Under the pieces are notes generated by a model. The model did no database searches and was not told the origin of the DNA. It saw nothing but the letters and a program-made list of their open reading frames with translations. DNA of 64,000 nucleotides, taken from positions 186,001-250,000 of the forward strand of contig NZ_CP049867.1 of the NCBI RefSeq assembly GCF_011299595.1. Direction: 5' to 3'. Every line of letters starts with the position of its first letter. Positions within the stretch are counted from its first letter, which is position 1. The DNA comes from Nocardioides sp. HDW12B (GTDB lineage Bacteria; Actinomycetota; Actinomycetes; Propionibacteriales; Nocardioidaceae). The position numbers and the translations under genes were made by a program. Below are positions 1 to 64,000 of the stretch, piece after piece.

Positions 1-1
1 C

Positions 2-364
2 ATCGAGCTGTGGTCGATGTGCGAGCACCACCTGGTGCCGTTCACCGGGGTGGCGCACGTCGGCTACATCCCCAACGACAACGGCCGGATCACGGGGCTG
101 TCGAAGCTGGCCCGCACCGTGGACGTCTTCTCCCGGCGCCCGCAGGTGCAGGAGCGGCTGACGACCCAGGTCGCCGACGCGATGATGGAGATCCTGCAGG
201 CCAAGGGCGCCATCGTCGTCATCGAGGCCGAGCACCTCTGCATGACGATGCGCGGCGTCAAGAAGCCCGGCGCCAAGACCATCACCTCCGCCATCCGCGG
301 CGTCATGCACAACGCCGCCACGCGGTCCGAGGCGATGAGCCTCATCATGCACGGCACCCGCTGA
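2..364 (+). CDS. folE: GTP cyclohydrolase I, C-terminal part (5' end outside window)
   Basis: FolE converts GTP to 7,8-dihydroneopterin triphosphate, the first step of folate (tetrahydropterin) synthesis, in the cytoplasm. Only the last 120 residues are present; the frame is open from base 2, so the start lies upstream of the window. Visible family motifs are MCEHHLVPF, with the Cys and His zinc ligands, GYIPND shortly after it, and EHLCMTMRG, with the second zinc-binding Cys, followed by the basic KKPGAKT stretch. The protein ends normally in HGTR. It heads the folate genes folP, folB and folK, but is separated from folP by about 540 bp of repeat-containing DNA, so it is probably transcribed apart from them. 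Identification is secure; only the N-terminus is unseen. Confidence 0.95.
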
Positions 365-380
365 CCCCCCTCCACTCCCC

Positions 381-468
381 GCGAAGCGTCGCTCGTGTAC
401 GCGCGAAGCGTCGCTCGTGCACCCGCGAAGCGTCAACGGTGTACGCGCGAAGCGTCACTCGTGCGCGC
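381..468 (+). repeat. four tandem 22-bp repeats
   Basis: Units begin at 381, 403, 425 and 447, exactly 22 bp apart. Each starts with the identical 10-mer GCGAAGCGTC, followed by a variable half of the form (G/A)CTCGTG(T/C)AC; the third unit has AACGGTGTAC. The spacing equals about two helical turns, which would place every unit on the same DNA face. Two inverted copies lie near 833-867. Confidence 0.8.
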
Positions 469-655
469 CGCCAGCACGTCGACGTACGTCGGGGCGGGCG
501 TCGGCACCCCGACGCAGCCAGTGTCAGCGGGCCGACGGTCCGGGAGGTCGCCGCGGAGCAGAGTGGGGACCTCAGCCCGGTAGCACCCGGCCCCAGGGCC
601 AGGTCAGCACCGGGACGTCGTGAGCCAGCAGGCTCGCACCGGAGGGAGAGGTCCC

Positions 656-799
656 GTGTTCACTCGCAAGAGCCAGCCCCGTCGCCACCGCGGCGCCACC
701 CACGTCCCCGCTCAGCGCTCGTCGATCCCGTTGGGGGCCGGCCCCGCTGCTGCCCTCGCTGCCCCGCTCGGGCGACGCAGCGGCTCGAATGCCTGGTGA
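656..799 (+). CDS. possible small basic protein, 47 aa
   Basis: This short ORF starts with GTG at 656, preceded at good distance by the purine-rich ribosome-binding site GGAGGGAGAGG (640-650), the best such site in the folE-folP gap. The product begins VFTRKSQPRRHRG, is rich in Arg, Pro and Ala, and has no recognisable domain, membrane segment or signal peptide. Its stop codon lies inside a strong hairpin (795-826) that could act as a terminator. The Shine-Dalgarno, ORF and hairpin order is what a genuine small gene would show, but composition alone would leave many such ORFs open by chance at this GC content. It lies between the inverted 22-bp repeats, so it may be the cargo of a small element. 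No function can be assigned. Confidence 0.3.
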   Translation: MFTRKSQPRRHRGATHVPAQRSSIPLGAGPAAALAAPLGRRSGSNAW

Positions 800-826
800 C
801 CCGAGGCGCTCGAGCGTCTCGGCACC
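795..826. terminator. 32-bp near-palindrome, possible terminator hairpin
   Basis: The sequence runs GGTGACCCGAGGCGCT then CGAGCGTCTCGGCACC and folds on itself with three mismatched pairs. It spans the stop codon of the small ORF and lies next to the inverted repeat copies. There is no T-tract, so any termination would be weak or factor-assisted. Confidence 0.4.
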
Positions 827-832
827 TGCAGA

Positions 833-867
833 AGTGACGCTTCGCGCGTGCACGAGTGACGCTTCGT
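833..867 (-). repeat. two inverted copies of the 22-bp repeat
   Basis: Read on the minus strand, two units follow each other 22 bp apart, starting at 867 (ACGAAGCGTCACTCGTGCAC) and 845 (GCGAAGCGTCACTTC). They match the plus-strand cluster at 381-468 in sequence and spacing. Together the two clusters bracket about 365 bp of unique DNA in inverted orientation. Confidence 0.7.
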
Positions 868-891
868 GGGGGCCGGGGGGAGGGGGGCGGA

Positions 892-897
892 TAGGGT
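892..897 (+). promoter_or_regulatory. leaderless -10 box of folP
   Basis: TAGGGT lies 6 bp upstream of the GTG start of folP and no ribosome-binding site precedes that start. Transcription should begin at or next to the start codon. Confidence 0.55.
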
Positions 898-903
898 TCG
901 CGG

Positions 904-1872
904 GTGACGGCTGACGCGGGCGGACCGAGCGGGCGGGAGCAGGTGGCGGGGGTGTCTGGGCTGCCGCGGCACCTGGCCGGGACCGGTCGCTGCCTGGTCA
1001 TGGGGATCCTCAACGTCACCCCGGACTCCTTCTCCGACGGCGGCCTGTACGCCGACCCGGCGGCCGGGATCGCGCGTGGCCTCGCCCTCCACCAGAGCGG
1101 GGCGGACCTCGTCGACGTCGGCGGGGAGTCGACCCGCCCCGGAGCGCGCCGTCCCAGCCAGGACGAGGAGCTGGCCCGCGTCGTCCCCGTCGTCCGAGCG
1201 CTGGCCGAGCAGGGCGTGGTCGTCTCCGTCGACACCATGCGGGCCGAGGTCGCCCGCCGCTCGGTCGAGGCCGGCGCCGCGGTCGTCAACGACGTCTCCG
1301 GCGGCCTGGCCGACCCCGCCATGCTCGCCACGGTCGCCGACCTCGGCGTTCCCTACGTGCTCATGCACTGGCGGGCGCACTCCGTCACCATGCAGCAGCA
1401 CACGACGTACGGCGACGTGGTCGCCGACGTGACCGACGAGCTGTCCCAACGCCTCGAGGCGGCGAGCGCCGTCGGGCTCGAGGCCGACCGGATCATCCTC
1501 GACCCGGGCATCGGCTTCTCCAAGGACACCGACCAGAACTGGCAGCTGCTGGCCGGCCTGGACGCCCTGCGGTCCCTGGGGCGCCCGGTCCTGGTCGGGG
1601 TCAGCCGCAAGCGCTTCCTCGGCGAGCTGCTGGCCGCCGACGGCGTGCTGCGGCCGCCGCGCGAGCGCGACGACGCCTCGCACGCGGCGGCAGTGCTGGC
1701 CGCGGAGGCGGGCGCCTGGTGCGTGCGCACCCACGAGGTCGCGGCGGTCGCCGACGCCGTCGCGGTGGTCGCGCGGTGGCAGACCGCCCGCGCCGCCTCG
1801 ACCCCGGCCACGCCCGGCGCCACCCCCGGCGCCACCTCGACGCCGGCCACCCCGGGCGGGGGAGCGCGGTGA
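904..1872 (+). CDS. folP: dihydropteroate synthase
   Basis: FolP condenses dihydropterin pyrophosphate with p-aminobenzoate to dihydropteroate and is the sulfonamide target. The 322-residue protein shows the whole TIM-barrel signature: NVTPDSFSDG (about residues 37-46), GGESTRPGA (73-81, sulfonamide/pABA loop), NDVSGG, the late DPGIGFSKD pterin-site segment, and SRKRF. After the catalytic domain there is a 25-residue tail made of repeated Thr-Pro-Ala-Thr-Pro-Gly units, which is unusual and probably disordered. The GTG start at 904 is preferred because TAGGGT sits 6 bp upstream, suggesting a leaderless message. The stop overlaps the GTG of the NTF2-like gene by four bases, so folP opens a co-translated run to folK. 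Confidence 0.95.
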   Translation: MTADAGGPSGREQVAGVSGLPRHLAGTGRCLVMGILNVTPDSFSDGGLYADPAAGIARGLALHQSGADLVDVGGESTRPGARRPSQDEELARVVPVVRALAEQGVVVSVDTMRAEVARRSVEAGAAVVNDVSGGLADPAMLATVADLGVPYVLMHWRAHSVTMQQHTTYGDVVADVTDELSQRLEAASAVGLEADRIILDPGIGFSKDTDQNWQLLAGLDALRSLGRPVLVGVSRKRFLGELLAADGVLRPPRERDDASHAAAVLAAEAGAWCVRTHEVAAVADAVAVVARWQTARAASTPATPGATPGATSTPATPGGGAR

Positions 1873-2276
1873 CCCCGGACCAGCAGGACGTCGCAGCGGC
1901 GAACGAGGCCTTCTACGGCGCGGTCGAGCGAGGAGACCTCGACGCCCTCACCGGGCTCTGGTGCACCGAGGAGACGGCGGTGTGCGTGCACCCCGGCGCG
2001 ACCCCGATCCACGGCACCCGCAACGTGCTGCGCAGCTGGGCGCTGATCATGGCCAACACCGACTACATCCAGTTCTTCCTCACCGACGTCACCGTCAGCG
2101 TCAACGGCGACGTGGCGACCGTCACGTGCCGCGAGAACATCCTGACCGCGGCCGACAGCGGTCCCCAGGGCTTCAACGGCGGCCTGGCCGAGGCGCTGAA
2201 CGTCTTCGTCCGGCGCCCGGGGGGTTGGCGCCTGTGGGTGCACCAGGCGTCGCCGGTAGTCTCGGAGGCCGGATGA
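1869..2276 (+). CDS. NTF2/SnoaL-like fold protein
   Basis: This 135-residue protein looks like the nuclear transport factor 2-like (SnoaL_3/DUF4440) family: an N-terminal helix with AAANEAFYGAVERGD, then LTGLWCTEETAVCVHPG, and a beta-rich second half ending in WRLWVHQASPV. In this family the cone-shaped fold binds small ligands or acts as a simple isomerase or dehydratase, and no fixed function is known. It overlaps folP by GTGA and folB by ATGA, so it is certainly co-translated with folate enzymes. That placement, conserved in many actinobacteria as far as I recall, suggests a role near pterin metabolism, but this is inference. The conserved CVHPG motif marks the likely pocket. Confidence 0.85.
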   Translation: MTPDQQDVAAANEAFYGAVERGDLDALTGLWCTEETAVCVHPGATPIHGTRNVLRSWALIMANTDYIQFFLTDVTVSVNGDVATVTCRENILTAADSGPQGFNGGLAEALNVFVRRPGGWRLWVHQASPVVSEAG

Positions 2277-2665
2277 CCACCACACCGCGCACCCTGACCC
2301 CGCCCTCGGACCGCCTCCGGGTTCGCGGCATCGAGGTGTTCGCCCACCACGGCGTGCTGGATCACGAGCGCCGCGACGGGCAGACCTTCCTCGTCGACCT
2401 CGACCTCGAGGTCGACACCGCCGAGGCGGCCGCCACGGACGACCTGACCCGCACGGTCGACTACGGTTCCCTCGTCACCGACGTGGTGGCCGCAGTCCAG
2501 TCCGACCCGGTGGACCTCATCGAGACCGTTGCGGAGCGGGTCGCGGGCGTGTGCTTGGCTCGTGAGCGCGTGCGGTCGGTGGACGTGACCGTGCACAAGC
2601 CCGACGCACCCATCCCGGCGACCTTCGCGGACGTCGAACTGACCATCAACCGGAGGCGTGGATGA
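2273..2665 (+). CDS. folB: dihydroneopterin aldolase
   Basis: FolB cleaves 7,8-dihydroneopterin to 6-hydroxymethyl-dihydropterin and glycolaldehyde. The 130-residue protein has the tunnelling-fold features of the family: GIEVFAHHGVLDHER (19-33), the QTFLVDLDL strand (37-45), TVDYGSLV (61-68) with the conserved Tyr, IETVAERVA, and VHKPDAPIP (107-115) containing the catalytic Lys. An N-terminal stretch of about 13 residues precedes the domain. The ATG at 2273 overlaps the upstream stop and the gene's own stop overlaps folK (ATGA), consistent with translational coupling of consecutive pathway steps. Confidence 0.95.
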   Translation: MTTTPRTLTPPSDRLRVRGIEVFAHHGVLDHERRDGQTFLVDLDLEVDTAEAAATDDLTRTVDYGSLVTDVVAAVQSDPVDLIETVAERVAGVCLARERVRSVDVTVHKPDAPIPATFADVELTINRRRG

Positions 2666-3231
2666 GCGAGACCCCCAACCCCAACTACGTGGACTCGGAC
2701 ACGTTGACCGGGGAGATGCGACCGATCCGCCGCTGCGTGATCTCGCTGGGCTCGAACCTGGGCGACCGACTCTCCAAGCTCCAGGGCGCCGTCGACACGC
2801 TCTCCGACACCCCGGAGGTGTGGCTCACGGCGGTCTCGAGCGTCTACGAGACGGCCCCGGTCGACGCCCCCGAGGGCTCGGAGCCGTTCCTCAACGCGAT
2901 CGTGCTGTTCGACACGACGCTGCCGGCGCACACCCTGCTGGACCGCGCGCACGCGGTCGAGGACGCGTTCGGCCGCGAGCGCGACGGCGTCCCGAACTCC
3001 CCGCGCACCCTGGACGTCGACCTCATCGTGGTGGGGGAGCGCCGCGCGGACGACGACGACCTGAAGCTGCCGCACCCGCGCGCGCACGAGCGCGGCTTCG
3101 TGCTGGTGCCCTGGGCCGAGATCGAGCCCGACGCGGAGATCCCCGGCGTGGGACCGGTCGCCGAGTTGGCGGAGAAGGTCGGCTCGTCCGGCCTGCTGCT
3201 GCGCGACGACCTGGTCCTCGAGACGTCCTGA
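2662..3231 (+). CDS. folK: 6-hydroxymethyl-7,8-dihydropterin pyrophosphokinase (HPPK)
   Basis: FolK transfers pyrophosphate from ATP to hydroxymethyl-dihydropterin, making the substrate for FolP. The 189-residue protein carries SLGSNLGD (28-35), VYETAPVD, the hallmark PRTLDVDL (114-121) with the two metal-binding Asp residues, and PHPR (137-140). About 24 residues precede the first core strand, longer than the E. coli enzyme. Start ATG at 2662 is fixed by the ATGA overlap with folB. Together with folE, folP and folB it leaves only the aminodeoxychorismate branch and dihydrofolate steps to be encoded elsewhere. Confidence 0.95.
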   Translation: MSETPNPNYVDSDTLTGEMRPIRRCVISLGSNLGDRLSKLQGAVDTLSDTPEVWLTAVSSVYETAPVDAPEGSEPFLNAIVLFDTTLPAHTLLDRAHAVEDAFGRERDGVPNSPRTLDVDLIVVGERRADDDDLKLPHPRAHERGFVLVPWAEIEPDAEIPGVGPVAELAEKVGSSGLLLRDDLVLETS

Positions 3232-3719
3232 GCACGCCGGACCCCGACGGGCCCCCCGACGGACCTCCGCGGCTCGGGCTCACCGACCCGCGCAGCCTGA
3301 CGGCGCTGGGCACGGGCGGGCTGGTGCTGGGCTGGTCGGTCCGCGCCGTGGCGACCCGCCTGGGCCTCACCGTGCCGACGGTCACCTGGCTCCAGGTCAT
3401 CGGCCTCGCGGTCGGCGCCGGGATCGTCGCCCTGACCGCGCGCCACACCCGCCGCGCCGTACGCCGACGCACGGGCGACCTGCGCCCGCACGAGGCGGTC
3501 AACCGGCTCGTGCTGGGCAAGGCGTGCGCGCTCGTGGGCGCGCTGGTCGCCGGCGGGTACGTCGGAGCGGCGATCAGCTGGGTCGGTGCGCTGTCCGAGC
3601 GGGCCGACGACAACGTCGTGCGCTCGGCCGTCGCCGCCCTCGCGGGGGCCGCGCTCATGGCAGCCGGCCTGCTGCTGGAGCGCGCGTGTCGGACCGGGGA
3701 CGAGCCGCCTCCGTCCTAG
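3228..3719 (+). CDS. DUF3180-like membrane protein
   Basis: A membrane protein of about 163 residues with four predicted hydrophobic segments: LGTGGLVLGWSVRAVATRLG, WLQVIGLAVGAGIVALTA, ALVGALVAGGYVGAAISW and AVAALAGAALMAAGLLLE. The charged loop between segments 2 and 3 (RHTRRAVRRR) suggests a cytoplasmic orientation. A DUF3180 protein directly downstream of folK is the usual actinobacterial order, and this call rests on that order plus topology. No ATG or GTG lies at a sensible place: the frame is open from within folK, and the most economical start is the CTG at 3228 that overlaps the folK stop. The start is therefore uncertain, and the function is unknown. Confidence 0.7.
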   Translation: MSTPDPDGPPDGPPRLGLTDPRSLTALGTGGLVLGWSVRAVATRLGLTVPTVTWLQVIGLAVGAGIVALTARHTRRAVRRRTGDLRPHEAVNRLVLGKACALVGALVAGGYVGAAISWVGALSERADDNVVRSAVAALAGAALMAAGLLLERACRTGDEPPPS

Positions 3720-3722
3720 AGT
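3717..3722 (+). promoter_or_regulatory. leaderless -10 box
   Basis: TAGAGT, whose first three bases are also the stop codon of the DUF3180-like gene, lies 6 bp before the ATG at 3729. No ribosome-binding site is present. Confidence 0.5.
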
Positions 3723-3728
3723 CGGCCC

Positions 3729-4352
3729 ATGGGTCGTACTCCTGCCGCTCGTCGTCGTCAGCGCAGCGTGCGGGTGGCGTTCGCCGCCGGCGTGCTGCTC
3801 CTCTCCACCGCCGTCGCGGTGACGGCCGTGGTCCTGGCCGACCCGGTCGCGCTCACGGTCGCGGTGGCGTTCTCCGTGGTGTGCGGCTGGGCCGCGCTGC
3901 GCGTCGTCGTCGTCGAGCTGCGCCAGCAGCGTCGTGCCCACGCGCAGGAGCGCTCACGCCTCGCCCAGGACTTCCACGCCGAGATCGCCGAGCAGTCGGT
4001 ACGGCGTCGGGCCGCGCTCGCCGGGTCCGCCCGCGAGGTCGAGCGCACCCGTCTCGCCGAGCGGGCCACCGCCGAGCTGGAGGCCACGCTCCGGCTCTCC
4101 GAGGCGCGTGCCCACCACGCCGAGCACCGGGCCCGGCTTGAGGGCACCCGGGCCGACTCCGCGCAGCGGCGCGTGCACGACCTCGAGGTCTCGCTGGCCA
4201 TCCGCAGCGCCGAGGAGGCCGACGAGCTGGCCTCCTGGGACGCCGGGCACGACGGCTGGGAGGTCGACACGGTGGTCGACCTGCTGAGCTGGTCGTCCGG
4301 CAGCACCCCCTCCGGCGGGTCGGACGGCCCGCCGCAGCGTCGGGCTCTCTAG
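3729..4352 (+). CDS. two-helix membrane protein with long coiled coil
   Basis: A 207-residue protein of unknown function. A basic N-terminus (GRTPAARRRQR) precedes two closely spaced hydrophobic segments, about residues 15-37 and 41-60, followed by a long charged helical region (about 65-165) rich in Arg, Glu and Ala that should form a cytoplasmic coiled coil. The C-terminus carries a short acidic, Trp-containing motif (SWDAGHDGWEVDTVVDLLSW) and a Ser/Gly/Pro tail. The layout resembles small actinobacterial envelope or division-associated scaffolds, but no family can be named. It is probably leaderless (TAGAGT 6 bp upstream) and ends just before a strong terminator, so it closes the folate region. 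Confidence 0.75.
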   Translation: MGRTPAARRRQRSVRVAFAAGVLLLSTAVAVTAVVLADPVALTVAVAFSVVCGWAALRVVVVELRQQRRAHAQERSRLAQDFHAEIAEQSVRRRAALAGSAREVERTRLAERATAELEATLRLSEARAHHAEHRARLEGTRADSAQRRVHDLEVSLAIRSAEEADELASWDAGHDGWEVDTVVDLLSWSSGSTPSGGSDGPPQRRAL

Positions 4353-4372
4353 ACCACGCGCCCCTCCTCCTC

Positions 4373-4410
4373 CCGACAGCCCGGCTCCGGCCGGGCTGTC
4401 GGCTTTTTCT
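4373..4410 (+). terminator. strong intrinsic terminator
   Basis: A perfect 13-bp stem (CCGACAGCCCGGC / GCCGGGCTGTCGG, loop TCCG) is followed directly by CTTTTTCT. This is the only classical hairpin-plus-T-tract terminator seen in the window, and it separates the folate block from the dehydrogenase operon. Confidence 0.9.
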
Positions 4411-4422
4411 GCCGTCCGCCTC

Positions 4423-4452
4423 TTGCCCCGGGTGACCCCGGTCACTTATGTT
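4423..4452 (+). promoter_or_regulatory. promoter of the dehydrogenase operon with palindromic site
   Basis: TTGCCC (4423-4428) and TATGTT (4447-4452) are 18 bp apart. The spacer contains GTGACCCCGGTCAC (4432-4445), a perfect GTGA-N6-TCAC palindrome of CRP/GlxR form. The same 14-mer occupies the promoter at 7952-7981. A site inside the spacer would favour repression. Confidence 0.6.
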
Positions 4453-4453
4453 C
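4441..4453 (-). promoter_or_regulatory. candidate SorC-regulator site
   Basis: On the minus strand this reads GAACATAAGTGAC. GAACATACGTGAC occurs at 7988-8000 upstream of the SorC-family regulator, a 12-of-13 match in opposite orientation. Just downstream, GTGCACAT (4454-4461) and ATGTGCAC (4483-4490) form a further inverted repeat. Binding is inferred, not shown. Confidence 0.45.
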
Positions 4454-4505
4454 GTGCACATCGGTTCATGCGTGACGCACATATGTGCACAACCCAGGAG
4501 TACGG

Positions 4506-5483
4506 ATGCCCCTCTCGCCCCTTCTCGACGTCGACCGTGGCCGCGCCGCGCTGCGCACCATGTGGCAGATCCGCCGCTTCGAGGAGGCCGTCGACGACCT
4601 CTTCGCCCGCGGGCTCATGCACGGCACGATGCACCTCTCGATCGGCCAGGAGGCCTCGGCCACCGGCGTCTGCCTGGCGCTGACCGACGGTGACGCCATC
4701 ACCTCGACCCACCGCGGTCACGGGCACTGCATCGCGCAGGGCGCCGACCTGGTGCGGATGATGGCCGAGCTGCTCGCCAAGGAGACCGGCTACTGCCGTG
4801 GCCGCGGCGGCTCGATGCACATCGCGGACGTCGCCACCGGCAACCTCGGCGCCAACGGCATCGTCGCCGGTGGCATCCCGATCGCGGCGGGCGCAGCGCT
4901 GGCCTACCAGATGCGCGGCGAGGACCACGTCGTCGCGTGCTTCTTCGGCGACGGTGCGGCCAACGAGGGCGCCTTCCACGAGGCGGTCAACCTGGCGGCG
5001 ATCTGGAAGCTCCCCGTGGTCTTCGTGTGCGAGAACAACAAGTACGGCATGTCCTTCTCCACCGAGAAGTCGATGGCGATCGACACCGTGGCCGAGCGCG
5101 CCAAGGGCTACGGCATCCCCGGGGTCACCGTCGACGGCAACGACCTCGAGGCCGTCCACGAGGCCGCCTCGGACGCGGTCGCCCGGGCGCGCGCCGGCGA
5201 GGGCCCGACCCTGCTGGAGAACGTGACCTACCGCTGGAAGGGCCACAGCAAGTCGGACAAGAACCTCTACCGCACCAAGGAGGAGATCACCGAGTGGCGG
5301 GGCAAGGACCCCATCGTCCGCTTCGAGGAGCGTCTCCGCTCGGAGGGCGTGCTCACGCAGGAGGACGTCGACGCGGTGCGCGCCCAGGCGCTCGAGGACG
5401 TGCGCAACGCCGTCCGCGAGGCCAACTCCGCCCCCGACGCCGACCCGACCGACCTCCTCGACGCCGTCTTCGCGTCGGCCTGA
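4506..5483 (+). CDS. thiamine-diphosphate-dependent dehydrogenase E1 alpha (acetoin/2-oxo acid type)
   Basis: E1 alpha of a 2-oxo acid or acetoin dehydrogenase complex; with E1 beta it forms the TPP-dependent decarboxylating or cleaving component. The 325-residue protein shows [24 protein letters not shown], and the TPP/Mg motif [15 protein letters not shown] running to CENNKYGMS. The compact length and [10 protein letters not shown] context are closer to acetoin-dehydrogenase AcoA than to pyruvate dehydrogenase, so substrates could be hydroxyketones rather than 2-oxo acids. The ATG at 4506 is chosen over GTG 4485 because AGGAG lies 5 bp before it. E1 beta and E2 follow immediately; no dihydrolipoamide dehydrogenase is present, so E3 must come from elsewhere. 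Confidence 0.9.
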
Positions 5484-5503
5484 GCCCGAGAGGACCAGCA
5501 GCC

Positions 5504-6505
5504 ATGAGCAGCCCCACCAGCACCCGCACCATCACCTACTCCGAGGCCATCCGCGAGGGCATCGGCCAGGCCATGGAGGCCGACGACAGCGTCTTCATGC
5601 TCGGCGAGGACATCGGCGTCTACGGCGGCGCCTTCGGGGTCAGCGGTGACCTCTACCACCGCTTCGGCCCCGAGAGGATCCGGGACACCCCGATCTCCGA
5701 GCTCGGCATCGTCGGCGCCGCCGTCGGCGCCGCGCTGGCGGGCATGCGCCCCATCGTCGAGATCCAGTTCTCCGACTTCACCAACCAGGCGATGGACCAG
5801 ATCGTCAACCAGGCGGCCAAGATCCACTTCATGCTCGGCGGCGCGGCGTCGGTGCCGATGGTGCTCCGGGCCCCGCTCGGCTCCGGCACCGGTGCCGCCG
5901 CCCAGCACTCGCAGAGCCTGGAAGCGTGGTTCGCCCACGTGCCGGGCCTCAAGGTGGTCATGCCGGCCACGGCCGAGGACGCCAAGGGCCTGCTGCTGTC
6001 GGCGATCGACGACCCGAACCCGGTCATCGTGCTCGAGCACAAGCTGCTCTACCGCACCTCCGGCCCGGTCCCCGAGGAGGCCGTGCGCATCCCCCTCGGC
6101 AAGACCGCGGTACGTCGTACCGGCGCGGACCTGTCGATCGTCGCCACCGGCGTGATGGTCTCCCGGGCGCTCGAGGCCGCCGAGACGCTGGCCGCCGAGG
6201 GCATCGAGGTGTCGGTCATCGACCCGCGCACGCTCTCACCGCTCGACGACGCCCCGATCCTCGCCGACGTCGCCCGCACGGGACGGGCCCTGCTCGTGCA
6301 GGAGGCGCCCGGCCACGTCGGCTTCATGGCCGAGATCGCGGCCCGGATCTCCGAGTCGCCGACCCTCTACCGGCTGCTGGCGCCGATCAAGCGGCTGAGC
6401 GGGCTCAACGCCCCCATCCCCTACGCCCCGCAGCTCGAGACGGCCTCCGTGCCGCAGGTCGACGACATCGTCGAGGCGGCCCTGACGATCATGAAGGAGT
6501 CCTGA
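5504..6505 (+). CDS. thiamine-diphosphate-dependent dehydrogenase E1 beta
   Basis: The partner of E1 alpha, 333 residues. It begins after a short Ser/Thr-rich leader with [15 protein letters not shown], then [33 protein letters not shown], a transketolase-type pyrimidine-binding domain, [18 protein letters not shown], and [19 protein letters not shown], with the family's conserved His. The C-terminal transketolase-like domain has [12 protein letters not shown] and [16 protein letters not shown]. The ATG at 5504 is preceded by GAGAGGACC; the gap after E1 alpha is 20 bp. Its stop overlaps the start of E2 by one base (TGATG), indicating tight coupling of the complex subunits. Confidence 0.92.
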
Positions 6506-7863
6506 TGGCGCGCCTGGCGATCCGCATGCCCAAGATGTCCATGACCATGACCGAGGGCGAGGTGTCGCAGTGGTCGGCGAAGGTCGGCGACACCGTCACC
6601 GAGGGTGACGTGGTCTGCGAGGTGATGACCGACAAGGTCGACATGGAGGTCGAGTCCACGGTCTCGGGCGTGCTGGCCGAGATCGTCGTCGAGTCCGGCA
6701 CGGTCGACGTCGGCGCCGTCATCGGCTGGGTCGAGGGCGAGGACACCGGGGGAGGGTTCGGCGACCTGCTGAGCGAGCCCGAGAAGGCTCCCGAGCCCGT
6801 CCCGCCCGCGCCGGCCGAGGACGACCTGCCGCAGGCCGGTGCCGCGCTGGCGAACGAGGCGCCCGGCGACGTGCTGCCCACCGAGGCACAGCCGCAGCAG
6901 CCGCAGGAGCCCGCCGACCTCGCATCGGCGGGGGAGGCCCGGGCGACCGAGCGGCAGGACGCCTCCGACGTGCGTCCCCCGGCGAGCAGCATCGTCGCCG
7001 CCGTCCCCCGCGCCCGCGGGCTCGCGACCGAGCGCGGCGTCGACCTGGCGCTGGTGACCGGCACCGGGCCCGAGGGCCTCGTCCGGGTCGGCGACGTGGA
7101 GGCCTACCTCGCGGCCTCCGCGCGCCCGGCCACCACCGAACCTGTCGCAGGCGCTGCGTCGTCCCCCGAGCCGGCGCCTGCGGCAGCCTCCACGGCCCCG
7201 GCGCGCACGGCGGAGCGGCCGGCGAAGGCGCCCACGGACCGCAAGGCGGCCGTGCGTGCGGTGGTGGCCCGCACGATGACGCCGAGTGCCGCGATCCCGC
7301 AGTTCACGGTGTGGCGCGAGATCGAGCTCGACGCCGCCGACACCCAGCGGCGCGGGGTCTCGTGGACCACCGTGCTGCTCCGGGCGTACGCCGCTGCGTT
7401 GCGTGACGTGCCCGACCTGCTGTGCCGCTGGGAGGACGGTCGGGCGACCGACGCCGGTCCGCCCGCGGTCGCGCTCGCCGTCGCCACCGACCGGGGCCTG
7501 CTGGTCCCGATCTTCCGGGAGCCGGACCGCACCGCGGCCCCGGAGCTCGACCAGGAGATCCGCGCCGTCGTCCGCTCGGCCCACACCGGCAAGCTGGACA
7601 AGGCCTACCTCGGGGTGGCCAACGGCTCGGTGTCCAACCTCGGGGGCCAGGGCGTCGACCGCTTCCAGGCGCTGCTGACGCCACCCCAGGCCAGCGTGCT
7701 GAGCCTCGGCAGCATCCGGCAGCGGCCCGTCGCGGTCCCGGGCGGGGTCGGCCTGGCCCTGACCGTCCAGGCCGGTCTGACGGTCGACCACCGGGTCGCC
7801 GACGGCGCGCACGCCGCCACGCTGCTCGCCCGCCTCGCCGAGCGCCTCGGCGCCGGCGGCTGA
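6505..7863 (+). CDS. dihydrolipoamide acyltransferase E2
   Basis: The acyl-transferring core of the complex, 452 residues. The lipoyl domain (1-78) carries MTDKVDMEVES, with Lys44 as the lipoylation site. An Ala/Pro/Glu-rich linker follows, then a peripheral-subunit binding domain (about 170-205, VPRARGLATERGVDLALV...GLVRVGDV), a second linker, and the CAT catalytic domain (about 240-450) ending with LTVDHRVADGAHAA, the DHRxxDG active-site motif. Only one lipoyl domain is present. The organisation is standard for acetoin or branched-chain E2. Its position after E1 alpha and E1 beta, and upstream of a PTS operon with a shared promoter motif, suggests it processes a product of the imported sugar alcohol. 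Confidence 0.9.
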   Translation: MARLAIRMPKMSMTMTEGEVSQWSAKVGDTVTEGDVVCEVMTDKVDMEVESTVSGVLAEIVVESGTVDVGAVIGWVEGEDTGGGFGDLLSEPEKAPEPVPPAPAEDDLPQAGAALANEAPGDVLPTEAQPQQPQEPADLASAGEARATERQDASDVRPPASSIVAAVPRARGLATERGVDLALVTGTGPEGLVRVGDVEAYLAASARPATTEPVAGAASSPEPAPAAASTAPARTAERPAKAPTDRKAAVRAVVARTMTPSAAIPQFTVWREIELDAADTQRRGVSWTTVLLRAYAAALRDVPDLLCRWEDGRATDAGPPAVALAVATDRGLLVPIFREPDRTAAPELDQEIRAVVRSAHTGKLDKAYLGVANGSVSNLGGQGVDRFQALLTPPQASVLSLGSIRQRPVAVPGGVGLALTVQAGLTVDHRVADGAHAATLLARLAERLGAGG

Positions 7864-7872
7864 CGGTCGCAC

Positions 7873-7893
7873 GGGGCACGCGTCGCGTGCCCC
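7873..7893. terminator. hairpin after the E2 gene
   Basis: GGGGCACGC / GCGTGCCCC form a perfect 9-bp stem with a three-base loop, 10 bp after the E2 stop. No T-tract follows, so termination is possible but unproven. Confidence 0.5.
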
Positions 7894-7951
7894 GCGCGGC
7901 TCCGGCCCACGACCGGACCCAACTCCGGACCAAGTCGGGCCCTCCAGCCCC

Positions 7952-7981
7952 TTGACGTGACCCCGGTCACATCTCTATACC
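7952..7981 (+). promoter_or_regulatory. promoter of the SorC-PTS operon with the same palindrome
   Basis: TTGACG (7952-7957) and TATACC (7976-7981), spaced 18 bp, form the best-looking promoter in the window. GTGACCCCGGTCAC (7957-7970) overlaps the -35 element and spacer and is identical to the site in front of the E1 alpha gene. Confidence 0.7.
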
Positions 7982-7987
7982 TGTACT

Positions 7988-8000
7988 GAACATACGTGAC
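7988..8000 (+). promoter_or_regulatory. candidate SorC autoregulatory site
   Basis: GAACATACGTGAC lies just after the -10 element. It matches the minus-strand motif at 4441-4453 in 12 of 13 positions, suggesting both operons share a second regulator, most simply the SorC protein encoded next. Confidence 0.45.
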
Positions 8001-8023
8001 GACCCAGACGCACAGAGGTGACA

Positions 8024-9064
8024 ATGCCCACGCCACGCGACCCCGCGACGCTGATGGCTGCTGCGCGCCTCTACTACCTCCAGGGCCGCTCCCAGGCCGA
8101 GGTGGCCACCGCCCTGGGCACCAGCCGGTCCAACGTCTCGCGGATGCTCAGCGAGGCGCTCAAGCAGGGCATCGTCGAGATCCGCATCCACGACCCCGCC
8201 GGTCGCGAGCACCAGCTCGAGGAGCGGATCCGCGAGGCCTTCGGCCTCCGCGAGGTCCGGGTGGCCCACGTCGGCAACGCCGCCGGCACCAGCCTCGAGG
8301 AGAAGGTCGGCACCCAGGCCGCGCGGCTGCTGATCGAGAACCTCACCGACGGCATGACGGTCGCCCTGTCGTGGGGCCACGCGCTGCAGTCGATGGTCTA
8401 CGCCACCACCGCCCAGCACGAGCACTACCGGCTCAACCTGGTGCAGCTGGTCGGCGGACTGTCGTCGATCAGCAACGAGGTGAGCGGCCAGGAGCTCGTG
8501 CGCGAGCTCGCCGTCCGGCTGGGCGCGGAGTACCGCTTCCTCCACGCCCCGGCGGTGCTGGAGTCGGCGGTCTCCCGCGACGCCCTCATGGCCGAGTCCT
8601 CCATCAGCGCCGCCCTCGCCTCGGCCGGTGAGGCCGACATCGCCTTCGTCGGCATCGGCGCCCCGACCGCCGGCTCGAGCTCGGCCATCCTCGAGTCGCT
8701 CAAGCTCAGCGCCGACGAGGAGAAGGCCTTCTGGGCCGCGGGTCCGGTCGGCGACATCGCCGCCCGCTACTACGACGCCGAGGGCCGCCAGGTCCGCGGC
8801 GCCGTGAGCGACCGGGTGCTGGCGATCAGCCTCGACCAGCTCGCCCGCATCCCGCACGTGGTCGGCGTCGCCCAGGGCCGCGCGAAGTCGCGCGGGGTCC
8901 TCGGAGCGATCCGCGGCCACCACATCGACTCCCTGGTCTGCGACGAGGTCCTCGCCCGCAGCCTGCTCGCCGACGCCCGCGCCGACGCCGGCGACACCTC
9001 CGGCCCCGCCCCCGACCTCGCCACCGACCTCACCGCCGTCGTCCCCGACACGAAAGGTGCCTGA
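8024..9064 (+). CDS. SorC/DeoR-family sugar-binding transcriptional regulator
   Basis: A 346-residue regulator. The N-terminal helix-turn-helix (about residues 8-50) contains ARLYYLQGRSQAEVATALG and SRSNVSRMLSEAL; the remainder is the SorC sugar-phosphate-binding domain, with NLVQLVGGLSS, ALMAESSISAAL, IAFVGIG, GAVSDRVLAIS and GVAQGRAKSRGVLGAIRGHHIDSL segments. Family members sense phosphorylated sugars or polyols and control the adjacent catabolic genes; EryD of the Brucella erythritol operon is a known relative. The ATG at 8024 is taken as the start because GAGGTG lies 4-9 bp upstream; GTG 8018 would sit on top of that site. It leads the PTS operon and probably regulates both it and the E1/E2 operon. 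Confidence 0.92.
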   Translation: MPTPRDPATLMAAARLYYLQGRSQAEVATALGTSRSNVSRMLSEALKQGIVEIRIHDPAGREHQLEERIREAFGLREVRVAHVGNAAGTSLEEKVGTQAARLLIENLTDGMTVALSWGHALQSMVYATTAQHEHYRLNLVQLVGGLSSISNEVSGQELVRELAVRLGAEYRFLHAPAVLESAVSRDALMAESSISAALASAGEADIAFVGIGAPTAGSSSAILESLKLSADEEKAFWAAGPVGDIAARYYDAEGRQVRGAVSDRVLAISLDQLARIPHVVGVAQGRAKSRGVLGAIRGHHIDSLVCDEVLARSLLADARADAGDTSGPAPDLATDLTAVVPDTKGA

Positions 9065-9065
9065 C

Positions 9066-9506
9066 ATGCACACCGCCGCCCTGGTCCTCCTCGGAGCCGT
9101 CGTCGCCGGCTGGATGCTCCAGCTCTACGTCTCCTACAAGCAGGCGACCGCCTTCAACGCCGACGTCCGCGCGCTGCGCTCGCAGGGCACCGTCACGGTC
9201 GGCTCGGGCGGGCGGCGCTACCGCGGCGGGCGGGCATTCGTCGCCCTGGCCGTCGACGAGCGCGGCGTCGTCGCGGACGCCCTCTGCCTCAGCGGCATGA
9301 CCACCTTCGCCCGCGGCAAGGCCCTCCCGGGCGTGCTCGGCGTCAAGGTGAGCAAGCTGTGCGGCGACGCCGAGCTGCCCGGCCTGACCTCGGCCCAGCG
9401 CGAGGCGGCCCGCGAGGCCGCGACGCTGCTGAGCCAGGCCCGACGCGCGACCCCCACGAACCTCGGGAACACCGTTTCCGGAGCGCTCCAGCGCGCCGGA
9501 GGCTGA
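9066..9506 (+). CDS. gutM: GutM-like glucitol operon protein
   Basis: A 146-residue protein of the GutM family, originally described as the glucitol operon activator. It starts with a hydrophobic segment (ALVLLGAVVAGWMLQLYVSY, about residues 5-24), which suggests membrane anchoring. The conserved segments that follow are GGRRYRGGRAFVALAVDE, ALCLSGMTTFARGK and a predicted helical C-terminus. Its position between the SorC regulator and the EIIC gene matches glucitol-type PTS loci. A separate GTG at 9057 is possible, but the ATG at 9066 has AAAGGTG upstream and follows the regulator stop by one base. The molecular role of GutM proteins is poorly defined. Confidence 0.85.
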   Translation: MHTAALVLLGAVVAGWMLQLYVSYKQATAFNADVRALRSQGTVTVGSGGRRYRGGRAFVALAVDERGVVADALCLSGMTTFARGKALPGVLGVKVSKLCGDAELPGLTSAQREAAREAATLLSQARRATPTNLGNTVSGALQRAGG

Positions 9507-9515
9507 GCAGGACAC

Positions 9516-9554
9516 CGCGCGCCGTCGTGGGGTCGTAGCCCACGAGGACGCGCG
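9516..9554. other. intercistronic hairpin between gutM and srlA
   Basis: CGCGCGCCGTCGTGGG and CCCACGAGGACGCGCG pair over 16 positions with two mismatches and a 7-base loop. Located within the operon, it could set different levels for the regulatory genes and the transporter by processing or attenuation. Confidence 0.5.
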
Positions 9555-9659
9555 GCGCAGGAGATCGAGCGGGACCTTCTCGCTCAGCACCAACCGGGAT
9601 GCCGGTCCAGCATCACAAGGAACTGGTCGTCACAGACGGCCGACTCGACAGGAGCAATC

Positions 9660-10286
9660 ATGCCACTCGTCCACCTGGTCTCGGGCGCGGTCAGCGCCTC
9701 GGAGACCCCGACGGTCGAAGAGCCGACCGGCTTCTTCGGCGCCCTCGCCGACGGCGCCGACAAGTTCATCGGAGTGTTCAACGCCGGCGGTGAGACCTTC
9801 GTCGGTCTCGTCACCGGCATCATCCCGACGCTGATCGTGCTGCTGACCGGCGTCAACGCCCTCATCCGCATCATCGGTCCCGAGCGGATCGACAAGGTCG
9901 GCGAGATGGCGGCTCGGCCGGGGATCCAGTACTACCCCGTGCGCTACCTGCTGCTGCCGATCCTCTCGGTCTTCTTCCTCACCAACCCGATGGCCTACAC
10001 CATGGGCCGCTTCCTGCCCGAGCGCTACAAGCCGGCGTTCTACGACTCCGCGGTCAGCTTCGTGCACCCGATCACCGGCCTGTTCCCGCACGCCAACGCC
10101 GGTGAGCTGTTCGTCTACCTCGGCATCGCGGCCGGCATCACCACCCTCGGCCTCAGCCAGGGCGACCTGGCCGTCCGCTTCCTGCTCGTCGGCCTCGTCG
10201 TGATCCTCATCCGCGGCATCGTCACCGAGCTCATCACCGCGCGCATGCTCTCGCGTCGCACGACCAACCAGGAGGTGGCGGCATGA
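9660..10286 (+). CDS. srlA: PTS glucitol/sorbitol-type permease IIC component
   Basis: Membrane component of a glucitol-family phosphotransferase system, 208 residues. After a polar leader, hydrophobic segments include [62 protein letters not shown] and [48 protein letters not shown] is the characteristic family stretch. Together with the EIIC2-like, EIIB and EIIA proteins that follow it would import a polyol and phosphorylate it on entry. The ATG at 9660 has AGGAG 4 bp upstream, and the stop overlaps the next gene by four bases. Substrate specificity cannot be read from sequence and need not be sorbitol. Confidence 0.9.
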
Positions 10287-10864
10287 GCGCCACGAACACC
10301 ACCACGTCCGGCGGAGCCATGGGCGGCTTCAACAAGGTCCTCGTGACCGTCGGCAAGAGCGTCGGCGGCGTCGTCGGCACCCTCTACCAGGCCGGTCGCG
10401 ACACGATCGACACCGTCATCCGCAACATTCTGCCCTTCATGGCGTTCATCGCCCTGCTGATCGGCATCATCACCGAGACCGGCATCGGCGACGCGCTCGC
10501 GCACCTCATCGAGCCGCTCGCCAGCAACCTGCTGGGCCTGCTCGCCATCAGCGTCTTCTGCGCGATCCCGGTGCTCTCGCCGGTGCTCGGCCCCGGAGCC
10601 GTCATCGCGCAGGTCGTCGGCGTGCTGCTCGGCACCCGGATCGGCGAGGGCGACATCCCGCCGCAGTACGCCCTCCCGGCGCTGTTCGCCATCAACCCGC
10701 AGGTCGGCTGCGACTTCATCCCCGTCGGTCTGGCGCTCGGAGAGGCCGAGACCGAGACGGTCGAGGTCGGCGTGCCGGCGGTGCTGATCTCGCGGCTGTT
10801 CACCGGTCCGCTGGCGGTGGTCATTGCCTACTTCGCCAGCTTCGGGCTCTACTCGAGCAGCTGA
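10283..10864 (+). CDS. srlE: PTS glucitol-type permease, C-terminal domain of SrlE as a separate protein
   Basis: This 193-residue protein corresponds to the membrane half of E. coli SrlE (EIIBC). Hydrophobic segments include [43 protein letters not shown] and [21 protein letters not shown]; the loop [25 protein letters not shown] is the family hallmark. Here the membrane half precedes the phospho-carrying B half, which is its own downstream gene, so the usual B-C fusion is split and reversed in order. The ATG overlaps the srlA stop. It should pair with SrlA in the membrane to form the transport path. Confidence 0.9.
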
Positions 10865-10883
10865 CCCCTTCCGCACCCCACGT

Positions 10884-10899
10884 GAGCTCCGCGGAGCTC
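10884..10899. other. perfect 16-bp palindrome upstream of EIIB
   Basis: GAGCTCCGCGGAGCTC is a perfect palindrome in the 51-bp gap between the two SrlE-type genes, just before the AAGGAG ribosome-binding site of the EIIB gene. It may be an RNA hairpin tuning EIIB translation. Confidence 0.4.
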
Positions 10900-10915
10900 G
10901 GACAAGGAGCACGAC

Positions 10916-11287
10916 ATGAGCGAGTACAAGTCCGCCAAGGTGTCCGCCGGCCGGGGCGGGTGGGGCGGTCCGCTGACCATCACCCCCACCGCCGACCGTC
11001 CGCTGGTCGCCTCGATCACCGGCGGTGGCATCCACCCCGTCGCGCAGCGCATCGCCGACCTGACCGGCGGCGAGGTGATCGACGGCTTCTCGGGCAACGC
11101 GCCGTTCGACAAGCTCGCCGTGGCGGTCATCGACTGCGGTGGCACGGCCCGGGTCGGCGTCTACCCCATGAAGAAGGTCAAGACCGTCGACATCCACGCC
11201 ACCTCGCCGGCGGGACCGCTGGCGCAGTTCATCACCGAGGACCTGTTCGTCTCCGGGGTCAAGCCCGAGGACGTGGCCGAGGCATGA
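10916..11287 (+). CDS. srlE: PTS glucitol-type EIIB component
   Basis: The phosphocarrier half of SrlE as a free 123-residue protein. It contains SITGGGIHPVAQRIADLTGG and VAVIDCGGTARVGVYPMKK, in which the Cys is the expected phosphorylation site of glucitol EIIB, and ends with GPLAQFITEDLFVSGVKPED. It accepts phosphate from the EIIA protein encoded next and passes it to the polyol held by the permease subunits. The ATG at 10916 has AAGGAG upstream at good spacing; its stop overlaps the EIIA start by ATGA. Confidence 0.92.
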   Translation: MSEYKSAKVSAGRGGWGGPLTITPTADRPLVASITGGGIHPVAQRIADLTGGEVIDGFSGNAPFDKLAVAVIDCGGTARVGVYPMKKVKTVDIHATSPAGPLAQFITEDLFVSGVKPEDVAEA

Positions 11288-11691
11288 GCAGCGTCGTCTA
11301 CGAGTCCTCGGTGACCGCGGTCGGCTCGCAGGTCGAGCCGTTCCTGGGCCACCAGGTCATGATCCTGTTCGGCGCGGACTCCCCGCCCGAGCTCCACGAC
11401 ATCTCGGTGCTGCACCGCGCCGAGGTGGCCGAGGACGGGCCGCGGCCCGGGGACACGATCCACATCGGCGGTGCCGACCTCGAAGTCCTGGCCGTGGGGG
11501 ACGTCGTGCGCGACAACCTCCTCAACCTCGGCCACCTCGACCTCAAGGCCGACGGCCGCACCGAGCCCAAGCTGCCCGGTGACGTGTGCGTCCCGAAGGG
11601 CGACCTGCCGCTGCCCGCGGCCGGCCAGCGCTTCGCGATCACGCGCCGCGGAGCCGCGGCTGCCGGTGCCGGCGTCGGGGGAGGTGCCTGA
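11284..11691 (+). CDS. srlB: PTS glucitol-type EIIA component
   Basis: A 135-residue soluble phosphotransferase of the glucitol EIIA family. Family-like segments are VYESSVTAVGSQV, QVMILFGADSPPELHDISVLH (which includes a candidate phospho-His), GDTIHIGGADLEVLAVGDVV, NLLNLGHLDLKADG and PGDVCV. A Gly/Ala-rich tail of about 15 residues follows. It would take phosphate from HPr, which together with Enzyme I must be encoded elsewhere. Start is fixed by the ATGA overlap with EIIB. The gene ends one base before the ATG of the DRL-like oxidoreductase, so transport and the first enzymatic step are one transcript. Confidence 0.88.
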   Translation: MSSVVYESSVTAVGSQVEPFLGHQVMILFGADSPPELHDISVLHRAEVAEDGPRPGDTIHIGGADLEVLAVGDVVRDNLLNLGHLDLKADGRTEPKLPGDVCVPKGDLPLPAAGQRFAITRRGAAAAGAGVGGGA

Positions 11692-11692
11692 G

Positions 11693-13021
11693 ATGGCCTA
11701 CCGCGACAGGCTCCAGCAACGGCTGGAGGAGACCGGGCGCCCGCTGCGCGTCGGGCTGGTCGGGGCCGGGCAGATGGGCACCGGGCTCGCCGCCCAGCTG
11801 CTCCGGATGCCGGGCATCACGCTCTCGGCCGTCTTCGACGTCCAGCACGAGCGGGCCGTCGAGGCGCTGACCCAGGCCGGCGTCGACCCGCAGGACGCGG
11901 CCGACGCCGAGTCCGGGGCGGCGATCATCGAGGGCGGCGGCAGCGTCGCGCTCGGTGGGCTCGACCTGCTCGACCGGCTCCCGCTCGACGTGGTCGTGGA
12001 GGCCACGGGCGTGCCCGAGGTGGCGGTCCAGGTCGCCGTACGCGCGCTCGCCGGAGGCATCGACGTCGCCACCCTGACCGTCGAGGCCGACGTGACCGTC
12101 GGCCGCTACCTCGCCGAGCTCGCCCGCCAGTCGGGCGCGATCTACTCGGTGTGCCGCGGCGACGAGCCGGTGGAGACCAAGATCCTCGTCGACTACGCCC
12201 GAGACCTGAACTTCGAGGTCATCTGCGCCGGGAAGGGCAAGAACAACCCGCTCGACCCGCTGGCCAACCCCGACACGCTCGCCGAGCGTGCCGTGACCAA
12301 GCAGATGAACCCGAAGATGCTCACCAGCTTCGTCGACGGCAGCAAGGCCATGATCGAGATGGCCTCGCTGGCGAACACGACCGGGCTCGGCGTCTCGACG
12401 ACGGGCATGCACGGCCCGCCGTCGACCGTGCCGACGCTGCACCAGACCTTCGCGCTGAAGGAGGACGGCGGCGTGCTCGACCGTCCGGGCGTGGTCGACT
12501 ACTGCACCGGGCCGGTGGCGCCGGGCGTCTTCGTGGTCATCCGCACCGAGGACCCCTACGTCCACCACGAGATGTCCTACCTGCAGATGGGCGAGGGCCC
12601 CTACTTCGCCCTCTACCGGCCCTACCACCTGGCCAGCATCGAGGCGCCGCTCACGGTCTACGAGATGGTGCTCGACCGACGGGCCAGCCTCGTCACCGAG
12701 CACTGGAACGCCGAGGTGGGCGCCCAGGCCAAGCGTGACCTGAAGGTCGGCGACACCATCGACGGGATCGGCGGCTACACCGTGCGCGGTCTCATCGAGG
12801 ACGCCGAGGAGTTCGCCGGGCAGGGCCACGTCCCGCTCGGTGTCCTCGCCGGTGCACGCCTCGTGCGCGACGTGCCGGTCGGCCAGACGCTGTCGTACGA
12901 CGACGTCGAGCTGGTCGAGGACTCGCTGGTGGTCCGGATGCGGCGCATCCAGGAGCAGATGGACGCCGCCGACGCCGAGACGCCCAAGCTCGTCGACCTG
13001 CGGACCAGCCTGCCCGGCTGA
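11693..13021 (+). CDS. DXR-like (DRL/DXR-II family) NAD(P)-dependent oxidoreductase with SAF domain
   Basis: A 442-residue oxidoreductase. The N-terminal Rossmann domain has RVGLVGAGQMGTGLA (19-33) and VVVEATGVPEV; the central domain has VEADVTVGRYL, SVCRGDEPVETK, ICAGKGKNNPLD, FVDGSKAMIEMASLAN, TGMHGP, GVVDYCTGPVAPGVFVV and MGEGPYFALYRPYHL; a SAF domain (about 355-425) closes the protein. This domain order matches the family containing Brucella DRL, a second type of 1-deoxy-D-xylulose 5-phosphate reductoisomerase that makes 2-C-methylerythritol 4-phosphate (MEP). Placement directly after a polyol PTS suggests the reverse or a related reaction on an imported polyol phosphate. The ATG at 11693 follows GGGGGAGGTG. 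Family assignment is confident; the reaction here is inference. Confidence 0.85.
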   Translation: MAYRDRLQQRLEETGRPLRVGLVGAGQMGTGLAAQLLRMPGITLSAVFDVQHERAVEALTQAGVDPQDAADAESGAAIIEGGGSVALGGLDLLDRLPLDVVVEATGVPEVAVQVAVRALAGGIDVATLTVEADVTVGRYLAELARQSGAIYSVCRGDEPVETKILVDYARDLNFEVICAGKGKNNPLDPLANPDTLAERAVTKQMNPKMLTSFVDGSKAMIEMASLANTTGLGVSTTGMHGPPSTVPTLHQTFALKEDGGVLDRPGVVDYCTGPVAPGVFVVIRTEDPYVHHEMSYLQMGEGPYFALYRPYHLASIEAPLTVYEMVLDRRASLVTEHWNAEVGAQAKRDLKVGDTIDGIGGYTVRGLIEDAEEFAGQGHVPLGVLAGARLVRDVPVGQTLSYDDVELVEDSLVVRMRRIQEQMDAADAETPKLVDLRTSLPG

Positions 13022-13036
13022 GTCACCACCCCTCGG

Positions 13037-13078
13037 ACCGGGGAGCCCACCGCCCGTCAGGGCGGAGGGCTCCCCGGT
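13037..13078. terminator. bidirectional hairpin terminator
   Basis: Two 19-base arms, beginning ACCGGGGAGCCC and ending GGGCTCCCCGGT, pair with a single mismatch around the loop GTCA. It lies between the DRL-like gene and the convergent HNH gene and could stop transcription from both sides. There is no T-tract. Confidence 0.7.
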
Positions 13079-13163
13079 CTCGTGCGTGGGGCGTGGGGCC
13101 GTGGAGCCTGGTGCTCGAGAGCGTGGTGCTCGAGAGCGTGGGCGCCGTCGGGTGTGAGCGCGG

Positions 13164-14696
13164 TCAGGCCGCGTCGAGCGGGTGCTCGCCCGGTGGGCAG
13201 GTCCCGGGTCCGAGGCTGTCGGTGCCGGAGCGGTCGACGCGGTAGAGACGACCGAGGGGACTGGCCCAGATCAGGTCACCGGTGTCGGGTCGTCGGTGCA
13301 CGCTCCAGCCGCCGTGGGTCTTCAGGCGGTGGTGGAACCGGCACAGCCGGCCGAGGTTCGGGGTGCTGGTCTGACCGGGTGGTCCGCCGTCGTCGGGCGA
13401 GACGTACGGATCTCGGTGGTCGAGGTCGTGGCGGCCGGCGTTGCCGCACCACGGGAAGGTGCAGGTGTCGTCGCGCTCGGTGACCTGACGACGGAGCCGC
13501 GCAGGGATCTCGTAGTCGTCGACGGCGATGTCGGTGGTCAGGTCGATCACCGGGGTGACCTGCAGCCTCGATCCGGGTGTCAGCCCGGCCAGCCAGCGCT
13601 CCAGCGTCCGCACGGTGCGGGCGCCGAGCCGCTGTCCGTTGCGATCGACCCGCACGAGGGGGGCCCCGCCGGCCGTGCTCCCGGCCGTGCCCTCGGCCGG
13701 GTTCAGGGCCGGGTCCAGGGCCGGGTGCTGGGCCCGGTCGAGGCCGAAGGCCGTCAGGGCGTCGGTGTGCAGGTGGACGTGGAGCGTGGGGACCTGTCGC
13801 CTCGGCGCAGTCCTCGCCGGCGGCGTGCCGTCACCTGCGTGCTCGGTGGCGGCGTCGAGGTCGAGTGCGTGCTGCGGGTCGGCCAGCACCCCGAGAGCCC
13901 GGGCCCGGCGTACGTCGCGGGTGTCGGTGTCCCCGAGCCGGCCCAGCGTGGTGGCGACCTGGTCGAGCGCGTGGTCGAGGGCGGCGGCGTCGGGGGTGTC
14001 CAGGCGGGCGTCGAGGGTGGAGGTGCCGTCGAGGGCGTCCTCGAGCCAGACACCGCGCTTCTCGGCTGCCTCGGCCTCTCGAGCGGCGGCGAGGTCGGGC
14101 TCGTGACGCAGGATCGCGGCGTCGACGGCCCGGGTGATCCGGGCCAGCGTGAGGCGTCCGGCGAAGGGTGCCAGCGACGCGTCGACGGCGGCGGCGGTGC
14201 CGTCGGCCAGCGGGATCGTGCGCTCGGCGACCTGCCGCGCCTTCCAGGCCGGAAGAGCGCCGGCCATGACCGCGGCCCAGCACCGCGGCAGGCGGTCGCG
14301 GAGCTCGACGGCCTGACCGACGTAGGCCCGCCCCGCCCTCTCCCCGAGACCGAGCGCGGTCGCGAGCTCGGCGACGGCGTACTCCTCGACCATGAACGCG
14401 CCCTGCCCGGCCAGCCGCAGCACACCCTCGACGCCGCGCCGGTCGGACTCGGCGGCCAGCTGCTCGGCGATGCTCATCGCGTCGAGGATCTCGGAGTCGA
14501 CCGAGCCGAGACCGCCGACGCGGTGGAGGTCGGCCCAGTGGGCCACCCCCTCGAGCTCCTGCGCCGCCGCCAGGTCGACGGCCCGTCGTCGCCCGGTCAC
14601 GAACGACAGCGTTGCGGAGGCGTCGAGCCCCAGCACCTCGACGCCCTCGACCGCGCCCCGGGTCGTGCCCGGTGCGGAGTCGACGGTCGATGTCAT
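13164..14696 (-). CDS. DUF222/HNH endonuclease-domain protein
   Basis: A 510-residue protein with the actinobacterial DUF222 (13E12-repeat) domain over about residues 50-330 and a C-terminal HNH nuclease domain (about 400-455). Nuclease motifs are CTFPWC, DLDHRDPY and LCRFHHRLKT. Such genes occur in many copies in actinobacterial genomes and are often linked to mobile or repetitive DNA, but their biological role is unclear. The reading frame appears intact. It is transcribed toward the DRL-like gene, and its 5' end is 160 bp from the end of mraY. The start ATG at 14696 is followed by a non-conserved 30-residue leader, so the true start may be internal. Confidence 0.9.
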   Translation of the reverse strand: MTSTVDSAPGTTRGAVEGVEVLGLDASATLSFVTGRRRAVDLAAAQELEGVAHWADLHRVGGLGSVDSEILDAMSIAEQLAAESDRRGVEGVLRLAGQGAFMVEEYAVAELATALGLGERAGRAYVGQAVELRDRLPRCWAAVMAGALPAWKARQVAERTIPLADGTAAAVDASLAPFAGRLTLARITRAVDAAILRHEPDLAAAREAEAAEKRGVWLEDALDGTSTLDARLDTPDAAALDHALDQVATTLGRLGDTDTRDVRRARALGVLADPQHALDLDAATEHAGDGTPPARTAPRRQVPTLHVHLHTDALTAFGLDRAQHPALDPALNPAEGTAGSTAGGAPLVRVDRNGQRLGARTVRTLERWLAGLTPGSRLQVTPVIDLTTDIAVDDYEIPARLRRQVTERDDTCTFPWCGNAGRHDLDHRDPYVSPDDGGPPGQTSTPNLGRLCRFHHRLKTHGGWSVHRRPDTGDLIWASPLGRLYRVDRSGTDSLGPGTCPPGEHPLDAA

Positions 14697-14775
14697 GGCC
14701 CGAACCTACGACGGACCTCCGACACAAACGCGTCTCGGAACGACCCGTTCGCCAACCCTGGTTGACGATCGGACG

Positions 14776-15864
14776 TCAGACCAGCCAGGAGGCGTAGAAG
14801 AGCCCCATCCCGGTGGCGACGCTGATCCCGGCGAGCAGCCAGAACCGCACGACGACGGTGACCTCCTGCCAGCCCAGGTGCTCGAAGTGGTGGTGGATGG
14901 GGGCGATGCGGAAGATGCGCCGACCGGTGCCGGTGAGACGTCGCGTGATCTTGAACCAGCTCATCTGCAGCAGCACCGACAGGGTCTCCAGGACGAAGAG
15001 CCCGGCGATGACCGCCATCAGCAGCTCGGTGCGCGACATGATCGCGAGCCCGGCCAGCACGCCCCCGATCGCGAGCGAGCCGACGTCGCCCATGATGATG
15101 CGCGCCGGCTTGGCGTTCCACCACAGGAAGCCGACGCAGGCCGCGCTGATGGCGGCGGCGAGCACCGCGAGGTCGAGCGGGTCGCGCACCTCGTAGCACT
15201 GCGAGGCCACCACCGTCGGCCGCGACGAGCCGCACCGCTGGTTGTTCTGCCAGACGTTCACGAGCATGTAGGCGCCGAACACCATCGCGGAGGTGCCGGC
15301 GAGCAGCCCGTCGGCGCCGTCGGTCAGGTTGGCGCCGTTGGAGGTGGCGGTGACGATGAACCAGATCACCAGCAGGACCACGACCAGCGGCAGCTTGATC
15401 CCCCAGTCGTGGGTGGTGGAGATGTACGACGGCGACGCGGGAGTGACGCCTCGCTCGTCGGCGAAGAAGCTGGTGGCGAGGACCCCGAAGCCGAGGGCGA
15501 CCGCGGTCTGGCCGGCCATCTTGGCGCGACTGGTCAGGCCCTGGTTGTTCTGCGTGTAGACCTTGATGAAGTCGTCGGCGAACCCCACCGCCCCGCATCC
15601 GAGGAAGAGCAGCAGCGCGAGCCACGCGCTGGCGCTGGGGACGCTCCCGGTCAGCAGCGTGGCCAGCAGGTACGACGCGGTGGCGCTCGCGACGATCACG
15701 AGACCGCCCATGGTCGGCGTGCCCCGCTTCACGTGGTGGGTCGTCGGACCGTCGTCGCGGATCGGCTGGCCGAGACCGTGCCGGGCGAACCACCCGATCG
15801 CGATCCGGGTCCCGACCAGCGAGCACACCAGGGCCAGGCCACCGCTCAGCAGGATCGCCCGCAC
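14776..15864 (-). CDS. mraY: phospho-N-acetylmuramoyl-pentapeptide transferase, outside a dcw cluster
   Basis: MraY transfers phospho-MurNAc-pentapeptide to undecaprenyl phosphate, giving lipid I, the first membrane step of peptidoglycan synthesis. The 362-residue protein has about ten membrane segments and all core motifs: KRGTPTMGG (UDP-MurNAc site), ADDFIKV with the catalytic Asp pair, SNGANLTDGADGLLAG, MGDVGSLAIGG and APIHHHFEHLGW. It is normally embedded between murF and murD in the division/cell-wall cluster; here its neighbours are an HNH gene and an RTX protein, and no other mur gene is near. It may be a second copy or a relocated sole copy. The GTG start at 15864 follows a run of short GTCGTCTC-type direct repeats. 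Confidence 0.93.
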   Translation of the reverse strand: MRAILLSGGLALVCSLVGTRIAIGWFARHGLGQPIRDDGPTTHHVKRGTPTMGGLVIVASATASYLLATLLTGSVPSASAWLALLLFLGCGAVGFADDFIKVYTQNNQGLTSRAKMAGQTAVALGFGVLATSFFADERGVTPASPSYISTTHDWGIKLPLVVVLLVIWFIVTATSNGANLTDGADGLLAGTSAMVFGAYMLVNVWQNNQRCGSSRPTVVASQCYEVRDPLDLAVLAAAISAACVGFLWWNAKPARIIMGDVGSLAIGGVLAGLAIMSRTELLMAVIAGLFVLETLSVLLQMSWFKITRRLTGTGRRIFRIAPIHHHFEHLGWQEVTVVVRFWLLAGISVATGMGLFYASWLV

Positions 15865-16086
15865 GTGGTCGCTCCTGTCGGTCGCCTCGGTCGTCTCAGT
15901 CGTCTCGGTCGTCGGCCGCCGCCCGCACGGGAACGGCCCGCCCCTGATTGTGCGGGGGGAGCGCGCCGAGACGGCCGAGGCTCACCGGGCACGCGCGGGT
16001 TCACAGCCCGGTGCAACCGAATCACCGGTGGAGGCGTCTGAGGGGCAGAGGTGGCCGCAGGGGCCACCGCGACCACGGAGGACCCG

Positions 16087-16743
16087 ATGCCCCAGACCAC
16101 GCCCCCGTTCCCGACCTCCACCGCGACGTGCGCTGCGCGCCGTACCGGGCGTCGGTCGGCCCCCGTGCGGGGACTCGTGCTCGGCGCCCTGACGCTCGCC
16201 CTGCCCCTCGCCCTGTCCGTCACGGAGGGCGCGTCCGCCGACGAGTTCACCTACCTCACCGGCACGCCGGGCGACGACCGGCTGCGCGGCACGGCGACGG
16301 CCGACGACATCCGCGGTCTGGCGGGCGACGACCGGCTCTGGGGGCTGGCGGGGGCTGACGTGCTCAGCGGCGGCCGCGGCGGCGACGAGCTCCGTGGCGG
16401 CGCCGGCGTCGACGGCCTGTACGGCGGCGCGGGCGGGGACTTCCTGCTCGGGGGTGACGGCGCCGACCTGGTGTCCGGCGGCGCGGGCAACGACTTCCTC
16501 AACGGCGGCAGGGGACCGGACCAGATCGACGGCGGGGACGGGCGCGACTCTGTCGAGGACGACGGGGGCCGTGACCGCGTCGTCCTCGGGGCCGGCGACG
16601 ACGGCTACGTCGCCTGGCAGGTCGACGGCGACCGCGACGAGATCTGGTGCGGTCCCGGCGACGACTTCGTCGGCTACTGGGGCGACCCGGACCCGGCCGA
16701 CACGCTGCACGGCTGTGAGCGGATCGCCGACATCGCCCACTGA
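16087..16743 (+). CDS. secreted RTX-type calcium-binding repeat protein
   Basis: A 218-residue exported protein. The Arg-rich N-terminus is followed by the hydrophobic segment GLVLGALTLALPLALSVTEG (about 30-49) and a signal-peptidase-like site ending ASA before DEF. The mature part is largely nonapeptide repeats of the GGxGxDxL type (for example GGAGVDGLYGGAGGDFLLGG, GGDGADLVSGG and GGAGNDFLNGG), which bind calcium and fold as a beta roll. The C-terminus has two Cys (IWCGPGDD, LHGCERI) that could form one disulfide. The ATG at 16087 is preferred over GTG 16051 because GGAGGA lies 6 bp upstream. It has no adjacent secretion apparatus, and the role is unknown. Confidence 0.85.
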   Translation: MPQTTPPFPTSTATCAARRTGRRSAPVRGLVLGALTLALPLALSVTEGASADEFTYLTGTPGDDRLRGTATADDIRGLAGDDRLWGLAGADVLSGGRGGDELRGGAGVDGLYGGAGGDFLLGGDGADLVSGGAGNDFLNGGRGPDQIDGGDGRDSVEDDGGRDRVVLGAGDDGYVAWQVDGDRDEIWCGPGDDFVGYWGDPDPADTLHGCERIADIAH

Positions 16744-16789
16744 ACCGGCTCGCGAGCCGTCGACGTGACGAGGCGGCGGCGGGGCTGGC

Positions 16790-16795
16790 TAGGCT
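16790..16795 (+). promoter_or_regulatory. leaderless -10 box of the IspD-family gene
   Basis: TAGGCT lies 6 bp before the GTG at 16802, with no ribosome-binding site. Confidence 0.55.
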
Positions 16796-16801
16796 CAGCG
16801 G

Positions 16802-17533
16802 GTGAGGACGACCGGTGAGCGACGTGCGGCGCTCGTGCTGCTGGCCGCGGGGGACGGTCGCCGCTCGGGGCACCACACCAACAAGGTGCTCCTGCCGCTG
16901 GCCGGTCGCCGCGTCCTGACCTGGTCGATCCGCTGGGCCACGGTCCTGCCCGCGATCTCGCGGGTCGTCGTCGTGATCCGTGAGCAGGACCGCGCCGAGG
17001 TGGAGGCCGTCCTCGACCGCGAGGCCCCCGACGTCCGCGTCAGCCTTGTCGTCGGAGGGGCCACCCGCCACGGCTCGGAGTGGGAGGCGCTGCAGGAGCT
17101 GGCCCCGGAGATCGAGAGCGGCGAGCTCGACGTGGTGCTCATCCACGACGCGGCCCGCCCGCTCGCGGGCACCGACCTGTTCGCCCGCGTCGTCGCCACG
17201 GCGGCCGCCGAGGGCGGAGCCATCCCGGTGCGCGAGCACGGCAGCCTGGTCGGCCTCGACGGCAGCCCCGGTCCCTCCGACCGGGTCGTCGCCGTCCAGA
17301 CCCCTCAGGGGTTCGCGGCGGACCGGGTGCTCGCGGCGTACCGGCAGGCCGCGGTCGACGGCTTCGTCGGCACCGACACCGCCAGCTGCGTGGAGCGCTA
17401 CACCGACGTCCCGGTCTGCGGGGTCGACGGCGACGTCGGCAACATCAAGATCACCTTCCCCGAGGACCTCTTCCTCGCCGAGCGGCTGCTGGCCAAGGCC
17501 GACTGGGACCTCTCCCGAGGAGCGGCGTCATGA
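16802..17533 (+). CDS. ispD: IspD-family cytidylyltransferase
   Basis: A 243-residue nucleotidyltransferase of the IspD/TarI family; IspD makes CDP-methylerythritol from MEP and CTP in isoprenoid synthesis. Visible motifs are LVLLAAGDGRRSG with a downstream Lys (TNKVLLPLAG), GGATRHGSE, VLIHDAARPLAG, VQTPQGFAADRVL, GTDTASCVERY and VGNIKITFPEDLFLAERLL. The usual ispF partner is absent and the neighbour is a zinc-ribbon protein, so this may be a paralogue rather than the main IspD; in many actinobacteria the main copy sits beside carD and ispF. The substrate could be MEP or another polyol phosphate. The start is a leaderless GTG, and the stop overlaps the next gene by ATGA. Confidence 0.85.
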   Translation: MRTTGERRAALVLLAAGDGRRSGHHTNKVLLPLAGRRVLTWSIRWATVLPAISRVVVVIREQDRAEVEAVLDREAPDVRVSLVVGGATRHGSEWEALQELAPEIESGELDVVLIHDAARPLAGTDLFARVVATAAAEGGAIPVREHGSLVGLDGSPGPSDRVVAVQTPQGFAADRVLAAYRQAAVDGFVGTDTASCVERYTDVPVCGVDGDVGNIKITFPEDLFLAERLLAKADWDLSRGAAS

Positions 17534-17838
17534 CCGCCGAGCACGCCGACCTCTGGTGCGAGACCTGCGACCAGGTCACCGAGCACGAGCTGCACTACGC
17601 CGGCCGGCTGCTGGAGTCGGTCCGCTGCCAGCGCTGCGGCCACCACGTGGAGATGTCGGCCCGTGCGCTCATCCCGGCGTACGCGATGGACCTCGAGCAC
17701 CGCGTCGTCAGCAAGCCCCGCCGGCTCTGGCTGCGGGCCAGCCGCGACTGGCGCGGGTTCCTCAAGGGGCTGCCGCGCGCGACGGCCCGCCAGCCGCTGA
17801 AGTTCGCCCGCGAGTTCCGCGAGCTCTTCCGCCGCTGA
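17530..17838 (+). CDS. small zinc-ribbon protein
   Basis: A 102-residue protein of unknown function. The N-terminal half has two CxxC pairs, LWCETCDQ (C10, C13) and VRCQRCGHH (C33, C36), spaced 20 residues apart as in a zinc ribbon. The C-terminal half is strongly basic and helical (VVSKPRRLWLRASRDWRGFL, then FAREFRELFRR), suggesting nucleic-acid or membrane-surface contact. It overlaps the IspD-family gene by ATGA and is therefore co-translated with it. No family name can be assigned with confidence. Confidence 0.75.
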   Translation: MTAEHADLWCETCDQVTEHELHYAGRLLESVRCQRCGHHVEMSARALIPAYAMDLEHRVVSKPRRLWLRASRDWRGFLKGLPRATARQPLKFAREFRELFRR

Positions 17839-17884
17839 GACCGCGGCCGTCGAGACCGAGCCCGGAGCCCGGGGCCGCTGGGGC

Positions 17885-18577
17885 TCAGCCGCTGCGGGTG
17901 CGGCGGCGGACCTCGTCGAGGCACTGGAGCAGGTGCAGCGAGGCCAGGTCGTCGACCCGGCGCGCCAGGGACGGCGCGCGCAGCATGCGGACCGGCCCGT
18001 GGCGGTGCACCCACGCCGCCAGCGCGGTCTCGCTGCCGAGGGGGAGGAGGTCGTCGTCCCCGGCCCGCGCCAGCGCGCCCGCTGCGACGAGCACGGGGGA
18101 GGCGACGGTCGCGAGGGTCTCGCGGTCGACGGTGCCGGTGATGCGGCTGCCGGCCATGTTCTTGACCGTGTCGGTGACGGGTCGGTAGGCGACCACGGAG
18201 GCGTCGCGGTCGTCGGCGCCCGCGGCCAGGACCTCGGCGAGGAAGTCGCGCCCCACCAGCGGGCACAGCGGGTCGTGGACCAGGACCGGTCCGTGGTCGG
18301 CGGCGCTCGCGCGGGTCTGCCGGTGCCACTCGGTCGGGGTCAGGACCTGGGCCGAGCGGTGGCCGGCCACCGCCTTCGCCGTACGCCGCACGTCGGCCGG
18401 GTCGGCGACCACGTCCAGGCGGCCGGGCAGCAGCTCCTCGAGCACCGCCAGCGCGTGCTGCAGCAGCGGCCGCCGGTGGAGGGTGGCGAAGGCGAGCTCG
18501 CCGCGACCGACGACGGTGAGGACAGCGCGCACCGCGCGCACGCGGTCGCCCGCCGGCTCACGGGCGTCGGCGACCAT
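17885..18577 (-). CDS. degenerate IspD-like nucleotidyltransferase
   Basis: A 230-residue protein related to the IspD family but with an eroded active site. The canonical glycine-rich AAGxGxR loop is replaced by AVLTVVGRGELA. The region matching HDAARP is LVHDPLCPLVG, while AYRPVTDTVKNM keeps the family's PxTDTxK segment, followed by GTVDRETLATVASPVLV. Loss of the CTP-binding loop argues against normal cytidylyltransfer. It may be a regulator, a pseudo-enzyme or an enzyme with another nucleotide. It converges with the intact IspD-family gene and its zinc-ribbon partner 46 bp away, and starts with ATG at 18577. Confidence 0.75.
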   Translation of the reverse strand: MVADAREPAGDRVRAVRAVLTVVGRGELAFATLHRRPLLQHALAVLEELLPGRLDVVADPADVRRTAKAVAGHRSAQVLTPTEWHRQTRASAADHGPVLVHDPLCPLVGRDFLAEVLAAGADDRDASVVAYRPVTDTVKNMAGSRITGTVDRETLATVASPVLVAAGALARAGDDDLLPLGSETALAAWVHRHGPVRMLRAPSLARRVDDLASLHLLQCLDEVRRRTRSG

Positions 18578-18683
18578 GGGTCTCCCTCGGCTCGAGGGGA
18601 CGGCTCGGGTCGGGGCGCACCGCCGAAGTCTCCCACGCGCCCCGAGGCGTCCGAGGAGGGACCGGCGCCGCCGGGCCGCGGCC

Positions 18684-18689
18684 TATGCT
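18684..18689 (+). promoter_or_regulatory. leaderless -10 box of the PH-domain pair
   Basis: TATGCT lies 7 bp before the GTG at 18697. The ATG contained in this box (18685) is in frame but would then lie outside the transcript. Confidence 0.5.
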
Positions 18690-18696
18690 CGCCGGT

Positions 18697-19185
18697 GTGG
18701 AGGACCTGTTCGCACCCCCGGACGCCACCTGGCAGCGCGTGTCGCCCCGGCTGGCCACGGCCCGCCGGCTCTCGGCGCTGCTCACCCTGCTGGTGCTGAG
18801 CGGTGTGGCGGTGGCGGCGCTGGTGGTGTTCAACCTCGACGGCTGGGCCGTGGTCGTCGCGGTCGTGGCCCTCGCGCTCGGCGCCTGGCAGTGGTGGTTC
18901 ATCGGCCGGGTCGTGCGGCGCTGGGGCTATGCCGAGCAGGCCGAGGAGCTCTACATCACCCGCGGGGCGCTCGTGCGCGTGCTCGTCGCGGTGCCCTACG
19001 GCCGCATGCAGTACGTCGACGTCAACGCCGGCCCGCTCGACCGGGCCCTCGGCATCGCGACCGTCACCCTGCACACCGCCAGCCCCGGCACCACGGCCGT
19101 CATCCCCGGGCTGCCGGCCCTCGAGGCCGCCCGGCTGCGGGACCGGCTCACCGAGCTCGGTGAGGCCCGGGCGGCTGGGCTGTGA
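18697..19185 (+). CDS. PH domain-containing membrane protein (YdbS-like)
   Basis: A 162-residue protein with a polar N-terminus (EDLFAPPDATWQRVSPRL), two adjacent hydrophobic segments (LSALLTLLVLSGVAVAALVV and GWAVVVAVVALALGAWQWWF), and a bacterial PH (bPH2) domain with EELYITRGALVRV, VPYGRMQYVDVNAGPLDRALG and VTLHTASPGTTAVIPGL. Paired PH proteins of this type form an uncharacterised membrane complex; the Bacillus YdbS/YdbT pair has been linked to resistance to certain antimicrobial peptides. GTG 18697 is preferred over ATG 18685 because the -10-like TATGCT ends 7 bp before it. The stop overlaps the larger partner gene by GTGA. Confidence 0.85.
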   Translation: MEDLFAPPDATWQRVSPRLATARRLSALLTLLVLSGVAVAALVVFNLDGWAVVVAVVALALGAWQWWFIGRVVRRWGYAEQAEELYITRGALVRVLVAVPYGRMQYVDVNAGPLDRALGIATVTLHTASPGTTAVIPGLPALEAARLRDRLTELGEARAAGL

Positions 19186-20780
19186 GCGAGCCCGACGCGG
19201 GTCGGGCCCCGACCCCGGAGTCCGCCCCCGCTCCGCTGCCCCCGCAGGAGCCGTCCCCGCAGGAGCTGTCCACGCAGGAGTCGGCCCCGCAGGAGTCGGC
19301 CCCGCTCGCGCCCCCGGCGACCGGGGCACGCCGGCTGTCGCCGCTCACCCCGCTGGTGCGCGCGCCGATCGTGCTGCTGGCGGTGCTGGGCGGCTCCTGG
19401 CAGTCGCTGCTCTCCGGCGGGATCGGCCCGGGCGCCCTGGCCGTCGTGGCGCTGGTGCTGGCCGGCGGCGCGTACGGCGTCGCGTCCTGGCTGCGCACGA
19501 CGTACTGGATCCACGACGACGAGCTGCGCATCGACACCGGGGTGGTCAGCCGCCAGTCCCGGCGGATCCGCATCGACCGCCTCCAGGGCATCGACATCGT
19601 GCAGCCCCTGGTGGCCCGCCTCGTCGGGCTGGCCGAGCTGCGCTTCGACACCGCCTCGGGGTCCGGGCGCGAGGGCACGCTGGCCTTCCTGCCCCACCGC
19701 GAGGCGGTGGCGCTGCGGGCCCAGCTGCTGCGCCGGCGCGACGTGTCGCGCGGCGCCCCGGCCGGAAACCCCGGTCTGGGCGTGCCGGGCGCCGGGGTCA
19801 CGACCACGCCCGAGCCCTGGCCCGGACCGCCGTTCCGGCTGCCCGAGGACCTCCCGCGGCCGGCCCCGACGGCCGCCTCCCCGGGCACCGGGCCCGCGGG
19901 CGCCGACCCCGCGGAGTGGCCGATCACGAGGCAGCCGGACCGCGAGCTCGCGCGGCTCGACCTCGGCCTGCTGGTCGCCTCGACGCTGCTCTCGCCCACC
20001 GCCGTGCTCTTCGTGCTCGGCGGGGGTGCGCTGCTCGCCGGGTCCCTCCTCACCGGCGCGCCCCTCTTCGCCGGGGGCGTGGTCCCGGCCCTGATCGGCA
20101 CCGGCATCGCGCTGTTCCGCCAGTTCAGCGCCGCCTACGGCTTCGTCGTCTCGGAGTCCGAGGAGGGGGTGGCGGTCCGTCGGGGGCTGACCAACCTGAC
20201 CTCCCAGACCGTGCCCCTGCCGCGGGTGCAGGGGGTCGTGGTCAGCGAGCCGGTGATGTGGCGGCGCTTCGGCTGGGCGCGGCTCGAGGTCTCGGTGGCC
20301 GGAGCCGCGGGCGCGGACGACGCGACCTTCTCCTCCTCGACGCTGCTGCCGGTCGGTCCGCGCGAGCAGGTGCTCTGGCTGGCCCGGCACGTGCTGGAGG
20401 GCGAGGACCTCACCACGGTCCCGCTCGTGCCCGTGCAGCGCCGCGCCCGCTGGGCCGCTCCGTTGTGGTGGCGGACGCTGGCCTTCGGCCAGGACGCGAG
20501 GTACGCCGTGAGCCGGCGCGGCTGGTTCACGCGCCGCTTCGACGTCGTCCCCCAGGGCAAGGTGCAGTCCGTGCGCGTGACGCAGGGGCCGTGGCAGCGG
20601 CGTCTCGGTCTGGCCACGCTGCACGTCGACAGCCCGCTCGGACGCGTCGCCGTACGAGCCGACGAGCGGGACGCGGCCGAGGCCCGCGCGCTGGCCGCGA
20701 CGCTGGTCGAGCGGGGCCGCGCCGCCCGCCACGCGCCGGGGCGGGACCGTCCGGACGAGGCGACGACCGCGCCGCTGTGA
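19182..20780 (+). CDS. multi-PH-domain membrane protein (YdbT-like)
   Basis: A 532-residue membrane protein. A Pro/Gln/Glu-rich cytoplasmic leader (about 1-50, with repeated QESAP units) precedes a helix pair and a first bPH2 domain (TYWIHDDELRIDTGVV, IRIDRLQGIDIVQPLVARLV). A linker and second helix pair (LDLGLLVASTLL, then AGGVVPALIGTGIALF) lead to a second PH domain (VRRGLTNLTSQTVPLPRVQG). A third follows near the end (AVSRRGWFTRRFDVVPQGKV, then LGLATLHVDSPLG). It is coupled to the small PH protein by a GTGA overlap, as in ydbS-ydbT. Function is unknown beyond the proposed envelope role. Confidence 0.85.
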   Translation: MSEPDAGRAPTPESAPAPLPPQEPSPQELSTQESAPQESAPLAPPATGARRLSPLTPLVRAPIVLLAVLGGSWQSLLSGGIGPGALAVVALVLAGGAYGVASWLRTTYWIHDDELRIDTGVVSRQSRRIRIDRLQGIDIVQPLVARLVGLAELRFDTASGSGREGTLAFLPHREAVALRAQLLRRRDVSRGAPAGNPGLGVPGAGVTTTPEPWPGPPFRLPEDLPRPAPTAASPGTGPAGADPAEWPITRQPDRELARLDLGLLVASTLLSPTAVLFVLGGGALLAGSLLTGAPLFAGGVVPALIGTGIALFRQFSAAYGFVVSESEEGVAVRRGLTNLTSQTVPLPRVQGVVVSEPVMWRRFGWARLEVSVAGAAGADDATFSSSTLLPVGPREQVLWLARHVLEGEDLTTVPLVPVQRRARWAAPLWWRTLAFGQDARYAVSRRGWFTRRFDVVPQGKVQSVRVTQGPWQRRLGLATLHVDSPLGRVAVRADERDAAEARALAATLVERGRAARHAPGRDRPDEATTAPL

Positions 20781-20826
20781 CGGAGCCCACCCGCCCGTTT
20801 CGGTGACGACCCGACCCGGGCCGACC

Positions 20827-20832
20827 TACCCT
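20827..20832 (+). promoter_or_regulatory. -10 box of the CoA-precursor operon
   Basis: TACCCT about 64 bp upstream of the ATG at 20896 is the most plausible -10 element in the 115-bp gap after the PH genes. The ribosome-binding region is GAAAGGCGATGA, not a strong match. Confidence 0.35.
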
Positions 20833-20895
20833 GGAGGGGTCAGCAAACCGTCCGGTACCCGCTCGCGGGACTGGAACGAAAGGCGATGACTGCCC

Positions 20896-21798
20896 ATGAA
20901 CGCGACGTCCGTGCAGGGACTCCGGATCGGCGTCGTCGGCGCCGGCCGCGTCGGTGCCGTCCTCGCTGCCGCCCTCCGCGCTGCCGGTCACGAGGTGACC
21001 GGGGCCGCCGGTGACTCCGACGCCTCCCGAGGCCGCATCACGAACCTGCTCCCGGGGGTGCCGCGGCGCAAGCCGACCGCCGTCAGCCGCGACTGCGACC
21101 TGCTGCTGCTGACCGTGCCCGACGACATGCTCGGCAACGTCGTCAGCATGCTGGCGGCCTCCGGCGCCATCCGCGAGGGCCAGCTCGTCGCCCACACCTC
21201 CGGCCGCCACGGGCTCGCCGTGCTGGAGCCGGCCCGGGCCCTCGGCGCCCGGGTGCTCGCCCTGCACCCGGCCATGACCTTCACCGGCACCGAGCTCGAC
21301 CTGCCGCGCCTGCCCGGTTGCTCCTACGGCGTCACCGCCGTCGACCCCGACGCCGTCCCGACCGCCCGCCGCCTGGTCGCCGACCTCGAGGGCACGCTGG
21401 TGTGGGTGCCGGAGGAGAAGCGGGCGCTCTACCACGCCGGCCTCGCCCACGGCGCGAACCACCTGGTCACGCTGGTCTCCCAGGCGCTCGCGCTGGTGCG
21501 GGAGTCCGGTGCGTCGGACCCGGCGGCCACGCTCCGCCCGCTGCTGACCGCCGCGCTGGAGAACGCCCTGACGATGGGTGACGACGCGCTGACCGGCCCG
21601 ATCGTGCGCGGCGACGTCGAGACCGTCCGCGCCCACCTGGAGAGCATCACCGCCACCCGGCCCGGCACGCTGCCGTCGTACGTCGCCCTGGCGCGCGCGA
21701 CCGCGAACACCGCCGTCCTCGACGGCCGGCTGCTGCCGATCCGGGCCGCCAAGCTCATCGGCATCCTCAACGACTCCCTGGAGAAGGTCGCGGCGTGA
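20896..21798 (+). CDS. Rossmann-fold/DUF2520 oxidoreductase, possible ketopantoate reductase
   Basis: A 300-residue two-domain protein: a Rossmann-like NAD(P)-binding domain (RIGVVGAGRVGAVLAAALRA, residues 10-29, then LLLLTVPDDML and VAHTSGRHG) and a helical DUF2520 domain (HPAMTFTG, YGVTAVDPDA, HAGLAHGANHLVTLV). The build resembles NADP-dependent 6-phosphogluconate-type dehydrogenases such as ketopantoate reductase. It overlaps panC by GTGA, and panD and coaX follow, so a role in making pantoate is attractive but inferred; no canonical panE is in view. In other phyla DUF2520 proteins occur without pantothenate genes, so a different reductase activity cannot be excluded. Confidence 0.85.
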   Translation: MNATSVQGLRIGVVGAGRVGAVLAAALRAAGHEVTGAAGDSDASRGRITNLLPGVPRRKPTAVSRDCDLLLLTVPDDMLGNVVSMLAASGAIREGQLVAHTSGRHGLAVLEPARALGARVLALHPAMTFTGTELDLPRLPGCSYGVTAVDPDAVPTARRLVADLEGTLVWVPEEKRALYHAGLAHGANHLVTLVSQALALVRESGASDPAATLRPLLTAALENALTMGDDALTGPIVRGDVETVRAHLESITATRPGTLPSYVALARATANTAVLDGRLLPIRAAKLIGILNDSLEKVAA

Positions 21799-22670
21799 CC
21801 GCCTCCCCGTCCGGGGGTCCGCTCGTGGTCCGCACCCGCGCGGAGCTGGCCGAGGCGCTGTTGGCCGCCTCGTCGGCGGTCGCCCTCGTGCCGACCATGG
21901 GCGCGCTGCACGAGGGCCACGCGTCGCTGCTCGACCACGCCCGCGGCGTGGTGGGGCCCGAGGGGCGGCTGGTGGCGTCGATCTTCGTCAACCCGATGCA
22001 GTTCGGCGCGGGGGAGGACCTCGACCGCTACCCGCGCACCCTCGACAGCGACCTCGAGCGCTGCGCCGCCCACGGGGTGGACGTCGCGTTCGTCCCGACG
22101 GTCGACGAGGTCTACCCCGGCGGCGAGCCCGAGGTGAGCGTCGAGCCGGGGCCGCGGGCGCTGCTGCTCGAGGGCGCCTCCCGCCCGGGCCACTTCCGCG
22201 GGGTGCTGACCGTGGTCGCCAAGCTCTTCGGCCTGGTCCGCCCCGACGTGGCCGTGTTCGGCGAGAAGGACTACCAGCAGCTCGTGCTCATCCGCCGGAT
22301 GACCCGCGACCTGTGTCTCGGCATCGAGGTCCAGGGCGCCCCGACCGTCCGCGACCCCGACGGGCTGGCGCTGTCGAGCCGCAACCGCTTCCTCTCGGCG
22401 CCCGAGCGGGCCCGGGCGCTGGCCCTGTCCGGTGCCCTCGCCGCCGGCCGGGACGCCGGGGCGCACGGCGGCGCGGCCACCCTGGACGCGGCCCGCGCGG
22501 TCCTGGCCGCCGGCGGCGTGGAGCCCGACTACCTCGCGCTGACCGGCCCCGACCTCGAGGAGGCGCCGTCCGCCGGCGACGCCCGGCTGCTCGTGGCAGC
22601 CCGGGTCGGCGCCACCCGTCTCATCGACAACACCGCGGTGCGCCTCGGCACGCCCCGCGCCCCGGACTGA
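21795..22670 (+). CDS. panC: pantothenate synthetase (pantoate-beta-alanine ligase)
   Basis: PanC joins pantoate and beta-alanine using ATP through a pantoyl-adenylate. The 291-residue protein has [20 protein letters not shown] with the HIGH-like motif, [10 protein letters not shown], the pantoate-binding [21 protein letters not shown] region, and the KMSKS-like [15 protein letters not shown]. Length is typical. The GTG start at 21795 overlaps the DUF2520 stop. It sits between a probable pantoate-forming enzyme and panD, which makes the beta-alanine, so both PanC substrates may be supplied by its neighbours. Confidence 0.96.
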
Positions 22671-22680
22671 GGAGCCGACC

Positions 22681-23121
22681 GTGCTGCGCACCATGATGAC
22701 CAGCAAGATCCACCGGGCCACCGTGACCCAGGCCGACCTGCACTACGTCGGCTCGGTGACCGTCGACGAGGACCTCCTCGACGCCGCCGACCTGCTTCCC
22801 GGCGAGCAGGTGCACGTCGTCGACATCACCAACGGCGCCCGGCTGGAGACCTACACGATCGCCGGCCCGCGTGGCTCCGGCGTCATCGGCATCAACGGCG
22901 CCGCCGCCCACCTCGTCCACCCCGGCGACCTGGTCATCCTCATCGCCTACGGCCAGATGAGCACCGCCGAGGCCCGTGCGTTCACCCCGCGGGTGGTCCA
23001 CGTCGACGCCCGCAACCGGGTGGTCGACCTCGGCACCGACCCGGCCGCCGTACCCCCGGTCGTGGAGGTGACCGGGACCGACCTCGTCCGCGGCGACCTC
23101 GTCGCCGGCCGGGCCGGGTAG
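22681..23121 (+). CDS. panD: aspartate 1-decarboxylase proenzyme
   Basis: PanD decarboxylates aspartate to beta-alanine and carries a pyruvoyl group produced by self-cleavage. The 146-residue proenzyme begins [17 protein letters not shown], and LHYVGSVT places the cleavage exactly at Gly24-Ser25, the canonical position. [10 protein letters not shown] and [22 protein letters not shown] are also present. An extra C-terminal 25-30 residues ([14 protein letters not shown]) extends beyond the E. coli protein. The GTG at 22681 follows GAGGAGCC and lies 10 bp after panC. Pyruvoyl maturation may need a helper protein in some bacteria; none is visible here. Confidence 0.96.
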
Positions 23122-23124
23122 CGT
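23119..23124 (+). promoter_or_regulatory. leaderless -10 box of coaX
   Basis: TAGCGT, overlapping the panD stop codon, lies 7 bp before the GTG of coaX. This suggests coaX has its own leaderless promoter inside the operon. Confidence 0.45.
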
Positions 23125-23131
23125 CGTTCCC

Positions 23132-23902
23132 GTGCTGCTCTGCGCCGACATCGGCAACAGCCACACCACGGTGGGGCTGCTGGACGACGGCGCCGTGCGG
23201 CACCACTGGCGCGTCAGCTCCGACGGACGACGTACGGCGGACGAGTGGCGCGTCCTGCTGACCCAGCTGCTCGCCGACGCCCCCGAGGCGACCGTCCACG
23301 GCTTCTCGGTCTGCTCGACGGTGCCGGCGGTGCTGCACGAGTGGCGCGACATGATGGCCACCGGCTACTCCCACGTGCCGCACGTCGTGGTGGAGGCCGG
23401 GGTGAAGACCGGGGTGCCGGTGCTGACCGACAACCCCCGCGAGGTCGGCTCCGACCGGGTCGTCAACGCCCTGGCGGCGGCCCACCTCTACGACGGCGCC
23501 GCCATCGTCGTGGACTTCGGCACCGCCACGACGTTCGACGTCGTCACCGCCCGCGGCGAGTACGTCGGCGGGGCCATCTCGCCCGGCATCGACATCTCCC
23601 TCGACGCGCTCGGGGCGCGCGGCGCGCAGCTGCGCAAGGTCGAGCTGCTGAGGCCGCGCTCGGTCATCGCCAAGAACACCGTCGAGGCGCTGCAGAGCGG
23701 GGTGCTCTACGGCTTCGCCTCGCAGGTCGACGGCATGGTCGCCCGGATGACCGCCGAGCTCGGGCTGACACCGGACCAGGTCACGGTCGTGGCCACGGGC
23801 GGCGTCGCCCCTCTCGTGGTCCACGAGTGCCGCAGCGTCACCGACCACCAGCCCTGGCTCACGCTGCTCGGCCTGGAGCTGGTGTTCTCCCGCAACGCCT
23901 GA
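23132..23902 (+). CDS. coaX: type III pantothenate kinase
   Basis: CoaX phosphorylates pantothenate in the first committed step of CoA synthesis; type III enzymes are insensitive to CoA feedback and use a monovalent cation. The 256-residue protein has the ASKHA-fold motifs LLCADIGNSHTTVGLLDDG (phosphate loop), NPREVGSDRVVNALAA, IVVDFGTATTFDVV and GGAISPGIDISLDAL. It completes a local CoA-precursor set with panC and panD. A CoaA or CoaE enzyme elsewhere is possible, since actinobacteria often have CoaA as well. The GTG start is supported by a -10-like TAGCGT 7 bp upstream. Confidence 0.95.
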   Translation: MLLCADIGNSHTTVGLLDDGAVRHHWRVSSDGRRTADEWRVLLTQLLADAPEATVHGFSVCSTVPAVLHEWRDMMATGYSHVPHVVVEAGVKTGVPVLTDNPREVGSDRVVNALAAAHLYDGAAIVVDFGTATTFDVVTARGEYVGGAISPGIDISLDALGARGAQLRKVELLRPRSVIAKNTVEALQSGVLYGFASQVDGMVARMTAELGLTPDQVTVVATGGVAPLVVHECRSVTDHQPWLTLLGLELVFSRNA

Positions 23903-23960
23903 GCCCGTCGGCCGCGATCCGGCCCCCGGCCCGGGTTCGGGGGCACGGTGCGCGCGGCCC

Positions 23961-23966
23961 TAGGCT
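23961..23966 (+). promoter_or_regulatory. leaderless -10 box of lysS
   Basis: TAGGCT lies 6 bp before the ATG of lysS at 23973. No ribosome-binding site is present. Confidence 0.55.
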
Positions 23967-23972
23967 TCGACC

Positions 23973-25472
23973 ATGACCGAGACGACCCCTGCCGCCGACG
24001 ACGTACCCGAGCAGATCCGGGTCCGCCAGGAGAAGCGGCAGCGGATCCTCGACGCCGGGGGAGCGGCGTACCCGGTCGAGGTGCCGATCACCCACACGCT
24101 GGCGGGCGTGCGCGCGGTCTACGACCCGCAGGAGCTCGAGCCCGACACCCACACCGGTGACGTGGTCTCGGTCGTCGGCCGCGTCATCCACGTCCGCAAC
24201 ACCGGCAAGCTCTGCTTCGCCCGGCTCCGGCAGGGCGAGGGCACCGAGCTGCAGGCCATGCTCTCGATCGCGGACGTGGGCGAGGAGGCGCTGGCCGACT
24301 GGAAGGCGCTCGTCGACATCGGCGACTTCGTGGGCGTCACCGGCGAGGTGATCACGAGCCGCCGCGGCGAGCTGTCGGTGCAGGCGAGCTCGTGGACGAT
24401 GGCGGCCAAGACCCTGCGACCCCTGCCGAACGAGCACCGCCCGCTGTCGGACGAGGCGCGGGTGCGGCTGCGGTACGTCGACATGGTCGTCAACCCGGCC
24501 TCGCGCGAGATGGTCCGCACCAAGGCGACCGTGCTCAAGTCGCTGCGACGCACCCTCGACGAGCGCGACTTCCTCGAGGTCGAGACCCCGATCCTCCAGC
24601 TCACCAACGGCGGCGCCGCGGCGCGGCCGTTCCGCACGCACCTCAACGCGTTCGACCAGCCGATGCTGCTGCGCATCGCCCTCGAGCTCGACCTCAAGAA
24701 GGCGATGATCGGCGGCGTCGACCGCGTCTACGAGATCGGGCGGACCTTCCGCAACGAGGGGCTCGACTCCACCCACGCCGCAGAGTTCTCGATGCTGGAG
24801 GCCTACGAGGCGTACGGCGACATCGAGTCGATGAAGGAGCTCGTCCGGGCCCTCGTGGTCGACGCCGCCCGCGCCGTGGGCCGCACCGTCGTGACGGGCC
24901 GCAACGGTGAGGTGATCGACCTCGAGCAGCCGTGGCGCTCGGCCGGCCTCTTCGAGCTGATCAGCGAGGCGGCGGGGGTCACGGTCGACGTCGCGACCTC
25001 CGTCGAGGACCTGAAGGCGCTGGCCGCCCGGCACGACGTCGACCTGCAGCCGTCCTGGGGGGCCGGCGAGATCGCCCTCGAGCTCTACGAGCAACTCGTC
25101 GAGGACACGCTGGTCCAGCCCACGTTCGTCGAGGACTACCCCGAGTCGGTCCGGCCGCTGGCCAAGCCGCACCGGTCGGTGCCCGGCCTCGTGGAGGCCT
25201 TCGACCTCATCATCAACGGCGTCGAGCTGGCGCCGGCCTACACCGAGCTGAACGACCCGGTGATCCAGCGCGAGCGCCTGGTGGAGCAGTCCCTGCAGGC
25301 CGCCGGAGGAAATCCCGAGGCGATGGACCTCGACGAATCCTTCCTGCGCGCGATGGAGCACGGAATGCCGCCCGCGGGGGGCATGGGAATGGGCGTCGAC
25401 CGCCTGGTCATGCTCCTCACGGGCGCCGGGATCCGCGAGACCATCCTTTTCCCGCTGCTGCGTCCCGAATAG
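23973..25472 (+). CDS. lysS: lysyl-tRNA synthetase, class II
   Basis: LysS charges tRNA-Lys with lysine. The 499-residue protein has an N-terminal OB-fold anticodon-binding domain (about 60-165, with VVSVVGRVIHVRNTGKLCFA) and a class II catalytic core. Visible elements are VETPILQLTNGGAAARPF, the motif 2 region IGRTFRNEGLDSTHAAEFSM, and motif 3 PAGGMGMGVDRLVMLLTG. The N-terminal EQIRVRQEKRQRILDAGGAAYPVE stretch is typical. It is monocistronic here, probably leaderless, and converges with dps across a hairpin. Identification is certain. Confidence 0.97.
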   Translation: MTETTPAADDVPEQIRVRQEKRQRILDAGGAAYPVEVPITHTLAGVRAVYDPQELEPDTHTGDVVSVVGRVIHVRNTGKLCFARLRQGEGTELQAMLSIADVGEEALADWKALVDIGDFVGVTGEVITSRRGELSVQASSWTMAAKTLRPLPNEHRPLSDEARVRLRYVDMVVNPASREMVRTKATVLKSLRRTLDERDFLEVETPILQLTNGGAAARPFRTHLNAFDQPMLLRIALELDLKKAMIGGVDRVYEIGRTFRNEGLDSTHAAEFSMLEAYEAYGDIESMKELVRALVVDAARAVGRTVVTGRNGEVIDLEQPWRSAGLFELISEAAGVTVDVATSVEDLKALAARHDVDLQPSWGAGEIALELYEQLVEDTLVQPTFVEDYPESVRPLAKPHRSVPGLVEAFDLIINGVELAPAYTELNDPVIQRERLVEQSLQAAGGNPEAMDLDESFLRAMEHGMPPAGGMGMGVDRLVMLLTGAGIRETILFPLLRPE

Positions 25473-25508
25473 GCGCGGGAATCGGTCCAGACCGCGGCCT
25501 GGACGACG

Positions 25509-25545
25509 ACGGCGGCGCGACCCCGGTCAGGGGCCACGCCGCCGT
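25509..25545. terminator. bidirectional hairpin between lysS and dps
   Basis: ACGGCGGCG (25509-25517) and CGCCGCCGT (25537-25545) form a perfect 9-bp outer stem, with an inner CCCC/GGGG stem. It lies between convergent genes. Confidence 0.55.
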
Positions 25546-25565
25546 GGTGTCGCGAGCGGGGACGA

Positions 25566-26111
25566 TCAGAGGTCGCGGGCCTCGTCGGCCGCGGCCTTCT
25601 CGCTGCTGGCGCCCTCGTGGACGAGGTGGCCGCCGGTGTCCTCGAGGTGCGCGCGGATGAACCACTGGAACTTCTCCAGCTCGGCGGTCTGGCCGATCAG
25701 CATGTCCTCCGACACCGGGTCGATGTCGCCGGCCAGGTCGATGGCCTTGCGCAGGCTCCCCACGACGCCCGTGTAGACCAGGTCGAGCGCGGCCAGGTGG
25801 GCCGGCACGGTGTCGCGGTCGAGACCGTAGTCGTCCCACGTGCGGTCCTTGACGATCGCGCCGACGGTGCCCAGCGGGGCGCCGCCCATGGCCGCGATGC
25901 GCTCGGCGACCTCGTCGGCGTAGCCGCGCACGAGGTCGATCTGCGGGTCCAGCATCTCGTGGACGCCGATGAAGTTGGGGCCCACGACGTTCCAGTGCAC
26001 GTGCTTGAGGGTCAGGTGCAGGTCGTTGTAGGCGCTGAGGCGCTCCTGGAGCGCGGAGATGACGCGAGTGGAGTCCTCGTCGGACAGCCCGGGAATCGTG
26101 TAGGTAGTCAT
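25566..26111 (-). CDS. dps: Dps-family DNA-protecting ferritin
   Basis: Dps forms a 12-subunit shell that oxidises ferrous iron with peroxide and shields DNA during stress or starvation. The 181-residue protein has the ferroxidase-site segments HLTLKHVHWNVVGPNFIGVH and YADEVAERIAAMGG, and a C-terminal helix LEKFQWFIRAHLE. The ATG at 26111 (MTTYTIPG) is chosen because the family starts near here; the open frame upstream encodes unrelated low-complexity residues. It is divergent from lsr2, so two nucleoid-associated proteins share one 241-bp regulatory region. Similarity is to the starvation-inducible DNA-binding branch. Confidence 0.93.
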   Translation of the reverse strand: MTTYTIPGLSDEDSTRVISALQERLSAYNDLHLTLKHVHWNVVGPNFIGVHEMLDPQIDLVRGYADEVAERIAAMGGAPLGTVGAIVKDRTWDDYGLDRDTVPAHLAALDLVYTGVVGSLRKAIDLAGDIDPVSEDMLIGQTAELEKFQWFIRAHLEDTGGHLVHEGASSEKAAADEARDL

Positions 26112-26130
26112 GTGCGGAAAATGCTCAGTC

Positions 26131-26143
26131 TGGAGCGGCTCCA
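26131..26143. promoter_or_regulatory. 13-bp palindrome upstream of dps
   Basis: TGGAGCGGCTCCA is a perfect palindrome centred about 26 bp before the dps start codon, where a promoter-overlapping operator would lie. The cognate regulator is not identified. Confidence 0.35.
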
Positions 26144-26285
26144 AACATGGTGCGGCCGTGATCCGCCACGACGCGGCCCCGGTCGTCGACTGGGCGGCGG
26201 CGGCCGCGGGGACGACGCATTTCGCGGAATAGCCAGGAAAGGCGTCGACACGCGTGGCTCGATTTCCCTTTCTGACGGATATGGA

Positions 26286-26291
26286 TATGCT
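26286..26291 (+). promoter_or_regulatory. -10 box of lsr2
   Basis: TATGCT lies in a locally AT-rich tract (26255-26350), about 60 bp upstream of the lsr2 start. Such AT-rich DNA is what Lsr2 itself binds, so autoregulation is plausible. Confidence 0.4.
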
Positions 26292-26352
26292 GAGCCCGAT
26301 TCTCCGGGGGATACGGAAAGAATCACCCGAAAGCACAGAACGGAAAAGACAA

Positions 26353-26691
26353 GTGGCACAACGCGTGAATGTGGTTCTCGAGGACGACATCGACGGCACC
26401 GACGCCGACGAGACGGTGACGTTCTCCCTCGACGGGGTCCACTACGAGATCGACCTGTCGGCGGCCAACGCCGACAAGCTGCGTGAGTCGCTCTCGCTCT
26501 ACATCGGCCACGGTCGCAAGACCAGCGGCCGTCGGCGCACCGGTGCACCGGCCCGCAAGGCCGCCGGCTCCGCCGCCTCCGGCCCGTCGGCCGCCGACGT
26601 GCGGGCGTGGGCGCGCGAGAACGGCCACGACGTGCCCGAGCGTGGACGCGTGTCCGCCGAGGTCCGCGAGGCGTACGCCGCCGCGCACTGA
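26353..26691 (+). CDS. lsr2: Lsr2 nucleoid-associated silencer
   Basis: Lsr2 bridges and silences AT-rich, often foreign, DNA in actinobacteria. The 112-residue protein has the N-terminal dimerisation domain (AQRVNVVLEDDIDGTDADET, then VHYEIDLSAANADKLRESL), a basic Ala-rich linker, and the C-terminal DNA-binding domain with VRAWARENGHDVPERGR, whose RGR is the AT-hook-like minor-groove motif, ending VREAYAAAH. The GTG at 26353 (VAQRVNV) is preferred; longer in-frame starts at 26254 add a non-conserved leader encoded by the AT-rich promoter tract. Divergent from dps and upstream of clpC, but a large inverted repeat separates it from clpC. Confidence 0.95.
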   Translation: MAQRVNVVLEDDIDGTDADETVTFSLDGVHYEIDLSAANADKLRESLSLYIGHGRKTSGRRRTGAPARKAAGSAASGPSAADVRAWARENGHDVPERGRVSAEVREAYAAAH

Positions 26692-26725
26692 CCGCGCGCT
26701 GTACCCGCACCACCTGGATCTGCCT

Positions 26726-26809
26726 CTCGACCCCTGGTCACGGGCTCCTCGGAGTGTTCGCCAGCAGCGAACTCGTCGACGGAACACAGCCCGCTGACCA
26801 GGGGTTGAG
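26726..26809. repeat. large inverted repeat between lsr2 and clpC
   Basis: CTCGACCCCTGGTCACGGGCT (26726-26746, given here split as CTCGACCCCTG and GTCACGGGCT) pairs with 26788-26809, which reads AGCCCGCTGACC then AGGGGTTGAG. The arms match except for one mismatch and one bulge. The 41-bp interior contains a perfect 17-bp palindrome. It could act as the lsr2 terminator, as a clpC regulatory structure, or both. Confidence 0.6.
26756..26772. promoter_or_regulatory. ClgR-type operator upstream of clpC
   Basis: GTTCGCCAGCAGCGAAC is a palindrome with perfectly matching GTTCGC/GCGAAC arms and fits the CGC-N5-GCG form of ClgR boxes known to activate clp genes in Corynebacterium and Streptomyces. It lies about 125 bp upstream of the clpC -10 box. 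Confidence 0.65.
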
Positions 26810-26897
26810 CCCTGTGTCGGCCCTCTTGAGGCCCCGTGGAGGGGTCGTGGAGGCCCTCGGCTGCCGGGCATCGCCTTTGCGTTGTCGGACCGCGGAC

Positions 26898-26903
26898 TAG
26901 AGT
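26898..26903 (+). promoter_or_regulatory. -10 box of clpC
   Basis: TAGAGT is the best -10 candidate upstream of clpC; TTTGCG (26876-26881), 16 bp upstream, is a weak -35. The predicted leader is about 60 nt. Confidence 0.45.
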
Positions 26904-26968
26904 GCAAGGGGACTTGACGATTCCGGCGCAGACCCGCGCCGCATCAGATCGTGGCGAGGAGCAATCAC

Positions 26969-29491
26969 ATGTTCGAGCGGTTCACAGACCGAGCACGTCG
27001 GGTTGTCGTGCTGGCGCAAGAAGAAGCCCGCATGCTCAGCCACAACTACATCGGCACCGAGCACATCCTGCTCGGTCTCATCCACGAGGGTGAGGGCGTC
27101 GCCGCCAAGGCGCTGGAGAGCCTCGGCATCTCGCTGGAGGCCGTCCGCGCGCAGGTCGAGGAGATCATCGGCCAGGGCCAGCAGGCGCCGTCGGGCCACA
27201 TCCCCTTCACCCCGCGCGCCAAGAAGGTCCTCGAGCTGTCGCTGCGCGAGGCGCTGCAGCTCGGCCACAACTACATCGGCACCGAGCACATCCTGCTCGG
27301 CCTGATCCGTGAGGGCGAGGGGGTCGCCGCCCAGGTGCTGGTCAAGCTCGGCGCCGACCTCAACCGGGTCCGCCAGCAGGTCATCCAGCTGCTCTCCGGC
27401 TTCCAGGGCAAGGAGACGGCCACCGCCGGCGCCGCCGCGGAGGGCACCCCCTCCAGCTCGCTGGTCCTCGACCAGTACGGCCGCAACTACACGCAGGCCG
27501 CGCGCGAGAACAAGCTCGACCCCGTCATCGGGCGCGAGAAGGAGATCGAGCGCGTGATGCAGGTGCTCTCGCGACGCACCAAGAACAACCCGGTGCTCAT
27601 CGGTGAGCCCGGTGTCGGCAAGACCGCGTGCGTCGAGGGCCTGGCCCAGGCGATCGTGCGCGGCGACGTGCCGGAGACGCTGAAGGACAAGCAGATCTAC
27701 AGCCTCGACCTCGGCGCCCTGGTGGCCGGGTCGCGCTACCGCGGTGACTTCGAGGAGCGGCTGAAGAAGGTCCTCAAGGAGATCAAGACCCGCGGCGACA
27801 TCATCCTGTTCATCGACGAGCTCCACACCCTCGTCGGAGCCGGTGCCGCGGAGGGTGCGATCGACGCCGCCAGCATCCTCAAGCCGATGCTGGCCCGCGG
27901 CGAGCTGCAGACCGTCGGCGCGACCACGCTCGAGGAGTACCGCAAGTACCTCGAGAAGGACGCCGCTCTCGAGCGCCGCTTCCAGCCCATCCAGGTGGCC
28001 GAGCCCACGATCGCGCACACGATCGAGATCCTCAAGGGCCTGCGCGACCGCTACGAGGCCCACCACCGGGTGACGATCACCGACGAGGCGCTCGTGGCGG
28101 CGGCGACGCTGGCCGACCGCTACGTCTCCGACCGGTTCCTGCCCGACAAGGCCATCGACCTCATCGACGAGGCCGGGTCGCGGTTGCGCATCCGTCGGAT
28201 GACCGCTCCGCCGGACCTGCGCGAGTTCGACGACAAGATCGCCGACGTGCGCCGCCGCAAGGAGAGCGCGATCGACAGCCAGGACTTCGAGCTGGCCGCG
28301 TCGCTGCGCGACGAGGAGAAGAAGCTCATCGTCGCCAAGGGTGAGCGCGAGAAGCAGTGGAAGGCCGGCGACATGGACGTCGTGGCCGAGGTCGACGAGG
28401 AGCTCATCGCCGAGGTCCTCGCGATCGCGACCGGCATCCCGATCGTCAAGCTCTCCGAGGAGGAGTCGACCCGGCTGCTCAAGATGGAGGACGAGCTGCA
28501 CAAGCGCGTCATCGGCCAGGAGGAGGCCGTCAAGGCGCTCAGCCGGGCCATCCGTCGTACGCGTGCCGGTCTGAAGGACCCCAAGCGTCCCGGTGGCTCG
28601 TTCATCTTCGCCGGCCCGTCCGGCGTCGGGAAGACGTGGCTGTCCAAGACGCTGGCGGAGTTCCTCTTCGGTGACGAGGACGCGCTCATCCAGCTCGACA
28701 TGAGCGAGTTCTCCGAGAAGCACACCGTCTCGCGGCTCTTCGGCTCGCCTCCCGGCTACGTGGGCTACGAGGAGGGCGGGCAGCTGACCGAGAAGGTGCG
28801 GCGCAAGCCGTTCTCCGTGGTGCTGTTCGACGAGGTCGAGAAGGCCCACCCGGACATCTTCAACTCGCTGCTGCAGATCCTGGAGGAGGGTCGCCTGACC
28901 GACTCCCAGGGTCGGGTCGTCGACTTCAAGAACACCGTGATCATCATGACCACGAACCTCGGCACCCGCGACATCAGCAAGGGCGTCAACCTCGGCTTCC
29001 AGCAGATGGGTGACACCCAGGGGTCCTACGACCGGATGAAGGCCAAGGTCTCCGAGGAGCTCAAGCAGCACTTCCGGCCCGAGTTCCTCAACCGTGTCGA
29101 CGAGATCGTGGTCTTCCCGCCGCTGACGCAGGACCAGATCATCTCGATGGTCGACAACATGCTGGCCGCGGTGAACAAGCGGCTGCTCGACCGCGACATG
29201 AGCCTCGAGCTGACCCAGCCGGCCAAGGACCTGCTCGCGGTGCGGGGCTTCGACCCGGTGCTGGGCGCTCGTCCGCTGCGTCGCACGGTGCAGCGCGAGA
29301 TCGAGGACACCCTGGCCGAGAAGATGCTCTTCGGCGAGGTCGGCCCCGGCCAGATCGTCTACGTCGGCGTGGAGGGCGAGGGCCCGACCGCGACCTTCAC
29401 CTTCGAGGGCAAGCAGCGCACGACGATCCCCGTCGAGGACCTGCCCCCGCTGGAGTCGATCGACGAGGTCGAGGCGGCCGACGCCGACTGA
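26969..29491 (+). CDS. clpC: ClpC AAA+ protease regulatory subunit
   Basis: ClpC unfolds substrates and feeds them to ClpP1P2; it is essential in mycobacteria and the target of cyclomarin-type antibiotics. The 840-residue protein begins [20 protein letters not shown] and carries two Clp_N repeats (1-145), AAA1 with GEPGVGKT (about 211) and LFIDELHT, a UVR/middle domain (about 420-455, [20 protein letters not shown]), and AAA2 with GPSGVGKT (about 549) and LFDEVEKAH, ending in an acidic tail. ATG 26969 is chosen since GAGGAG precedes it; GTG 26951 would place that site inside the coding region. Preceded by a ClgR-type box and followed by a hairpin. Confidence 0.97.
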
Positions 29492-29524
29492 CCCCACGAC
29501 CGGCCCACGGCCGGAACGGCACCT

Positions 29525-29558
29525 GGCCCCTGTCACGCCTCCGGGCGTGGCAGGGGCC
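29525..29558 (+). terminator. hairpin after clpC
   Basis: GGCCCCTGTCACGCC and GGCGTGGCAGGGGCC form a 15-bp stem with one G-T pair and a TCCG loop, 33 bp after the clpC stop. It lies between convergent clpC and the SMR gene. Confidence 0.7.
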
Positions 29559-29614
29559 TGCTGCGTCCCCGGGTCTGGTCCGGTCCGGGAGCGGCGGCGC
29601 CGGTCGTCGAGCGG

Positions 29615-29941
29615 TCAGTGGGCGCCGTGCAGGTTCAGCACGAGCACGCCGGTGACGATCAGGGCGATGGCGCCGATCTTCACCAGGTCCATCGACTCGC
29701 CGAGCAGCAGGAAGCCGACGGCGGCGATGCCGGCCGTGCCGAGGCCCGACCAGATCGCGTAGGCGACCGAGACCGGGATCTCGCGCACCACCCAGCTCAG
29801 CATCCAGATGGAGGCGGCGTAGCCGCCGAGCACGGCAGCGGTCCACCCCGGGGCGTGGAAGCCCTGGGTGCGGGGGAGAGCGGCGGTTGCGCTGACCTCG
29901 ATGCCGATGGCGGCAACGAGGACGAGCCACGCGGCGAGCAT
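29615..29941 (-). CDS. SMR-family multidrug/guanidinium exporter
   Basis: A 108-residue small multidrug resistance protein with four membrane helices. GIEVSATAAL in helix 1 contains the essential Glu (residue 15), YAIWSGLGTAG in helix 3 is the family hallmark, and GESMDLVKIGAIALIVTGVLVLNL forms helix 4. Members work as antiparallel dimers, exchanging cations such as quaternary ammonium compounds or guanidinium for protons. EmrE/QacE and Gdx subtypes cannot be told apart securely here. It is divergent from a TetR gene whose two predicted operators cover the shared promoter region, so expression is probably induced by its substrate. Confidence 0.9.
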   Translation of the reverse strand: MLAAWLVLVAAIGIEVSATAALPRTQGFHAPGWTAAVLGGYAASIWMLSWVVREIPVSVAYAIWSGLGTAGIAAVGFLLLGESMDLVKIGAIALIVTGVLVLNLHGAH

Positions 29942-29966
29942 GAGGAGTCCTGGTGGGTCGTCGGAT

Positions 29967-29984
29967 GTGTAGCGACTGCTACAC
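29967..29984. promoter_or_regulatory. TetR operator 1
   Basis: GTGTAGCGACTGCTACAC is a perfect inverted repeat (7-bp arms around GACT), 26 bp upstream of the SMR start codon. Confidence 0.8.
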
Positions 29985-29992
29985 CCTGCTAA

Positions 29993-30008
29993 TGTAGCAC
30001 TCGCTACA
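29993..30008. promoter_or_regulatory. TetR operator 2
   Basis: TGTAGCACTCGCTACA repeats the same 6-bp arms TGTAGC/GCTACA around a 4-bp centre. Its centre lies 25 bp from that of operator 1, so dimers would bind offset along the helix. It is 36 bp upstream of the tetR start. Confidence 0.8.
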
Positions 30009-30043
30009 CACCGACGGCCACCCGAGAGACCGCAGGAGGCGAC

Positions 30044-30604
30044 GTGCCCGAGGACCCGTCGTCGCGCCGCGACCTCCTGGCCGAGCAGGCCACCGACTAC
30101 GCGCTGGAGCACGGCCTCATCGGGCTCAGCCTGCGGCCCCTCGCCGCCGAGCTCGGCACCAGCGACCGGATGCTGCTCTACCACTTCGCCGACAAGGACG
30201 ACCTCGTCGCGACCATCCTGCGCGTCTCGAACGACCGGTCCGTGGCGGCGCTCGAGGCGCTGCCGACGGCGGCCGACCTCGCCGACGGCGTCCGCCGGCT
30301 GTGGCAGGCGCTGCGGCAGGGCCGGCTCGAGCAGTGCCAGCGCCTGTACGTCGAGGCGGCCGCGCTCGGGCTCTTCGGGCAGGAGCCCTACGCGTCGGTC
30401 GTCAAGGAGGCCAACGACCGCTGGATGGCGGCCCTCGCCCGCCACCTCGAGGCGGCCGGCTGCCGGCGCGAGGCGTCGACCCGCACAGCGAACCTGGTGG
30501 AGTCGGTGATGGTCGGGCTGCTGCTCGACCAGCCGCTGAGCGAGGCCGACGTGCAGGCCCGGGTCGTCGAGGACCTGGCTGCCGCGCTGTCCGCCGCGGG
30601 CTGA
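30044..30604 (+). CDS. TetR-family repressor of the SMR exporter
   Basis: A 186-residue TetR-type regulator. The N-terminal helix-turn-helix (about 10-52) contains GLIGLSLRPLAAELGTSD and MLLYHFADKDDLV, close to the YHHF-type recognition helix. The C-terminal ligand-binding domain is all helical, with LVESVMVGLLLDQPL in the dimer region. The GTG at 30044 has GGAGG 5-9 bp upstream. Two matching palindromes lie in the 102-bp gap to the divergent SMR gene, so it should repress the exporter and itself and release upon binding an exported cation. Ligand identity is unknown. Confidence 0.92.
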   Translation: MPEDPSSRRDLLAEQATDYALEHGLIGLSLRPLAAELGTSDRMLLYHFADKDDLVATILRVSNDRSVAALEALPTAADLADGVRRLWQALRQGRLEQCQRLYVEAAALGLFGQEPYASVVKEANDRWMAALARHLEAAGCRREASTRTANLVESVMVGLLLDQPLSEADVQARVVEDLAAALSAAG

Positions 30605-30608
30605 GCTG

Positions 30609-31493
30609 TCAGGCGGGCAGCGCGAAGGTGTCCGGACCGACCTGCGTCACGAGCCCGTCCGCCAGCAGGCTGGCGAGGCACCGCTCGCGCTGCTCGTCGC
30701 GCAGGCCGCCGCTCCAGACCGCCGTCAGGGACGCACGGTGCACCACGGTGTCGGCGTCGCGCAGCACGTCGAGGAGCCGCCCCCGGCACTGCCGGTCGGT
30801 GCCGGCGTAGGTCTGGCCGCGCCGGGGCGGCCCGGCGTCGGGCGGGCTCCCCGCCAGCCGCCACGCGCAGACGTCGGCGACCGGGCACACCGAGCAGGAG
30901 GGGGACGCCGAGGTGCACACGACGGCCCCCAGCTCCATGGTGGCGATCGCCCAGCCGGCGGCGTCCGCCTCGTCGTCCGGCAGCAGCGCGGCGGCGCGCT
31001 CGCGCTCGGGCTTGTTGAGGCTCGCCGGCGGCAGCTCCTCGCCGGCGACCAGCCGGGTCAGCACCCGACGCACGTTGGTGTCGAGCACGACGTGGCGGTG
31101 GCCGTAGGCGAACGACGCCACCGCCGCCGCGGTGTAGTCGCCGATGCCGGGCAGCGCCAGCAGGTCCTCGTAGCGGTCCGGCACCACCCCGTCGTGCTGC
31201 TCGACGATCGTGGCGGCCGCGGCGTGCAGCCGCAGCGCCCTCCGGGGGTAGCCGAGCCGACCCCAGGCCCGCACCGCCTCGCCGGCCCCCGCCTCGACGA
31301 GGTCGGCCGGCTCCGGCCAGCGCTGCAGCCAGGCCTCCCAGACCGGCGCGACCCGTGGGACCGGGGTCTGCTGGAGCATGATCTCGCTGACCAGGACCCC
31401 CCACGGCGTGGTCCCGGGCCGTCGCCAGGGCAGGTCGCGCGCGTGGTCGGCGTACCACCGCAGCAGGCGCGAGTGCAGGTCGGTCGGGTCCAT
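30609..31493 (-). CDS. mutY: A/G-specific adenine DNA glycosylase
   Basis: MutY removes adenine mispaired with 8-oxoguanine, preventing GC-to-TA transversions. The 294-residue enzyme has SEIMLQQTPV with the catalytic Glu, the helix-hairpin-helix LPGIGDYTAAAV, LDTNVRRVL with the catalytic Asp, and a 4Fe-4S cluster loop with canonical C-x6-C-x2-C-x5-C spacing (CTSASPSCSVCPVADVC). It lacks the C-terminal NUDIX-like 8-oxoG domain of the E. coli protein, as is common in actinobacteria. It converges with the TetR gene, the two stops only a few bases apart. TAGGCT 10 bp before the ATG is its likely -10 box. Confidence 0.95.
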   Translation of the reverse strand: MDPTDLHSRLLRWYADHARDLPWRRPGTTPWGVLVSEIMLQQTPVPRVAPVWEAWLQRWPEPADLVEAGAGEAVRAWGRLGYPRRALRLHAAAATIVEQHDGVVPDRYEDLLALPGIGDYTAAAVASFAYGHRHVVLDTNVRRVLTRLVAGEELPPASLNKPERERAAALLPDDEADAAGWAIATMELGAVVCTSASPSCSVCPVADVCAWRLAGSPPDAGPPRRGQTYAGTDRQCRGRLLDVLRDADTVVHRASLTAVWSGGLRDEQRERCLASLLADGLVTQVGPDTFALPA

Positions 31494-31582
31494 GGGCGGC
31501 GCCAGCCTAGCCAGGGCGTCGGATTCGTCGGTGATTCGGGGGCGGGCGGTGTGGCACGACCTGAGGGAGGGTGCCGGCTCGT

Positions 31583-31588
31583 TACCGT
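31583..31588 (+). promoter_or_regulatory. leaderless -10 box
   Basis: TACCGT lies 6 bp before the ATG at 31595. No ribosome-binding site is present. Confidence 0.5.
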
Positions 31589-31594
31589 GGGCCC

Positions 31595-32575
31595 ATGACC
31601 TCGTCCCGACCGCCCGGCGCCCCCGCGCGCCGTCCGGTCCGAGGCCGACGGCGCCCCCCGGCCCGCGTCTTCTGGGTGCGCCGCGTCGTCGCCCTCGCCC
31701 TGGTCGGCGCCCTCGTCTGGGCGTTCGTGGGTCTGGTCGGCATGCTCGACCTCTCCGCCGACGGCGAGACCGAGACGCCGCAGGCGACCACGGCCGGCGC
31801 GACGCCGTCGGCCACCCCGACCGTCGACCCCGACGCGGCTGCCGCAGCGGCGGAGCGGCGGGCCGCGGCGCGCGCCCTGCGCATCGTCGAGCGCGCCGAG
31901 AAGCGCGACGAGCTCGTCGAGCCCACCGGGCCGTGCGCCGACGGCGAGGTCGTCGTCACCCCCCAGGTCCCCGACGCCCACGCCGGCGCCGACATCACCG
32001 TCGAGCTCGAGCTGACCACCGAGGAGTCGGCGGCCTGCACCTTCGAGGTGGACCCCGACGACGTCTTCGTCACCATCAAGGACGACACCAGCACGATCTG
32101 GTCCAGCCAGCACTGCCCGGCGACGATGCCGACCGCCACCACGGTGCCGCGCCGCACCACCCCCGACACCGTCAGCTTCACCTGGAACGGCAAGGAGTCG
32201 ATGACCGGCTGCGCCGTCGACACCGACTGGGTGTTCCCCGGCGTCTACCAGATCACCGCCGTCGCCCGTGGCTCCGTCACCCCGGTCGAGACCCTGTTCG
32301 CGCTCGGCAAGCCCGAGCAGACGGAGCCGGCCGAGCCCGAGGAGACCGACGAGGACTCCGAGAGCACCGAGGACGCCGAGAGCTCCGAGGACGCCGCGGC
32401 CCGCGAGGACGAGGCCCGGGACGGGTCGACGAGCGACGAGCAGACGGCCGAGCCGGAGACCGAGGAGGAGGCCGCGGAGCGCCGCGAGGCCCGCCGCGAG
32501 GCGCTGCGCGAGGCCCGACGGCAGCAGCGCGAGGACCAGCGCGAGGACCAGCGCGCGGAGCGCGACGCCGGCTGA
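31595..32575 (+). CDS. membrane-anchored protein with extracytoplasmic domain and charged tail
   Basis: A 326-residue protein of unknown function. An Arg/Pro-rich start (RPPGAPARRPVRGRRRPPAR) precedes one membrane helix (VVALALVGALVWAFVGLVGM, about 31-50). After a Thr/Ala/Pro linker comes a beta-rich domain (about 105-240) with three or four Cys (TGPCADGE, AACTFEV, QHCPAT, GCAVDTD), resembling a small immunoglobulin-like extracytoplasmic fold. The last 90 residues are highly charged, first acidic with Ser (EDSESTEDAESSED), then alternating Glu/Arg (EARREALREARRQQRED). ATG 31595 is chosen because TACCGT lies 6 bp upstream. No family is recognised. Confidence 0.8.
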   Translation: MTSSRPPGAPARRPVRGRRRPPARVFWVRRVVALALVGALVWAFVGLVGMLDLSADGETETPQATTAGATPSATPTVDPDAAAAAAERRAAARALRIVERAEKRDELVEPTGPCADGEVVVTPQVPDAHAGADITVELELTTEESAACTFEVDPDDVFVTIKDDTSTIWSSQHCPATMPTATTVPRRTTPDTVSFTWNGKESMTGCAVDTDWVFPGVYQITAVARGSVTPVETLFALGKPEQTEPAEPEETDEDSESTEDAESSEDAAAREDEARDGSTSDEQTAEPETEEEAAERREARREALREARRQQREDQREDQRAERDAG

Positions 32576-32603
32576 GCCCGGTCAGGGACGTCGAGCCCGT
32601 GGC

Positions 32604-33689
32604 TCAGACGTAGCGCTCGAGGATGCTGGACTCGGCGAGCCGGGACAGTCCCTCGCGCACGCTGCGCGCGCGCAGCTCGCCCACGCCGTCGACGGCCTGG
32701 AGGTCGTCGATGCCGGCGCCGAGCAGCTTCTGCAGGCCCCCGAAGTGGTCGACGAGCCGCTCGACCACGGTGGCGGGCAGCCGGGGCACCTTCGCCAGCA
32801 GCCGGTAGCCGCGGGGGGCGACCGGGCTGTCGAGCATCTCGGTGCTGCCCAGGCCCAGGGCCGCGGCGACCGCACTGACGTCGACGAGGGTCGTCGCGTC
32901 GAGCTCCTGCATGTCGGTCAGCACCACCTCGTGAGCCCGGGCCTTCTTGCCGGCCGGCTGGTAGTCGCGCACGACGAGGAACCGGTCCTGGTCGACGCCG
33001 GTCACCAGCTCCTCGAGCTGCAGCGCCATCAGGCGGCCGTCGGTGCCGAGCTCGAGCACGTAGTCCTCGATCTCGCGGGCGATGCGGGCGACCATCTCGA
33101 GGCGCTGGGCCACGACGGCCACGTCCCGGACGGTGACGAGGTCCTCGATCTCGAGGGCCGACAGGGTGCTGGAGACCTCGTCGAGGCGCATCTTGTAGCG
33201 CTCGAGGGTCGCCAGCGCCTGGTTGGCCCGCGCCAGGATCGAGCCGGTGTCCTCGAGGACGTAGCGGCGCTCGCCGACGTACAGCGCGATGATCTGCATC
33301 GACTGCGACACCGAGATGACCGGGTAGCCGGTCATGCGGGCGACGCGGTCCGCGGTGCGGTGGCGGGTGCCGGTCTCCTCGGAGTGGATGGTCGCGTCGG
33401 GCATGAGGTGCACCGCGGCCCGGATGATGCGGGTGGCGTCGGCGTCGAGGATGATCGCGCCGTCCATCTTGGCCAGCTCGCGCAGACCGGTCGCCGAGAA
33501 GGGGACGTCGAGGCGGAAGCCGCCGCTGGAGATCGTGTCGATGGTGCGGTCGGTGCCCAGCACGATGAGGGCGCCGGTGCGACCCCGCAGGATCCGCTCC
33601 AGCCCGTCGCGCAGCTGGGTGCCGGGGGCGACCCCGGCCAGCACCGCGCGCAGGCGCTCGACGTCGTCGGGACGGTCGGGGGGTGCCAC
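32604..33689 (-). CDS. disA: DNA integrity-scanning diadenylate cyclase
   Basis: DisA scans DNA and makes c-di-AMP from two ATP; activity stops at branched DNA. The 361-residue protein has the DAC domain (about 1-150) with MDGAIILD (DGA motif) and GTRHRTADR (RHR motif), a helical spine, and a C-terminal helix-hairpin-helix DNA-binding domain ending in VDGVGELRARSVREGL. The GTG at 33689 is preceded by AGGAG on the minus strand. radA lies directly upstream on the same strand, the usual actinobacterial and Bacillus arrangement; RadA inhibits DisA in some species, so the pair links DNA repair with c-di-AMP signalling. Confidence 0.96.
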   Translation of the reverse strand: MAPPDRPDDVERLRAVLAGVAPGTQLRDGLERILRGRTGALIVLGTDRTIDTISSGGFRLDVPFSATGLRELAKMDGAIILDADATRIIRAAVHLMPDATIHSEETGTRHRTADRVARMTGYPVISVSQSMQIIALYVGERRYVLEDTGSILARANQALATLERYKMRLDEVSSTLSALEIEDLVTVRDVAVVAQRLEMVARIAREIEDYVLELGTDGRLMALQLEELVTGVDQDRFLVVRDYQPAGKKARAHEVVLTDMQELDATTLVDVSAVAAALGLGSTEMLDSPVAPRGYRLLAKVPRLPATVVERLVDHFGGLQKLLGAGIDDLQAVDGVGELRARSVREGLSRLAESSILERYV

Positions 33690-33741
33690 GGGCGCTCCTC
33701 GGTTCGCGGACGTGCGTCGGTCGTGGGCCGAGTCTAGAGCG

Positions 33742-35160
33742 TCAGGGTCGTCGCGAGGCGGAGACGGGGCCCGTCAGCTGGACGACCTGCAGCGCGCCGC
33801 GCAGATCCGGCGCCGCCGCGACCTCGAGACCGTCGACCCGCCGGCTGCCGATCTGTCCGGGCTCGGCGGAGACCAGCGCGAGCTTGAAGCCGATGCGGGC
33901 GGCCTCGGACAGCCGCCGGTCGAGCTCGGGCACCCGACGCAGCTCGCCGGCCAGGCCGATCTCGCCGATCGCGATCATGTCGGCCGGCAAGTGGAAGCCG
34001 CGCGCGGCGCTCGCGATCGCGAGTGCCATGGCGAGGTCGCCCGCCGGCTCCGAGACCCGGGCGCCGCCGACGGTGGAGGCGAAGACGTCCTGGCGCCCCA
34101 GCGCCAGGCCCTCCCGCGCCTCCAGCACGGCCAGCACCTGGGCGAAGCGGGCGGACTCGATGCCCGAGGACGTGCGGCGCGGGCGCTCCATCGGCGACGG
34201 GGCGACCAGGGCCTGGATCTCGGTGAGCAGCGGCCGCCGTCCCTCGAGGGTCACCGACACGCAGGTGCCCGGGACCGGTTGGTGGTGGCGCGAGACGAAC
34301 AACCCCGACGGGTCGACCACGGCGTTGATGCCGTCGCCGGACAGGTCGAAGCAACCGACCTCGTCGACCGGGCCGAAGCGGTTCTTCAGCGCCCGCACCA
34401 TCCGCAGCCGGGTGGAGCGCTCGCCCTCGAAGTGCAGCACCACGTCGACCATGTGCTCGAGGACCCGCGGCCCCGCGATGCCGCCGTCCTTGGTCACGTG
34501 GCCCACCAGGATGGTGGCCATCCCGCGGGTCTTGGCCTGGCGGACCAGGGCCGCGGTCACCTCCTTGACCTGGCTGATGCCTCCGGGCACCCCGGCGAGG
34601 CCGGGCGCGTCGATGGTCTGCACCGAGTCGACCACCAGCAGGTCGGGGCGCAGCTGCTCGACGTGGCCGAGCAGCACCCCGAGGTCGGTCTCGGCCGCCA
34701 GGTAGAGGTCGTGGTGGACCCCGCGGCACCGGTCCGCGCGCAGACGCACCTGCGCGGCGGACTCCTCCCCGGAGACGTAGAGGACCCGCCGGCCGCTGCG
34801 CGCCGTCCGGGCGGCCACGTCGAGGAGCAGGGTGGACTTGCCGACGCCGGGCTCGCCGGCCAGCAGGATGACCGCACCCGGCACCAGGCCGCCGCCGAGC
34901 ACGCGGTCGAGCTCCTCGACCCCGCAGCTGGTCGCCTGGGACTCCTCGATGGGCACCTGCCCGATCGGGACGGCCGGCGTGACGGGGGTGGTGGCGGCCG
35001 GCGCGGTGCTCTCGCCGCCACCGGCGGTGCGGACCTCGGCCATGCTGCCCCAGGCCTGGCAGTCGTGGCAGCGACCCACCCACTTGGCCGTCTCCCAGCC
35101 GCACTCGGAACAGGTGAAGACGCTGCGGACGCGCGGGGCACGGGCGGTGGAGCGAGTCAT
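33742..35160 (-). CDS. radA: DNA repair protein RadA
   Basis: RadA is a RecA-like ATPase that drives branch migration during recombination repair. The 472-residue protein has an N-terminal zinc finger (FTCSECGWETAKWVGRC, then CHDC), Walker A GEPGVGKST, Walker B LLVVDSVQT, the RadA-specific KNRFG motif, and a C-terminal Lon-protease-like domain with the DVFASTVGGARVSEPAGDLA stretch. The ATG at 35160 (MTRSTARAPRV) is preferred, since TACCGT lies 7 bp upstream and the longer frame to 35235 is non-conserved. disA follows 52 bp downstream on the same strand. Confidence 0.96.
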   Translation of the reverse strand: MTRSTARAPRVRSVFTCSECGWETAKWVGRCHDCQAWGSMAEVRTAGGGESTAPAATTPVTPAVPIGQVPIEESQATSCGVEELDRVLGGGLVPGAVILLAGEPGVGKSTLLLDVAARTARSGRRVLYVSGEESAAQVRLRADRCRGVHHDLYLAAETDLGVLLGHVEQLRPDLLVVDSVQTIDAPGLAGVPGGISQVKEVTAALVRQAKTRGMATILVGHVTKDGGIAGPRVLEHMVDVVLHFEGERSTRLRMVRALKNRFGPVDEVGCFDLSGDGINAVVDPSGLFVSRHHQPVPGTCVSVTLEGRRPLLTEIQALVAPSPMERPRRTSSGIESARFAQVLAVLEAREGLALGRQDVFASTVGGARVSEPAGDLAMALAIASAARGFHLPADMIAIGEIGLAGELRRVPELDRRLSEAARIGFKLALVSAEPGQIGSRRVDGLEVAAAPDLRGALQVVQLTGPVSASRRP

Positions 35161-35167
35161 GACAGGC

Positions 35168-35173
35168 ACGGTA
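35168..35173 (-). promoter_or_regulatory. leaderless -10 box of radA
   Basis: Minus-strand TACCGT (35173 to 35168) lies 7 bp before the radA ATG. No ribosome-binding site is present. Confidence 0.5.
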
Positions 35174-35290
35174 GGCGAGGGCTCCGACAGTGCTGGTACG
35201 GCGCTCCGCCGCGACGGGTCGACGACAGGTAGCATGAGCGGGTTGGAACGATCCAGACGCCGTGCAGGGTCTGCTCACGGGAGGACAGCA

Positions 35291-36316
35291 ATGCCGGGAC
35301 GACACCGCCCCGTGGCCACGCTGGCCACCGTCGCGGCCGCGGCCGGCGTCTCGCGGCAGACGGTCTCGAACGCGCTGAACAGCCCCGAGCTGCTGCGCCC
35401 CGACACCCTCGAGCGGGTGCAGACCGCGATCGAGACCCTCGGCTACACGCCGAACCGGGCCGCCCGCAACCTGCGCACCCGCACCTCCCACCTCGTCGGG
35501 CTGCGCCTCGAGCCGGCCGTCGAGGGCACCGCGTCGGGCCTGATGGACCGCTTCCTGCACTCGCTGGTCGAGTCGTGCAAGGAGGCCGGCCTCCACATCC
35601 TGCTGTTCACGGCCGAGGACGTGAGCGACCCGCTCGACGGCTACGACGCGCTGCTGCGCTCGGCGGCCGTGGACGCGTTCCTCGTCACCGACACCTACCG
35701 CGGCAACCCGCAGGCGCAGTGGCTCGAGGAGCGCCAGGTGCCGTTCGTGTCCTTCGGACGCCCGTGGGAGGAGCCCTCCGCGTCCCACCCGTGGGTCGAC
35801 GTCGACGGCCGGGCCGGGGTCATGCTCGCCGTCGACCACCTCGCCGACCGTGGTCACGAGCGCATCGCCTGGGTCGGGTGGCAGAAGTCGTCGTACATCG
35901 GGGAGGACCGCCGCAGCGGGTGGGTCGACCGCATGCACGAGCGCGGGCTGTCGACCACGCGGCTGAGCGCGCGTGGCGAGGACACCATCGAGTTCGGCCG
36001 GCGCGCCGCGCACGCCATGCTCGACTCCGACCAGCCCTCGGCCTTCGTGTGCTGCAGCGACACCATCGCCATGGGGGTGCTGCAGGCCATCAACGAGCGC
36101 GGGCGACAGGCGGGACCGCACGACCTCTCGCTCGTCGGCTTCGACGACTCGCTCGCCGCGCAGGTCGTGCCGCCGGGGCTGACGTCGGTGCGCCAGCCGC
36201 TCGAGGAGGTCGCGGTCCAGATCGTGCGGCTGCTCGAGGACCGCCTCGTCATGCGGTCGATCGAGGACGCCCACGTCATCCTCACCCCCGAGCTCCGCCT
36301 GCGCGCCAGCTCCTGA
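35291..36316 (+). CDS. LacI-family transcriptional regulator
   Basis: A 341-residue regulator with a LacI helix-turn-helix (about 9-55: ATLATVAAAAGVSRQTVSNA, then ELLRPDTLERVQTAIETLGY and TPNRAARNL) and a periplasmic-binding-like effector domain (LRLEPAVEG, VSFGRPWEE, WVDVDGRAGVMLAVDHLADR, FVCCSDTIAMGVL, SLVGFDDSLAA). Members usually sense a sugar and control adjacent transport or catabolic genes, but no carbohydrate operon adjoins this one, so its targets lie elsewhere. The ATG at 35291 has GGGAGGA 5 bp upstream. It is divergent from radA. Confidence 0.92.
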   Translation: MPGRHRPVATLATVAAAAGVSRQTVSNALNSPELLRPDTLERVQTAIETLGYTPNRAARNLRTRTSHLVGLRLEPAVEGTASGLMDRFLHSLVESCKEAGLHILLFTAEDVSDPLDGYDALLRSAAVDAFLVTDTYRGNPQAQWLEERQVPFVSFGRPWEEPSASHPWVDVDGRAGVMLAVDHLADRGHERIAWVGWQKSSYIGEDRRSGWVDRMHERGLSTTRLSARGEDTIEFGRRAAHAMLDSDQPSAFVCCSDTIAMGVLQAINERGRQAGPHDLSLVGFDDSLAAQVVPPGLTSVRQPLEEVAVQIVRLLEDRLVMRSIEDAHVILTPELRLRASS

Positions 36317-36343
36317 GCTTCCCGGCCGACGCGGGCGGGTTGG

Positions 36344-37045
36344 TCAGGCGCGGCGCCACCAGAGGTTGACGGCGTAGTCGATCTCGAGGCCGGCGGAGGC
36401 CGGGTGCTCGACCAGCGCTGCCTCGGCGGTGGCGGGGTCGAGCTCGATGCGCACGACCTGCTCGAGGTCGGCCCGCGTCTCGAAGCGCCAGGCGATCGTG
36501 AGGGGCTCGCGCTCCCAGCCCTGTGCCGACCAGAAGCGCTCGACCGCGGCCGGGTCGACGCTCGGGTAGCCCCGCCGGAACCACCGGCCGAAGGTCGACC
36601 GGGTGCCGTCGTTGTCGACGACGAACGCCGTGCCACCCCGGCGCAGCACGCGCGTGAGCTCGCGCAGCCCCGGCTCGCAGCCCGGTCCGAAGAAGTACGA
36701 CCAGCGCGCGTGGGTGACGTCGACCGAGGCGTCGGGCAGCGGCAGCGCCTGGGCGGTGCCGGCGCGCACCTCGACCTTGTCGAGCCGGCGGGTGCGCCGC
36801 GCCGCGAGGGCCACCAGCGGCGGGTGCGGCTCGACCCCGACGACGTGCCGCGCGGTGGCGGCGAAGCGGGGCAGGTGGAAGCCGGAGCCGCAGCCGACGT
36901 CGAGGACGTCGCGCCCGGCCCAGTCGGCGATCGACCGCATCGCGGTCTCGATGACGCCGTCGGGGTCGCAGGCCCGGTTCTCCAGCTCGTACGTCGCGGT
37001 GTGGTGCCAGATGTTGGGGGAGGGGACCACCCCGTCGCCGCTCAC
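36344..37045 (-). CDS. class I SAM-dependent methyltransferase
   Basis: A 233-residue methyltransferase with the class I Rossmann fold: DVLDVGCGSGFHLPRFA (motif I, about 45-61), VVGVEPHPPLVAL (motif II acidic end), GTAQALPLPDASVDVTHARW, and LRELTRVLRRGGTAFVV (motif IV/post). It resembles UbiE/ArsM-type small-molecule methyltransferases (Methyltransf_11), but the substrate cannot be inferred. The GTG at 37045 is the apparent start. It converges with the LacI gene, and the VOC-protein gene is the next gene upstream on the same strand, 20 bp away, so the two may be co-transcribed. Confidence 0.88.
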   Translation of the reverse strand: MSGDGVVPSPNIWHHTATYELENRACDPDGVIETAMRSIADWAGRDVLDVGCGSGFHLPRFAATARHVVGVEPHPPLVALAARRTRRLDKVEVRAGTAQALPLPDASVDVTHARWSYFFGPGCEPGLRELTRVLRRGGTAFVVDNDGTRSTFGRWFRRGYPSVDPAAVERFWSAQGWEREPLTIAWRFETRADLEQVVRIELDPATAEAALVEHPASAGLEIDYAVNLWWRRA

Positions 37046-37064
37046 GCGGCCCGACCCGTCGACG

Positions 37065-37703
37065 TCAGATGCGGACGGGGCCGGCGGGGGTGCTGAACTT
37101 CGCCGCCACGAGACCGGGGGTGCCGTTGCGCCCGACCCAGTCGACCTTGACGTCCTCGAGCGGACCCTCGACCGGACGGCCGAGCCACTCGCTCACGCGG
37201 TTGGGGTCTCCGGCGATCTCCAGGCACTCCAGGTGCACCCGGTCCGAGCACCCGAGGCTCGGGTGGTCCTCGGCGTAGTTCTCCCACTGCACGAAGAACG
37301 GCAGCTGCGGGTCGGACTGCAGGCCCTTGACGCCGATCTGCTTCCAGCGCAGCTCGTGGCCGTCCGGCCGGTAGCGGTTGCCCTGCACGGCCTCGCGGCC
37401 CAGGCGCTCCTCGAGCGGGGCGACGTCGGAGACGGCGATCACCCACCCGAGCCAGCCGCCGCCCAGCTCGGAGCGCGCACGCACGGCCTGGCCGAAGGGA
37501 GCCTTGTCGGAGGCGGGGTGGTCGAGGCACTCGACCACCTCGACGTAGGTGCCCGCGCTGAGCGGCAGCACCATGTTGCGGGTCCCGAAGCGGGGGTGGA
37601 TCCCGCCGTCCAGGAACGGTTCACCGAGCAGGTCCCCCAGCCGACGTGCGGTGCTGGCGAGCCCATCCGGTCCGGCGGCGTACGAGAGATGGTCCAGGCG
37701 CAT
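37065..37703 (-). CDS. VOC (glyoxalase-like) superfamily protein
   Basis: A 212-residue protein starting MRLDHLSYAAGP, the beginning of a vicinal-oxygen-chelate beta-alpha-beta-beta-beta module. It then shows GGIHPRFGTRNMVLPLSAGT and VEVVECLDHP in the first half and a second module near GHELRWKQIGVKG and PFFVQWENY. The first-module HPRFGTRN and VECLDHP residues match glyoxalase-like domain proteins (Glyoxalase_3-like) rather than true glyoxalase I. The metal ligands are not fully evident, so activity is uncertain. The ATG at 37703 is the first Met of the conserved N-terminus. It is probably expressed together with the methyltransferase gene. Confidence 0.82.
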   Translation of the reverse strand: MRLDHLSYAAGPDGLASTARRLGDLLGEPFLDGGIHPRFGTRNMVLPLSAGTYVEVVECLDHPASDKAPFGQAVRARSELGGGWLGWVIAVSDVAPLEERLGREAVQGNRYRPDGHELRWKQIGVKGLQSDPQLPFFVQWENYAEDHPSLGCSDRVHLECLEIAGDPNRVSEWLGRPVEGPLEDVKVDWVGRNGTPGLVAAKFSTPAGPVRI

Positions 37704-37801
37704 TCCGTCATTGTGGACCGACCGCCGCGGGCCCGGAACAGCGGGGTCGGGCAAGTCCGCGACCGGAGGGCCGACGCCTGCGACCCCGCCCGCCGGGTGG
37801 T

Positions 37802-38554
37802 TCAGCGGGTGAGACGGTCCCGGCTCGCAGGGTGGATGGCCAGGGCGCTGCGCGAGCGCAGGTGGGTCGCGCAGTGCTGCGCCAGCTCGTCGTACGCCGC
37901 CGCGCCCATCAGCTCGGTGAGCTCGGTGGCGTTGGTGACGTAGACCGCCTCGGCGGCGACGTGGGCCTCGGTGTTGCCCGAGCAGTACCAGTCGAGGTCG
38001 TGACCGCCGGGTCCCCAGCCGGAGCGCTGGTACTCCGCGATCGTGATCTCCAGGTAGCTCGTGTCGTCGGGCAGCTCGACGGTGCGGTAGGTGCGTCGGA
38101 TCGGCAGCTGCCAGCAGACGTCGGGCTTGGTCGCGACGAAGTGCTGGCCGGTGCGCAGCGCCAGCCCGTGCAGCGCGCAGCCGGCGCCGGCGGGGAACCC
38201 CGGACGGTTGAGGAAGACGCAGGCGCCGTCGACCACGCGGGTCTTGCGCTCGCCGTCGTCGTCGGTCTCGACCCAGCGCTTGCGGCCCTTCGGGCGCAGC
38301 TGCCAGTCGGCGTCGGTGAGCTGCTCGACCTGGGCCGCCACCCGGGCCTCGTCGGCCTCGTCGCTGAAGTGGGCGCCGAGCGTGCAGCAGCCGTCGTCGG
38401 GCCGGTCGGCGTAGATGCCCTGGCAGCCGTTGCCGAAGATGCACGACCAGCTCGAGGTCAGCCACGTGAGGTCGCAGCGGAAGACCTGCTCGGCGTCGTC
38501 GGGGTCGGCGAACTCGACCCACGCGCGGGGGAAGACCGGATCGACCTCTGGCAC
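37802..38554 (-). CDS. cysteine-rich protein, possible metal or Fe-S binding
   Basis: A 250-residue protein of unknown function with about ten Cys. The N-terminal third has [20 protein letters not shown] and [10 protein letters not shown], followed by [28 protein letters not shown] and DWYCSGN. The grouping of Cys with a C-A-L-H-G stretch recalls the DUF3109/YkgJ group of zinc- or Fe-S-cluster proteins, but I do not assign the family firmly. GTG at 38554 is chosen because minus-strand TAGGCT lies 7 bp upstream; the upstream open frame is antisense to ppx. Divergent from ppx, with 75 bp between them holding two leaderless promoters back to back. Confidence 0.75.
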
Positions 38555-38561
38555 GGCCGTG

Positions 38562-38567
38562 AGCCTA
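38562..38567 (-). promoter_or_regulatory. leaderless -10 box of the cysteine-rich protein gene
   Basis: Minus-strand TAGGCT (38567 to 38562) lies 7 bp before the GTG at 38554. Confidence 0.5.
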
Positions 38568-38617
38568 GCCCCCTGGGTGTCTGGACCGTTGCGGCCGGGC
38601 CGCGCCCCCGCGCACGC

Positions 38618-38623
38618 TAGGTT
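38618..38623 (+). promoter_or_regulatory. leaderless -10 box of ppx
   Basis: TAGGTT lies 6 bp before the GTG at 38630. Confidence 0.5.
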
Positions 38624-38629
38624 GAGGGG

Positions 38630-39565
38630 GTGCGCCTCGGGGTCCTCGACATCGGGTCCAACACCGGACATCTCCTGGTGGTGGACGCTGCCGGCGGTGC
38701 CGCACCCCTGCCGGCCTACTCCTTCAAGGAGCCGCTGCGACTCGCCGAGCACCTCGACGACGACGGCGCGATGACCCAGAAGGGCATCGCCGCGCTGGTC
38801 GACTTCGTCGGGTCCGCCCTCGACGTCGCGGAGAGCAAGGGCTGCGAGGACATGTACGCCTTCGCGACCTCGGCCACCCGCGACTCCGCCAACTCCGACG
38901 AGGTCCTCGACGCCGTCAAGGACGAGACCGGGGTCGAGCTCGAGGTGCTCCCCGGTGACGACGAGGCCCGGCTGACGTTCCTCGCCGTACGCCGCTGGTT
39001 CGGGTGGTCCTCGGGACGGCTGCTCGTGTTCGACATCGGCGGCGGCTCGCTGGAGATCGCGACCGGTCAGGACGAGAACCCCGACGTCGTGCAGTCGCTG
39101 CCGCTCGGGGCCGGACGGCTGACCCGCGGCCTGCTGACCGAGGACCCGCCGGAGGCCAAGACCGTCCGCAAGCTGCGCAAGAGCATCCGCGCCGACCTGG
39201 CCCGCGAGGCCGGGAAGGTGCTGCGCGCCGGCGAGCCGCAGCACGCGGTGGCGACGTCCAAGACGTTCCGGTCGCTGGCCCGCATCTGCGGCGCCGCGCC
39301 GTCGGGCGAGGGCATGTTCGTCCGCCGCACGCTGAGCGCCGAGACGCTGCGCGAAAAGCTCGACGACCTGCTGGCCATGGACGACGACGCGCGCCAGGAG
39401 CTGCCCGGGGTCTCCCCGCGACGCTCGCGCCAGCTGGTCGCCGGCGCGCTGGTGGCCGACGCGGTCATGGACATCTTCGGCGTCGAGGAGCTCGAGATCT
39501 GCCCCTGGGCGCTGCGTGAGGGCGTCATCCTCGAGCGGCTCGACGAGCTCAGCATCCTCGGCTGA
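38630..39565 (+). CDS. ppx: Ppx/GppA-family exopolyphosphatase
   Basis: A 311-residue ASKHA-fold phosphatase that hydrolyses polyphosphate or the pppGpp terminal phosphate. Motifs are [17 protein letters not shown] (phosphate 1), [27 protein letters not shown] (phosphate 2) and [14 protein letters not shown]. It is the short single-module type found in actinobacteria (two paralogues in Mycobacterium), without the HD-like C-terminal domain of the E. coli enzyme. Which substrate it prefers cannot be read from sequence. The next gene starts five bases after its stop, so it is the first gene of a three-gene run with two sugar-type enzymes. Confidence 0.92.
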
Positions 39566-39570
39566 CGGCG

Positions 39571-40428
39571 GTGACGGTGTCCAGCGGCGAGGGCCCGACG
39601 ACGGGGACGGACGGCCTCCTCGGTCCCGAGATCAAGGTCGCGCTCTCGACCGCCTCGGTCTACCCGGAGTCGACGGCGGCGGGGTTCGAGATGGCGGTGC
39701 GGCTCGGCTTCGACGCCGTCGAGGTGATGGTGGGCGTCGACGAGACCAGCCAGGACCTCGACCAGGTCGCCCACCTCGCGGAGTACCACCGGATCCCGGT
39801 GTGCGCGGTCCACGCCCCCTGCCTGCTGCTCACCCAACGGGTCTGGGGGCTCGACCCCTGGGGCAAGCTCGAGACCAGCACCGAGATGGCCCGACGGGTG
39901 GGCGCCGACGTCGTCGTCGTGCACCCGCCGTTCCGCTGGCAGCGCGACTACGCCCGCGGCTTCGTCGAGGGGGTGGCGATGATGGAGGAGCGGACCGGCG
40001 TGCGGATCGCGGTGGAGAACATGTACCCGTGGCGCACGCGACGCCGCGAGACCGAGGTCTACGCGCCGGACTGGGACGTCACCGGCTCGGCGTACGCCAC
40101 CACGCGGCACACGACCCTCGACGTGTCGCACGCCTCCACCGCCCAGCAGGACTCCCTCGAGCTGGCCCGCGCGCTCGGCGACCGGCTGCGGCACATCCAC
40201 CTGACCGACGGGTCGGGCAGCGCCAAGGACGAGCACCTCGTGCCGGGCCGCGGCACCCAGCCGGTGGCGGCGATGCTCGAGCACGTCGCCGGCTCCGGCT
40301 TCGACGGCCACGTCGTGCTGGAGATCAACACCCGCCGCTCCGGCGGACGCCGTCAGCGGGAGACCGACCTCATCGAGGGCCTCGCCTTCGCCCGCCTCCA
40401 CCTCTCGCCCCGGCCGGCACCGGCATGA
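39571..40428 (+). CDS. sugar phosphate isomerase/epimerase-like TIM barrel
   Basis: A 285-residue protein of the xylose-isomerase-like TIM-barrel (AP endonuclease 2) family. Visible barrel segments are [87 protein letters not shown] and [10 protein letters not shown]. Metal-binding Glu, Asp and His are in place (VEN, DVSH, HLTD). The GTG at 39571 comes directly after ppx, and the stop overlaps the epimerase gene by ATGA. The ppx, TIM-barrel, then proC order is common in actinobacteria, but the substrate is unknown. Confidence 0.88.
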
Positions 40429-41441
40429 GGCTGCTCGTCCTCGGCGGCACCTCGTTCGTGGGCCGTGCCGTGGTGCAGGCGGGCGTCGCCGCCGGCCACG
40501 ACGTCACCACCCTCAACCGCGGCACCACCGGTCCCGACGAGCCGGGGGTCGACGTACGCCGGGCCGACCGGCGCGACCCCGACGCCGTCCGGGCCGCGCT
40601 CGGGAGCGACACCTGGGACGCCGTGGTCGACACCTGGTCGTCGGAGCCCCGACCGGTGGCGACGACCGCCGACCTGCTGGCCGACCGTGTCGGGCACCAC
40701 GGCTACGTGTCGAGCCGCTCGGTCTACACCTGGCCGCCTCGTGCGGGCGGCGACGAGTCGGAGCCGGTCGTGGCGGGCGACCCGCGGAGCGACGACGCGG
40801 CGGACTACGCGGCGGCGAAGCGCGGTGGCGAGCTCGCCGTGCTGGAGCGCTTCGGGGACCGCTGCCTCCTCGCCCGTGCCGGGCTGATCCTCGGTCCGCA
40901 CGAGAACGTCGGCCGGCTGCCGTGGTGGCTGCGCACGACCCGCGACGCCGACGCGGCTGCCCGGTCCGGGCGCGACGGCCGGGTCGTGGCCCCAGGGCCG
41001 CGGGAGCGGCCGTTGCAGCTGGTGGACGCCCGCGACCTCGCGGGCTGGATGGTGCGCTGCGCCGAGAGCGGCACCACCGGCACCTTCGACGCCGTCAGCC
41101 CGCCGGGCCACACCACCATCGGGGCGCTCCTGGACGCGTGCGTCGCGGTGACCGGGGGAGGCGCGGAGCTGGTGTGGGTCACCCCCGAGCGGCTGGCCGG
41201 GGCCGGGGTCTCCGGCTGGAGCGACCTGCCGGTCTGGACGCCGCCCACCGGGGAGCTGGCCGCCCTGCACGACAGCGACACGTCGGCCGCGGCGACCGCC
41301 GGCCTCACGGTGCGCCCGGCCGAGGAGACCGTCGCCGACACCTGGGCCTGGCTGCGCGGGCTCGACGAGGAGCCCTGGCAGATCCCCGGACGGGGCGTCA
41401 CCGGCCTGACCGCGGCCCAGCGAACGGCCCTCCTCGACTGA
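40425..41441 (+). CDS. NAD-dependent epimerase/dehydratase family protein
   Basis: A 338-residue extended-type short-chain dehydrogenase/reductase fold. The nucleotide loop is [19 protein letters not shown] (3-21), then [10 protein letters not shown]. The catalytic region has [10 protein letters not shown] and [14 protein letters not shown] with the YxxxK motif, and the C-terminal part has [14 protein letters not shown] and [14 protein letters not shown]. The tail ([20 protein letters not shown]) is typical of the reductase group related to plant isoflavone-reductase-like and mRNA-binding epimerases. The substrate is unknown. Co-translated with the TIM-barrel protein, which hints at successive steps on one sugar-like substrate. 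Confidence 0.88.
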
Positions 41442-41480
41442 GCCGGTCCCTGGGGAGTGACCGGGAGCCTGCCGGGGCCC

Positions 41481-41486
41481 TACGGT
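41481..41486 (+). promoter_or_regulatory. -10 box of the ABC transporter genes
   Basis: TACGGT lies 6 bp before the ATG at 41493. The intervening CGGAGG also resembles a ribosome-binding site but is too close to the start codon. Confidence 0.45.
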
Positions 41487-41492
41487 CGGAGG

Positions 41493-42209
41493 ATGCCGAG
41501 CCCGCCGGCGGTCGTGGCCCGGGACCTCCACGTGGTCCGGGGCGGCACCGTCGCGGTCGACCACCTGACCTTCGAGGCGGCGGCGGGCGAGGTGCTGGGC
41601 CTGCTGGGTCCCTCGGGCTGCGGCAAGACCTCGCTGATGCGGGCGCTCGTCGGCGTGCAGAAGGTGGCCGGGGGAGAGGTCACGGTGCTCGGCGGCCCGG
41701 CCGGGTCGTCCCCGCTGCGACGTCGCGTCGGCTACGTCACCCAGTCCGCCAGCGTGTACGCCGACCTGACGGTGGTCGAGAACCTGCGCTTCTTCGCCCG
41801 GGTGCTGCGCGCCGACCCCGACGCCGTACGCCGCAGCCTGGAGCGGGTCGACCTGACCGGCCAGGCCGACCGGGTCGTGGCGACGCTGTCGGGGGGCCAG
41901 CGCAGCCGGGTCTCGCTCGCGGTGGCGCTGCTGTCCCGGCCCGAGGTGCTGGTGCTCGACGAGCCCACCGTCGGTCTCGACCCGGTGCTGCGCCGCGACC
42001 TGTGGCGGCTGTTCCACGTCCTGGCCGACCAGGGCTGCTGCCTCGTCGTGTCGAGCCACGTCATGGACGAGGCCGAGCGCTGCGACCGGCTGCTGCTCAT
42101 GCGCGCCGGCCGGCTCCTCGCCGAGGGCACCCCCGCGGAGCTGCTGTCCCGGACCGGCGCCACGACGGTGGAGGACGCCTTCCTGCGGCTCGTCGAGGAC
42201 GCCCCGTGA
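41493..42209 (+). CDS. ABC transporter ATP-binding protein (ABC-2 export type)
   Basis: A 238-residue nucleotide-binding subunit: Walker A GPSGCGKTS (about 39-47), Q-loop VGYVTQSASVYADLTVVENL, signature LSGGQRSRV, Walker B VLVLDEPTVGLD and H-loop VVSSHVMDEAER. The DEPTVGLDP and ENLRFFARVL features place it among ABC-2-type exporters of drugs, lipids or antibiotics (NodI/DrrA-like). The ATG at 41493 is preferred to the upstream GTG 41457 because TACGGT sits 6 bp before it. The stop overlaps the permease start by GTGA. Confidence 0.93.
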   Translation: MPSPPAVVARDLHVVRGGTVAVDHLTFEAAAGEVLGLLGPSGCGKTSLMRALVGVQKVAGGEVTVLGGPAGSSPLRRRVGYVTQSASVYADLTVVENLRFFARVLRADPDAVRRSLERVDLTGQADRVVATLSGGQRSRVSLAVALLSRPEVLVLDEPTVGLDPVLRRDLWRLFHVLADQGCCLVVSSHVMDEAERCDRLLLMRAGRLLAEGTPAELLSRTGATTVEDAFLRLVEDAP

Positions 42210-42982
42210 GTGCCCTGCCGTCGCCGCGCGTGACGCTCGCCGTCGCGGCCCGCGTGCTGCGCCAGGTCCGCCGCGACCACCGCACCTTGGCCATGCTGGT
42301 GGTGCTGCCGAGCGTCGTGCTCACCCTGCTGTGGTGGATGTTCCGCGAGGTGCCGACCGTGGTGGGCAGCCCGTTCGACTCCCTCGGCCCGCCGCTGCTG
42401 GCGATCATCCCCTTCATCGTGATGTTCCTGGTGACGTCGGTGACCACGTTGCGCGAGCGCACCTCGGGCACGCTCGAACGGTTGCTGTCGATGCCGGTCG
42501 GCAAGCTCGACCTCCTGGGCGGCTACGCCGTCGCCTTCGGCCTGCTCGCGCTGGTGCAGTCGACGCTCGCGGTGGCGGTCTGCGTCGGCCTCCTCGGGCT
42601 CGCGGTCGAGGGACCGGTCGCCGTCCTCGTCGTGGTGGCGGTCGCCGACGCGGTGCTCGGCACGGCGCTGGGGCTCCTGGTCTCCGCCTTTGCGGCCACC
42701 GAGTTCCAGGCGGTGCAGTTCATGCCGCTCGTGGTCATCCCGCAGATCCTGCTGTGCGGGCTCTTCGTGCCCACCGACCAGATGCCGTCGGTGCTGGGGG
42801 CCGTCGCGTCCGTGCTGCCGCTGACCTACGCGGTGGAGGCCATGCAGGCCGTCGCCGGCGGCGGATCGTCGACCTGGGACGGAGTGGCCGGCGACGTGGG
42901 GGTCGACCTCCTCGTCGTGCTCGCGTTCGCCGTGGTGGCGCTGGGCCTCGGGGCCGCCACGCTGCGACGACGTACGGCGTAG
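42206..42982 (+). CDS. ABC-2 type transporter permease
   Basis: A 258-residue membrane subunit with six hydrophobic segments, including LAMLVVLPSVVLTLLWWMF, LAIIPFIVMFLVTSVTTL and VVALGLGAATLRRR at the end. Family markers are TLRERTSGTLERLLSMPVGK, the conserved cytoplasmic loop that couples to the ATPase, and QILLCGLFVPTDQMPSVL, the ABC-2 signature, followed by LPLTYAVEAMQ. It forms a two-gene exporter with the preceding ATPase. The substrate is unknown; DrrB/NodJ-like exporters move hydrophobic drugs or lipids. Confidence 0.92.
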   Translation: MSALPSPRVTLAVAARVLRQVRRDHRTLAMLVVLPSVVLTLLWWMFREVPTVVGSPFDSLGPPLLAIIPFIVMFLVTSVTTLRERTSGTLERLLSMPVGKLDLLGGYAVAFGLLALVQSTLAVAVCVGLLGLAVEGPVAVLVVVAVADAVLGTALGLLVSAFAATEFQAVQFMPLVVIPQILLCGLFVPTDQMPSVLGAVASVLPLTYAVEAMQAVAGGGSSTWDGVAGDVGVDLLVVLAFAVVALGLGAATLRRRTA

Positions 42983-42985
42983 CCT
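42980..42985 (+). promoter_or_regulatory. leaderless -10 box of proline dehydrogenase
   Basis: TAGCCT, overlapping the permease stop codon, lies 7 bp before the ATG at 42993. Confidence 0.45.
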
Positions 42986-42992
42986 GGGCGCC

Positions 42993-43940
42993 ATGACCGG
43001 ACCTGCCGACCTGTTGCGACGTCCGCTGCTCAAGCTGGCCGACAGTGACCGGGTCCGCCACCTGGTCACCACCACGCCGGTCTCGCGCGGGGTCGTCGAC
43101 CGCTTCGTGCCCGGCGAGGAGACCTCCGACGCCGTCCGCGCCAGTGCCGAGCTGGTGGCCACCGGCCGCACCGTCACCCTCGACTTCCTGGGCGAGGACA
43201 CCACCGACGAGGCGCAGGCCAGCGCGACCGTCGACGCCTACCTCGACGTCCTCGAGGGGCTGCACGCCGCCGGGCTGACGGGCTCGGTCGAGGTGTCGGT
43301 CAAGCTGTCGGCGGTCGGCCAGGCCCTGCCCGACCGCGGTGACAAGGTGGCGCTGGAGAACGCCCGCACCATCTGCGCCGCGGCGAGGCGACGGGGCACC
43401 ACCGTCACCCTCGACATGGAGGACCACTCCACCACCGACGCGACGCTGCGGACCCTGCGCGAGCTGCGCAAGGACTACCCCGAGACCGGCGCGGTGCTCC
43501 AGGCCTACCTGCGCCGCACCGAGACCGACTGCCGCGACCTGGCCGTCGAGGGCTCGCGGGTGCGGCTCTGCAAGGGCGCCTACGAGGAGCCCGAGCGGGT
43601 GGCGTTCCAGACCCGGCAGGAGGTCGACCTCTCCTACGTGCGCTGCCTCAAGGTGCTGATGAACGGCGCCGGCTACCCGATGGTGGCCAGCCACGACCCG
43701 CGCATGGTCGCGATCGCGGGCGAGCTCGCGCGGGCGGCGGGCCGCGCGCAGGGCAGCTTCGAGTACCAGATGCTCTACGGCGTGCGCCCCGACGAGCAGC
43801 GTCGGCTGGCCGACTCCGGCGAGACGGTGCGGGTCTACGTGCCCTACGGTCAGGAGTGGTACGGCTACCTCATGCGGCGGCTGGCCGAGCGTCCGAGCAA
43901 CGTCGCGTTCTTCCTGCGCTCGCTGGCCACCACCGGCTGA
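42993..43940 (+). CDS. proline dehydrogenase
   Basis: A 315-residue FAD-dependent proline dehydrogenase, oxidising proline to pyrroline-5-carboxylate and passing electrons to the membrane quinone pool. TIM-barrel segments include VTLDFLGEDTTDEAQA, GSVEVSVKLSAVGQAL, TVTLDMEDHSTTD, LQAYLRRTETDC, RLCKGAYEEPERVAF, MVASHDPRM and YQMLYGVRPDEQ. It is the monofunctional type; the P5C dehydrogenase partner is not in the window. proC, which runs the opposite conversion, follows within 105 bp, making a proline-cycle pair. It is probably leaderless. Confidence 0.93.
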   Translation: MTGPADLLRRPLLKLADSDRVRHLVTTTPVSRGVVDRFVPGEETSDAVRASAELVATGRTVTLDFLGEDTTDEAQASATVDAYLDVLEGLHAAGLTGSVEVSVKLSAVGQALPDRGDKVALENARTICAAARRRGTTVTLDMEDHSTTDATLRTLRELRKDYPETGAVLQAYLRRTETDCRDLAVEGSRVRLCKGAYEEPERVAFQTRQEVDLSYVRCLKVLMNGAGYPMVASHDPRMVAIAGELARAAGRAQGSFEYQMLYGVRPDEQRRLADSGETVRVYVPYGQEWYGYLMRRLAERPSNVAFFLRSLATTG

Positions 43941-44044
43941 CCCGGCCGCCACGGGCCACCACCGGACACCACCGGATGACCGGGCCCGGCCTCGGCTCGA
44001 CCCTGCTGACACCGTCCCGACGGGGGCGGAGAAGGAGACCACCG

Positions 44045-44851
44045 ATGACGGACAGCGTCGCGATCCTGGGCGCCGGGGTGATGGGGGAGAGCCTGCTGTC
44101 GGGCCTCGTGCGCGCCGGCCGGGAGGTCTCGAGCCTCCTCGTGGGCGAGAAGAGCTTGCAGCGCGCCACCGAGCTCGAGGAGCGGTACGGCGTGCGCGTG
44201 GTCGAGAACCGCGCCGCCGCCGCCGAGGCCGACACCGTCGTGGTCGTCGTGAAGCCGCAGGACATGGCCGACCTCCTCACCGACATCGCGCCGGTCCTGC
44301 GGGCGGGCCAGCTGCTGGTGTCGCTGGCGGCCGGCGTCACCACCGCCTTCATCGAGTCCCACGTCCCCGAGGGTGTCGCGGTCGTGCGGGTCATGCCGAA
44401 CACGCCCGCCCTGGTCGACGCCGGCATGGCCGCCATCTCGCCGGGCACGCACTGCGACGACGACCACCTGGCGCGCGCCGAGGCGCTGATGTCGGCCACC
44501 AGCAAGGTCCTGCGGGTGCCGGAGAACCAGCAGGACGCGGTCACCGCGATCAGCGGCTCCGGCCCTGCCTACCTGTTCTTCGTGGTGGAGGCGATGATCG
44601 AGGCCGGGGTCCACCTCGGCCTGCCGCGTCCGACCGCGACCGAGCTCGTGGTGCAGACCGTGGTCGGCTCGGCCAAGCTGCTGCGCGAGACCGGCGAGCA
44701 CCCGACCGTGCTGCGCGAGCAGGTCACCTCGCCCGGCGGCACCACCGCCGCCGCGGTGCGCCAGCTCGAGGACCACAAGGTGCGGGCGGCGTTCCTCACC
44801 GCGATGGAGGCCGCCCGCGACCGGTCGCGCGACCTGGCCGGCGGGGCATGA
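44045..44851 (+). CDS. proC: pyrroline-5-carboxylate reductase
   Basis: ProC reduces pyrroline-5-carboxylate to proline with NADPH. The 268-residue protein has VAILGAGVMGESLLSGLVRA (5-24), VVVVKPQDM, VRVMPNTPALVDAGM, SGSGPAYLFFVVEAM and the C-terminal REQVTSPGGTTAAAVRQLE signature. The ATG at 44045 follows GGAGAAGGAG. The stop overlaps the AcuC-like gene by ATGA. Length and motifs are typical, so identification is secure. Confidence 0.96.
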   Translation: MTDSVAILGAGVMGESLLSGLVRAGREVSSLLVGEKSLQRATELEERYGVRVVENRAAAAEADTVVVVVKPQDMADLLTDIAPVLRAGQLLVSLAAGVTTAFIESHVPEGVAVVRVMPNTPALVDAGMAAISPGTHCDDDHLARAEALMSATSKVLRVPENQQDAVTAISGSGPAYLFFVVEAMIEAGVHLGLPRPTATELVVQTVVGSAKLLRETGEHPTVLREQVTSPGGTTAAAVRQLEDHKVRAAFLTAMEAARDRSRDLAGGA

Positions 44852-46080
44852 GCAGCGAGCCGTCCCCGGGTCCGCCGCCGGCCTCCGGGTCCTGCCGGGC
44901 CTGCGTGGTCTTCGACCAGAGCCTTGTCGACTACGACTTCGGCCACGACCACCCGCTCGACCCGGTCCGCGTCGACCTGACGATGCTGCTGGCCACCGAG
45001 CTCGGGGTGGTCGCGGGGCCCGGCTCGTCGTCGGGGCTGTCGGTCGTGCGGGCGCCGGTGGCCCCCGACGACCTCGTGGCCACGGTGCACGACGAGGAGT
45101 ACATGGCCGCCGTCCGCCGCTCGGGTGCGGATCCCACGGTCCTCGACGCGGGCCGCGGTCTGGGCAGCGACGACAACCCGACCTTCGAGGGCATGCACGA
45201 GGCGGCCGCCCACGTCGTCGGCGCCTCGGTGGAGGCGGCGCGCCGGGTCTGGACCGGGGAGGTCGACCACGCGGTCAACGTCGCCGGCGGCCTGCACCAC
45301 GCGATGCCGGACCGTGCCAGCGGCTTCTGCGTCTACAACGACGTCGCGGTCGCGATCCGGTGGCTGCTCGACAACGGCGCCGAGCGGGTGGCCTACGTCG
45401 ACGTCGACGTCCACCACGGCGACGGCGTGCAGGCGGTCTTCTACGACGACCCGCGCGTGCTCACGATCAGCCTCCACGAGACCGGTCAGATGCTCTTCCC
45501 CGGCACCGGCTTCCCCGACGAGACCGGCGGCCCGGGGGCCGAGGGCACGGCCGCGAACGTCGCGCTGCCGCCGGGCACGGCCGACGCCGGCTGGCTGCGC
45601 GCCTTCCACGCGGTGGTGCCGCCGCTGGTGCGTGAGTTCGCCCCCGACGTGCTGGTCACCCAGCACGGCTGCGACTCCCACATCGAGGACCCGCTGGCGC
45701 ACCTGCTGCTGAGCGTCGACGGCCAGCGCGCGTCGTACCTCGCGCTGCACGACCTGGCGCACGAGGTCTGCGACGGCCGGTGGCTGGCGACCGGGGGTGG
45801 CGGCTACGCGCTCGTCGACGTCGTGCCGCGGGCGTGGACCCACCTGTTGTCGATCGTCGCGGGCTCGCCGCTCGACCCGGCTCAGCCGGTCCCCGAGGGG
45901 TGGCGCGAGCTGGTGCGCGGCCGGATGCGGCGTACGGCGCCGCGGCGGATGACGGACGGACGCAATCCGGCCTACCGCGACTGGCGCGAGGGCTACGACC
46001 CCGACGTGTGGCTCGACCGCGCCGTCAACGCCAGCCGTGCGGCCTCGTTCCCGCTCCTGGGACTCGATCCGATGCCCTGA
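44848..46080 (+). CDS. histone-deacetylase-family protein, AcuC-like
   Basis: A 410-residue protein of the arginase/deacetylase superfamily, close to AcuC (acetoin-utilisation deacetylase, which activates acetyl-CoA synthetase in Bacillus). Zinc-site and active-site segments are NVAGGLHHAMPDRASGFCVY, YVDVDVHHGDGVQAVFY, ISLHETGQMLFPGTG, TQHGCDSHIEDPLAHL and ATGGGGYALVDV. It carries an N-terminal Pro/Ser leader and a C-terminal segment with a conserved DWREGYDPDVWLDRAV. Co-translated with proC. Whether it controls acetyl-CoA synthetase here is untested, but the acetoin-dehydrogenase-like operon at 4506-7863 makes an acetyl-CoA link worth noting. Confidence 0.88.
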   Translation: MSSEPSPGPPPASGSCRACVVFDQSLVDYDFGHDHPLDPVRVDLTMLLATELGVVAGPGSSSGLSVVRAPVAPDDLVATVHDEEYMAAVRRSGADPTVLDAGRGLGSDDNPTFEGMHEAAAHVVGASVEAARRVWTGEVDHAVNVAGGLHHAMPDRASGFCVYNDVAVAIRWLLDNGAERVAYVDVDVHHGDGVQAVFYDDPRVLTISLHETGQMLFPGTGFPDETGGPGAEGTAANVALPPGTADAGWLRAFHAVVPPLVREFAPDVLVTQHGCDSHIEDPLAHLLLSVDGQRASYLALHDLAHEVCDGRWLATGGGGYALVDVVPRAWTHLLSIVAGSPLDPAQPVPEGWRELVRGRMRRTAPRRMTDGRNPAYRDWREGYDPDVWLDRAVNASRAASFPLLGLDPMP

Positions 46081-46265
46081 AGAGCCCGATCCGTGACATT
46101 TGCGGAGCGGCTGTCCAGTCGACACGCCAGTACAGAGTTAACTTTTTGCCCAAGTCGTATCGCGCACCCCATCTGTCACACTACGCTCAGAGAAGGAAAG
46201 CGCATCGTCGTCGCTCCGGTGGGGAAGCCGGAGGCGCTGTTGCTTGAGAAAGTGCGGTGCCGAAC

Positions 46266-46472
46266 ATGGCCGAATCCAGCTCCGGTGACATCTCCGGAGT
46301 CACGTTCCTGACCGTGGCCGAGGTGGCCTCGGTGATGCGTGTGTCCAAGATGACCGTCTACCGACTGGTCCACAACGGCGAGCTGCCCGCGGTGCGGGTG
46401 GGGCGCTCCTTCCGGGTCCCCGAGGACGCGGTCAACGAGTACCTCCAGCGCAGCTTCTTCCAGACCGGCTGA
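46266..46472 (+). CDS. excisionase-like (MerR-type) helix-turn-helix protein
   Basis: A 68-residue DNA-binding protein with a winged helix-turn-helix: FLTVAEVASVMRVSKMTVYR (about 14-33), then LVHNGELPAVRVGRSFRVPE and DAVNEYLQRSFF. This is the excisionase/AlpA-like HTH_17 fold. It occurs directly upstream of the bS22 gene in many actinobacteria, so it is a chromosomal regulator, not a phage excisionase. The ATG at 46266 is used; GTG 46257 is a possible alternative. A perfect 17-bp hairpin follows its stop. Confidence 0.9.
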   Translation: MAESSSGDISGVTFLTVAEVASVMRVSKMTVYRLVHNGELPAVRVGRSFRVPEDAVNEYLQRSFFQTG

Positions 46473-46488
46473 CCCCCGGCGCACGCCT

Positions 46489-46528
46489 CGACGGAGCCGA
46501 CGACCGACCGTGGTCGTCGGCTCCGTCG
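46489..46528 (+). terminator. 17-bp perfect hairpin
   Basis: CGACGGAGCCGACGACC and GGTCGTCGGCTCCGTCG pair perfectly around the 6-base loop GACCGT, 16 bp after the HTH gene stop. No T-tract follows. Confidence 0.7.
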
Positions 46529-46604
46529 CGTCCGGGCCCCCCGGCGCCCCGGGCCGGTGCGCACGGTCACGTGGGACGGATTCGGGATCGACGGCGCCGA
46601 GGGC

Positions 46605-46610
46605 TAGGCT
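46605..46610 (+). promoter_or_regulatory. -10 box of the bS22 gene
   Basis: TAGGCT lies 60 bp upstream of the TTG start of bS22. Unlike its neighbours this gene has a leader with the ribosome-binding site GGAAAGG (46656-46662). Confidence 0.45.
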
Positions 46611-46670
46611 GGGCCACTCGGCCGGGTCGGCAGTGCGGACCCGGCGTCTCACGTCGGAAAGGTTCGACCC

Positions 46671-46772
46671 TTGGGTTCCGTGGTCAAGAAGCGCCGCAAG
46701 CGCATGGCGAAGAAGAAGCACCGCAAGCTGCTGAAGAAGACGCGCGTCCAGCGTCGTCGTCTCGGCAAGTAG
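46671..46772 (+). CDS. small ribosomal subunit protein bS22 (AURKAIP1/COX24 domain)
   Basis: A 33-residue, extremely basic protein starting at TTG 46671: [20 protein letters not shown], then [12 protein letters not shown]. This is the actinobacterial AURKAIP1/COX24-domain protein found in mycobacterial 30S structures as bS22, where it binds 16S rRNA near the decoding region. It is the only TTG start proposed in the window and is supported by a GGAAAGG ribosome-binding site 8 bp upstream and by close family similarity from the first codon. It is easily missed because of its size. Confidence 0.9.
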
Positions 46773-46861
46773 CCGCGACGCACCAGGGCCAGGACCGGGC
46801 CGGCCGGGTCCCTCGAGGACCGGTCGGACCAGGTCGCCAGCGACACGGGGACGGGGCAGGC

Positions 46862-47950
46862 ATGGGGCGGATCGTTCTGGTCACCGGGGTCTCGCACGAC
46901 CTCGGTGGTCTCGTCGCGCGCCGGATGGCGAGCGACCCGGAGGTCAGCAGGGTCATCGGCGTCGACGTCGTGCCGCCCCGCGGTGACCTCGGTGGCGTGC
47001 GCTTCGTGCGCGCCGACATCCGCAACCCCGTCATCGCCAAGGTGATCGCCGGCGAGGACGTCGACACCGTCGTCCACACCAGCGTCGTCTCCTCCCCGGC
47101 CGCGGTCGGGGGGCGTGGCTCCATGAAGGAGCACAACGTCATCGGGACGATGCAGCTGCTGGCCGCCTGCCAGCGCGCCCCCGGCCTGGAGCGACTGGTC
47201 GTGAAGTCGTCGGCCGCGGTCTACGGCTCCTCGAGCCGCGACCCCGCCATGTTCACCGAGGACATGGCGCCCAAGCGCATGCCCCGCTCGGGCTTCGCCA
47301 AGGACGTCCTCGAGGTCGAGGGCTACGTCCGCGGCTTCTCGCGCCGACGGCCCGACGTGACGGTGACGCTGCTGCGCAACGCGCACACGATCTCCTCGCG
47401 CGGCGGGTCGATCATGGTCGACTACTTCTCCATGAACCCGGTGCCGAAGGTGCTGGGGTTCGACGCCCGTCTCCAGCTGCTGCACTACGACGACCTCGTC
47501 GCGGTGCTCCACCACGCCACCCTCGCGGGCGTCCACGGCACCTTCAACGTCGCCGCCGACGGCGTGGTGATGATGAGCCAGGCGCTCCGCCGGCTCGGCC
47601 GCGTGTCGGTGCCGATGCCGCAGGTCGCGCTGAGCTCGCTGGGGTCGCTGATCCGCCAGACCCCGCTGACGGTGCCGCACTTCTCCGGTGAGCAGATCGA
47701 CTACCTCGCCTTCGGGCGCGGGCTCGACACGACCCGGATGCGCCAGGTGCTCGGCTTCGAGCCGGTCTTCAGCACCGAGCAGGCGCTCAACGAGCTCTCC
47801 AGCAAGCTGGGCCCGGGTCTGCTCGAGACCCACCCGGTGGTCTCCCTGGAGCGGCTGGTCGCCGGCAGGGCCGGTGCGACCGGCGCGACCGGTGCGACCG
47901 CCTCGCTGGGACACGACGTCCGAGCCGACCGAAGGGACAGCGATGGCTGA
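46862..47950 (+). CDS. NAD-dependent epimerase/dehydratase family protein
   Basis: A 362-residue protein with an extended short-chain dehydrogenase fold. The nucleotide-binding loop is GRIVLVTGVSHDLGGLVARR (2-21), where HDL replaces the usual small residues. Later segments are DTVVHTSVVSSPAAVGGRG, LERLVVKSSAAVYGSSSRDP and the C-terminal GTFNVAADGVVMMSQALRRL. The catalytic YxxxK Tyr is not obvious: the region reads PRSGFAKDVLEVE, with Phe in the Tyr position, so a non-catalytic or altered role is likely. The stop overlaps the acyltransferase gene, a pairing seen in many actinobacteria, suggesting a shared lipid or envelope function. It ends in a Gly/Ala/Thr repeat tail (AGATGATGATA). Confidence 0.85.
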   Translation: MGRIVLVTGVSHDLGGLVARRMASDPEVSRVIGVDVVPPRGDLGGVRFVRADIRNPVIAKVIAGEDVDTVVHTSVVSSPAAVGGRGSMKEHNVIGTMQLLAACQRAPGLERLVVKSSAAVYGSSSRDPAMFTEDMAPKRMPRSGFAKDVLEVEGYVRGFSRRRPDVTVTLLRNAHTISSRGGSIMVDYFSMNPVPKVLGFDARLQLLHYDDLVAVLHHATLAGVHGTFNVAADGVVMMSQALRRLGRVSVPMPQVALSSLGSLIRQTPLTVPHFSGEQIDYLAFGRGLDTTRMRQVLGFEPVFSTEQALNELSSKLGPGLLETHPVVSLERLVAGRAGATGATGATASLGHDVRADRRDSDG

Positions 47951-49235
47951 CGCCGAGATCATCCCCCTGGGCACCCGCGGCCGACCGGGTCGTGGCGTGG
48001 GCAAGGACAAGCCCTCGGCCAACTCCCGCAGCCTGGCCGGCGGCGCGCGCCGCGGCGGCCCGGCACCGCGCGAGGAGTCCGACGCGGCCTCCGACGCCGT
48101 CGAGCCCGCGGACGAGACGCCCGGCGAGCCGGACCTCGACCCCGCCTTCGCCCCGGCCGCGACCGGTGCGCCGAGCAGCGCGGGCGGGCGGACGCAGGCG
48201 TCGCTCCCCGACGAGGGGGCACCGACGCCCGGCGCCGTGGATCCCGCGACGCCGGAGGTCGGGGACGGCGTGACCGGGCTGTCGCAGCCGGCCGCGTCGC
48301 TCGAGGCTCCCGCACCGGCCCGGACCGAGCGGCGCCTGCCCGGACCGTCGGTGCCCGAGCTGCTGGCCGCGGCCACCAGCGCCGCCCAGCGGGTCTTCGG
48401 CGACGACGCCGACCGCAAGCTGGCGCAGATGCTCGCCTTCGTGCGGCGCCGCGTCACCGGCGAGTACGTCGTCGACGAGTACGGCCTCGACGCCGAGGTC
48501 ATCGACACCTTCCTCATGGAGATGGTGCGCCCCCTGGCGACCAAGTGGTTCCGGGTCGAGGTGCGCGGCGTCGAGAACATCCCCACCGAGGGCGGCGCCC
48601 TCGTCGTGGCCAACCACTCCGGCACCGTCCCGCTCGACGGCGCCATCTCTATGTTCGCGGTCCACGAGACCACCGGCCGCAACCTGCGACCGCTCGGGGC
48701 CGACCTCGTGTTCAAGCTGCCCTTCTTCGGCGAGATGGCCCGCAAGGCGGGCGCCACGCTGGCGTGCAACGAGGACGCCACCCGGCTGCTCAGCAGCGGC
48801 GAGCTCGCCGCGGTCTGGCCGGAGGGCTTCAAGGGCATCGGAAAGCCCTACTCCGAGCGCTACAAGCTGCAGCGGTTCGGCCGCGGGGGCTTCGTCTCGG
48901 CCGCCATCAAGACCGGCGTCCCGATCGTGCCGTGCTCGATTGTGGGCGCGGAGGAGATCTACCCGCTGGTGGGCAACGTGCCGGCGCTCGCGCGCCTGAT
49001 CGGCGTACCCTACGTGCCGATCACGCCGTTCTTCCCGCTGCTCGGACCGCTGGGCCTCGTGCCGCTGCCGTCGAAGTGGATCATCGAGTTCGGCGAGCCG
49101 ATCCGGACGGACTCCTACGACCCCGGCGCCGCGGACGACCCGATGCTCGTCTTCAACCTCACCGACCAGGTGCGCGAGACCATCCAGCAGACGCTCTACA
49201 CGCTGCTGATGCGTCGCAAGTCCGTCTTCCACTGA
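47943..49235 (+). CDS. lysophospholipid acyltransferase-family protein
   Basis: A 430-residue protein. Residues 1-140 are low-complexity (Ala, Pro, Glu, Ser); the acyltransferase domain follows (about 200-425). Motif I reads VVANHSGTVPLDG, in which six rather than four residues separate His and Asp, so the HX4D motif is altered. The glycerol-phosphate-binding block is VWPEGFKGIGKPYS in place of FPEGTR. Other segments are LGADLVFKLPFFGEM and IKTGVPIVPCSIVGAEEIYP. These variants are shared by an actinobacterial subgroup. Activity as an acyltransferase is likely but the substrate is unknown. Its start overlaps the end of the epimerase gene. Confidence 0.87.
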   Translation: MADAEIIPLGTRGRPGRGVGKDKPSANSRSLAGGARRGGPAPREESDAASDAVEPADETPGEPDLDPAFAPAATGAPSSAGGRTQASLPDEGAPTPGAVDPATPEVGDGVTGLSQPAASLEAPAPARTERRLPGPSVPELLAAATSAAQRVFGDDADRKLAQMLAFVRRRVTGEYVVDEYGLDAEVIDTFLMEMVRPLATKWFRVEVRGVENIPTEGGALVVANHSGTVPLDGAISMFAVHETTGRNLRPLGADLVFKLPFFGEMARKAGATLACNEDATRLLSSGELAAVWPEGFKGIGKPYSERYKLQRFGRGGFVSAAIKTGVPIVPCSIVGAEEIYPLVGNVPALARLIGVPYVPITPFFPLLGPLGLVPLPSKWIIEFGEPIRTDSYDPGAADDPMLVFNLTDQVRETIQQTLYTLLMRRKSVFH

Positions 49236-49319
49236 CCTGCACGGTCGGGCGGGGTCGGAGGCGACCCGACGGCTGGTCGGTGCGCGCTGTGCCGTGCCGA
49301 GGTCAGGACGAGGGGTCGG

Positions 49320-50540
49320 TCAGGGCAGGCGCGGGTCGTCGAGCCCGAGGCTCTCGCCGGTCTTGCCCACGATCGTGCCGAGACCCTCGGCGCTCTCACG
49401 GACCTTCTCCTCGGCCTCGCGCACGCCGTCGTCCAGCTGCTCGTCGAGGTCTCGGGTGTCGGAGCCGCCGTTGCTGACGTCGCTGCCCAGGCCGCCGGTG
49501 AGGCCGTCGAGCAGGCCCCCGGTGTCCTCGGGCACCTCCTGCGGTCCCAGGTCCTCGGCGGGCGGCGCAGCGCCGGCGCCGGTGCCGGCGCCCGGTGCGG
49601 AGGAGCGGGGGGTCGCCTTCATGGTGATCGGCGGCGCGATGCGCGGCGAGATCAGGGGGTGGTCGTTGCGGAGCTCGGCGCCACCCTCGAGGGAGGCCAG
49701 CACCCGCGCGGCGTCGTCGAGGGCCGGCTCGAAAGCCACGGGGAGCGCCCGGGCACTCGCGGGCCGGCAGGTCGGGCAGACCTCCACCGCGTCGGCGTCG
49801 ATCGTCTCGAGCAACCGGGTCGTCTCGCGGAGGTCCTCGGCGAGCTCGGGCGCCAGGGCCGCGGCCAGCGCGTCGAGCTGGGCCAGGCCGTCCTGGGTGA
49901 AGCCGCGCACCTCGGAGACCGCGTCCGCGTCCGCGTCGCTGCCGGCGGTGTAGGAGCCCAGGAGCAGGCCGCTGCCCTCGCGGGCCTGGGACCGGTAGGT
50001 CTCGAGGGTGGAGCTGATGGCGGGGTCGGTGGCGGACTCGCCGACGAGGGCGGCCACCTCACCGAGGCGGCTGTCGGCCTGCGACAGCAGGGTCCGCCCG
50101 CGGGCGGCGTCGTCCGAGGTCAGGTCGGCGCGGACCTCCTCGAGGCCCCGCTTGATCGGGTAGAGCGCCTCGCCCGGGAGGGCCTGCTGGGCGGCCGCGG
50201 CCATGCCGGCCGAGCCGCCGGCGAGCAGGAGAGCGGTCGCGGCGACCACGAGCCGACGCTCGCGGCGGGGCGTCGTCGTGCGGGCCCGCAGCTCGAGGCG
50301 GGCGGCCGACGGGTCGTAGGTCCAGCTCTCCGCGGCCTCGGCGAGCAGCTGCTCACGCAGGCGGGAGGTGAACTCGGGGCGGGGGAACAGGGCCGGCGCC
50401 TCGGCGGCGGCGTGCGCCCGCAGGACGTCGGCGACACCGACGAGCTCGGCGATCTCCGGGCGGACGGCGGACGTCGTGGGGTCGTCGAGCGCGGCGGCCA
50501 GCTCGTCCGCGCGCCGACGGGCGCTCGTCAGAGTGATCAT
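49320..50540 (-). CDS. DUF5667 membrane protein, likely anti-sigma partner
   Basis: A 406-residue protein with a cytoplasmic N-terminus (about 1-95, ITLTSARRRADELAAALDDP), one membrane helix (LVVAATALLLAGGSAGMAAA) and an extracytoplasmic DUF5667-like helical domain starting ALPGEALYPIKRGLEEVRAD, then GRTLLSQADSRLGEVAALV. A CPTC pair and a long Pro/Gly/Glu tail follow. On the minus strand it lies immediately downstream of the ECF sigma gene. DUF5667 proteins are regularly paired with BldN-type sigma factors, and RsbN of Streptomyces is a membrane anti-sigma in that position. An anti-sigma role is inferred from topology and position. Confidence 0.82.
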   Translation of the reverse strand: MITLTSARRRADELAAALDDPTTSAVRPEIAELVGVADVLRAHAAAEAPALFPRPEFTSRLREQLLAEAAESWTYDPSAARLELRARTTTPRRERRLVVAATALLLAGGSAGMAAAAQQALPGEALYPIKRGLEEVRADLTSDDAARGRTLLSQADSRLGEVAALVGESATDPAISSTLETYRSQAREGSGLLLGSYTAGSDADADAVSEVRGFTQDGLAQLDALAAALAPELAEDLRETTRLLETIDADAVEVCPTCRPASARALPVAFEPALDDAARVLASLEGGAELRNDHPLISPRIAPPITMKATPRSSAPGAGTGAGAAPPAEDLGPQEVPEDTGGLLDGLTGGLGSDVSNGGSDTRDLDEQLDDGVREAEEKVRESAEGLGTIVGKTGESLGLDDPRLP

Positions 50541-50730
50541 CGCTGGGGTCCGTTCCATCCAGTGGTGCGCGGCGGGTGGGGTGCCGGCGGCTCCGGGAGG
50601 GAGGACGTCGACACCTGGCACAACGAACGGACGAGACCCCGGGTTACGGCGTCCGGACGGCCGATCTCGCGGCCCGCAGCGCCGGGGTGCGGTCCGTCGA
50701 GGTGGCCCGCGCGCGACGTGCCGGGAGCGG

Positions 50731-51603
50731 TCATCGCAGACCCTCCGGCATGAGCTTCGCGAGGTTGCGCACCCCACGGAGCTGGAGCTGCTTCACGGCG
50801 CCGTCCGAGCGGCCGAGGGCCGCGGCCGTCTCCGCGATGGACAGCCCCTGCAGGAAGCGCATGATCAGGCACTCCTGCTGCTCGGCCGGCAGCTCCTTGA
50901 GGGCCGCCATCAGGGCCTCGTTGGTGAGGTGGGCCAGCACGGCGGCCTCCGGCGACTCCGTGGTGGAGTCGTGGGGGCTCATGTCCTCGGTGGTCATCTC
51001 CAGCCGGGTCTTGCTCGACTTGAAGTGGTCCATGGTGAGGTTGCGGGCGATGGTCATCAGCCACGCGCCGAAGTCCTTGCCCTGCCAGGTGAACGACGGC
51101 ATGGAGCGGAGCGCGCGGAAGAAGGTCTCCGAGGTCAGGTCCTCGGCGACGACCACCGACCCCAGCCGGTAGTAGAGGAACCGGTAGACCGACGGCTGGT
51201 AGTGGTCGTAGAGCAGCCCGAAGGCGTCGGCGTCCCCGGCCTTGGCGAGGTCCACGAGGGCGATGAGGCGCTCGCCCTCGGCCTCGTCCTCCAGCGAGGA
51301 CACCTTGAGGTCGGTCTCGTCACGGGGCCCCGGGGGCCCCTCGCCCTCCGCCCGGGCTCCCGAGCCGGAGGGCTCGGCAGGTCCGTCGGGGGAGGCTCGG
51401 TGGGACTGCACGAGGGCGTCGGAGGCCAGCAGCCGGTCGTGCCAGCGGCGCGGGGCCCGGCCGCGCACCGACCCCGTCGTGGGGGTGGCGAGCGCGGGGG
51501 TCGGGACGATCGCGGAGACGTCGAGGGAGGACAGCAGCACCTCGGCGACGGCGCGCCGGAGCGCGTCCAGCCCAGGCTGGTGCCCACTCCCTCGGAGATG
51601 CAT
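50731..51603 (-). CDS. ECF sigma factor with long N-terminal extension (BldN-like)
   Basis: A 290-residue ECF sigma factor. Region 2 (about 135-205) contains DAFGLLYDHYQPSVYRFLYY, LTSETFFRALRSM and FGAWLMTIARNLTMDHF; region 4 (about 235-285) contains LKELPAEQQECLIMRFLQGL and IAETAAALGRSDGAVKQLQL. Residues 1-120 are an extra, Pro/Gly/Glu-rich extension. In Streptomyces BldN a similar N-terminal segment is removed by proteolysis to activate the factor. The ATG at 51603 has GGGAGGGAG upstream on the minus strand; the first conserved segment (DALRRAVAEVLLSSLDVSAI) follows soon after. The neighbouring DUF5667 protein is the likely membrane regulator. Confidence 0.9.
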   Translation of the reverse strand: MHLRGSGHQPGLDALRRAVAEVLLSSLDVSAIVPTPALATPTTGSVRGRAPRRWHDRLLASDALVQSHRASPDGPAEPSGSGARAEGEGPPGPRDETDLKVSSLEDEAEGERLIALVDLAKAGDADAFGLLYDHYQPSVYRFLYYRLGSVVVAEDLTSETFFRALRSMPSFTWQGKDFGAWLMTIARNLTMDHFKSSKTRLEMTTEDMSPHDSTTESPEAAVLAHLTNEALMAALKELPAEQQECLIMRFLQGLSIAETAAALGRSDGAVKQLQLRGVRNLAKLMPEGLR

Positions 51604-51843
51604 GGGTCTCCCTCCCGGCGGTCGATCCCGGGCACGTCGTCGCCGCACCCCGGTCCGGTCGGACCGGGACACGTCGCCGGCCCACCCGAGCCGCGACGAA
51701 ACCCGCTGTTCACCCTACCTCCGGTGATGCTGCCCTGTCGGGGGCTTGTGAAACGCCCCACGAGGGCCAGCGGGGGGCCAGCGGGGGGCCAGCAGGGGCC
51801 GGCGGGGCCCGAGGGATCAGTGGGGTCTGCGGGGTCAGCGAGG

Positions 51844-52761
51844 TCAGCGGGTGCGGCGGCGCAGTGCGAGGCCCGCGGCGACGGAGCCGGTGACGGCCCC
51901 GGCCATCCCGGCGGTGACGAGGCCGGCCTTCGCCGCCTTCCGGCCGGTGCGGTAGTCGCGGATGCGCCAGCCCTCGGCACGCGCGTGCTCGCGCAGGCGG
52001 GCGTCGGGGTTGATGACGCACGGGTCACCGACGAGGCTCAGCATCGGGATGTCGTTGGAGGAGTCGGAGTACGCCGAGCAGCGGGCGAGGTCCAGCCCCT
52101 CCTCCTCCGCGACCCGGCGTACGGCGACCGCCTTGTGGGGCCCGTGGAGCATCTCCCCGACGAGCCGGCCGGTGTAGACGCCGTCGACGTGCTCGGCGAC
52201 CGTGCCCAGGGCCCCGGTGAGACCCAGCCGGCGCGCGATCGTGGTCGCGATCTCGATGGGAGCCGCGGTCACCAGCCAGACCCGCTGCCCCTGGTCGAGG
52301 TGCATCTGCGCCAGCGCCCGAGTGCCGGGCCAGATCCGCTCGGCCATCGACTCGTCGAAGATCTCCTCGCCGATCGCCTCGAGCTCCTCCACGCGGTGCC
52401 CCGCGATGAAGGCGAGCGCCGAGCTGCGGGCCTCGGCGACGTGCTCGGGGTCCTCGACCCCGACGATGCGGAAGTAGGCCTGCTTCCAGGCGGCGCCGAC
52501 GATGTCCTTGGTGGTGAAGAAGTGGCGGCGGTGCAGGCCGCGGGCGAGGTGGAAGATCGACGCGCCCTGGATGATCGTGTTGTCGACGTCGAAGAAGGCG
52601 GCCGCCTCCGGGTCGGGCTGGACCGCCAGCGAGGTCTCCAGCTCGGCGACCGCCGCCGCGGCCTCGCCGGCCAGCAGCGAGCGCTCGGTCAGGTCGAGCC
52701 GGGCTCGGGAGCGGCCGCGACCGGCCCCGCGGTCGCTGCGTCCCCGCTGTCCCGACACCAC
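51844..52761 (-). CDS. HAD-IB family phosphatase with C-terminal membrane helix
   Basis: A 305-residue HAD-superfamily hydrolase, subfamily IB (SerB-like). Motif I is [17 protein letters not shown] (DVDNT with nucleophile Asp), motif [13 protein letters not shown], motif III Lys in [14 protein letters not shown], and motif [18 protein letters not shown]. Similar proteins act on phosphoserine or lysophosphatidic/glycerol phosphates; in mycobacteria related HAD-IB domains are linked to phospholipid acyltransferases. A C-terminal hydrophobic stretch ([20 protein letters not shown]) suggests membrane attachment. The start is GTG 52761, with minus-strand TAGGGT 6 bp before it. Confidence 0.88.
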
Positions 52762-52767
52762 GAGGAC

Positions 52768-52773
52768 ACCCTA
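52768..52773 (-). promoter_or_regulatory. leaderless -10 box of the HAD phosphatase gene
   Basis: Minus-strand TAGGGT (52773 to 52768) lies 6 bp before the GTG at 52761, with no ribosome-binding site. Confidence 0.5.
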
Positions 52774-52931
52774 GTGCGCCCGTGGACGGTGAGGGGGCCG
52801 GCACCGGGTCACCCCGGCCGCGACACCACCGGCGTGGTCGGCGTAGTCGGCGTGGTCGGCGTGGTCGCGGCCCGGAGGGGCGCGCTCCGGCCTCCGGCCC
52901 GGGCGGGTCGCGCTGTGGAAGACTTCCTGGC

Positions 52932-54551
52932 GTGACCGCCAACCTCGCCGACCTCCTCGCGCACACGGCCGCGCAGCGCCCGGACGGGGTCGCGCTGATC
53001 GACGCGGAGAGCGGCGTACGGCTGACCTGGCAGGAGCTCGAGGACACCGTCGCCCGGTGCGCCACGGGGCTGTCCGCGCAGGGACTGGTCGCCGGCAACC
53101 GGGTGGCGATCGCGATCGGCAACCGCGTCGAGCTGGTGGTGCTCCACCTGGCGGCGCTGCGCGCCCGGCTGGTCTCGGTGCCGGTGAACCCCCGCTCGGC
53201 CACCGGGGAGCTGCTGCGCGTCGTCGCCGACAGCGGCGCCCGCCTTCTGGTCGCCGATCCCACGACGGTCGATCCCGCCCGGGCCGTGGTGACGGGCCTG
53301 CGCGAGGCGCTGCCGCACGAGGGCCGCGCCGGCGCTCCCCGCCTGGTCGTGCTCGACGCCCCGACCGCCGGTGACGAGATCGCCTACGACGCCCTGCTCG
53401 CGGAGCCCGCCGCGGTGCTGCCGCCGCCGCGCGACGCCGAGTCGCTCGCGGTGCTGCTCTACACCTCGGGCACCTCGGGCCGGCCGCGCGCGGCGATGCT
53501 CAGCCACCGTGCGCTGCTGGCCAACATCACACAGGCCGGGAGCATCGACCCTCCGCTCGTGCAGGCCGACGACGTGGTCTACGGCGTGCTGCCGCTCTTC
53601 CACGTCTACGGGCTGAACGCCGTGCTCGGCCAGGTGCTGGCCACGGGCGCCACCCTGGTGGTCGTCGACGGCTTCTCCGTCGAGCAGTCCCTCGAGCACG
53701 TCCGCCTGCACGGCGTCACCGTGCTGCCCGTCGCACCGCCGGTGCTGGCGTCCTGGCGGGCCGTCGGCGACCTCGCGGACCGGCTCGCCGGCGTGCGCAC
53801 CGTGATGTCCGGCGCCGCACCCATGCCCGAGGACCTCGTCACCGAGTACGCCGACCGCTTCGGCCTGCGCGTGCACCAGGGCTACGGCCTGACCGAGACC
53901 GCCCCGGTGCTGACCTCGACCCTCTGCGGCACCGACCCCGCCAAGCGCGGGTCGGTGGGTCGCGCGCTCCCCGGGGTCACCCTGCGGGTCCGCGACGACG
54001 CCGAGGGGGGCGAGCGGGTGCGCGGAGGTGCGCCCGACGACGTGCCGTCGGGCGACCCCGGCGTCATCGAGGTCCGCGGTGACAACCTGTTCAGCGGCTA
54101 CTGGCCCGACGGCGAGGGCGGCCCCGACGCCGAGGGGTGGTGGTCCACCGGCGACATCGGGCTCCTCGACGCCGACGGCGACCTGTTCCTCGTCGACCGG
54201 GTCACCGAGATCGTCATCGTGTCGGGCTTCAACGTCTACCCCTCGGAGATCGAGGAGGTCCTCACCGAGGTCCCGCAGGTCCAGGAGGCCGTCGTGCTCG
54301 GCGTGCCGGACGTCAGCACCGGCGAGGCCGTCGTCGCCTACCTGCGCCTCGGGCCCGGGCAGCCCACGGACCCCGCCTCGCTCGAGGAGGTCGTCGCGGC
54401 TGCCCACCGGCACGCGGCCGAGCGGCTGGCCCGCTTCAAGCGACCGGCCCGCATCGAGGTCGTCGACTCCCTGCCCCGGACCGTGACCGGCAAGGTCGCG
54501 CGGGGCCGGCTCCGCTCGCAGGCCCGCGGCGCCCCGGACGTCCTGGGATGA
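52932..54551 (+). CDS. acyl-CoA ligase/synthetase (AMP-binding family)
   Basis: A 539-residue ANL-superfamily ligase activating a carboxylate as its adenylate and then CoA thioester. Core motifs are LLYTSGTSGRPRAAML (A3/P-loop), LPLFHVYGLNAVLG, MSGAAPMPEDL, HQGYGLTETAPVLTS (A5), WWSTGDIGLLDADGDLFLVD (A7), EIVIVSGFNVYPSEIEEVL (A8) and TVTGKVARG with the catalytic Lys (A10). It resembles long-chain fatty-acid CoA ligases (FadD-like). The GTG start at 52932 (MTANLADLLAHTAAQRP) lacks a clear Shine-Dalgarno. The stop overlaps the glutaredoxin-like gene by ATGA. The substrate cannot be read directly. Confidence 0.92.
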   Translation: MTANLADLLAHTAAQRPDGVALIDAESGVRLTWQELEDTVARCATGLSAQGLVAGNRVAIAIGNRVELVVLHLAALRARLVSVPVNPRSATGELLRVVADSGARLLVADPTTVDPARAVVTGLREALPHEGRAGAPRLVVLDAPTAGDEIAYDALLAEPAAVLPPPRDAESLAVLLYTSGTSGRPRAAMLSHRALLANITQAGSIDPPLVQADDVVYGVLPLFHVYGLNAVLGQVLATGATLVVVDGFSVEQSLEHVRLHGVTVLPVAPPVLASWRAVGDLADRLAGVRTVMSGAAPMPEDLVTEYADRFGLRVHQGYGLTETAPVLTSTLCGTDPAKRGSVGRALPGVTLRVRDDAEGGERVRGGAPDDVPSGDPGVIEVRGDNLFSGYWPDGEGGPDAEGWWSTGDIGLLDADGDLFLVDRVTEIVIVSGFNVYPSEIEEVLTEVPQVQEAVVLGVPDVSTGEAVVAYLRLGPGQPTDPASLEEVVAAAHRHAAERLARFKRPARIEVVDSLPRTVTGKVARGRLRSQARGAPDVLG

Positions 54552-54814
54552 CGGCGACGCCCGGCGGGGCCGCCCCGGCCCGGGTCCGGCTCTACTCCCG
54601 GCCCGGCTGCCACCTCTGCGACACCGCCCGGACGACCGTCGCGGCGGTCTGCGCGGAGCTGGGGGAGAGCTGGGACGAGGTCGACATCAGCACCGATCCC
54701 GACCTGCTCGCCCGCTACGGCGAGGAGATCCCGGTGACCCACGTCGACGGTCGCCAGCACGACTTCTGGCGCGTGGACGCCGGTCGGCTCCGGGCCGCGC
54801 TCCGCCCCGCGTAG
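54548..54814 (+). CDS. glutaredoxin-like thioredoxin-fold protein
   Basis: An 88-residue thioredoxin-fold protein of the DUF836/glutaredoxin-like group. The active site is LYSRPGCHLCDTARTTVAAV, a CxxC disulfide motif, followed by DEVDISTDPDLLARYGEEIP with the cis-Pro (IPVTHVDG) and a short C-terminal helix. Such proteins are often encoded beside rex and hemA in actinobacteria; here the rex operon starts 155 bp downstream. A role in thiol redox balance is likely. Co-translated with the acyl-CoA ligase, with no obvious functional link between the two. Confidence 0.88.
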   Translation: MTATPGGAAPARVRLYSRPGCHLCDTARTTVAAVCAELGESWDEVDISTDPDLLARYGEEIPVTHVDGRQHDFWRVDAGRLRAALRPA

Positions 54815-54845
54815 GGGCGTCGCTCCACCGTCCACACCCCCCTGG

Positions 54846-54861
54846 TGTGACCGATGTCACC
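54846..54861. promoter_or_regulatory. CRP/GlxR-type site upstream of rex
   Basis: TGTGACCGATGTCACC fits TGTGA-N6-TCAC(A/C), the third such site in the window after 4432-4445 and 7957-7970. It lies about 28 bp upstream of the -35 element of the rex promoter, a position suited to activation. Confidence 0.5.
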
Positions 54862-54888
54862 GGGGGTGTCCGGGGCCGGGCCATCGTT

Positions 54889-54917
54889 TTGTTCTCACGT
54901 TCACAAACTCCTACAGT
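54889..54917 (+). promoter_or_regulatory. rex operon promoter with Rex operator
   Basis: TTGTTC (54889-54894) and TACAGT (54912-54917) are spaced 17 bp. TTGTTCTCACGTTCACAA (54889-54906) covers the -35 and spacer; its right half TTCACAA matches the Streptomyces Rex operator half-site exactly and the left half keeps TTGT. Rex would repress at low NADH/NAD+ and release when NADH rises, autoregulating rex-hemA-hemC. Confidence 0.65.
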
Positions 54918-54968
54918 GGAAGCCCGCACCGGCCGCCGGACCACCGGCGGGAGCGGCGCGGCACGCAG

Positions 54969-55796
54969 ATGCTGAGGAGCACGGTGAGGCCTTCCCGAGA
55001 CCGCGAGGACGCGCGGGCGCACGACGCCCGAGACGTCGTCGACACGGTGCGGCTGGCCCCCACGGGGGAGCCGGCCGGGGACCGCCTGCCCGGTGCGCGC
55101 GACGGACAGCGCGCCTCCGGCACCCGAGGCATCCCCGAGGCGACCGTGGCCCGGCTCCCGCTCTACCTGCGCGCGCTCGTCGGCCTGGCCGACCGGGGCA
55201 TCCGCACCTGCTCCAGCGAGGAGCTCGCCTCGGCCGCCGGCGTCAACAGCAGCAAGCTCCGCAAGGACCTGTCCTACCTCGGCTCCTACGGCACCCGCGG
55301 CGTCGGCTACGACGTGGAGTACCTCCGCTACCAGATCGCCCGCGAGATCGGCGTGACCGGCGACCTGCCGCTGGTCATCGTGGGGATCGGCAACCTGGGC
55401 CAGGCGCTGGCGACGTACGCCGGGTTCTCCTCGCGCGGGTTCCGCATCGTGGCGCTGATCGACGCCGACACCGACCGGGTCGGCGACCTCGTCGGCGGCC
55501 TGCCCGTCAGCCCGCTCGAGGAGCTCGAGGCGATCGTCCAGCACCAGCAGGTCGCGATCGGCGTCATCGCGACCCCGGCCGCCGCCGCGCAGGAGGTCTG
55601 CGACCGGCTGGTCGACGCCGGGGTCACCAGCATCCTCAACTTCGCCCCGGCCGTGCTCGCGGTGCCCGACGGCGTCGACGTGCGCAAGGTGGACCTCTCC
55701 ATCGAGCTGCAGATCCTCGCCTACCACGAGCAGCGCAAGGCGCTGGCCGGCCACGGCGAGCACGCGGCCCCCGAGCGACCGGCGGTGGGGTCGTGA
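54969..55796 (+). CDS. rex: redox-sensing transcriptional repressor Rex
   Basis: Rex senses NADH/NAD+ and represses respiratory and haem genes. The 275-residue protein has a long, variable N-terminal leader (about 1-52), a winged-helix DNA-binding domain ([55 protein letters not shown]) and a Rossmann NAD(H)-binding domain ([30 protein letters not shown]). The ATG at 54969 is uncertain because the leader is not conserved; GTG 55047 or later starts are possible. The gene overlaps hemA by GTGA, matching the autoregulated rex-hemACD operon of Streptomyces coelicolor. Confidence 0.95.
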
Positions 55797-57091
55797 GCAT
55801 CCTCGTCGTGGGCGTGTCCCACCAGACCGCACCGGTCTCGCTGCTCGAGCGGCTCAGCCTCGACGCCGACGGCGTCGAGAAGCTGATCGTGGCGGTGCAC
55901 GGCACCGACCACGTGCAGGAGGCGACCGTGCTGTCGACCTGCAACCGCATCGAGATCTACACCGACGTCGAGCGCTTCCACGGCTCGGTCGAGGCGGTGG
56001 CCCGCGCCCTGTGCGACCTGGCCGAGGAGCCGACCGACGAGGTCGTGCCCCACCTCTACGTGCACTACGACGACGGCGCCATCTCCCACCTCTTCCACGT
56101 CGCCGCCGGCCTGAACTCCATGGTCGTCGGCGAGGGCCAGATCCTCGGGCAGACGCGGGAGGCGCTGCGCCACGGCCAGGAGCTCGGCACCGTCGGGCCC
56201 GCCCTCAACGCCGCCTTCCAGCAGGCGCTGCGCGTCGCCAAGCGCACGCACGCCGAGACCGACATCGACCGGGTCGCGCCCTCGCTGGTCTCGGTGTCGC
56301 TCGACCACGCCGAGGAGCGCCTCGGCACCCTCACCGGACGTCGGGCGCTGGTCGTCGGCGCCGGGGCGATGGCCTCGCTGGCCGTGGCCACGCTGACCCG
56401 TCGCGGCCTCGCCGAGGTCGTCGTGGTCAACCGCACGCCGTCGAAGGCGCGCCGCCTGGGCCTCCAGTACGACGCCCGGGGCGCCGACCTGGAGGACCTC
56501 GAGGCCGAGCTGGCCGTCGCCGACGTGGTCGTCTCCTGCACCGGCGCCGTCGGCACCGTGCTGTCCGTCGGCCAGGTCGCCCACGCCCTCGGGACGCGAC
56601 CGCGCGACCTGGCGGTCATCGACCTGGCCCTGCCGCACGACGTCGAGACGGGTGTCGACGACCTGCCCGGCGTCGCGCTGGTCAACCTGGAGCGGCTCGC
56701 GGCCCTGACCGACGAGGACGACACCCTCGTCGACGTCCTCGGCGTGCGCCGGATCGTGGCCGAGGAGGTCCAGGCCTTCCTCACCGCCCGCCGGATCGCC
56801 AGCGTCACGCCCACCGTGGTGGCGCTGCGGTCGATGGCGACCGGGGTCGTCGACGCCGAGCTGGCCCGTCTCGACAGCCGCCTGCCCGAGCTGCCCGACG
56901 AGGTGCGCGCCGAGCTGGCCCACGCCGTGCGCCGGGTCGCGGACAAGCTGATGCACCAGCCGACCGTGCGGGTCAAGGAGCTGGCCGACTCCGGCGGCGC
57001 GGTGTCCTACGCCGCCGCCCTGGCCGACCTGTTCTCCCTCGACCAGCAGTCGGTGGACGCCGTCACCCGCGCCGACGGGGTGCAGCCGTGA
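55793..57091 (+). CDS. hemA: glutamyl-tRNA reductase
   Basis: HemA reduces glutamyl-tRNA to glutamate-1-semialdehyde, the first committed step of C5-pathway tetrapyrrole synthesis. The 432-residue protein has the catalytic domain [29 protein letters not shown] with the nucleophilic Cys, and [13 protein letters not shown], then an NADPH domain ([30 protein letters not shown]) and a helical dimerisation domain ([10 protein letters not shown], then [16 protein letters not shown]). The GTG at 55793 overlaps rex, and the stop overlaps hemC, so the operon is translationally coupled throughout. hemL, which uses its product, lies 5 kb further on. Confidence 0.97.
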
Positions 57092-58047
57092 GCCGGGTGG
57101 TGCGGGTCGGGACCCGCGGCTCCGCGCTGGCCTGGACCCAGGCCGGGCACGTCGCCGACGCCCTGCGCGAACACCTCGGCGTCGAGGTCGAGCTCGTCGA
57201 GGTCACCACGCACGGCGACGTCTCGGACGCACCGCTGGCCACCATGGGCGGCACCGGCGTCTTCGTGGGGGCCCTGCGCTCGGCGCTGCTCGAGGGCCGC
57301 TGCGACGTCGCGGTGCACTCGCTCAAGGACCTCCCGACGGCCCCGGCCCCCGACATCGACCTGGTCGCCGTACCGCTGCGGGAGGACCCGCGCGACGTCG
57401 TGGTGGCCCGCGACGGCCTCACGCTCGGCGAGCTGCCCGTCGGCTCCCGCGTCGGCACCGGGTCCCCGCGACGGGCGGCCCAGCTGCACGCGCTCGGGCT
57501 CGGCCTCGAGGTACTCGCGATCCGCGGCAACGTCGACACCCGGATCGGCAAGGTCGCCTCGGGCGAGCTCGACGCCGTGGTGCTGGCCCGCGCCGGCCTG
57601 GCCCGGCTGGGGCGTCTCGACGAGGTGACCGAGGCACTCGACCCGCTGCAGATGCTGCCCGCCCCCGGCCAGGGCGCGCTGGCGCTGGAGTGCCGCTCGG
57701 CGGACACCGCGCTGGCCGCCGACCTGGCCGTGCTCGACGACCCCGCCACCCGCGCCGCGGTGACCGCCGAGCGGCGGCTGCTGGCCGACCTCGAGGCCGG
57801 CTGCAGCTCCCCGGTCGGTGCCCTGGCCGACGTGGTCGAGGGTGAGGACGGCGAGGAGCTGTGGCTGCGCGCCGTGGTGCTCTCCCTCGACGGCGGGCTG
57901 TCGGTACGTCGCTCCGGGTCGGCACCGCTCGCCGCCGCCGACGAGCTCGGGTCGTCCGTCGCGGCGGAGCTGCTCGACGAGGGCGCCGCCGAGCTCGACG
58001 ACGTCCCGCCGGCCCCCACCGACCTGGCGGGGAGGGCGGTGCCATGA
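57088..58047 (+). CDS. hemC: hydroxymethylbilane synthase (porphobilinogen deaminase)
   Basis: HemC polymerises four porphobilinogens to hydroxymethylbilane using a covalent dipyrromethane cofactor. The 319-residue protein has [37 protein letters not shown] with the catalytic Asp region, [24 protein letters not shown], and [11 protein letters not shown], whose Cys carries the cofactor. The GTG start overlaps hemA by GTGA; the stop overlaps the fused cobA-hemD by ATGA. Length and motifs are typical. Confidence 0.97.
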
Positions 58048-59888
58048 CCCGGCCGAGACGGCAGGCCGGTGACCAGGCGTCACCGCGACCCGCCCGCACC
58101 ACCGGTCACCCGACCGCACCCGCACCCCGCACGCCCACGATCGAGAAGGCAGCCGTGAGTCACACCGCACCCTCGCAGCAGACCACCACCGTGCCCACCG
58201 GGACCACCACCGGGACCCTGAGCGGTCGGGGCACGGCCAACGGACGGGCGAAGGTCCGTCCGGGACGGGTCTCCTTCGTCGGCAGCGGACCCGGCGAGCG
58301 CGACCTGCTGACGGTCCGCGCCGTCGAGCTGCTCCGCTCCGCCGAGGTCGTCGTGACCGAGGTCCCCGAGCACGCCGACCTCGTCCGCCAGGTCCTCGGC
58401 CTGCCTGCGCCGGTGCTCGACGCCGACGGCGTCCCGGTGCCGGGCGACGGGCCCGAGCTGGTCGACGGCGGCTTCGGCACCGACGGCCAGCCGCTCACGC
58501 ACGCCGCCCGCGCGAAGGTCGTGGTCCGCCACGCCAAGCAGGGCCGCCGCGTCGTGCGCCTCATGGCCGGCGACCCGTTCCTCTTCGCCTCCGGGCCCGA
58601 GGAGGCGCAGGCCTGCGTCAAGGCCGGGATCGGCTTCGAGATCGTCCCCGGCGTCTCCTCGGCCACCTCGGTGGCCGCCTACGCCGGCATCCCGCTGACC
58701 ACCAAGAAGGCCCGCGAGGTCGCGGTGCTGTCCTGCGCCGACCTCAAGATCGACTGGCAGCCCTACGCCGGGGACACCACGCTGGTGCTGCTCTCGGCCG
58801 TGGCCTGCATCGGCGAGGTCGCCCAGCGCCTCATGGCGGCCGGCCGCTCGCCGCAGACCCCGGTCGCGATGACCCGGGTCGGCACCACGACCGAGCAGCA
58901 GACCGTGGTCTCCACCCTCGCCACCGTGGCCGTGGACGCCGAGGCCGCCGCCATGACCCCGCCGGCCATCACGGTCGTCGGCGACGTGGTCGACCTGCGC
59001 GAGACGCTCTCGTGGTTCGAGACCAAGCCGCTCTTCGGCTGGCAGGTGCTGGTGCCGCGCACCAAGGAGCAGGCCGGGTCGCTGTCGGCCGGGCTGCGCT
59101 CGCACGGCGCCGTGCCGGTCGAGGTGCCCACGATCTCGGTGGAGCCGCCGCGCAACCCGCTGCAGATGGACAAGGCCGTGCGCGGCCTCGTCGAGGGCCG
59201 CTACGAGTGGATCGCCTTCACCTCGGTCAACGCGGTCAAGGCCGTGCGGGAGAAGTTCGAGGAGTACGGCCTCGACGCCCGCGCCTTCTCCGGGCTGAAG
59301 ATCGCCGCCGTCGGCGAGAAGACCGCCGCCTCGCTGGCCGAGTGGGGCCTGCGCGCCGATCTGGTGCCGACCGGTGAGCAGTCCGCCCGCGGCCTGCTCG
59401 AGGACTGGCCGGAGTACGACGAGGTCCTCGACCCCATCAACCGGGTCTTCCTGCCCCGTGCCGACATCGCGACCGAGACCCTCGTGGCCGGTCTGGTCGA
59501 GCTGGGCTGGGAGGTCGACGACGTGACGGCCTACCGCACCGTGCGTGCCACGCCGCCGCCGGCGCCGGTCCGCGACGCGATCAAGAGCGGCAAGTTCGAC
59601 GCCGTCGTCTTCACCTCCTCCTCGACCGTGCGCAACCTCGTCGGCATCGCCGGCAAGCCGCACGCCGCCACCGTCATCGCCGCGATCGGGCCGGCCACGG
59701 CCAAGACCGCGGAGGAGCACGGGCTGCGCGTGGACGTGCTCGCGGCCAGCCCGTCGGCCGAGGAGCTCGTCGAGGCGCTGGCCGACTTCGGTGCCGCCCG
59801 CCGGCTCGCGCTGCTCGAGTCGGGCCAGGCGGTGACCAAGCCGTCGCAGCGGCGCACGACGAGCCGCCGCAAGGCCGGCTCGAAGTGA
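58044..59888 (+). CDS. hemD: fused uroporphyrinogen-III C-methyltransferase / uroporphyrinogen-III synthase
   Basis: A 614-residue two-enzyme fusion typical of actinobacteria. Residues 1-75 are a Pro/Thr-rich leader. A CobA/SirA-type methyltransferase domain follows (about 75-330): [57 protein letters not shown] and [15 protein letters not shown]. The HemD domain covers about 345-590: [50 protein letters not shown] and [12 protein letters not shown]. It thus serves both haem and the sirohaem/cobalamin branch. The ATG at 58044 is supported by overlap with hemC; GTG 58155, after the leader, is a plausible alternative. A Lys/Arg-rich tail ends the protein. Confidence 0.94.
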
Positions 59889-59895
59889 GCCCGAG

Positions 59896-60879
59896 GTGAC
59901 CGTCGAGCGCCCGGTCGTCCGGCAGCGCCGGCTGCGACGGACGCCCGCGCTGCGCGACCTGGTCGCGGAGACGAGCCTGGCCGCGCGCCAGCTCGTCCTG
60001 CCGGTGTTCGTGCGCGAGGGTGCCGCCGAGCCCGTGCCGATCAGCAGCATGCCCGGTGTCGTGCAGCACTCGCGCGACTCGCTCAGGCGGGCCGCGACCG
60101 AGGCGGCGGAGGCCGGGCTGGGCGGGATCATGCTCTTCGGCGTGCCCACGACCAAGGACGCCGTCGGCAGCGGTGCGGTCGACCCCGACGGCATCCTCAA
60201 CGTCGCCATCGCCGACGTCGCCGCCGAGGTGGGCGACGCGCTGCCGGTCATGGCCGACCTGTGCCTCGACGAATTCACCGACCACGGCCACTGCGGCGTG
60301 CTCACCGCCGGGGGTGTCGTCGACAACGACGCCACCCTCGAGGTGTACGCCGAGATGGCGCGCGCGCAGGCCGCCGCCGGCGCCGCCGTCGTGGGGCCCA
60401 GCGGGATGATGGACGGCCAGGTCGCGGTGGTCCGCGACGCCCTCGACGGGGTGGGTCGCACCGACGTGGCGATCCTGGCCTACGCGACGAAGTACGCCTC
60501 CGCCTTCTACGGCCCCTTCCGCGAGGCCGTCGACTCCTCGCTGACCGGCGACCGACGGACCTACCAGCAGGACGGCCGCAACCGGATCGAGGGCGTCCGC
60601 GAGGCGCTGCTCGACGAGGCCGAGGGCGCCGACCTGGTGATGGTCAAGCCGGCGCTGGCCTACCTCGACGTGCTGCGCGAGGTGCGCGACGCGGTGAGCG
60701 TGCCGGTGGCGGCGTACAACATCTCGGGGGAGTACGCGATGGTCGAGGCGGCCGCTGCGAACGGCTGGATCGACCGCGAGGCCGCCATCCTCGAGACCCT
60801 GACCTCGATCCGCCGGGCCGGCGCCGACGTGGTGCTGACCTACTGGGCCGCCGAGGCCGCAGCCCTGCTCCGTCGCTGA
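59896..60879 (+). CDS. hemB: delta-aminolevulinic acid dehydratase
   Basis: HemB condenses two 5-aminolevulinates to porphobilinogen. The 327-residue TIM-barrel protein has LVLPVFVREG, ILAYATKYASAFYGPFREA and MVKPALAYLDVL with the two Schiff-base Lys, and GGIMLFGVPTTKD. The metal loop reads DLCLDEFTDHGHCG: it keeps the first and third Cys of zinc enzymes but has Asp at the middle position, a mixed site between zinc and magnesium types. The GTG at 59896 lies 7 bp after hemD, with only weak GAGG upstream. A 20-bp perfect hairpin closes the operon. Confidence 0.96.
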   Translation: MTVERPVVRQRRLRRTPALRDLVAETSLAARQLVLPVFVREGAAEPVPISSMPGVVQHSRDSLRRAATEAAEAGLGGIMLFGVPTTKDAVGSGAVDPDGILNVAIADVAAEVGDALPVMADLCLDEFTDHGHCGVLTAGGVVDNDATLEVYAEMARAQAAAGAAVVGPSGMMDGQVAVVRDALDGVGRTDVAILAYATKYASAFYGPFREAVDSSLTGDRRTYQQDGRNRIEGVREALLDEAEGADLVMVKPALAYLDVLREVRDAVSVPVAAYNISGEYAMVEAAAANGWIDREAAILETLTSIRRAGADVVLTYWAAEAAALLRR

Positions 60880-60898
60880 CGTCCGGACGCAGACCGGG

Positions 60899-60943
60899 AC
60901 GACGAAGGCCCCCTCACCGTGATGGTGAGGGGGCCTTCGTCGT
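60899..60943. terminator. bidirectional 20-bp hairpin terminator
   Basis: Perfect arms of 20 bases (ACGACGAAGGCCCCCTCACC and its complement) surround the loop GTGAT, between convergent hemB and the transglycosylase gene. The structure is very stable, but no T-tract adjoins it. Confidence 0.8.
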
Positions 60944-60955
60944 GTCAGCCGTGGA

Positions 60956-62158
60956 TCACATCTTGCCGTCGATGCAGCTCTCGAGGTTGAGGGCGAGCAC
61001 ACCCTCGGCGAGGCACTGGGCCTTCGCCTGGGCGTAGGACAGCGTGTTGGACGTACCGGTGGTGACCTTGTCGGTGGTGTCCTTGACCGTGTTGGTCACC
61101 TTGTCGGTGGTGTCCTTGACGACCTTCTCGGGCGAGACCTCCTGCGTCGGCGCCGGGGCGGGAGCGGGCTCCTGCGTGGGGGCCGGGGCGGGGGTGTAGC
61201 TGCCGCCACCCGACGAGCTGCTGCCGCCGCTGCCCGCGGTGGTGCTGCCGCTGCCACCGGGGCGCGGCGCCGGGTTCTTCGGCGGCGTGAAGCCCTTGGT
61301 GCCGCCACCCATCACCGAGTCGCCGTACGACGGGGTGAAGGTGGTGGGGGCCGTCGAGTTGTTCGGCACGGCGCTGTAGTCACCCGAGGCGTAGGCCTCC
61401 ATGATCGACAGCACCAGGGCCACGTAGTCGTCGCTGTGGTTGTAGCGGTAGACGGCCGACTCCTGGCCGGCGCGCTCGCCGAGGTCCTCGTCGCCGGAGC
61501 AGAGGTAGACGGCCGTGGCGAGGGCCGCGTCGTCGATGTCCTGCGGGTCGCGCTTGCCGTCGCCGTCGCCGTCGACGCCCACCACCGACCAGGTGGAGGG
61601 GATGAACTGCATCGGGCCGACAGCGCGGTCGAACTGCTTGTCGTTGTCGTACTGCCCGGCGTCGGTGTCGCTGATGCGCTGGGTGCCGTTGCCGCCGTTG
61701 AGCGGGATGCCGTAGATGCCGGGGGTGGAGACACCCTCGGCCGACAGCGTGTTGCCGCCGTAGCGCCCGTGGTTGGACTCGACGCGCCCGATGGCGGCCA
61801 CGAGGGGCCACTCGATGTTGCACGAGGCGTCGGCCGAGTCGATGACCTGGGCGGCCCGCTGGTAGGCCGACAGGGCAGCGCTGGGGATGCCGTTGGTGGA
61901 GGCGCTCTTGACGACCGAGTCCTCGCTGCCCTTCGGCACACCGGGGGCCACCTCGCCGGGGGCCGAGATGTTCGCGGGCTGGTCGACGGCCTCGCTGGGC
62001 ACCGAGCTGCCGTCCGGCAGCGACGCCGCGGTCTCTTCCTCAGCGCTGTCCGAGGCGGTCGCGCTGGAGACGGCCAGGCTGGCCGTCCAGGCTCCGGAGA
62101 GCAGCGCGAGCGGGACGAGTGCCGTCGCCTTCTGCCACGTGGTCATGCGTTTGCTCAT
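60956..62158 (-). CDS. secreted lytic murein transglycosylase
   Basis: A 400-residue exported protein that should cleave peptidoglycan glycan strands. The signal sequence is KATALVPLALLSGAWTASLA with a cleavage region near SSATA. After an acidic linker comes the SLT-type catalytic domain (about 95-270): WPLVAAIGRVESNHGRYGG contains the catalytic Glu, then GPMQFIPSTWSVVGVDGDGD and AVYRYNHSDDYVALVLSIME. The C-terminal 130 residues are Gly/Ser, Pro/Ala (PAPAPTQE repeated) and a duplicated VKDTTDKVT segment, ending with two Cys. The latter features suggest wall association. Minus-strand GGGAG precedes the ATG at 62158. Confidence 0.92.
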   Translation of the reverse strand: MSKRMTTWQKATALVPLALLSGAWTASLAVSSATASDSAEEETAASLPDGSSVPSEAVDQPANISAPGEVAPGVPKGSEDSVVKSASTNGIPSAALSAYQRAAQVIDSADASCNIEWPLVAAIGRVESNHGRYGGNTLSAEGVSTPGIYGIPLNGGNGTQRISDTDAGQYDNDKQFDRAVGPMQFIPSTWSVVGVDGDGDGKRDPQDIDDAALATAVYLCSGDEDLGERAGQESAVYRYNHSDDYVALVLSIMEAYASGDYSAVPNNSTAPTTFTPSYGDSVMGGGTKGFTPPKNPAPRPGGSGSTTAGSGGSSSSGGGSYTPAPAPTQEPAPAPAPTQEVSPEKVVKDTTDKVTNTVKDTTDKVTTGTSNTLSYAQAKAQCLAEGVLALNLESCIDGKM

Positions 62159-62244
62159 GATGATGTGTCTCCCTGTTGGCCCGGCGGCCAGGTCGGTGTT
62201 GCCGGGTCACTTCCCTCGTGCACTACAACTACCCAGACCGCGCG

Positions 62245-62274
62245 AGGTTACGCCCCAGTAGCAGACCTCTTCAA
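62245..62274 (-). promoter_or_regulatory. promoter of the transglycosylase gene
   Basis: On the minus strand TTGAAG (62274-62269) and TAACCT (62250-62245) are 18 bp apart, giving a leader of about 80 nt. The leader was searched by eye for a c-di-AMP riboswitch without success. Confidence 0.5.
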
Positions 62275-62401
62275 ACGATCGTAAATCGGACGCGCCGTGC
62301 GCATCGGGAAAGATCCGGACGCGGTCCGACCCGGTCCGGGACGCGGTCCGATCCGGTCCGGGGCGGTCCTCGATTCGGCCTCGCTGGTCCCGTCGGGGAA
62401 G

Positions 62402-63775
62402 ATGGCGGGTGTGAACCTGCCACCCCCGACCACCCCCGCGTCGGCACCGGCCTCGGAGGCCCTGTTCGCGCGCGCACGCACCGTCATCCCGGGCGGGGTG
62501 AACTCCCCGGTGCGTGCCTTCCAGGCCGTCGGCGGCACCCCGCGCTTCGTCGCGTCCGCCCGGGGTCCGCACCTCTACGACGCGGACGGCCGCGAGTACG
62601 TCGACCTGCTGTGCTCGTGGGGGCCGATGCTGCTCGGGCACGCCCACCCGGAGGTCGTGGCCGCGGTCAGCGAGGCCGTCGCCCGCGGCACGTCGTACGG
62701 CACGCCGACCGAGGCCGAGGTGCTGCTGGCCGAGGAGATCGTGGCCCGTACCCCGGTGGACCGGCTCCGGCTGGTCTCGTCGGGCACCGAGGCCACCATG
62801 TCGGCCATCCGGCTGGCCCGCGGCTTCACCGGCCGCGACGTGGTGGTCAAGTTCGCCGGCTGCTACCACGGCCACGTCGACCCGCTGCTGGCCGCGGCGG
62901 GCAGCGGGCTGGCGACCTTCGCCATGCCGGGCACCCCGGGGGTCCCCGAGGCCGTCACCGCCCGCACCATCGTCCTGCCCTACAACGACGAGGCGGCCGT
63001 CACCGCCGCCTTCGCCGAGCACGGCCACGAGATCGCCTGCCTCATCACCGAGGCCACCCCCGGCAACATGGGCGTCGTCCCGCCCGCGCCCGGCTTCAAC
63101 CGCTTCCTGTCGGAGACCTGCGCCGCGCACGGCGCGCTCTTCGTCAGCGACGAGGTCATGACCGGCTTCCGCATCACCTCCTCGGGCCGCTGGGGCCTCG
63201 ACGGTGCGGTCGAGGGCTGGCGCCCCGACCTCATGACGTTCGGCAAGGTGATGGGCGGGGGCTTCCCGGCCGCGGCCTTCGGCGGCCGCGCCGACGTGAT
63301 GGCCCACCTCGCCCCCGAGGGCAGCGTCTACCAGGCCGGCACGCTCTCGGGGAACCCCGTCGCCGCCACCGCCGGCCACACCACGCTGCGCCTGGCCACC
63401 GACGCCGTCTACGCGCACGTCGACCGGGCCGCGGAGACCGTCCGCGAGGCCGCGACCGCGGCGCTGACCGAGGCCGGTGTCCCGCACGTCGCCCAGCACG
63501 ACCGCAACATGTTCAGCGTGTTCTTCAGCGACGACGACGCCGCCACCCCGGTCACCGACTTCGCCGGCGCCTCGCGCCAGCGGCTCGACCGGTACGCCGC
63601 CTTCTTCCACTCCATGCTCGACTCCGGCGTGCACCTGCCCCCCAGCGCCTTCGAGATCTGGTTCCTCTCCGCCGCGCACGACGACGCGGCACTGGACCGC
63701 ATCGTCTCCGCGCTGCCCGCGGCCGCCCGCGCTGCCGCCGCCGTGCCGGACCCGGCCCCTGGGAGGACCGCATGA
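62402..63775 (+). CDS. hemL: glutamate-1-semialdehyde 2,1-aminomutase
   Basis: HemL isomerises glutamate-1-semialdehyde to 5-aminolevulinate with PLP, following HemA. The 457-residue class III aminotransferase has [83 protein letters not shown] and [16 protein letters not shown] with the PLP-binding Lys, then [15 protein letters not shown] 62402 and GTG 62411 are both possible; the former lies directly on the GGGGAAG purine stretch, so the GTG may be the real start. The stop overlaps the histidine-phosphatase gene by ATGA. Confidence 0.96.
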
Positions 63776-64000
63776 CGACCGTCGTCCACCTCGTGCGCCA
63801 CGGTGAGGTGCACAACCCCACCGGCATCCTCTACGGCCGCCGGCCGGGCTACCACCTCTCCGACCTCGGGCGCCGGATGGCCACCCGGGTCGCCGAGGTC
63901 ATCAGCGACCGCGACATCACCGGCGTCTACGCCTCGCCGCTCGAGCGGGCCCAGGAGACGGCCCAGCCCCTGGCCGACGCGCTGGGGCTGGACCTGCGCA
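63772..64000 (+). CDS. histidine phosphatase family protein, N-terminal part (3' end outside window)
   Basis: The first 76 residues of a phosphoglycerate-mutase-like phosphatase. [15 protein letters not shown] contains the RHG motif with the phospho-accepting His; [16 protein letters not shown] and [17 protein letters not shown] are the next conserved blocks. It overlaps hemL by ATGA, so it is translated with it, an arrangement common in actinobacteria near the cytochrome-biogenesis genes. The substrate is not evident, and the rest of the gene is beyond the window. Confidence 0.9.

Follow-up and report, generated by a model that had tools for sequence, protein, structure and literature searches.

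Enzymes of the DXR type II family (DXR-II or DRL) are annotated as alternative isoprenoid enzymes, and their known role, as in Brucella abortus (structures 3upl and 3upy) and Chloroflexus aurantiacus, is biosynthetic and reductive, on the step between 1-deoxy-D-xylulose 5-phosphate (DXP) and 2-C-methylerythritol 4-phosphate (MEP). Other described systems resemble further parts of the locus reported here: glucitol/sorbitol PTS operons (srlAEB, gutM) in their transporter parts and GutM; acetoin dehydrogenase operons (acoABCL-acoR) in their E1alpha/E1beta/E2 layout and, by analogy, in a chemistry that splits a hydroxy methyl ketone into acetyl-CoA and an aldehyde; and erythritol/threitol pathways in that a tetritol is inducibly taken up, phosphorylated and oxidised. 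Published data are taken below from the available text of PMC3847144, PMC3424233, PMC3150298, PMC13001223 and PMC10663253. In its available part, a 2026 review gives the distribution of DXR-II no defining pattern except over-representation among certain pathogens, and in the open-access literature we found no bacterial catabolic pathway for methylerythritol, apiitol or hamamelitol.

We analysed 64,000 nucleotides of the Nocardioides sp. HDW12B genome (the window), in which ten plus-strand open frames at 4506-13021 form the cluster. The first three encode a thiamine-dependent complex: the dehydrogenase subunits E1alpha (4506-5483; PF00676, 322.5 bits, with the GDG...N thiamine motif) and E1beta (5504-6505), and an E2 dihydrolipoyl acyltransferase (6505-7863) with lipoyl site TDKVDME and catalytic DHRVADG. 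There follow a SorC/DeoR-type sugar-binding regulator (8024-9064; PF04198, 199 bits), GutM (9066-9506; PF06923, 62.8 bits), and a four-gene glucitol-type PTS comprising the IIC subunit SrlA (9660-10286), the C-terminal half of SrlE as a gene of its own (10283-10864; PF07663), its N-terminal, IIB half likewise (10916-11287; PF03612, 173 bits), and the IIA protein SrlB (11284-11691), the only PF03829 match of the genome, which also encodes EI and HPr. Last comes a DRL-like oxidoreductase with a SAF domain (11693-13021). The preliminary description of this gene content, with an identical palindrome in both promoters, is borne out, all genes being present with open frames. All PTS parts of a glucitol operon are thus here, but SrlE is split and its halves swapped in order, the regulator is of the SorC type, and family profile searches of the ten cluster proteins found no sorbitol-6-phosphate dehydrogenase. 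Unlike erythritol/threitol pathways, the ten genes include neither a kinase nor a GlpD-type oxidase, and isomerisation of a branched polyol would take their place.

The cluster is almost certainly a catabolic operon. The reading that we somewhat favour is that the operon pair serves inducible catabolism of 2-C-methylerythritol, or of another methyl-branched tetritol much like it, through MEP and DXP. The PTS (SrlA, split SrlE and SrlB, with EI and HPr from elsewhere) would import the polyol and phosphorylate it to MEP, DRL would oxidise MEP to DXP, and E1alpha/E1beta/E2 would cleave DXP by way of hydroxyethyl-TPP to glyceraldehyde 3-phosphate and acetyl-CoA. It is quite likely that DRL acts on a substrate of the MEP/DXP type; we think it probable that the complex cleaves DXP, and methylerythritol is, with a little less assurance, our candidate for the natural substrate. 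SorC may sense a pathway metabolite and bind the palindrome in both promoters.

That palindrome, the 14-bp GTGACCCCGGTCAC, lies at 4432-4445 upstream of E1alpha and in an identical copy at 7957-7970 upstream of SorC. Allowing one mismatch, the window holds two matches against 0.11 expected, a number reached in 0 of 100 shuffles; the whole 4.19-Mb genome has three exact copies, and none of a control pattern. The region could be read in nine family relatives, and in eight of them the form GTGACCNNGGTCAC, again with at most one mismatch, stands no more than 80 bp upstream of E1alpha or of a SorC gene, which in some cases is a second SorC copy; these positions account for 10 of the 11 matches in the nine relatives' loci; five more distant loci scanned had no match at the cluster. 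We consider the palindrome a probable SorC operator. The third exact genomic copy is followed, at a distance of about 60 bp, by a patatin-like gene.

The window DRL matches PF21135 (DRL_cat) at 213.5 bits (cut-off 27) and the SAF domain at 22.2 bits (cut-off 21), and the Brucella structures match it at 3.9e-90 (3upy, query residues 12-423) and 5.3e-90 (3upl). In Brucella numbering, by alignment to 3upy, it keeps K191, K193, H250, R320 and Y322, and changes Thr229 to Ala, Glu174 to Ile and Phe178 to Tyr; within the dimer cavity Arg320 and Tyr322 are thus retained, Glu174 and Phe178 altered. These changes belong to the window family, whose rows have Ala229 (10/10), Ile174 (10/10) and Tyr178 (9/10). 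Among E1-linked DRL rows overall, Lys191 and Lys193 are present in 78 of 78, and Thr229 in 69 of 78. Thr229 is described, in the available text, as absolutely conserved in DXR-II and as anchoring substrate and fosmidomycin. On the question of lost DXP/MEP-binding residues, which the preliminary description had named as evidence against its reading, the window enzyme tells in part against that reading: of the three fosmidomycin-anchoring residues both lysines stand, and Thr229 does not.

The closest functional evidence comes from C. aurantiacus. This organism has three DRL-domain genes, two of which group with DLO-type references; the third carries Thr229 and lies in a locus of the order SorC-E1a-E1b-E2-GutM-SrlA-SrlE-SrlE-SrlB-DRL, with the SrlE split and order of the window. 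All ten window proteins have counterparts in this cluster (DRL at 42%, E1beta at 62% and SrlA at 67%), and the listed pyruvate dehydrogenase genes Caur_1333-1335 are consistent with the cluster order. In the available text C. aurantiacus DXR-II is reported to complement DXR-deficient E. coli, a DXP/MEP activity, and the organism is classed as mevalonate-only. From its residues and its place in the tree, rather than from a locus tag, we identify the published enzyme as the putative product of the cluster DRL gene. The link of DRL to MEP would be strongest here, because an orthologous cluster holds a DXR-II that rescues a dxr mutant in a mevalonate-only organism. The MEP/DXP link proposed earlier gains independent support from this cluster and from adjacent IspD genes, and is weakened by the change of Thr229 to Ala in the window. 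In the DRL tree the DLO1 reference was a Deinococcus chosen by genus, and the DLO2 reference was C. necator N-1, matched to a strain that the paper tabulates. Holding the 38 non-DLO rows together against the 10 DLO-like rows was not rejected (p-AU 0.55, likelihood 1.76 higher), with deep support of 28/5.

The thiamine-dependent complex had been labelled acetoin-type, a label that fails because the window E1beta falls outside the group of an aco-like operon. In a quick tree of 61 rows the window E1beta and the DRL-cluster E1beta of other phyla form a group separate from the E1/E2/E3 operon of Bacillus altitudinis, linked to a sigma-54 activator, which we take to be aco; acetoin dehydrogenase was dropped as a family name on the grouping of E1beta. 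Where that operon has its sigma-54 activator, the window has SorC. Against curated pyruvate dehydrogenase E1 cut-offs, E1beta scores above (353.1 against the subfamily's 321) and E1alpha below (369.5 against 393.85). Pyruvate dehydrogenase, a related TPP enzyme, is reported in the available text to form deoxyxylulose from pyruvate and glyceraldehyde, and aceE mutants to make DXP.

The preliminary description suggested a survey of whether DRL co-occurs with srlA/E/B and TPP E1/E2 genes, and it does so across phyla: Actinomycetota, Bacillota, Chloroflexota, Spirochaetota and Alphaproteobacteria have DRL together with the cluster gene set. All nine window-family orthologs whose flanks can be read retain E1beta, E2, SorC, GutM, SrlA, both SrlE halves, SrlB and DRL; eight also retain E1alpha, and in the ninth the region ends before the E1alpha position. 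We aligned 84 DRL genes, drawn from partly fetched sets that had been selected on the PF21135 domain and nothing else, leaving out four short or duplicate rows (E1 near two, srl near one). Among the 48 with K191, Thr229 and R/K320, E1alpha plus E1beta lie within 10 kb in 24, the srl PTS in 29 and either in 31; near the others there is neither (Ser229 0/20, Ala229 0/1, remainder 0/15). For E1beta-type genes the background is about 2% per 21 kb (56 matches in about 65 Mb of sequence from 15 genomes, most of which carry the cluster). Counting against the favoured reading, neither E1 nor srl genes were within reach of 17 of these 48 Thr229 DRLs or of any of the 21 that have Ser or Ala at the position, and 13 of these 38 are less than 8 kb from a contig end. 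Outside the window family, residue 229 separates clustered from unclustered DRL, the cluster going with Thr229. Some DRLs that lack E1 and srl neighbours adjoin isoprenoid genes, and others an Rrf2-type regulator and an IleRS-like gene; the latter, in place of a PTS, flank the small-genome Tissierellales DRLs examined. Finegoldia magna, for which the available text reports DXR-II activity and no MEP pathway, counts neither for nor against the cluster reading.

Uptake varies around this core. Pseudoroseomonas, Nitratireductor, Terrarubrum and Rhizobium have the srl PTS version, while in Agrobacterium and two Sinorhizobium DRL and the thiamine-dependent complex are retained beside an ABC transporter and a PfkB or sugar kinase, and in Priestia beside an MFS transporter and FGGY kinase. 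Listeria, Enterococcus and bacilli of the B. altitudinis type have the srl PTS and DRL, with E1 absent at the locus. In Ligilactobacillus the DRL and srl PTS cluster carries transketolase and fructose-6-phosphate aldolase in place of E1/E2, and the Domibacillus DRL accompanies the same two enzymes. These loci, with the altered Thr229 of the window family, would suit a hydroxymethyl-branched polyol of the apiitol or hamamelitol type, which DRL would convert as an oxido-isomerase to the phosphate of a linear ketose, for instance xylulose 5-phosphate, for E1/E2 to turn into glycolyl-CoA or for the pentose phosphate pathway. We regard this as unlikely for the window, as an acyl-CoA-forming E1/E2 would fit a methyl ketone and be superfluous for xylulose 5-phosphate, which ordinary enzymes cleave, and C. 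aurantiacus DXR-II has reported DXP/MEP activity. Residue 229, tried as a marker of E1-linked against transketolase-linked DRL, was rejected, both having Thr.

The MEP cytidylyltransferase family gene IspD, at 16802-17533 on the plus strand (PF01128, 133.5 bits, cut-off 27), is the only intact-looking and sole strong IspD candidate of the window genome, which also carries DXR-I; a pattern search for IspF in the window found none. IspD adjoins the cluster at loci f1, f9, f16 and f31 and in Acidimicrobiales, Ktedonobacteria-type Chloroflexota and Salinicoccus, the last with an IspD from a different branch. On these grounds the PTS might make MEP mainly for IspD and the synthesis of isoprenoids, leaving any overflow to DRL and E1/E2. 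This salvage is improbable, since IspD is near just 6 of the 82 named DRL genes and none of the 17 on plasmids (by BLAST, which a divergent IspD could escape), the E1/E2/E3 module is degradative, and C. aurantiacus carries the cluster with no reported MEP pathway. An ortholog lies directly 3' of DRL in family relatives, and IspD also occurs near CarD in DRL-negative genomes of the window family, so the adjacency of IspD and DRL may be inherited. Being the only intact-looking copy and present in DRL-negative relatives, IspD was dropped as a cluster-specific paralog and retained as a linkage argument.

An ordinary sorbitol/glucitol operon, with DRL as polyol-phosphate dehydrogenase and E1/E2 as an unrelated pyruvate dehydrogenase, would suit SrlA, which exceeds the glucitol PTS (NCBIfam) cut-offs, and GutM, a glucitol operon gene; it is very improbable given the missing sorbitol-6-phosphate dehydrogenase, the palindrome common to both promoters and the persistence of E1/E2 beside DRL at loci that use a transporter other than the PTS. 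Least likely of all is a biosynthetic bypass in which E1 joins pyruvate and glyceraldehyde 3-phosphate to give DXP and DRL reduces this to MEP for the neighbouring IspD, for although PDH E1 variants make DXP and IspD is adjacent, it leaves PTS, SorC, GutM and E2 without a role, in a genome that also has DXR-I, and C. aurantiacus is reported as mevalonate-only.

If methylerythritol catabolism is the role of the cluster, it would account for DXR-II in genomes that have DXR-I or are reported to lack the MEP pathway, and would bring a new thiamine-dependent carbon-carbon cleavage and a biological sink for 2-methyltetrols, which paper titles give as products of isoprene photo-oxidation. The recurring gene set could make sense of DXR type II genes that occur here and there with no obvious biosynthetic role, and the PF21135 domain on its own is no proof of an isoprenoid role. 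The chances seem to us even that this is a widespread, previously undescribed catabolism running the isoprenoid pathway backwards with a dedicated DXP-cleaving complex, that much of the scattered DXR type II family is catabolic and came to serve biosynthesis in some lineages secondarily, and that the transketolase-linked relatives do the same for hydroxymethyl-branched polyols.

Downstream of IspD, a small zinc-ribbon protein with no Pfam match is encoded at 17530-17838 on the plus strand. A pattern search for such proteins was too strict and gave no matches, though BLAST finds them; in relatives they are linked to the cluster, to IspD or to both. The IspD and zinc-ribbon genes, overlooked in the preliminary description, travel with DRL in these relatives.

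All ten genes named in the preliminary description are present in the window, with open frames and one shared direction, as two blocks: E1alpha-E1beta-E2 of a thiamine-dependent (TPP) dehydrogenase complex, and SorC-GutM-SrlA-SrlE(C)-SrlE(N)-SrlB-DRL, in which genes of a glucitol-type (srl) PTS precede the DXR-type-II-like oxidoreductase DRL (11693-13021). The same 14-bp palindrome stands before both blocks (4432-4445 and 7957-7970), as that description had held; with up to one mismatch it matches twice in the window versus 0.11 expected, and the whole genome contains three exact copies against none of a control pattern. The third copy (G000 C1:4062164-4062177, locus L373) precedes a gene for a patatin-like phospholipase by about 60 bp. 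Because a match with at most one mismatch recurs no more than 80 bp upstream of a SorC gene or E1alpha in eight of nine family loci, the two blocks very probably form one regulon; at five more distant loci scanned the palindrome was not found at the cluster. The thiamine motif GDG...N is kept in E1alpha, as are the lipoyl and DHR..DG sites in E2. EI and HPr are encoded elsewhere in the genome, in which a second glucitol-type IIA was not found. When 197 genomes of the window's family, Nocardioidaceae, were searched with the window DRL (E 0.001 or better), 28 matched; ten close orthologs besides the window's own have 70-80% identity, one being a fragment at a contig end, and the same gene set occurs at all nine with readable flanks, though one region stops short of E1alpha. 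One relative, viewed closely, has an additional galactitol-type PTS and a second SorC.

Whether DRL keeps company with the srl PTS and TPP E1 across taxa had been posed as a survey question, and it does. Domain searches with PF21135 found DRL in 64/396 genomes of the window's phylum, 84/150 of the order of Anaerosalibacter and 56/251 of the phylum of Ktedonosporobacter; from these three sets 47, 20 and 20 loci were hand-picked, and neighbours were scored within 10 kb. Alignment was possible for 84 of 88 DRL genes, and four short or duplicate rows were set apart (E1 in two, srl in one). Among 48 genes with Lys191, Thr229 and Arg/Lys320 (Brucella DRL numbering), 24 have E1alpha and E1beta nearby, 29 the srl PTS and 31 either; E1 or srl neighbours occur beside none of 20 genes with Ser229, neither at the single Ala229 gene of this set nor at any of its 15 others. 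Pooling Thr, Ser and Ala229 as “DXRII-like” gives E1 in 24/69, srl in 29/69 and at least one in 31/69; for 13 of the 38 with neither, a contig end is no more than 8 kb away. A span of this size carries an E1beta-type gene at a background rate of about 2% (56 matches over about 65 Mb). Among named genomes, 79 loci were scanned, an uneven sample since they were the best by similarity to a Priestia DRL; of their 77 aligned DRL genes, in Bacillota, Chloroflexota and Spirochaetota, 34 have E1 and 55 have srl, and five further rows (E1 in four, srl in three) repeat Actinomycetota proteins already counted.

In the route that we favour, the PTS would deliver methylerythritol as MEP, DRL would convert MEP to DXP, and E1/E2 would cleave DXP to glyceraldehyde 3-phosphate and acetyl-CoA. 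The strongest link to MEP and DXP comes from Chloroflexus aurantiacus, whose DXR-II is reported to rescue DXR-deficient E. coli, and which the same paper classes as having the mevalonate pathway only (Carretero-Paulet et al., 2013, PMC3847144). Its genome contains three DRL-domain genes: one with Thr229, in a cluster DRL-SrlB-SrlE-SrlE-SrlA-GutM-E2-E1beta-E1alpha-SorC, and two others, which have Ser and Ile at that position and fall with references of the DLO type. Counterparts exist for 10/10 window proteins, split SrlE included (DRL 42% identity, E1alpha 52%, E1beta 62%, SrlA 67%, E2 30%, SorC 33%). The genome paper lists, among others, a pyruvate dehydrogenase E2 Caur_1333 and E1 Caur_1334/1335 (PMC3150298), which fits the gene order of the cluster. 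By residues and tree, rather than by locus tag, the published DXR-II appears to be the Thr229 cluster gene; a DXP-to-MEP enzyme would thus be encoded in a window-type cluster of an organism reported to lack the MEP pathway. Lys191, Lys193 and Thr229 are described as anchoring fosmidomycin in DXR-II (PMC3847144). Counting against the reading, residue 229 is Ala in all ten aligned rows of the window's family, whereas elsewhere the cluster goes with Thr229; Ile174 is found in 10/10 of these rows and Tyr178 in 9/10. We do not class the window DRL as a DXR-II; DXR-II is its closest kin, and it probably acts in the same way. The DRL tree lacks resolution in its deep branches.

IspD, the next MEP-pathway enzyme after the DRL step, provides a second line for the MEP/DXP reading. 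It lies directly 3' of DRL in family relatives, and near the cluster in three other Actinomycetota families (f9, f16, f31), Acidimicrobiales, Ktedonobacteria-type Chloroflexota and Salinicoccus, whose IspD belongs to a different branch. The window genome has DXR-I elsewhere, and its only intact-looking IspD is 3.8 kb downstream of DRL. The linkage may be partly inherited, as IspD in the window's family also occurs without DRL, near CarD; IspD is near only 6/82 named and 0/17 plasmid DRL genes. A weak IspD-like gene beside the intact one (17885-18577, minus strand; 43 bits, profile start unmatched) is perhaps the decayed original, and family relatives have the same pair near CarD. Between the DRL cluster and IspD lies a small protein with RTX calcium-binding repeats (16051-16743), secreted-looking by eye. 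After IspD comes a 102-residue zinc-ribbon protein without a Pfam match (17530-17838); its homologs occupy the same place in family relatives, and in Rubrobacteraceae-type DRL clusters they come after E2.

The cleavage step had been assigned to an “acetoin-type” dehydrogenase, a label that the E1beta tree does not uphold. In this quick tree of 61 proteins (44 from clusters at selected loci and 17 others), 43/44 cluster copies, drawn from five phyla, belong to a single 46-row group (SH-aLRT 96), with Hakubella outside. Three “other” rows are inside it: the Brevibacillus cluster copy itself (L233), a second Thermoanaerobacter copy (L242) and, from Bacillus altitudinis, a row of an operon that combines E1-E3 and SorC with a galactitol-type PTS and an alcohol dehydrogenase (L229). 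Outside it is the E1beta of a B. altitudinis E1/E2/E3 operon that precedes a sigma-54 activator and resembles acoABCL-acoR. By this tree the cluster complex forms a line of its own and is not an acetoin dehydrogenase; the proposed chemistry is what the two have in common. From pyruvate and glyceraldehyde, pyruvate dehydrogenase is reported to form 1-deoxyxylulose, and aceE mutants are reported to yield DXP (PMC3424233); the proposed DXP cleavage would be the microscopic reverse of such synthesis. Another kind of locus with this E1 family is L357 of B. altitudinis (genome G599), where E1-E2-E3 is joined by a galactitol-type PTS, a zinc alcohol dehydrogenase, SDR-type genes and SorC; this genome encodes DRL and the srl PTS at other places.

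Different uptake modules accompany the same core. Plasmid records of Agrobacterium and two Sinorhizobium have SorC, an ABC transporter, a PfkB or sugar kinase, DRL, E1alpha, E1beta, E2 and LpdA, with LipA in two of the three; Pseudoroseomonas, Nitratireductor, Terrarubrum and Rhizobium have DRL-E1-E2 with the srl PTS and adjoining EI (ptsP); and Priestia has DRL and E1-E2-LpdA with an MFS transporter and FGGY kinase. Aminobacter and Shinella have DRL-E1-E2, with no uptake module recognised within the 8 kb viewed. Genome G053 has two nearly identical DRL genes (L083, L082), each with E1 and E2; the srl PTS of one cluster is replaced in the other by two FGGY kinases and a GlpD-type oxidase. Other settings depart further: a Phyllobacterium DRL is accompanied by an ABC sugar transporter and by neither E1 nor PTS, in a Listeria record the locus has DRL and the srl PTS and lacks a TPP enzyme, and Ligilactobacillus DRL is partnered by transketolase and fructose-6-phosphate aldolase.

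Computation from sequence fits methylerythritol, its threo isomer or a hydroxymethyl-branched polyol alike. The E1/E2 complex frees an acyl group as a CoA ester and so favours a methyl compound; a hydroxymethyl-polyol variant, we suggest, would resemble the transketolase-linked DRL clusters. In the literature searched, DXR-II papers included, we found no catabolic pathway for methylerythritol, apiitol or hamamelitol, and a 2026 review describes Dxr-II distribution as lacking a defining pattern except over-representation among certain pathogens (PMC13001223). The component families are already known; the route, if right, is new.

DRL stands with transketolase and a fructose-6-phosphate aldolase at L132, L144 and L205; at the last, in Domibacillus, two near-identical DRL copies in opposite orientation flank these genes. 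At each of six further loci (L184, L190, L198, L208, L214, L222) DRL has a zinc alcohol dehydrogenase and FGGY kinases for company; neither E1 nor srl PTS was detected there. Also against the catabolic reading, many DRL genes have neither E1 nor the srl PTS nearby, and some of these had no telling neighbours at the loci viewed. In the Actinomycetota family f12 (L090, L091, L092, L099, L100, L116), DRL stands beside type 2 IPP isomerase and prenyl diphosphate synthase, apparently as a biosynthetic DXR-II operon; residue 229 is Ser in 5/6 of these. Small Tissierellales genomes (L323, L325, L326, L329, L330, L333-L335) have DRL with two recurrent neighbours, which from their sequence starts we take to be a regulator of the Rrf2 type and a large isoleucyl-tRNA synthetase-like protein.
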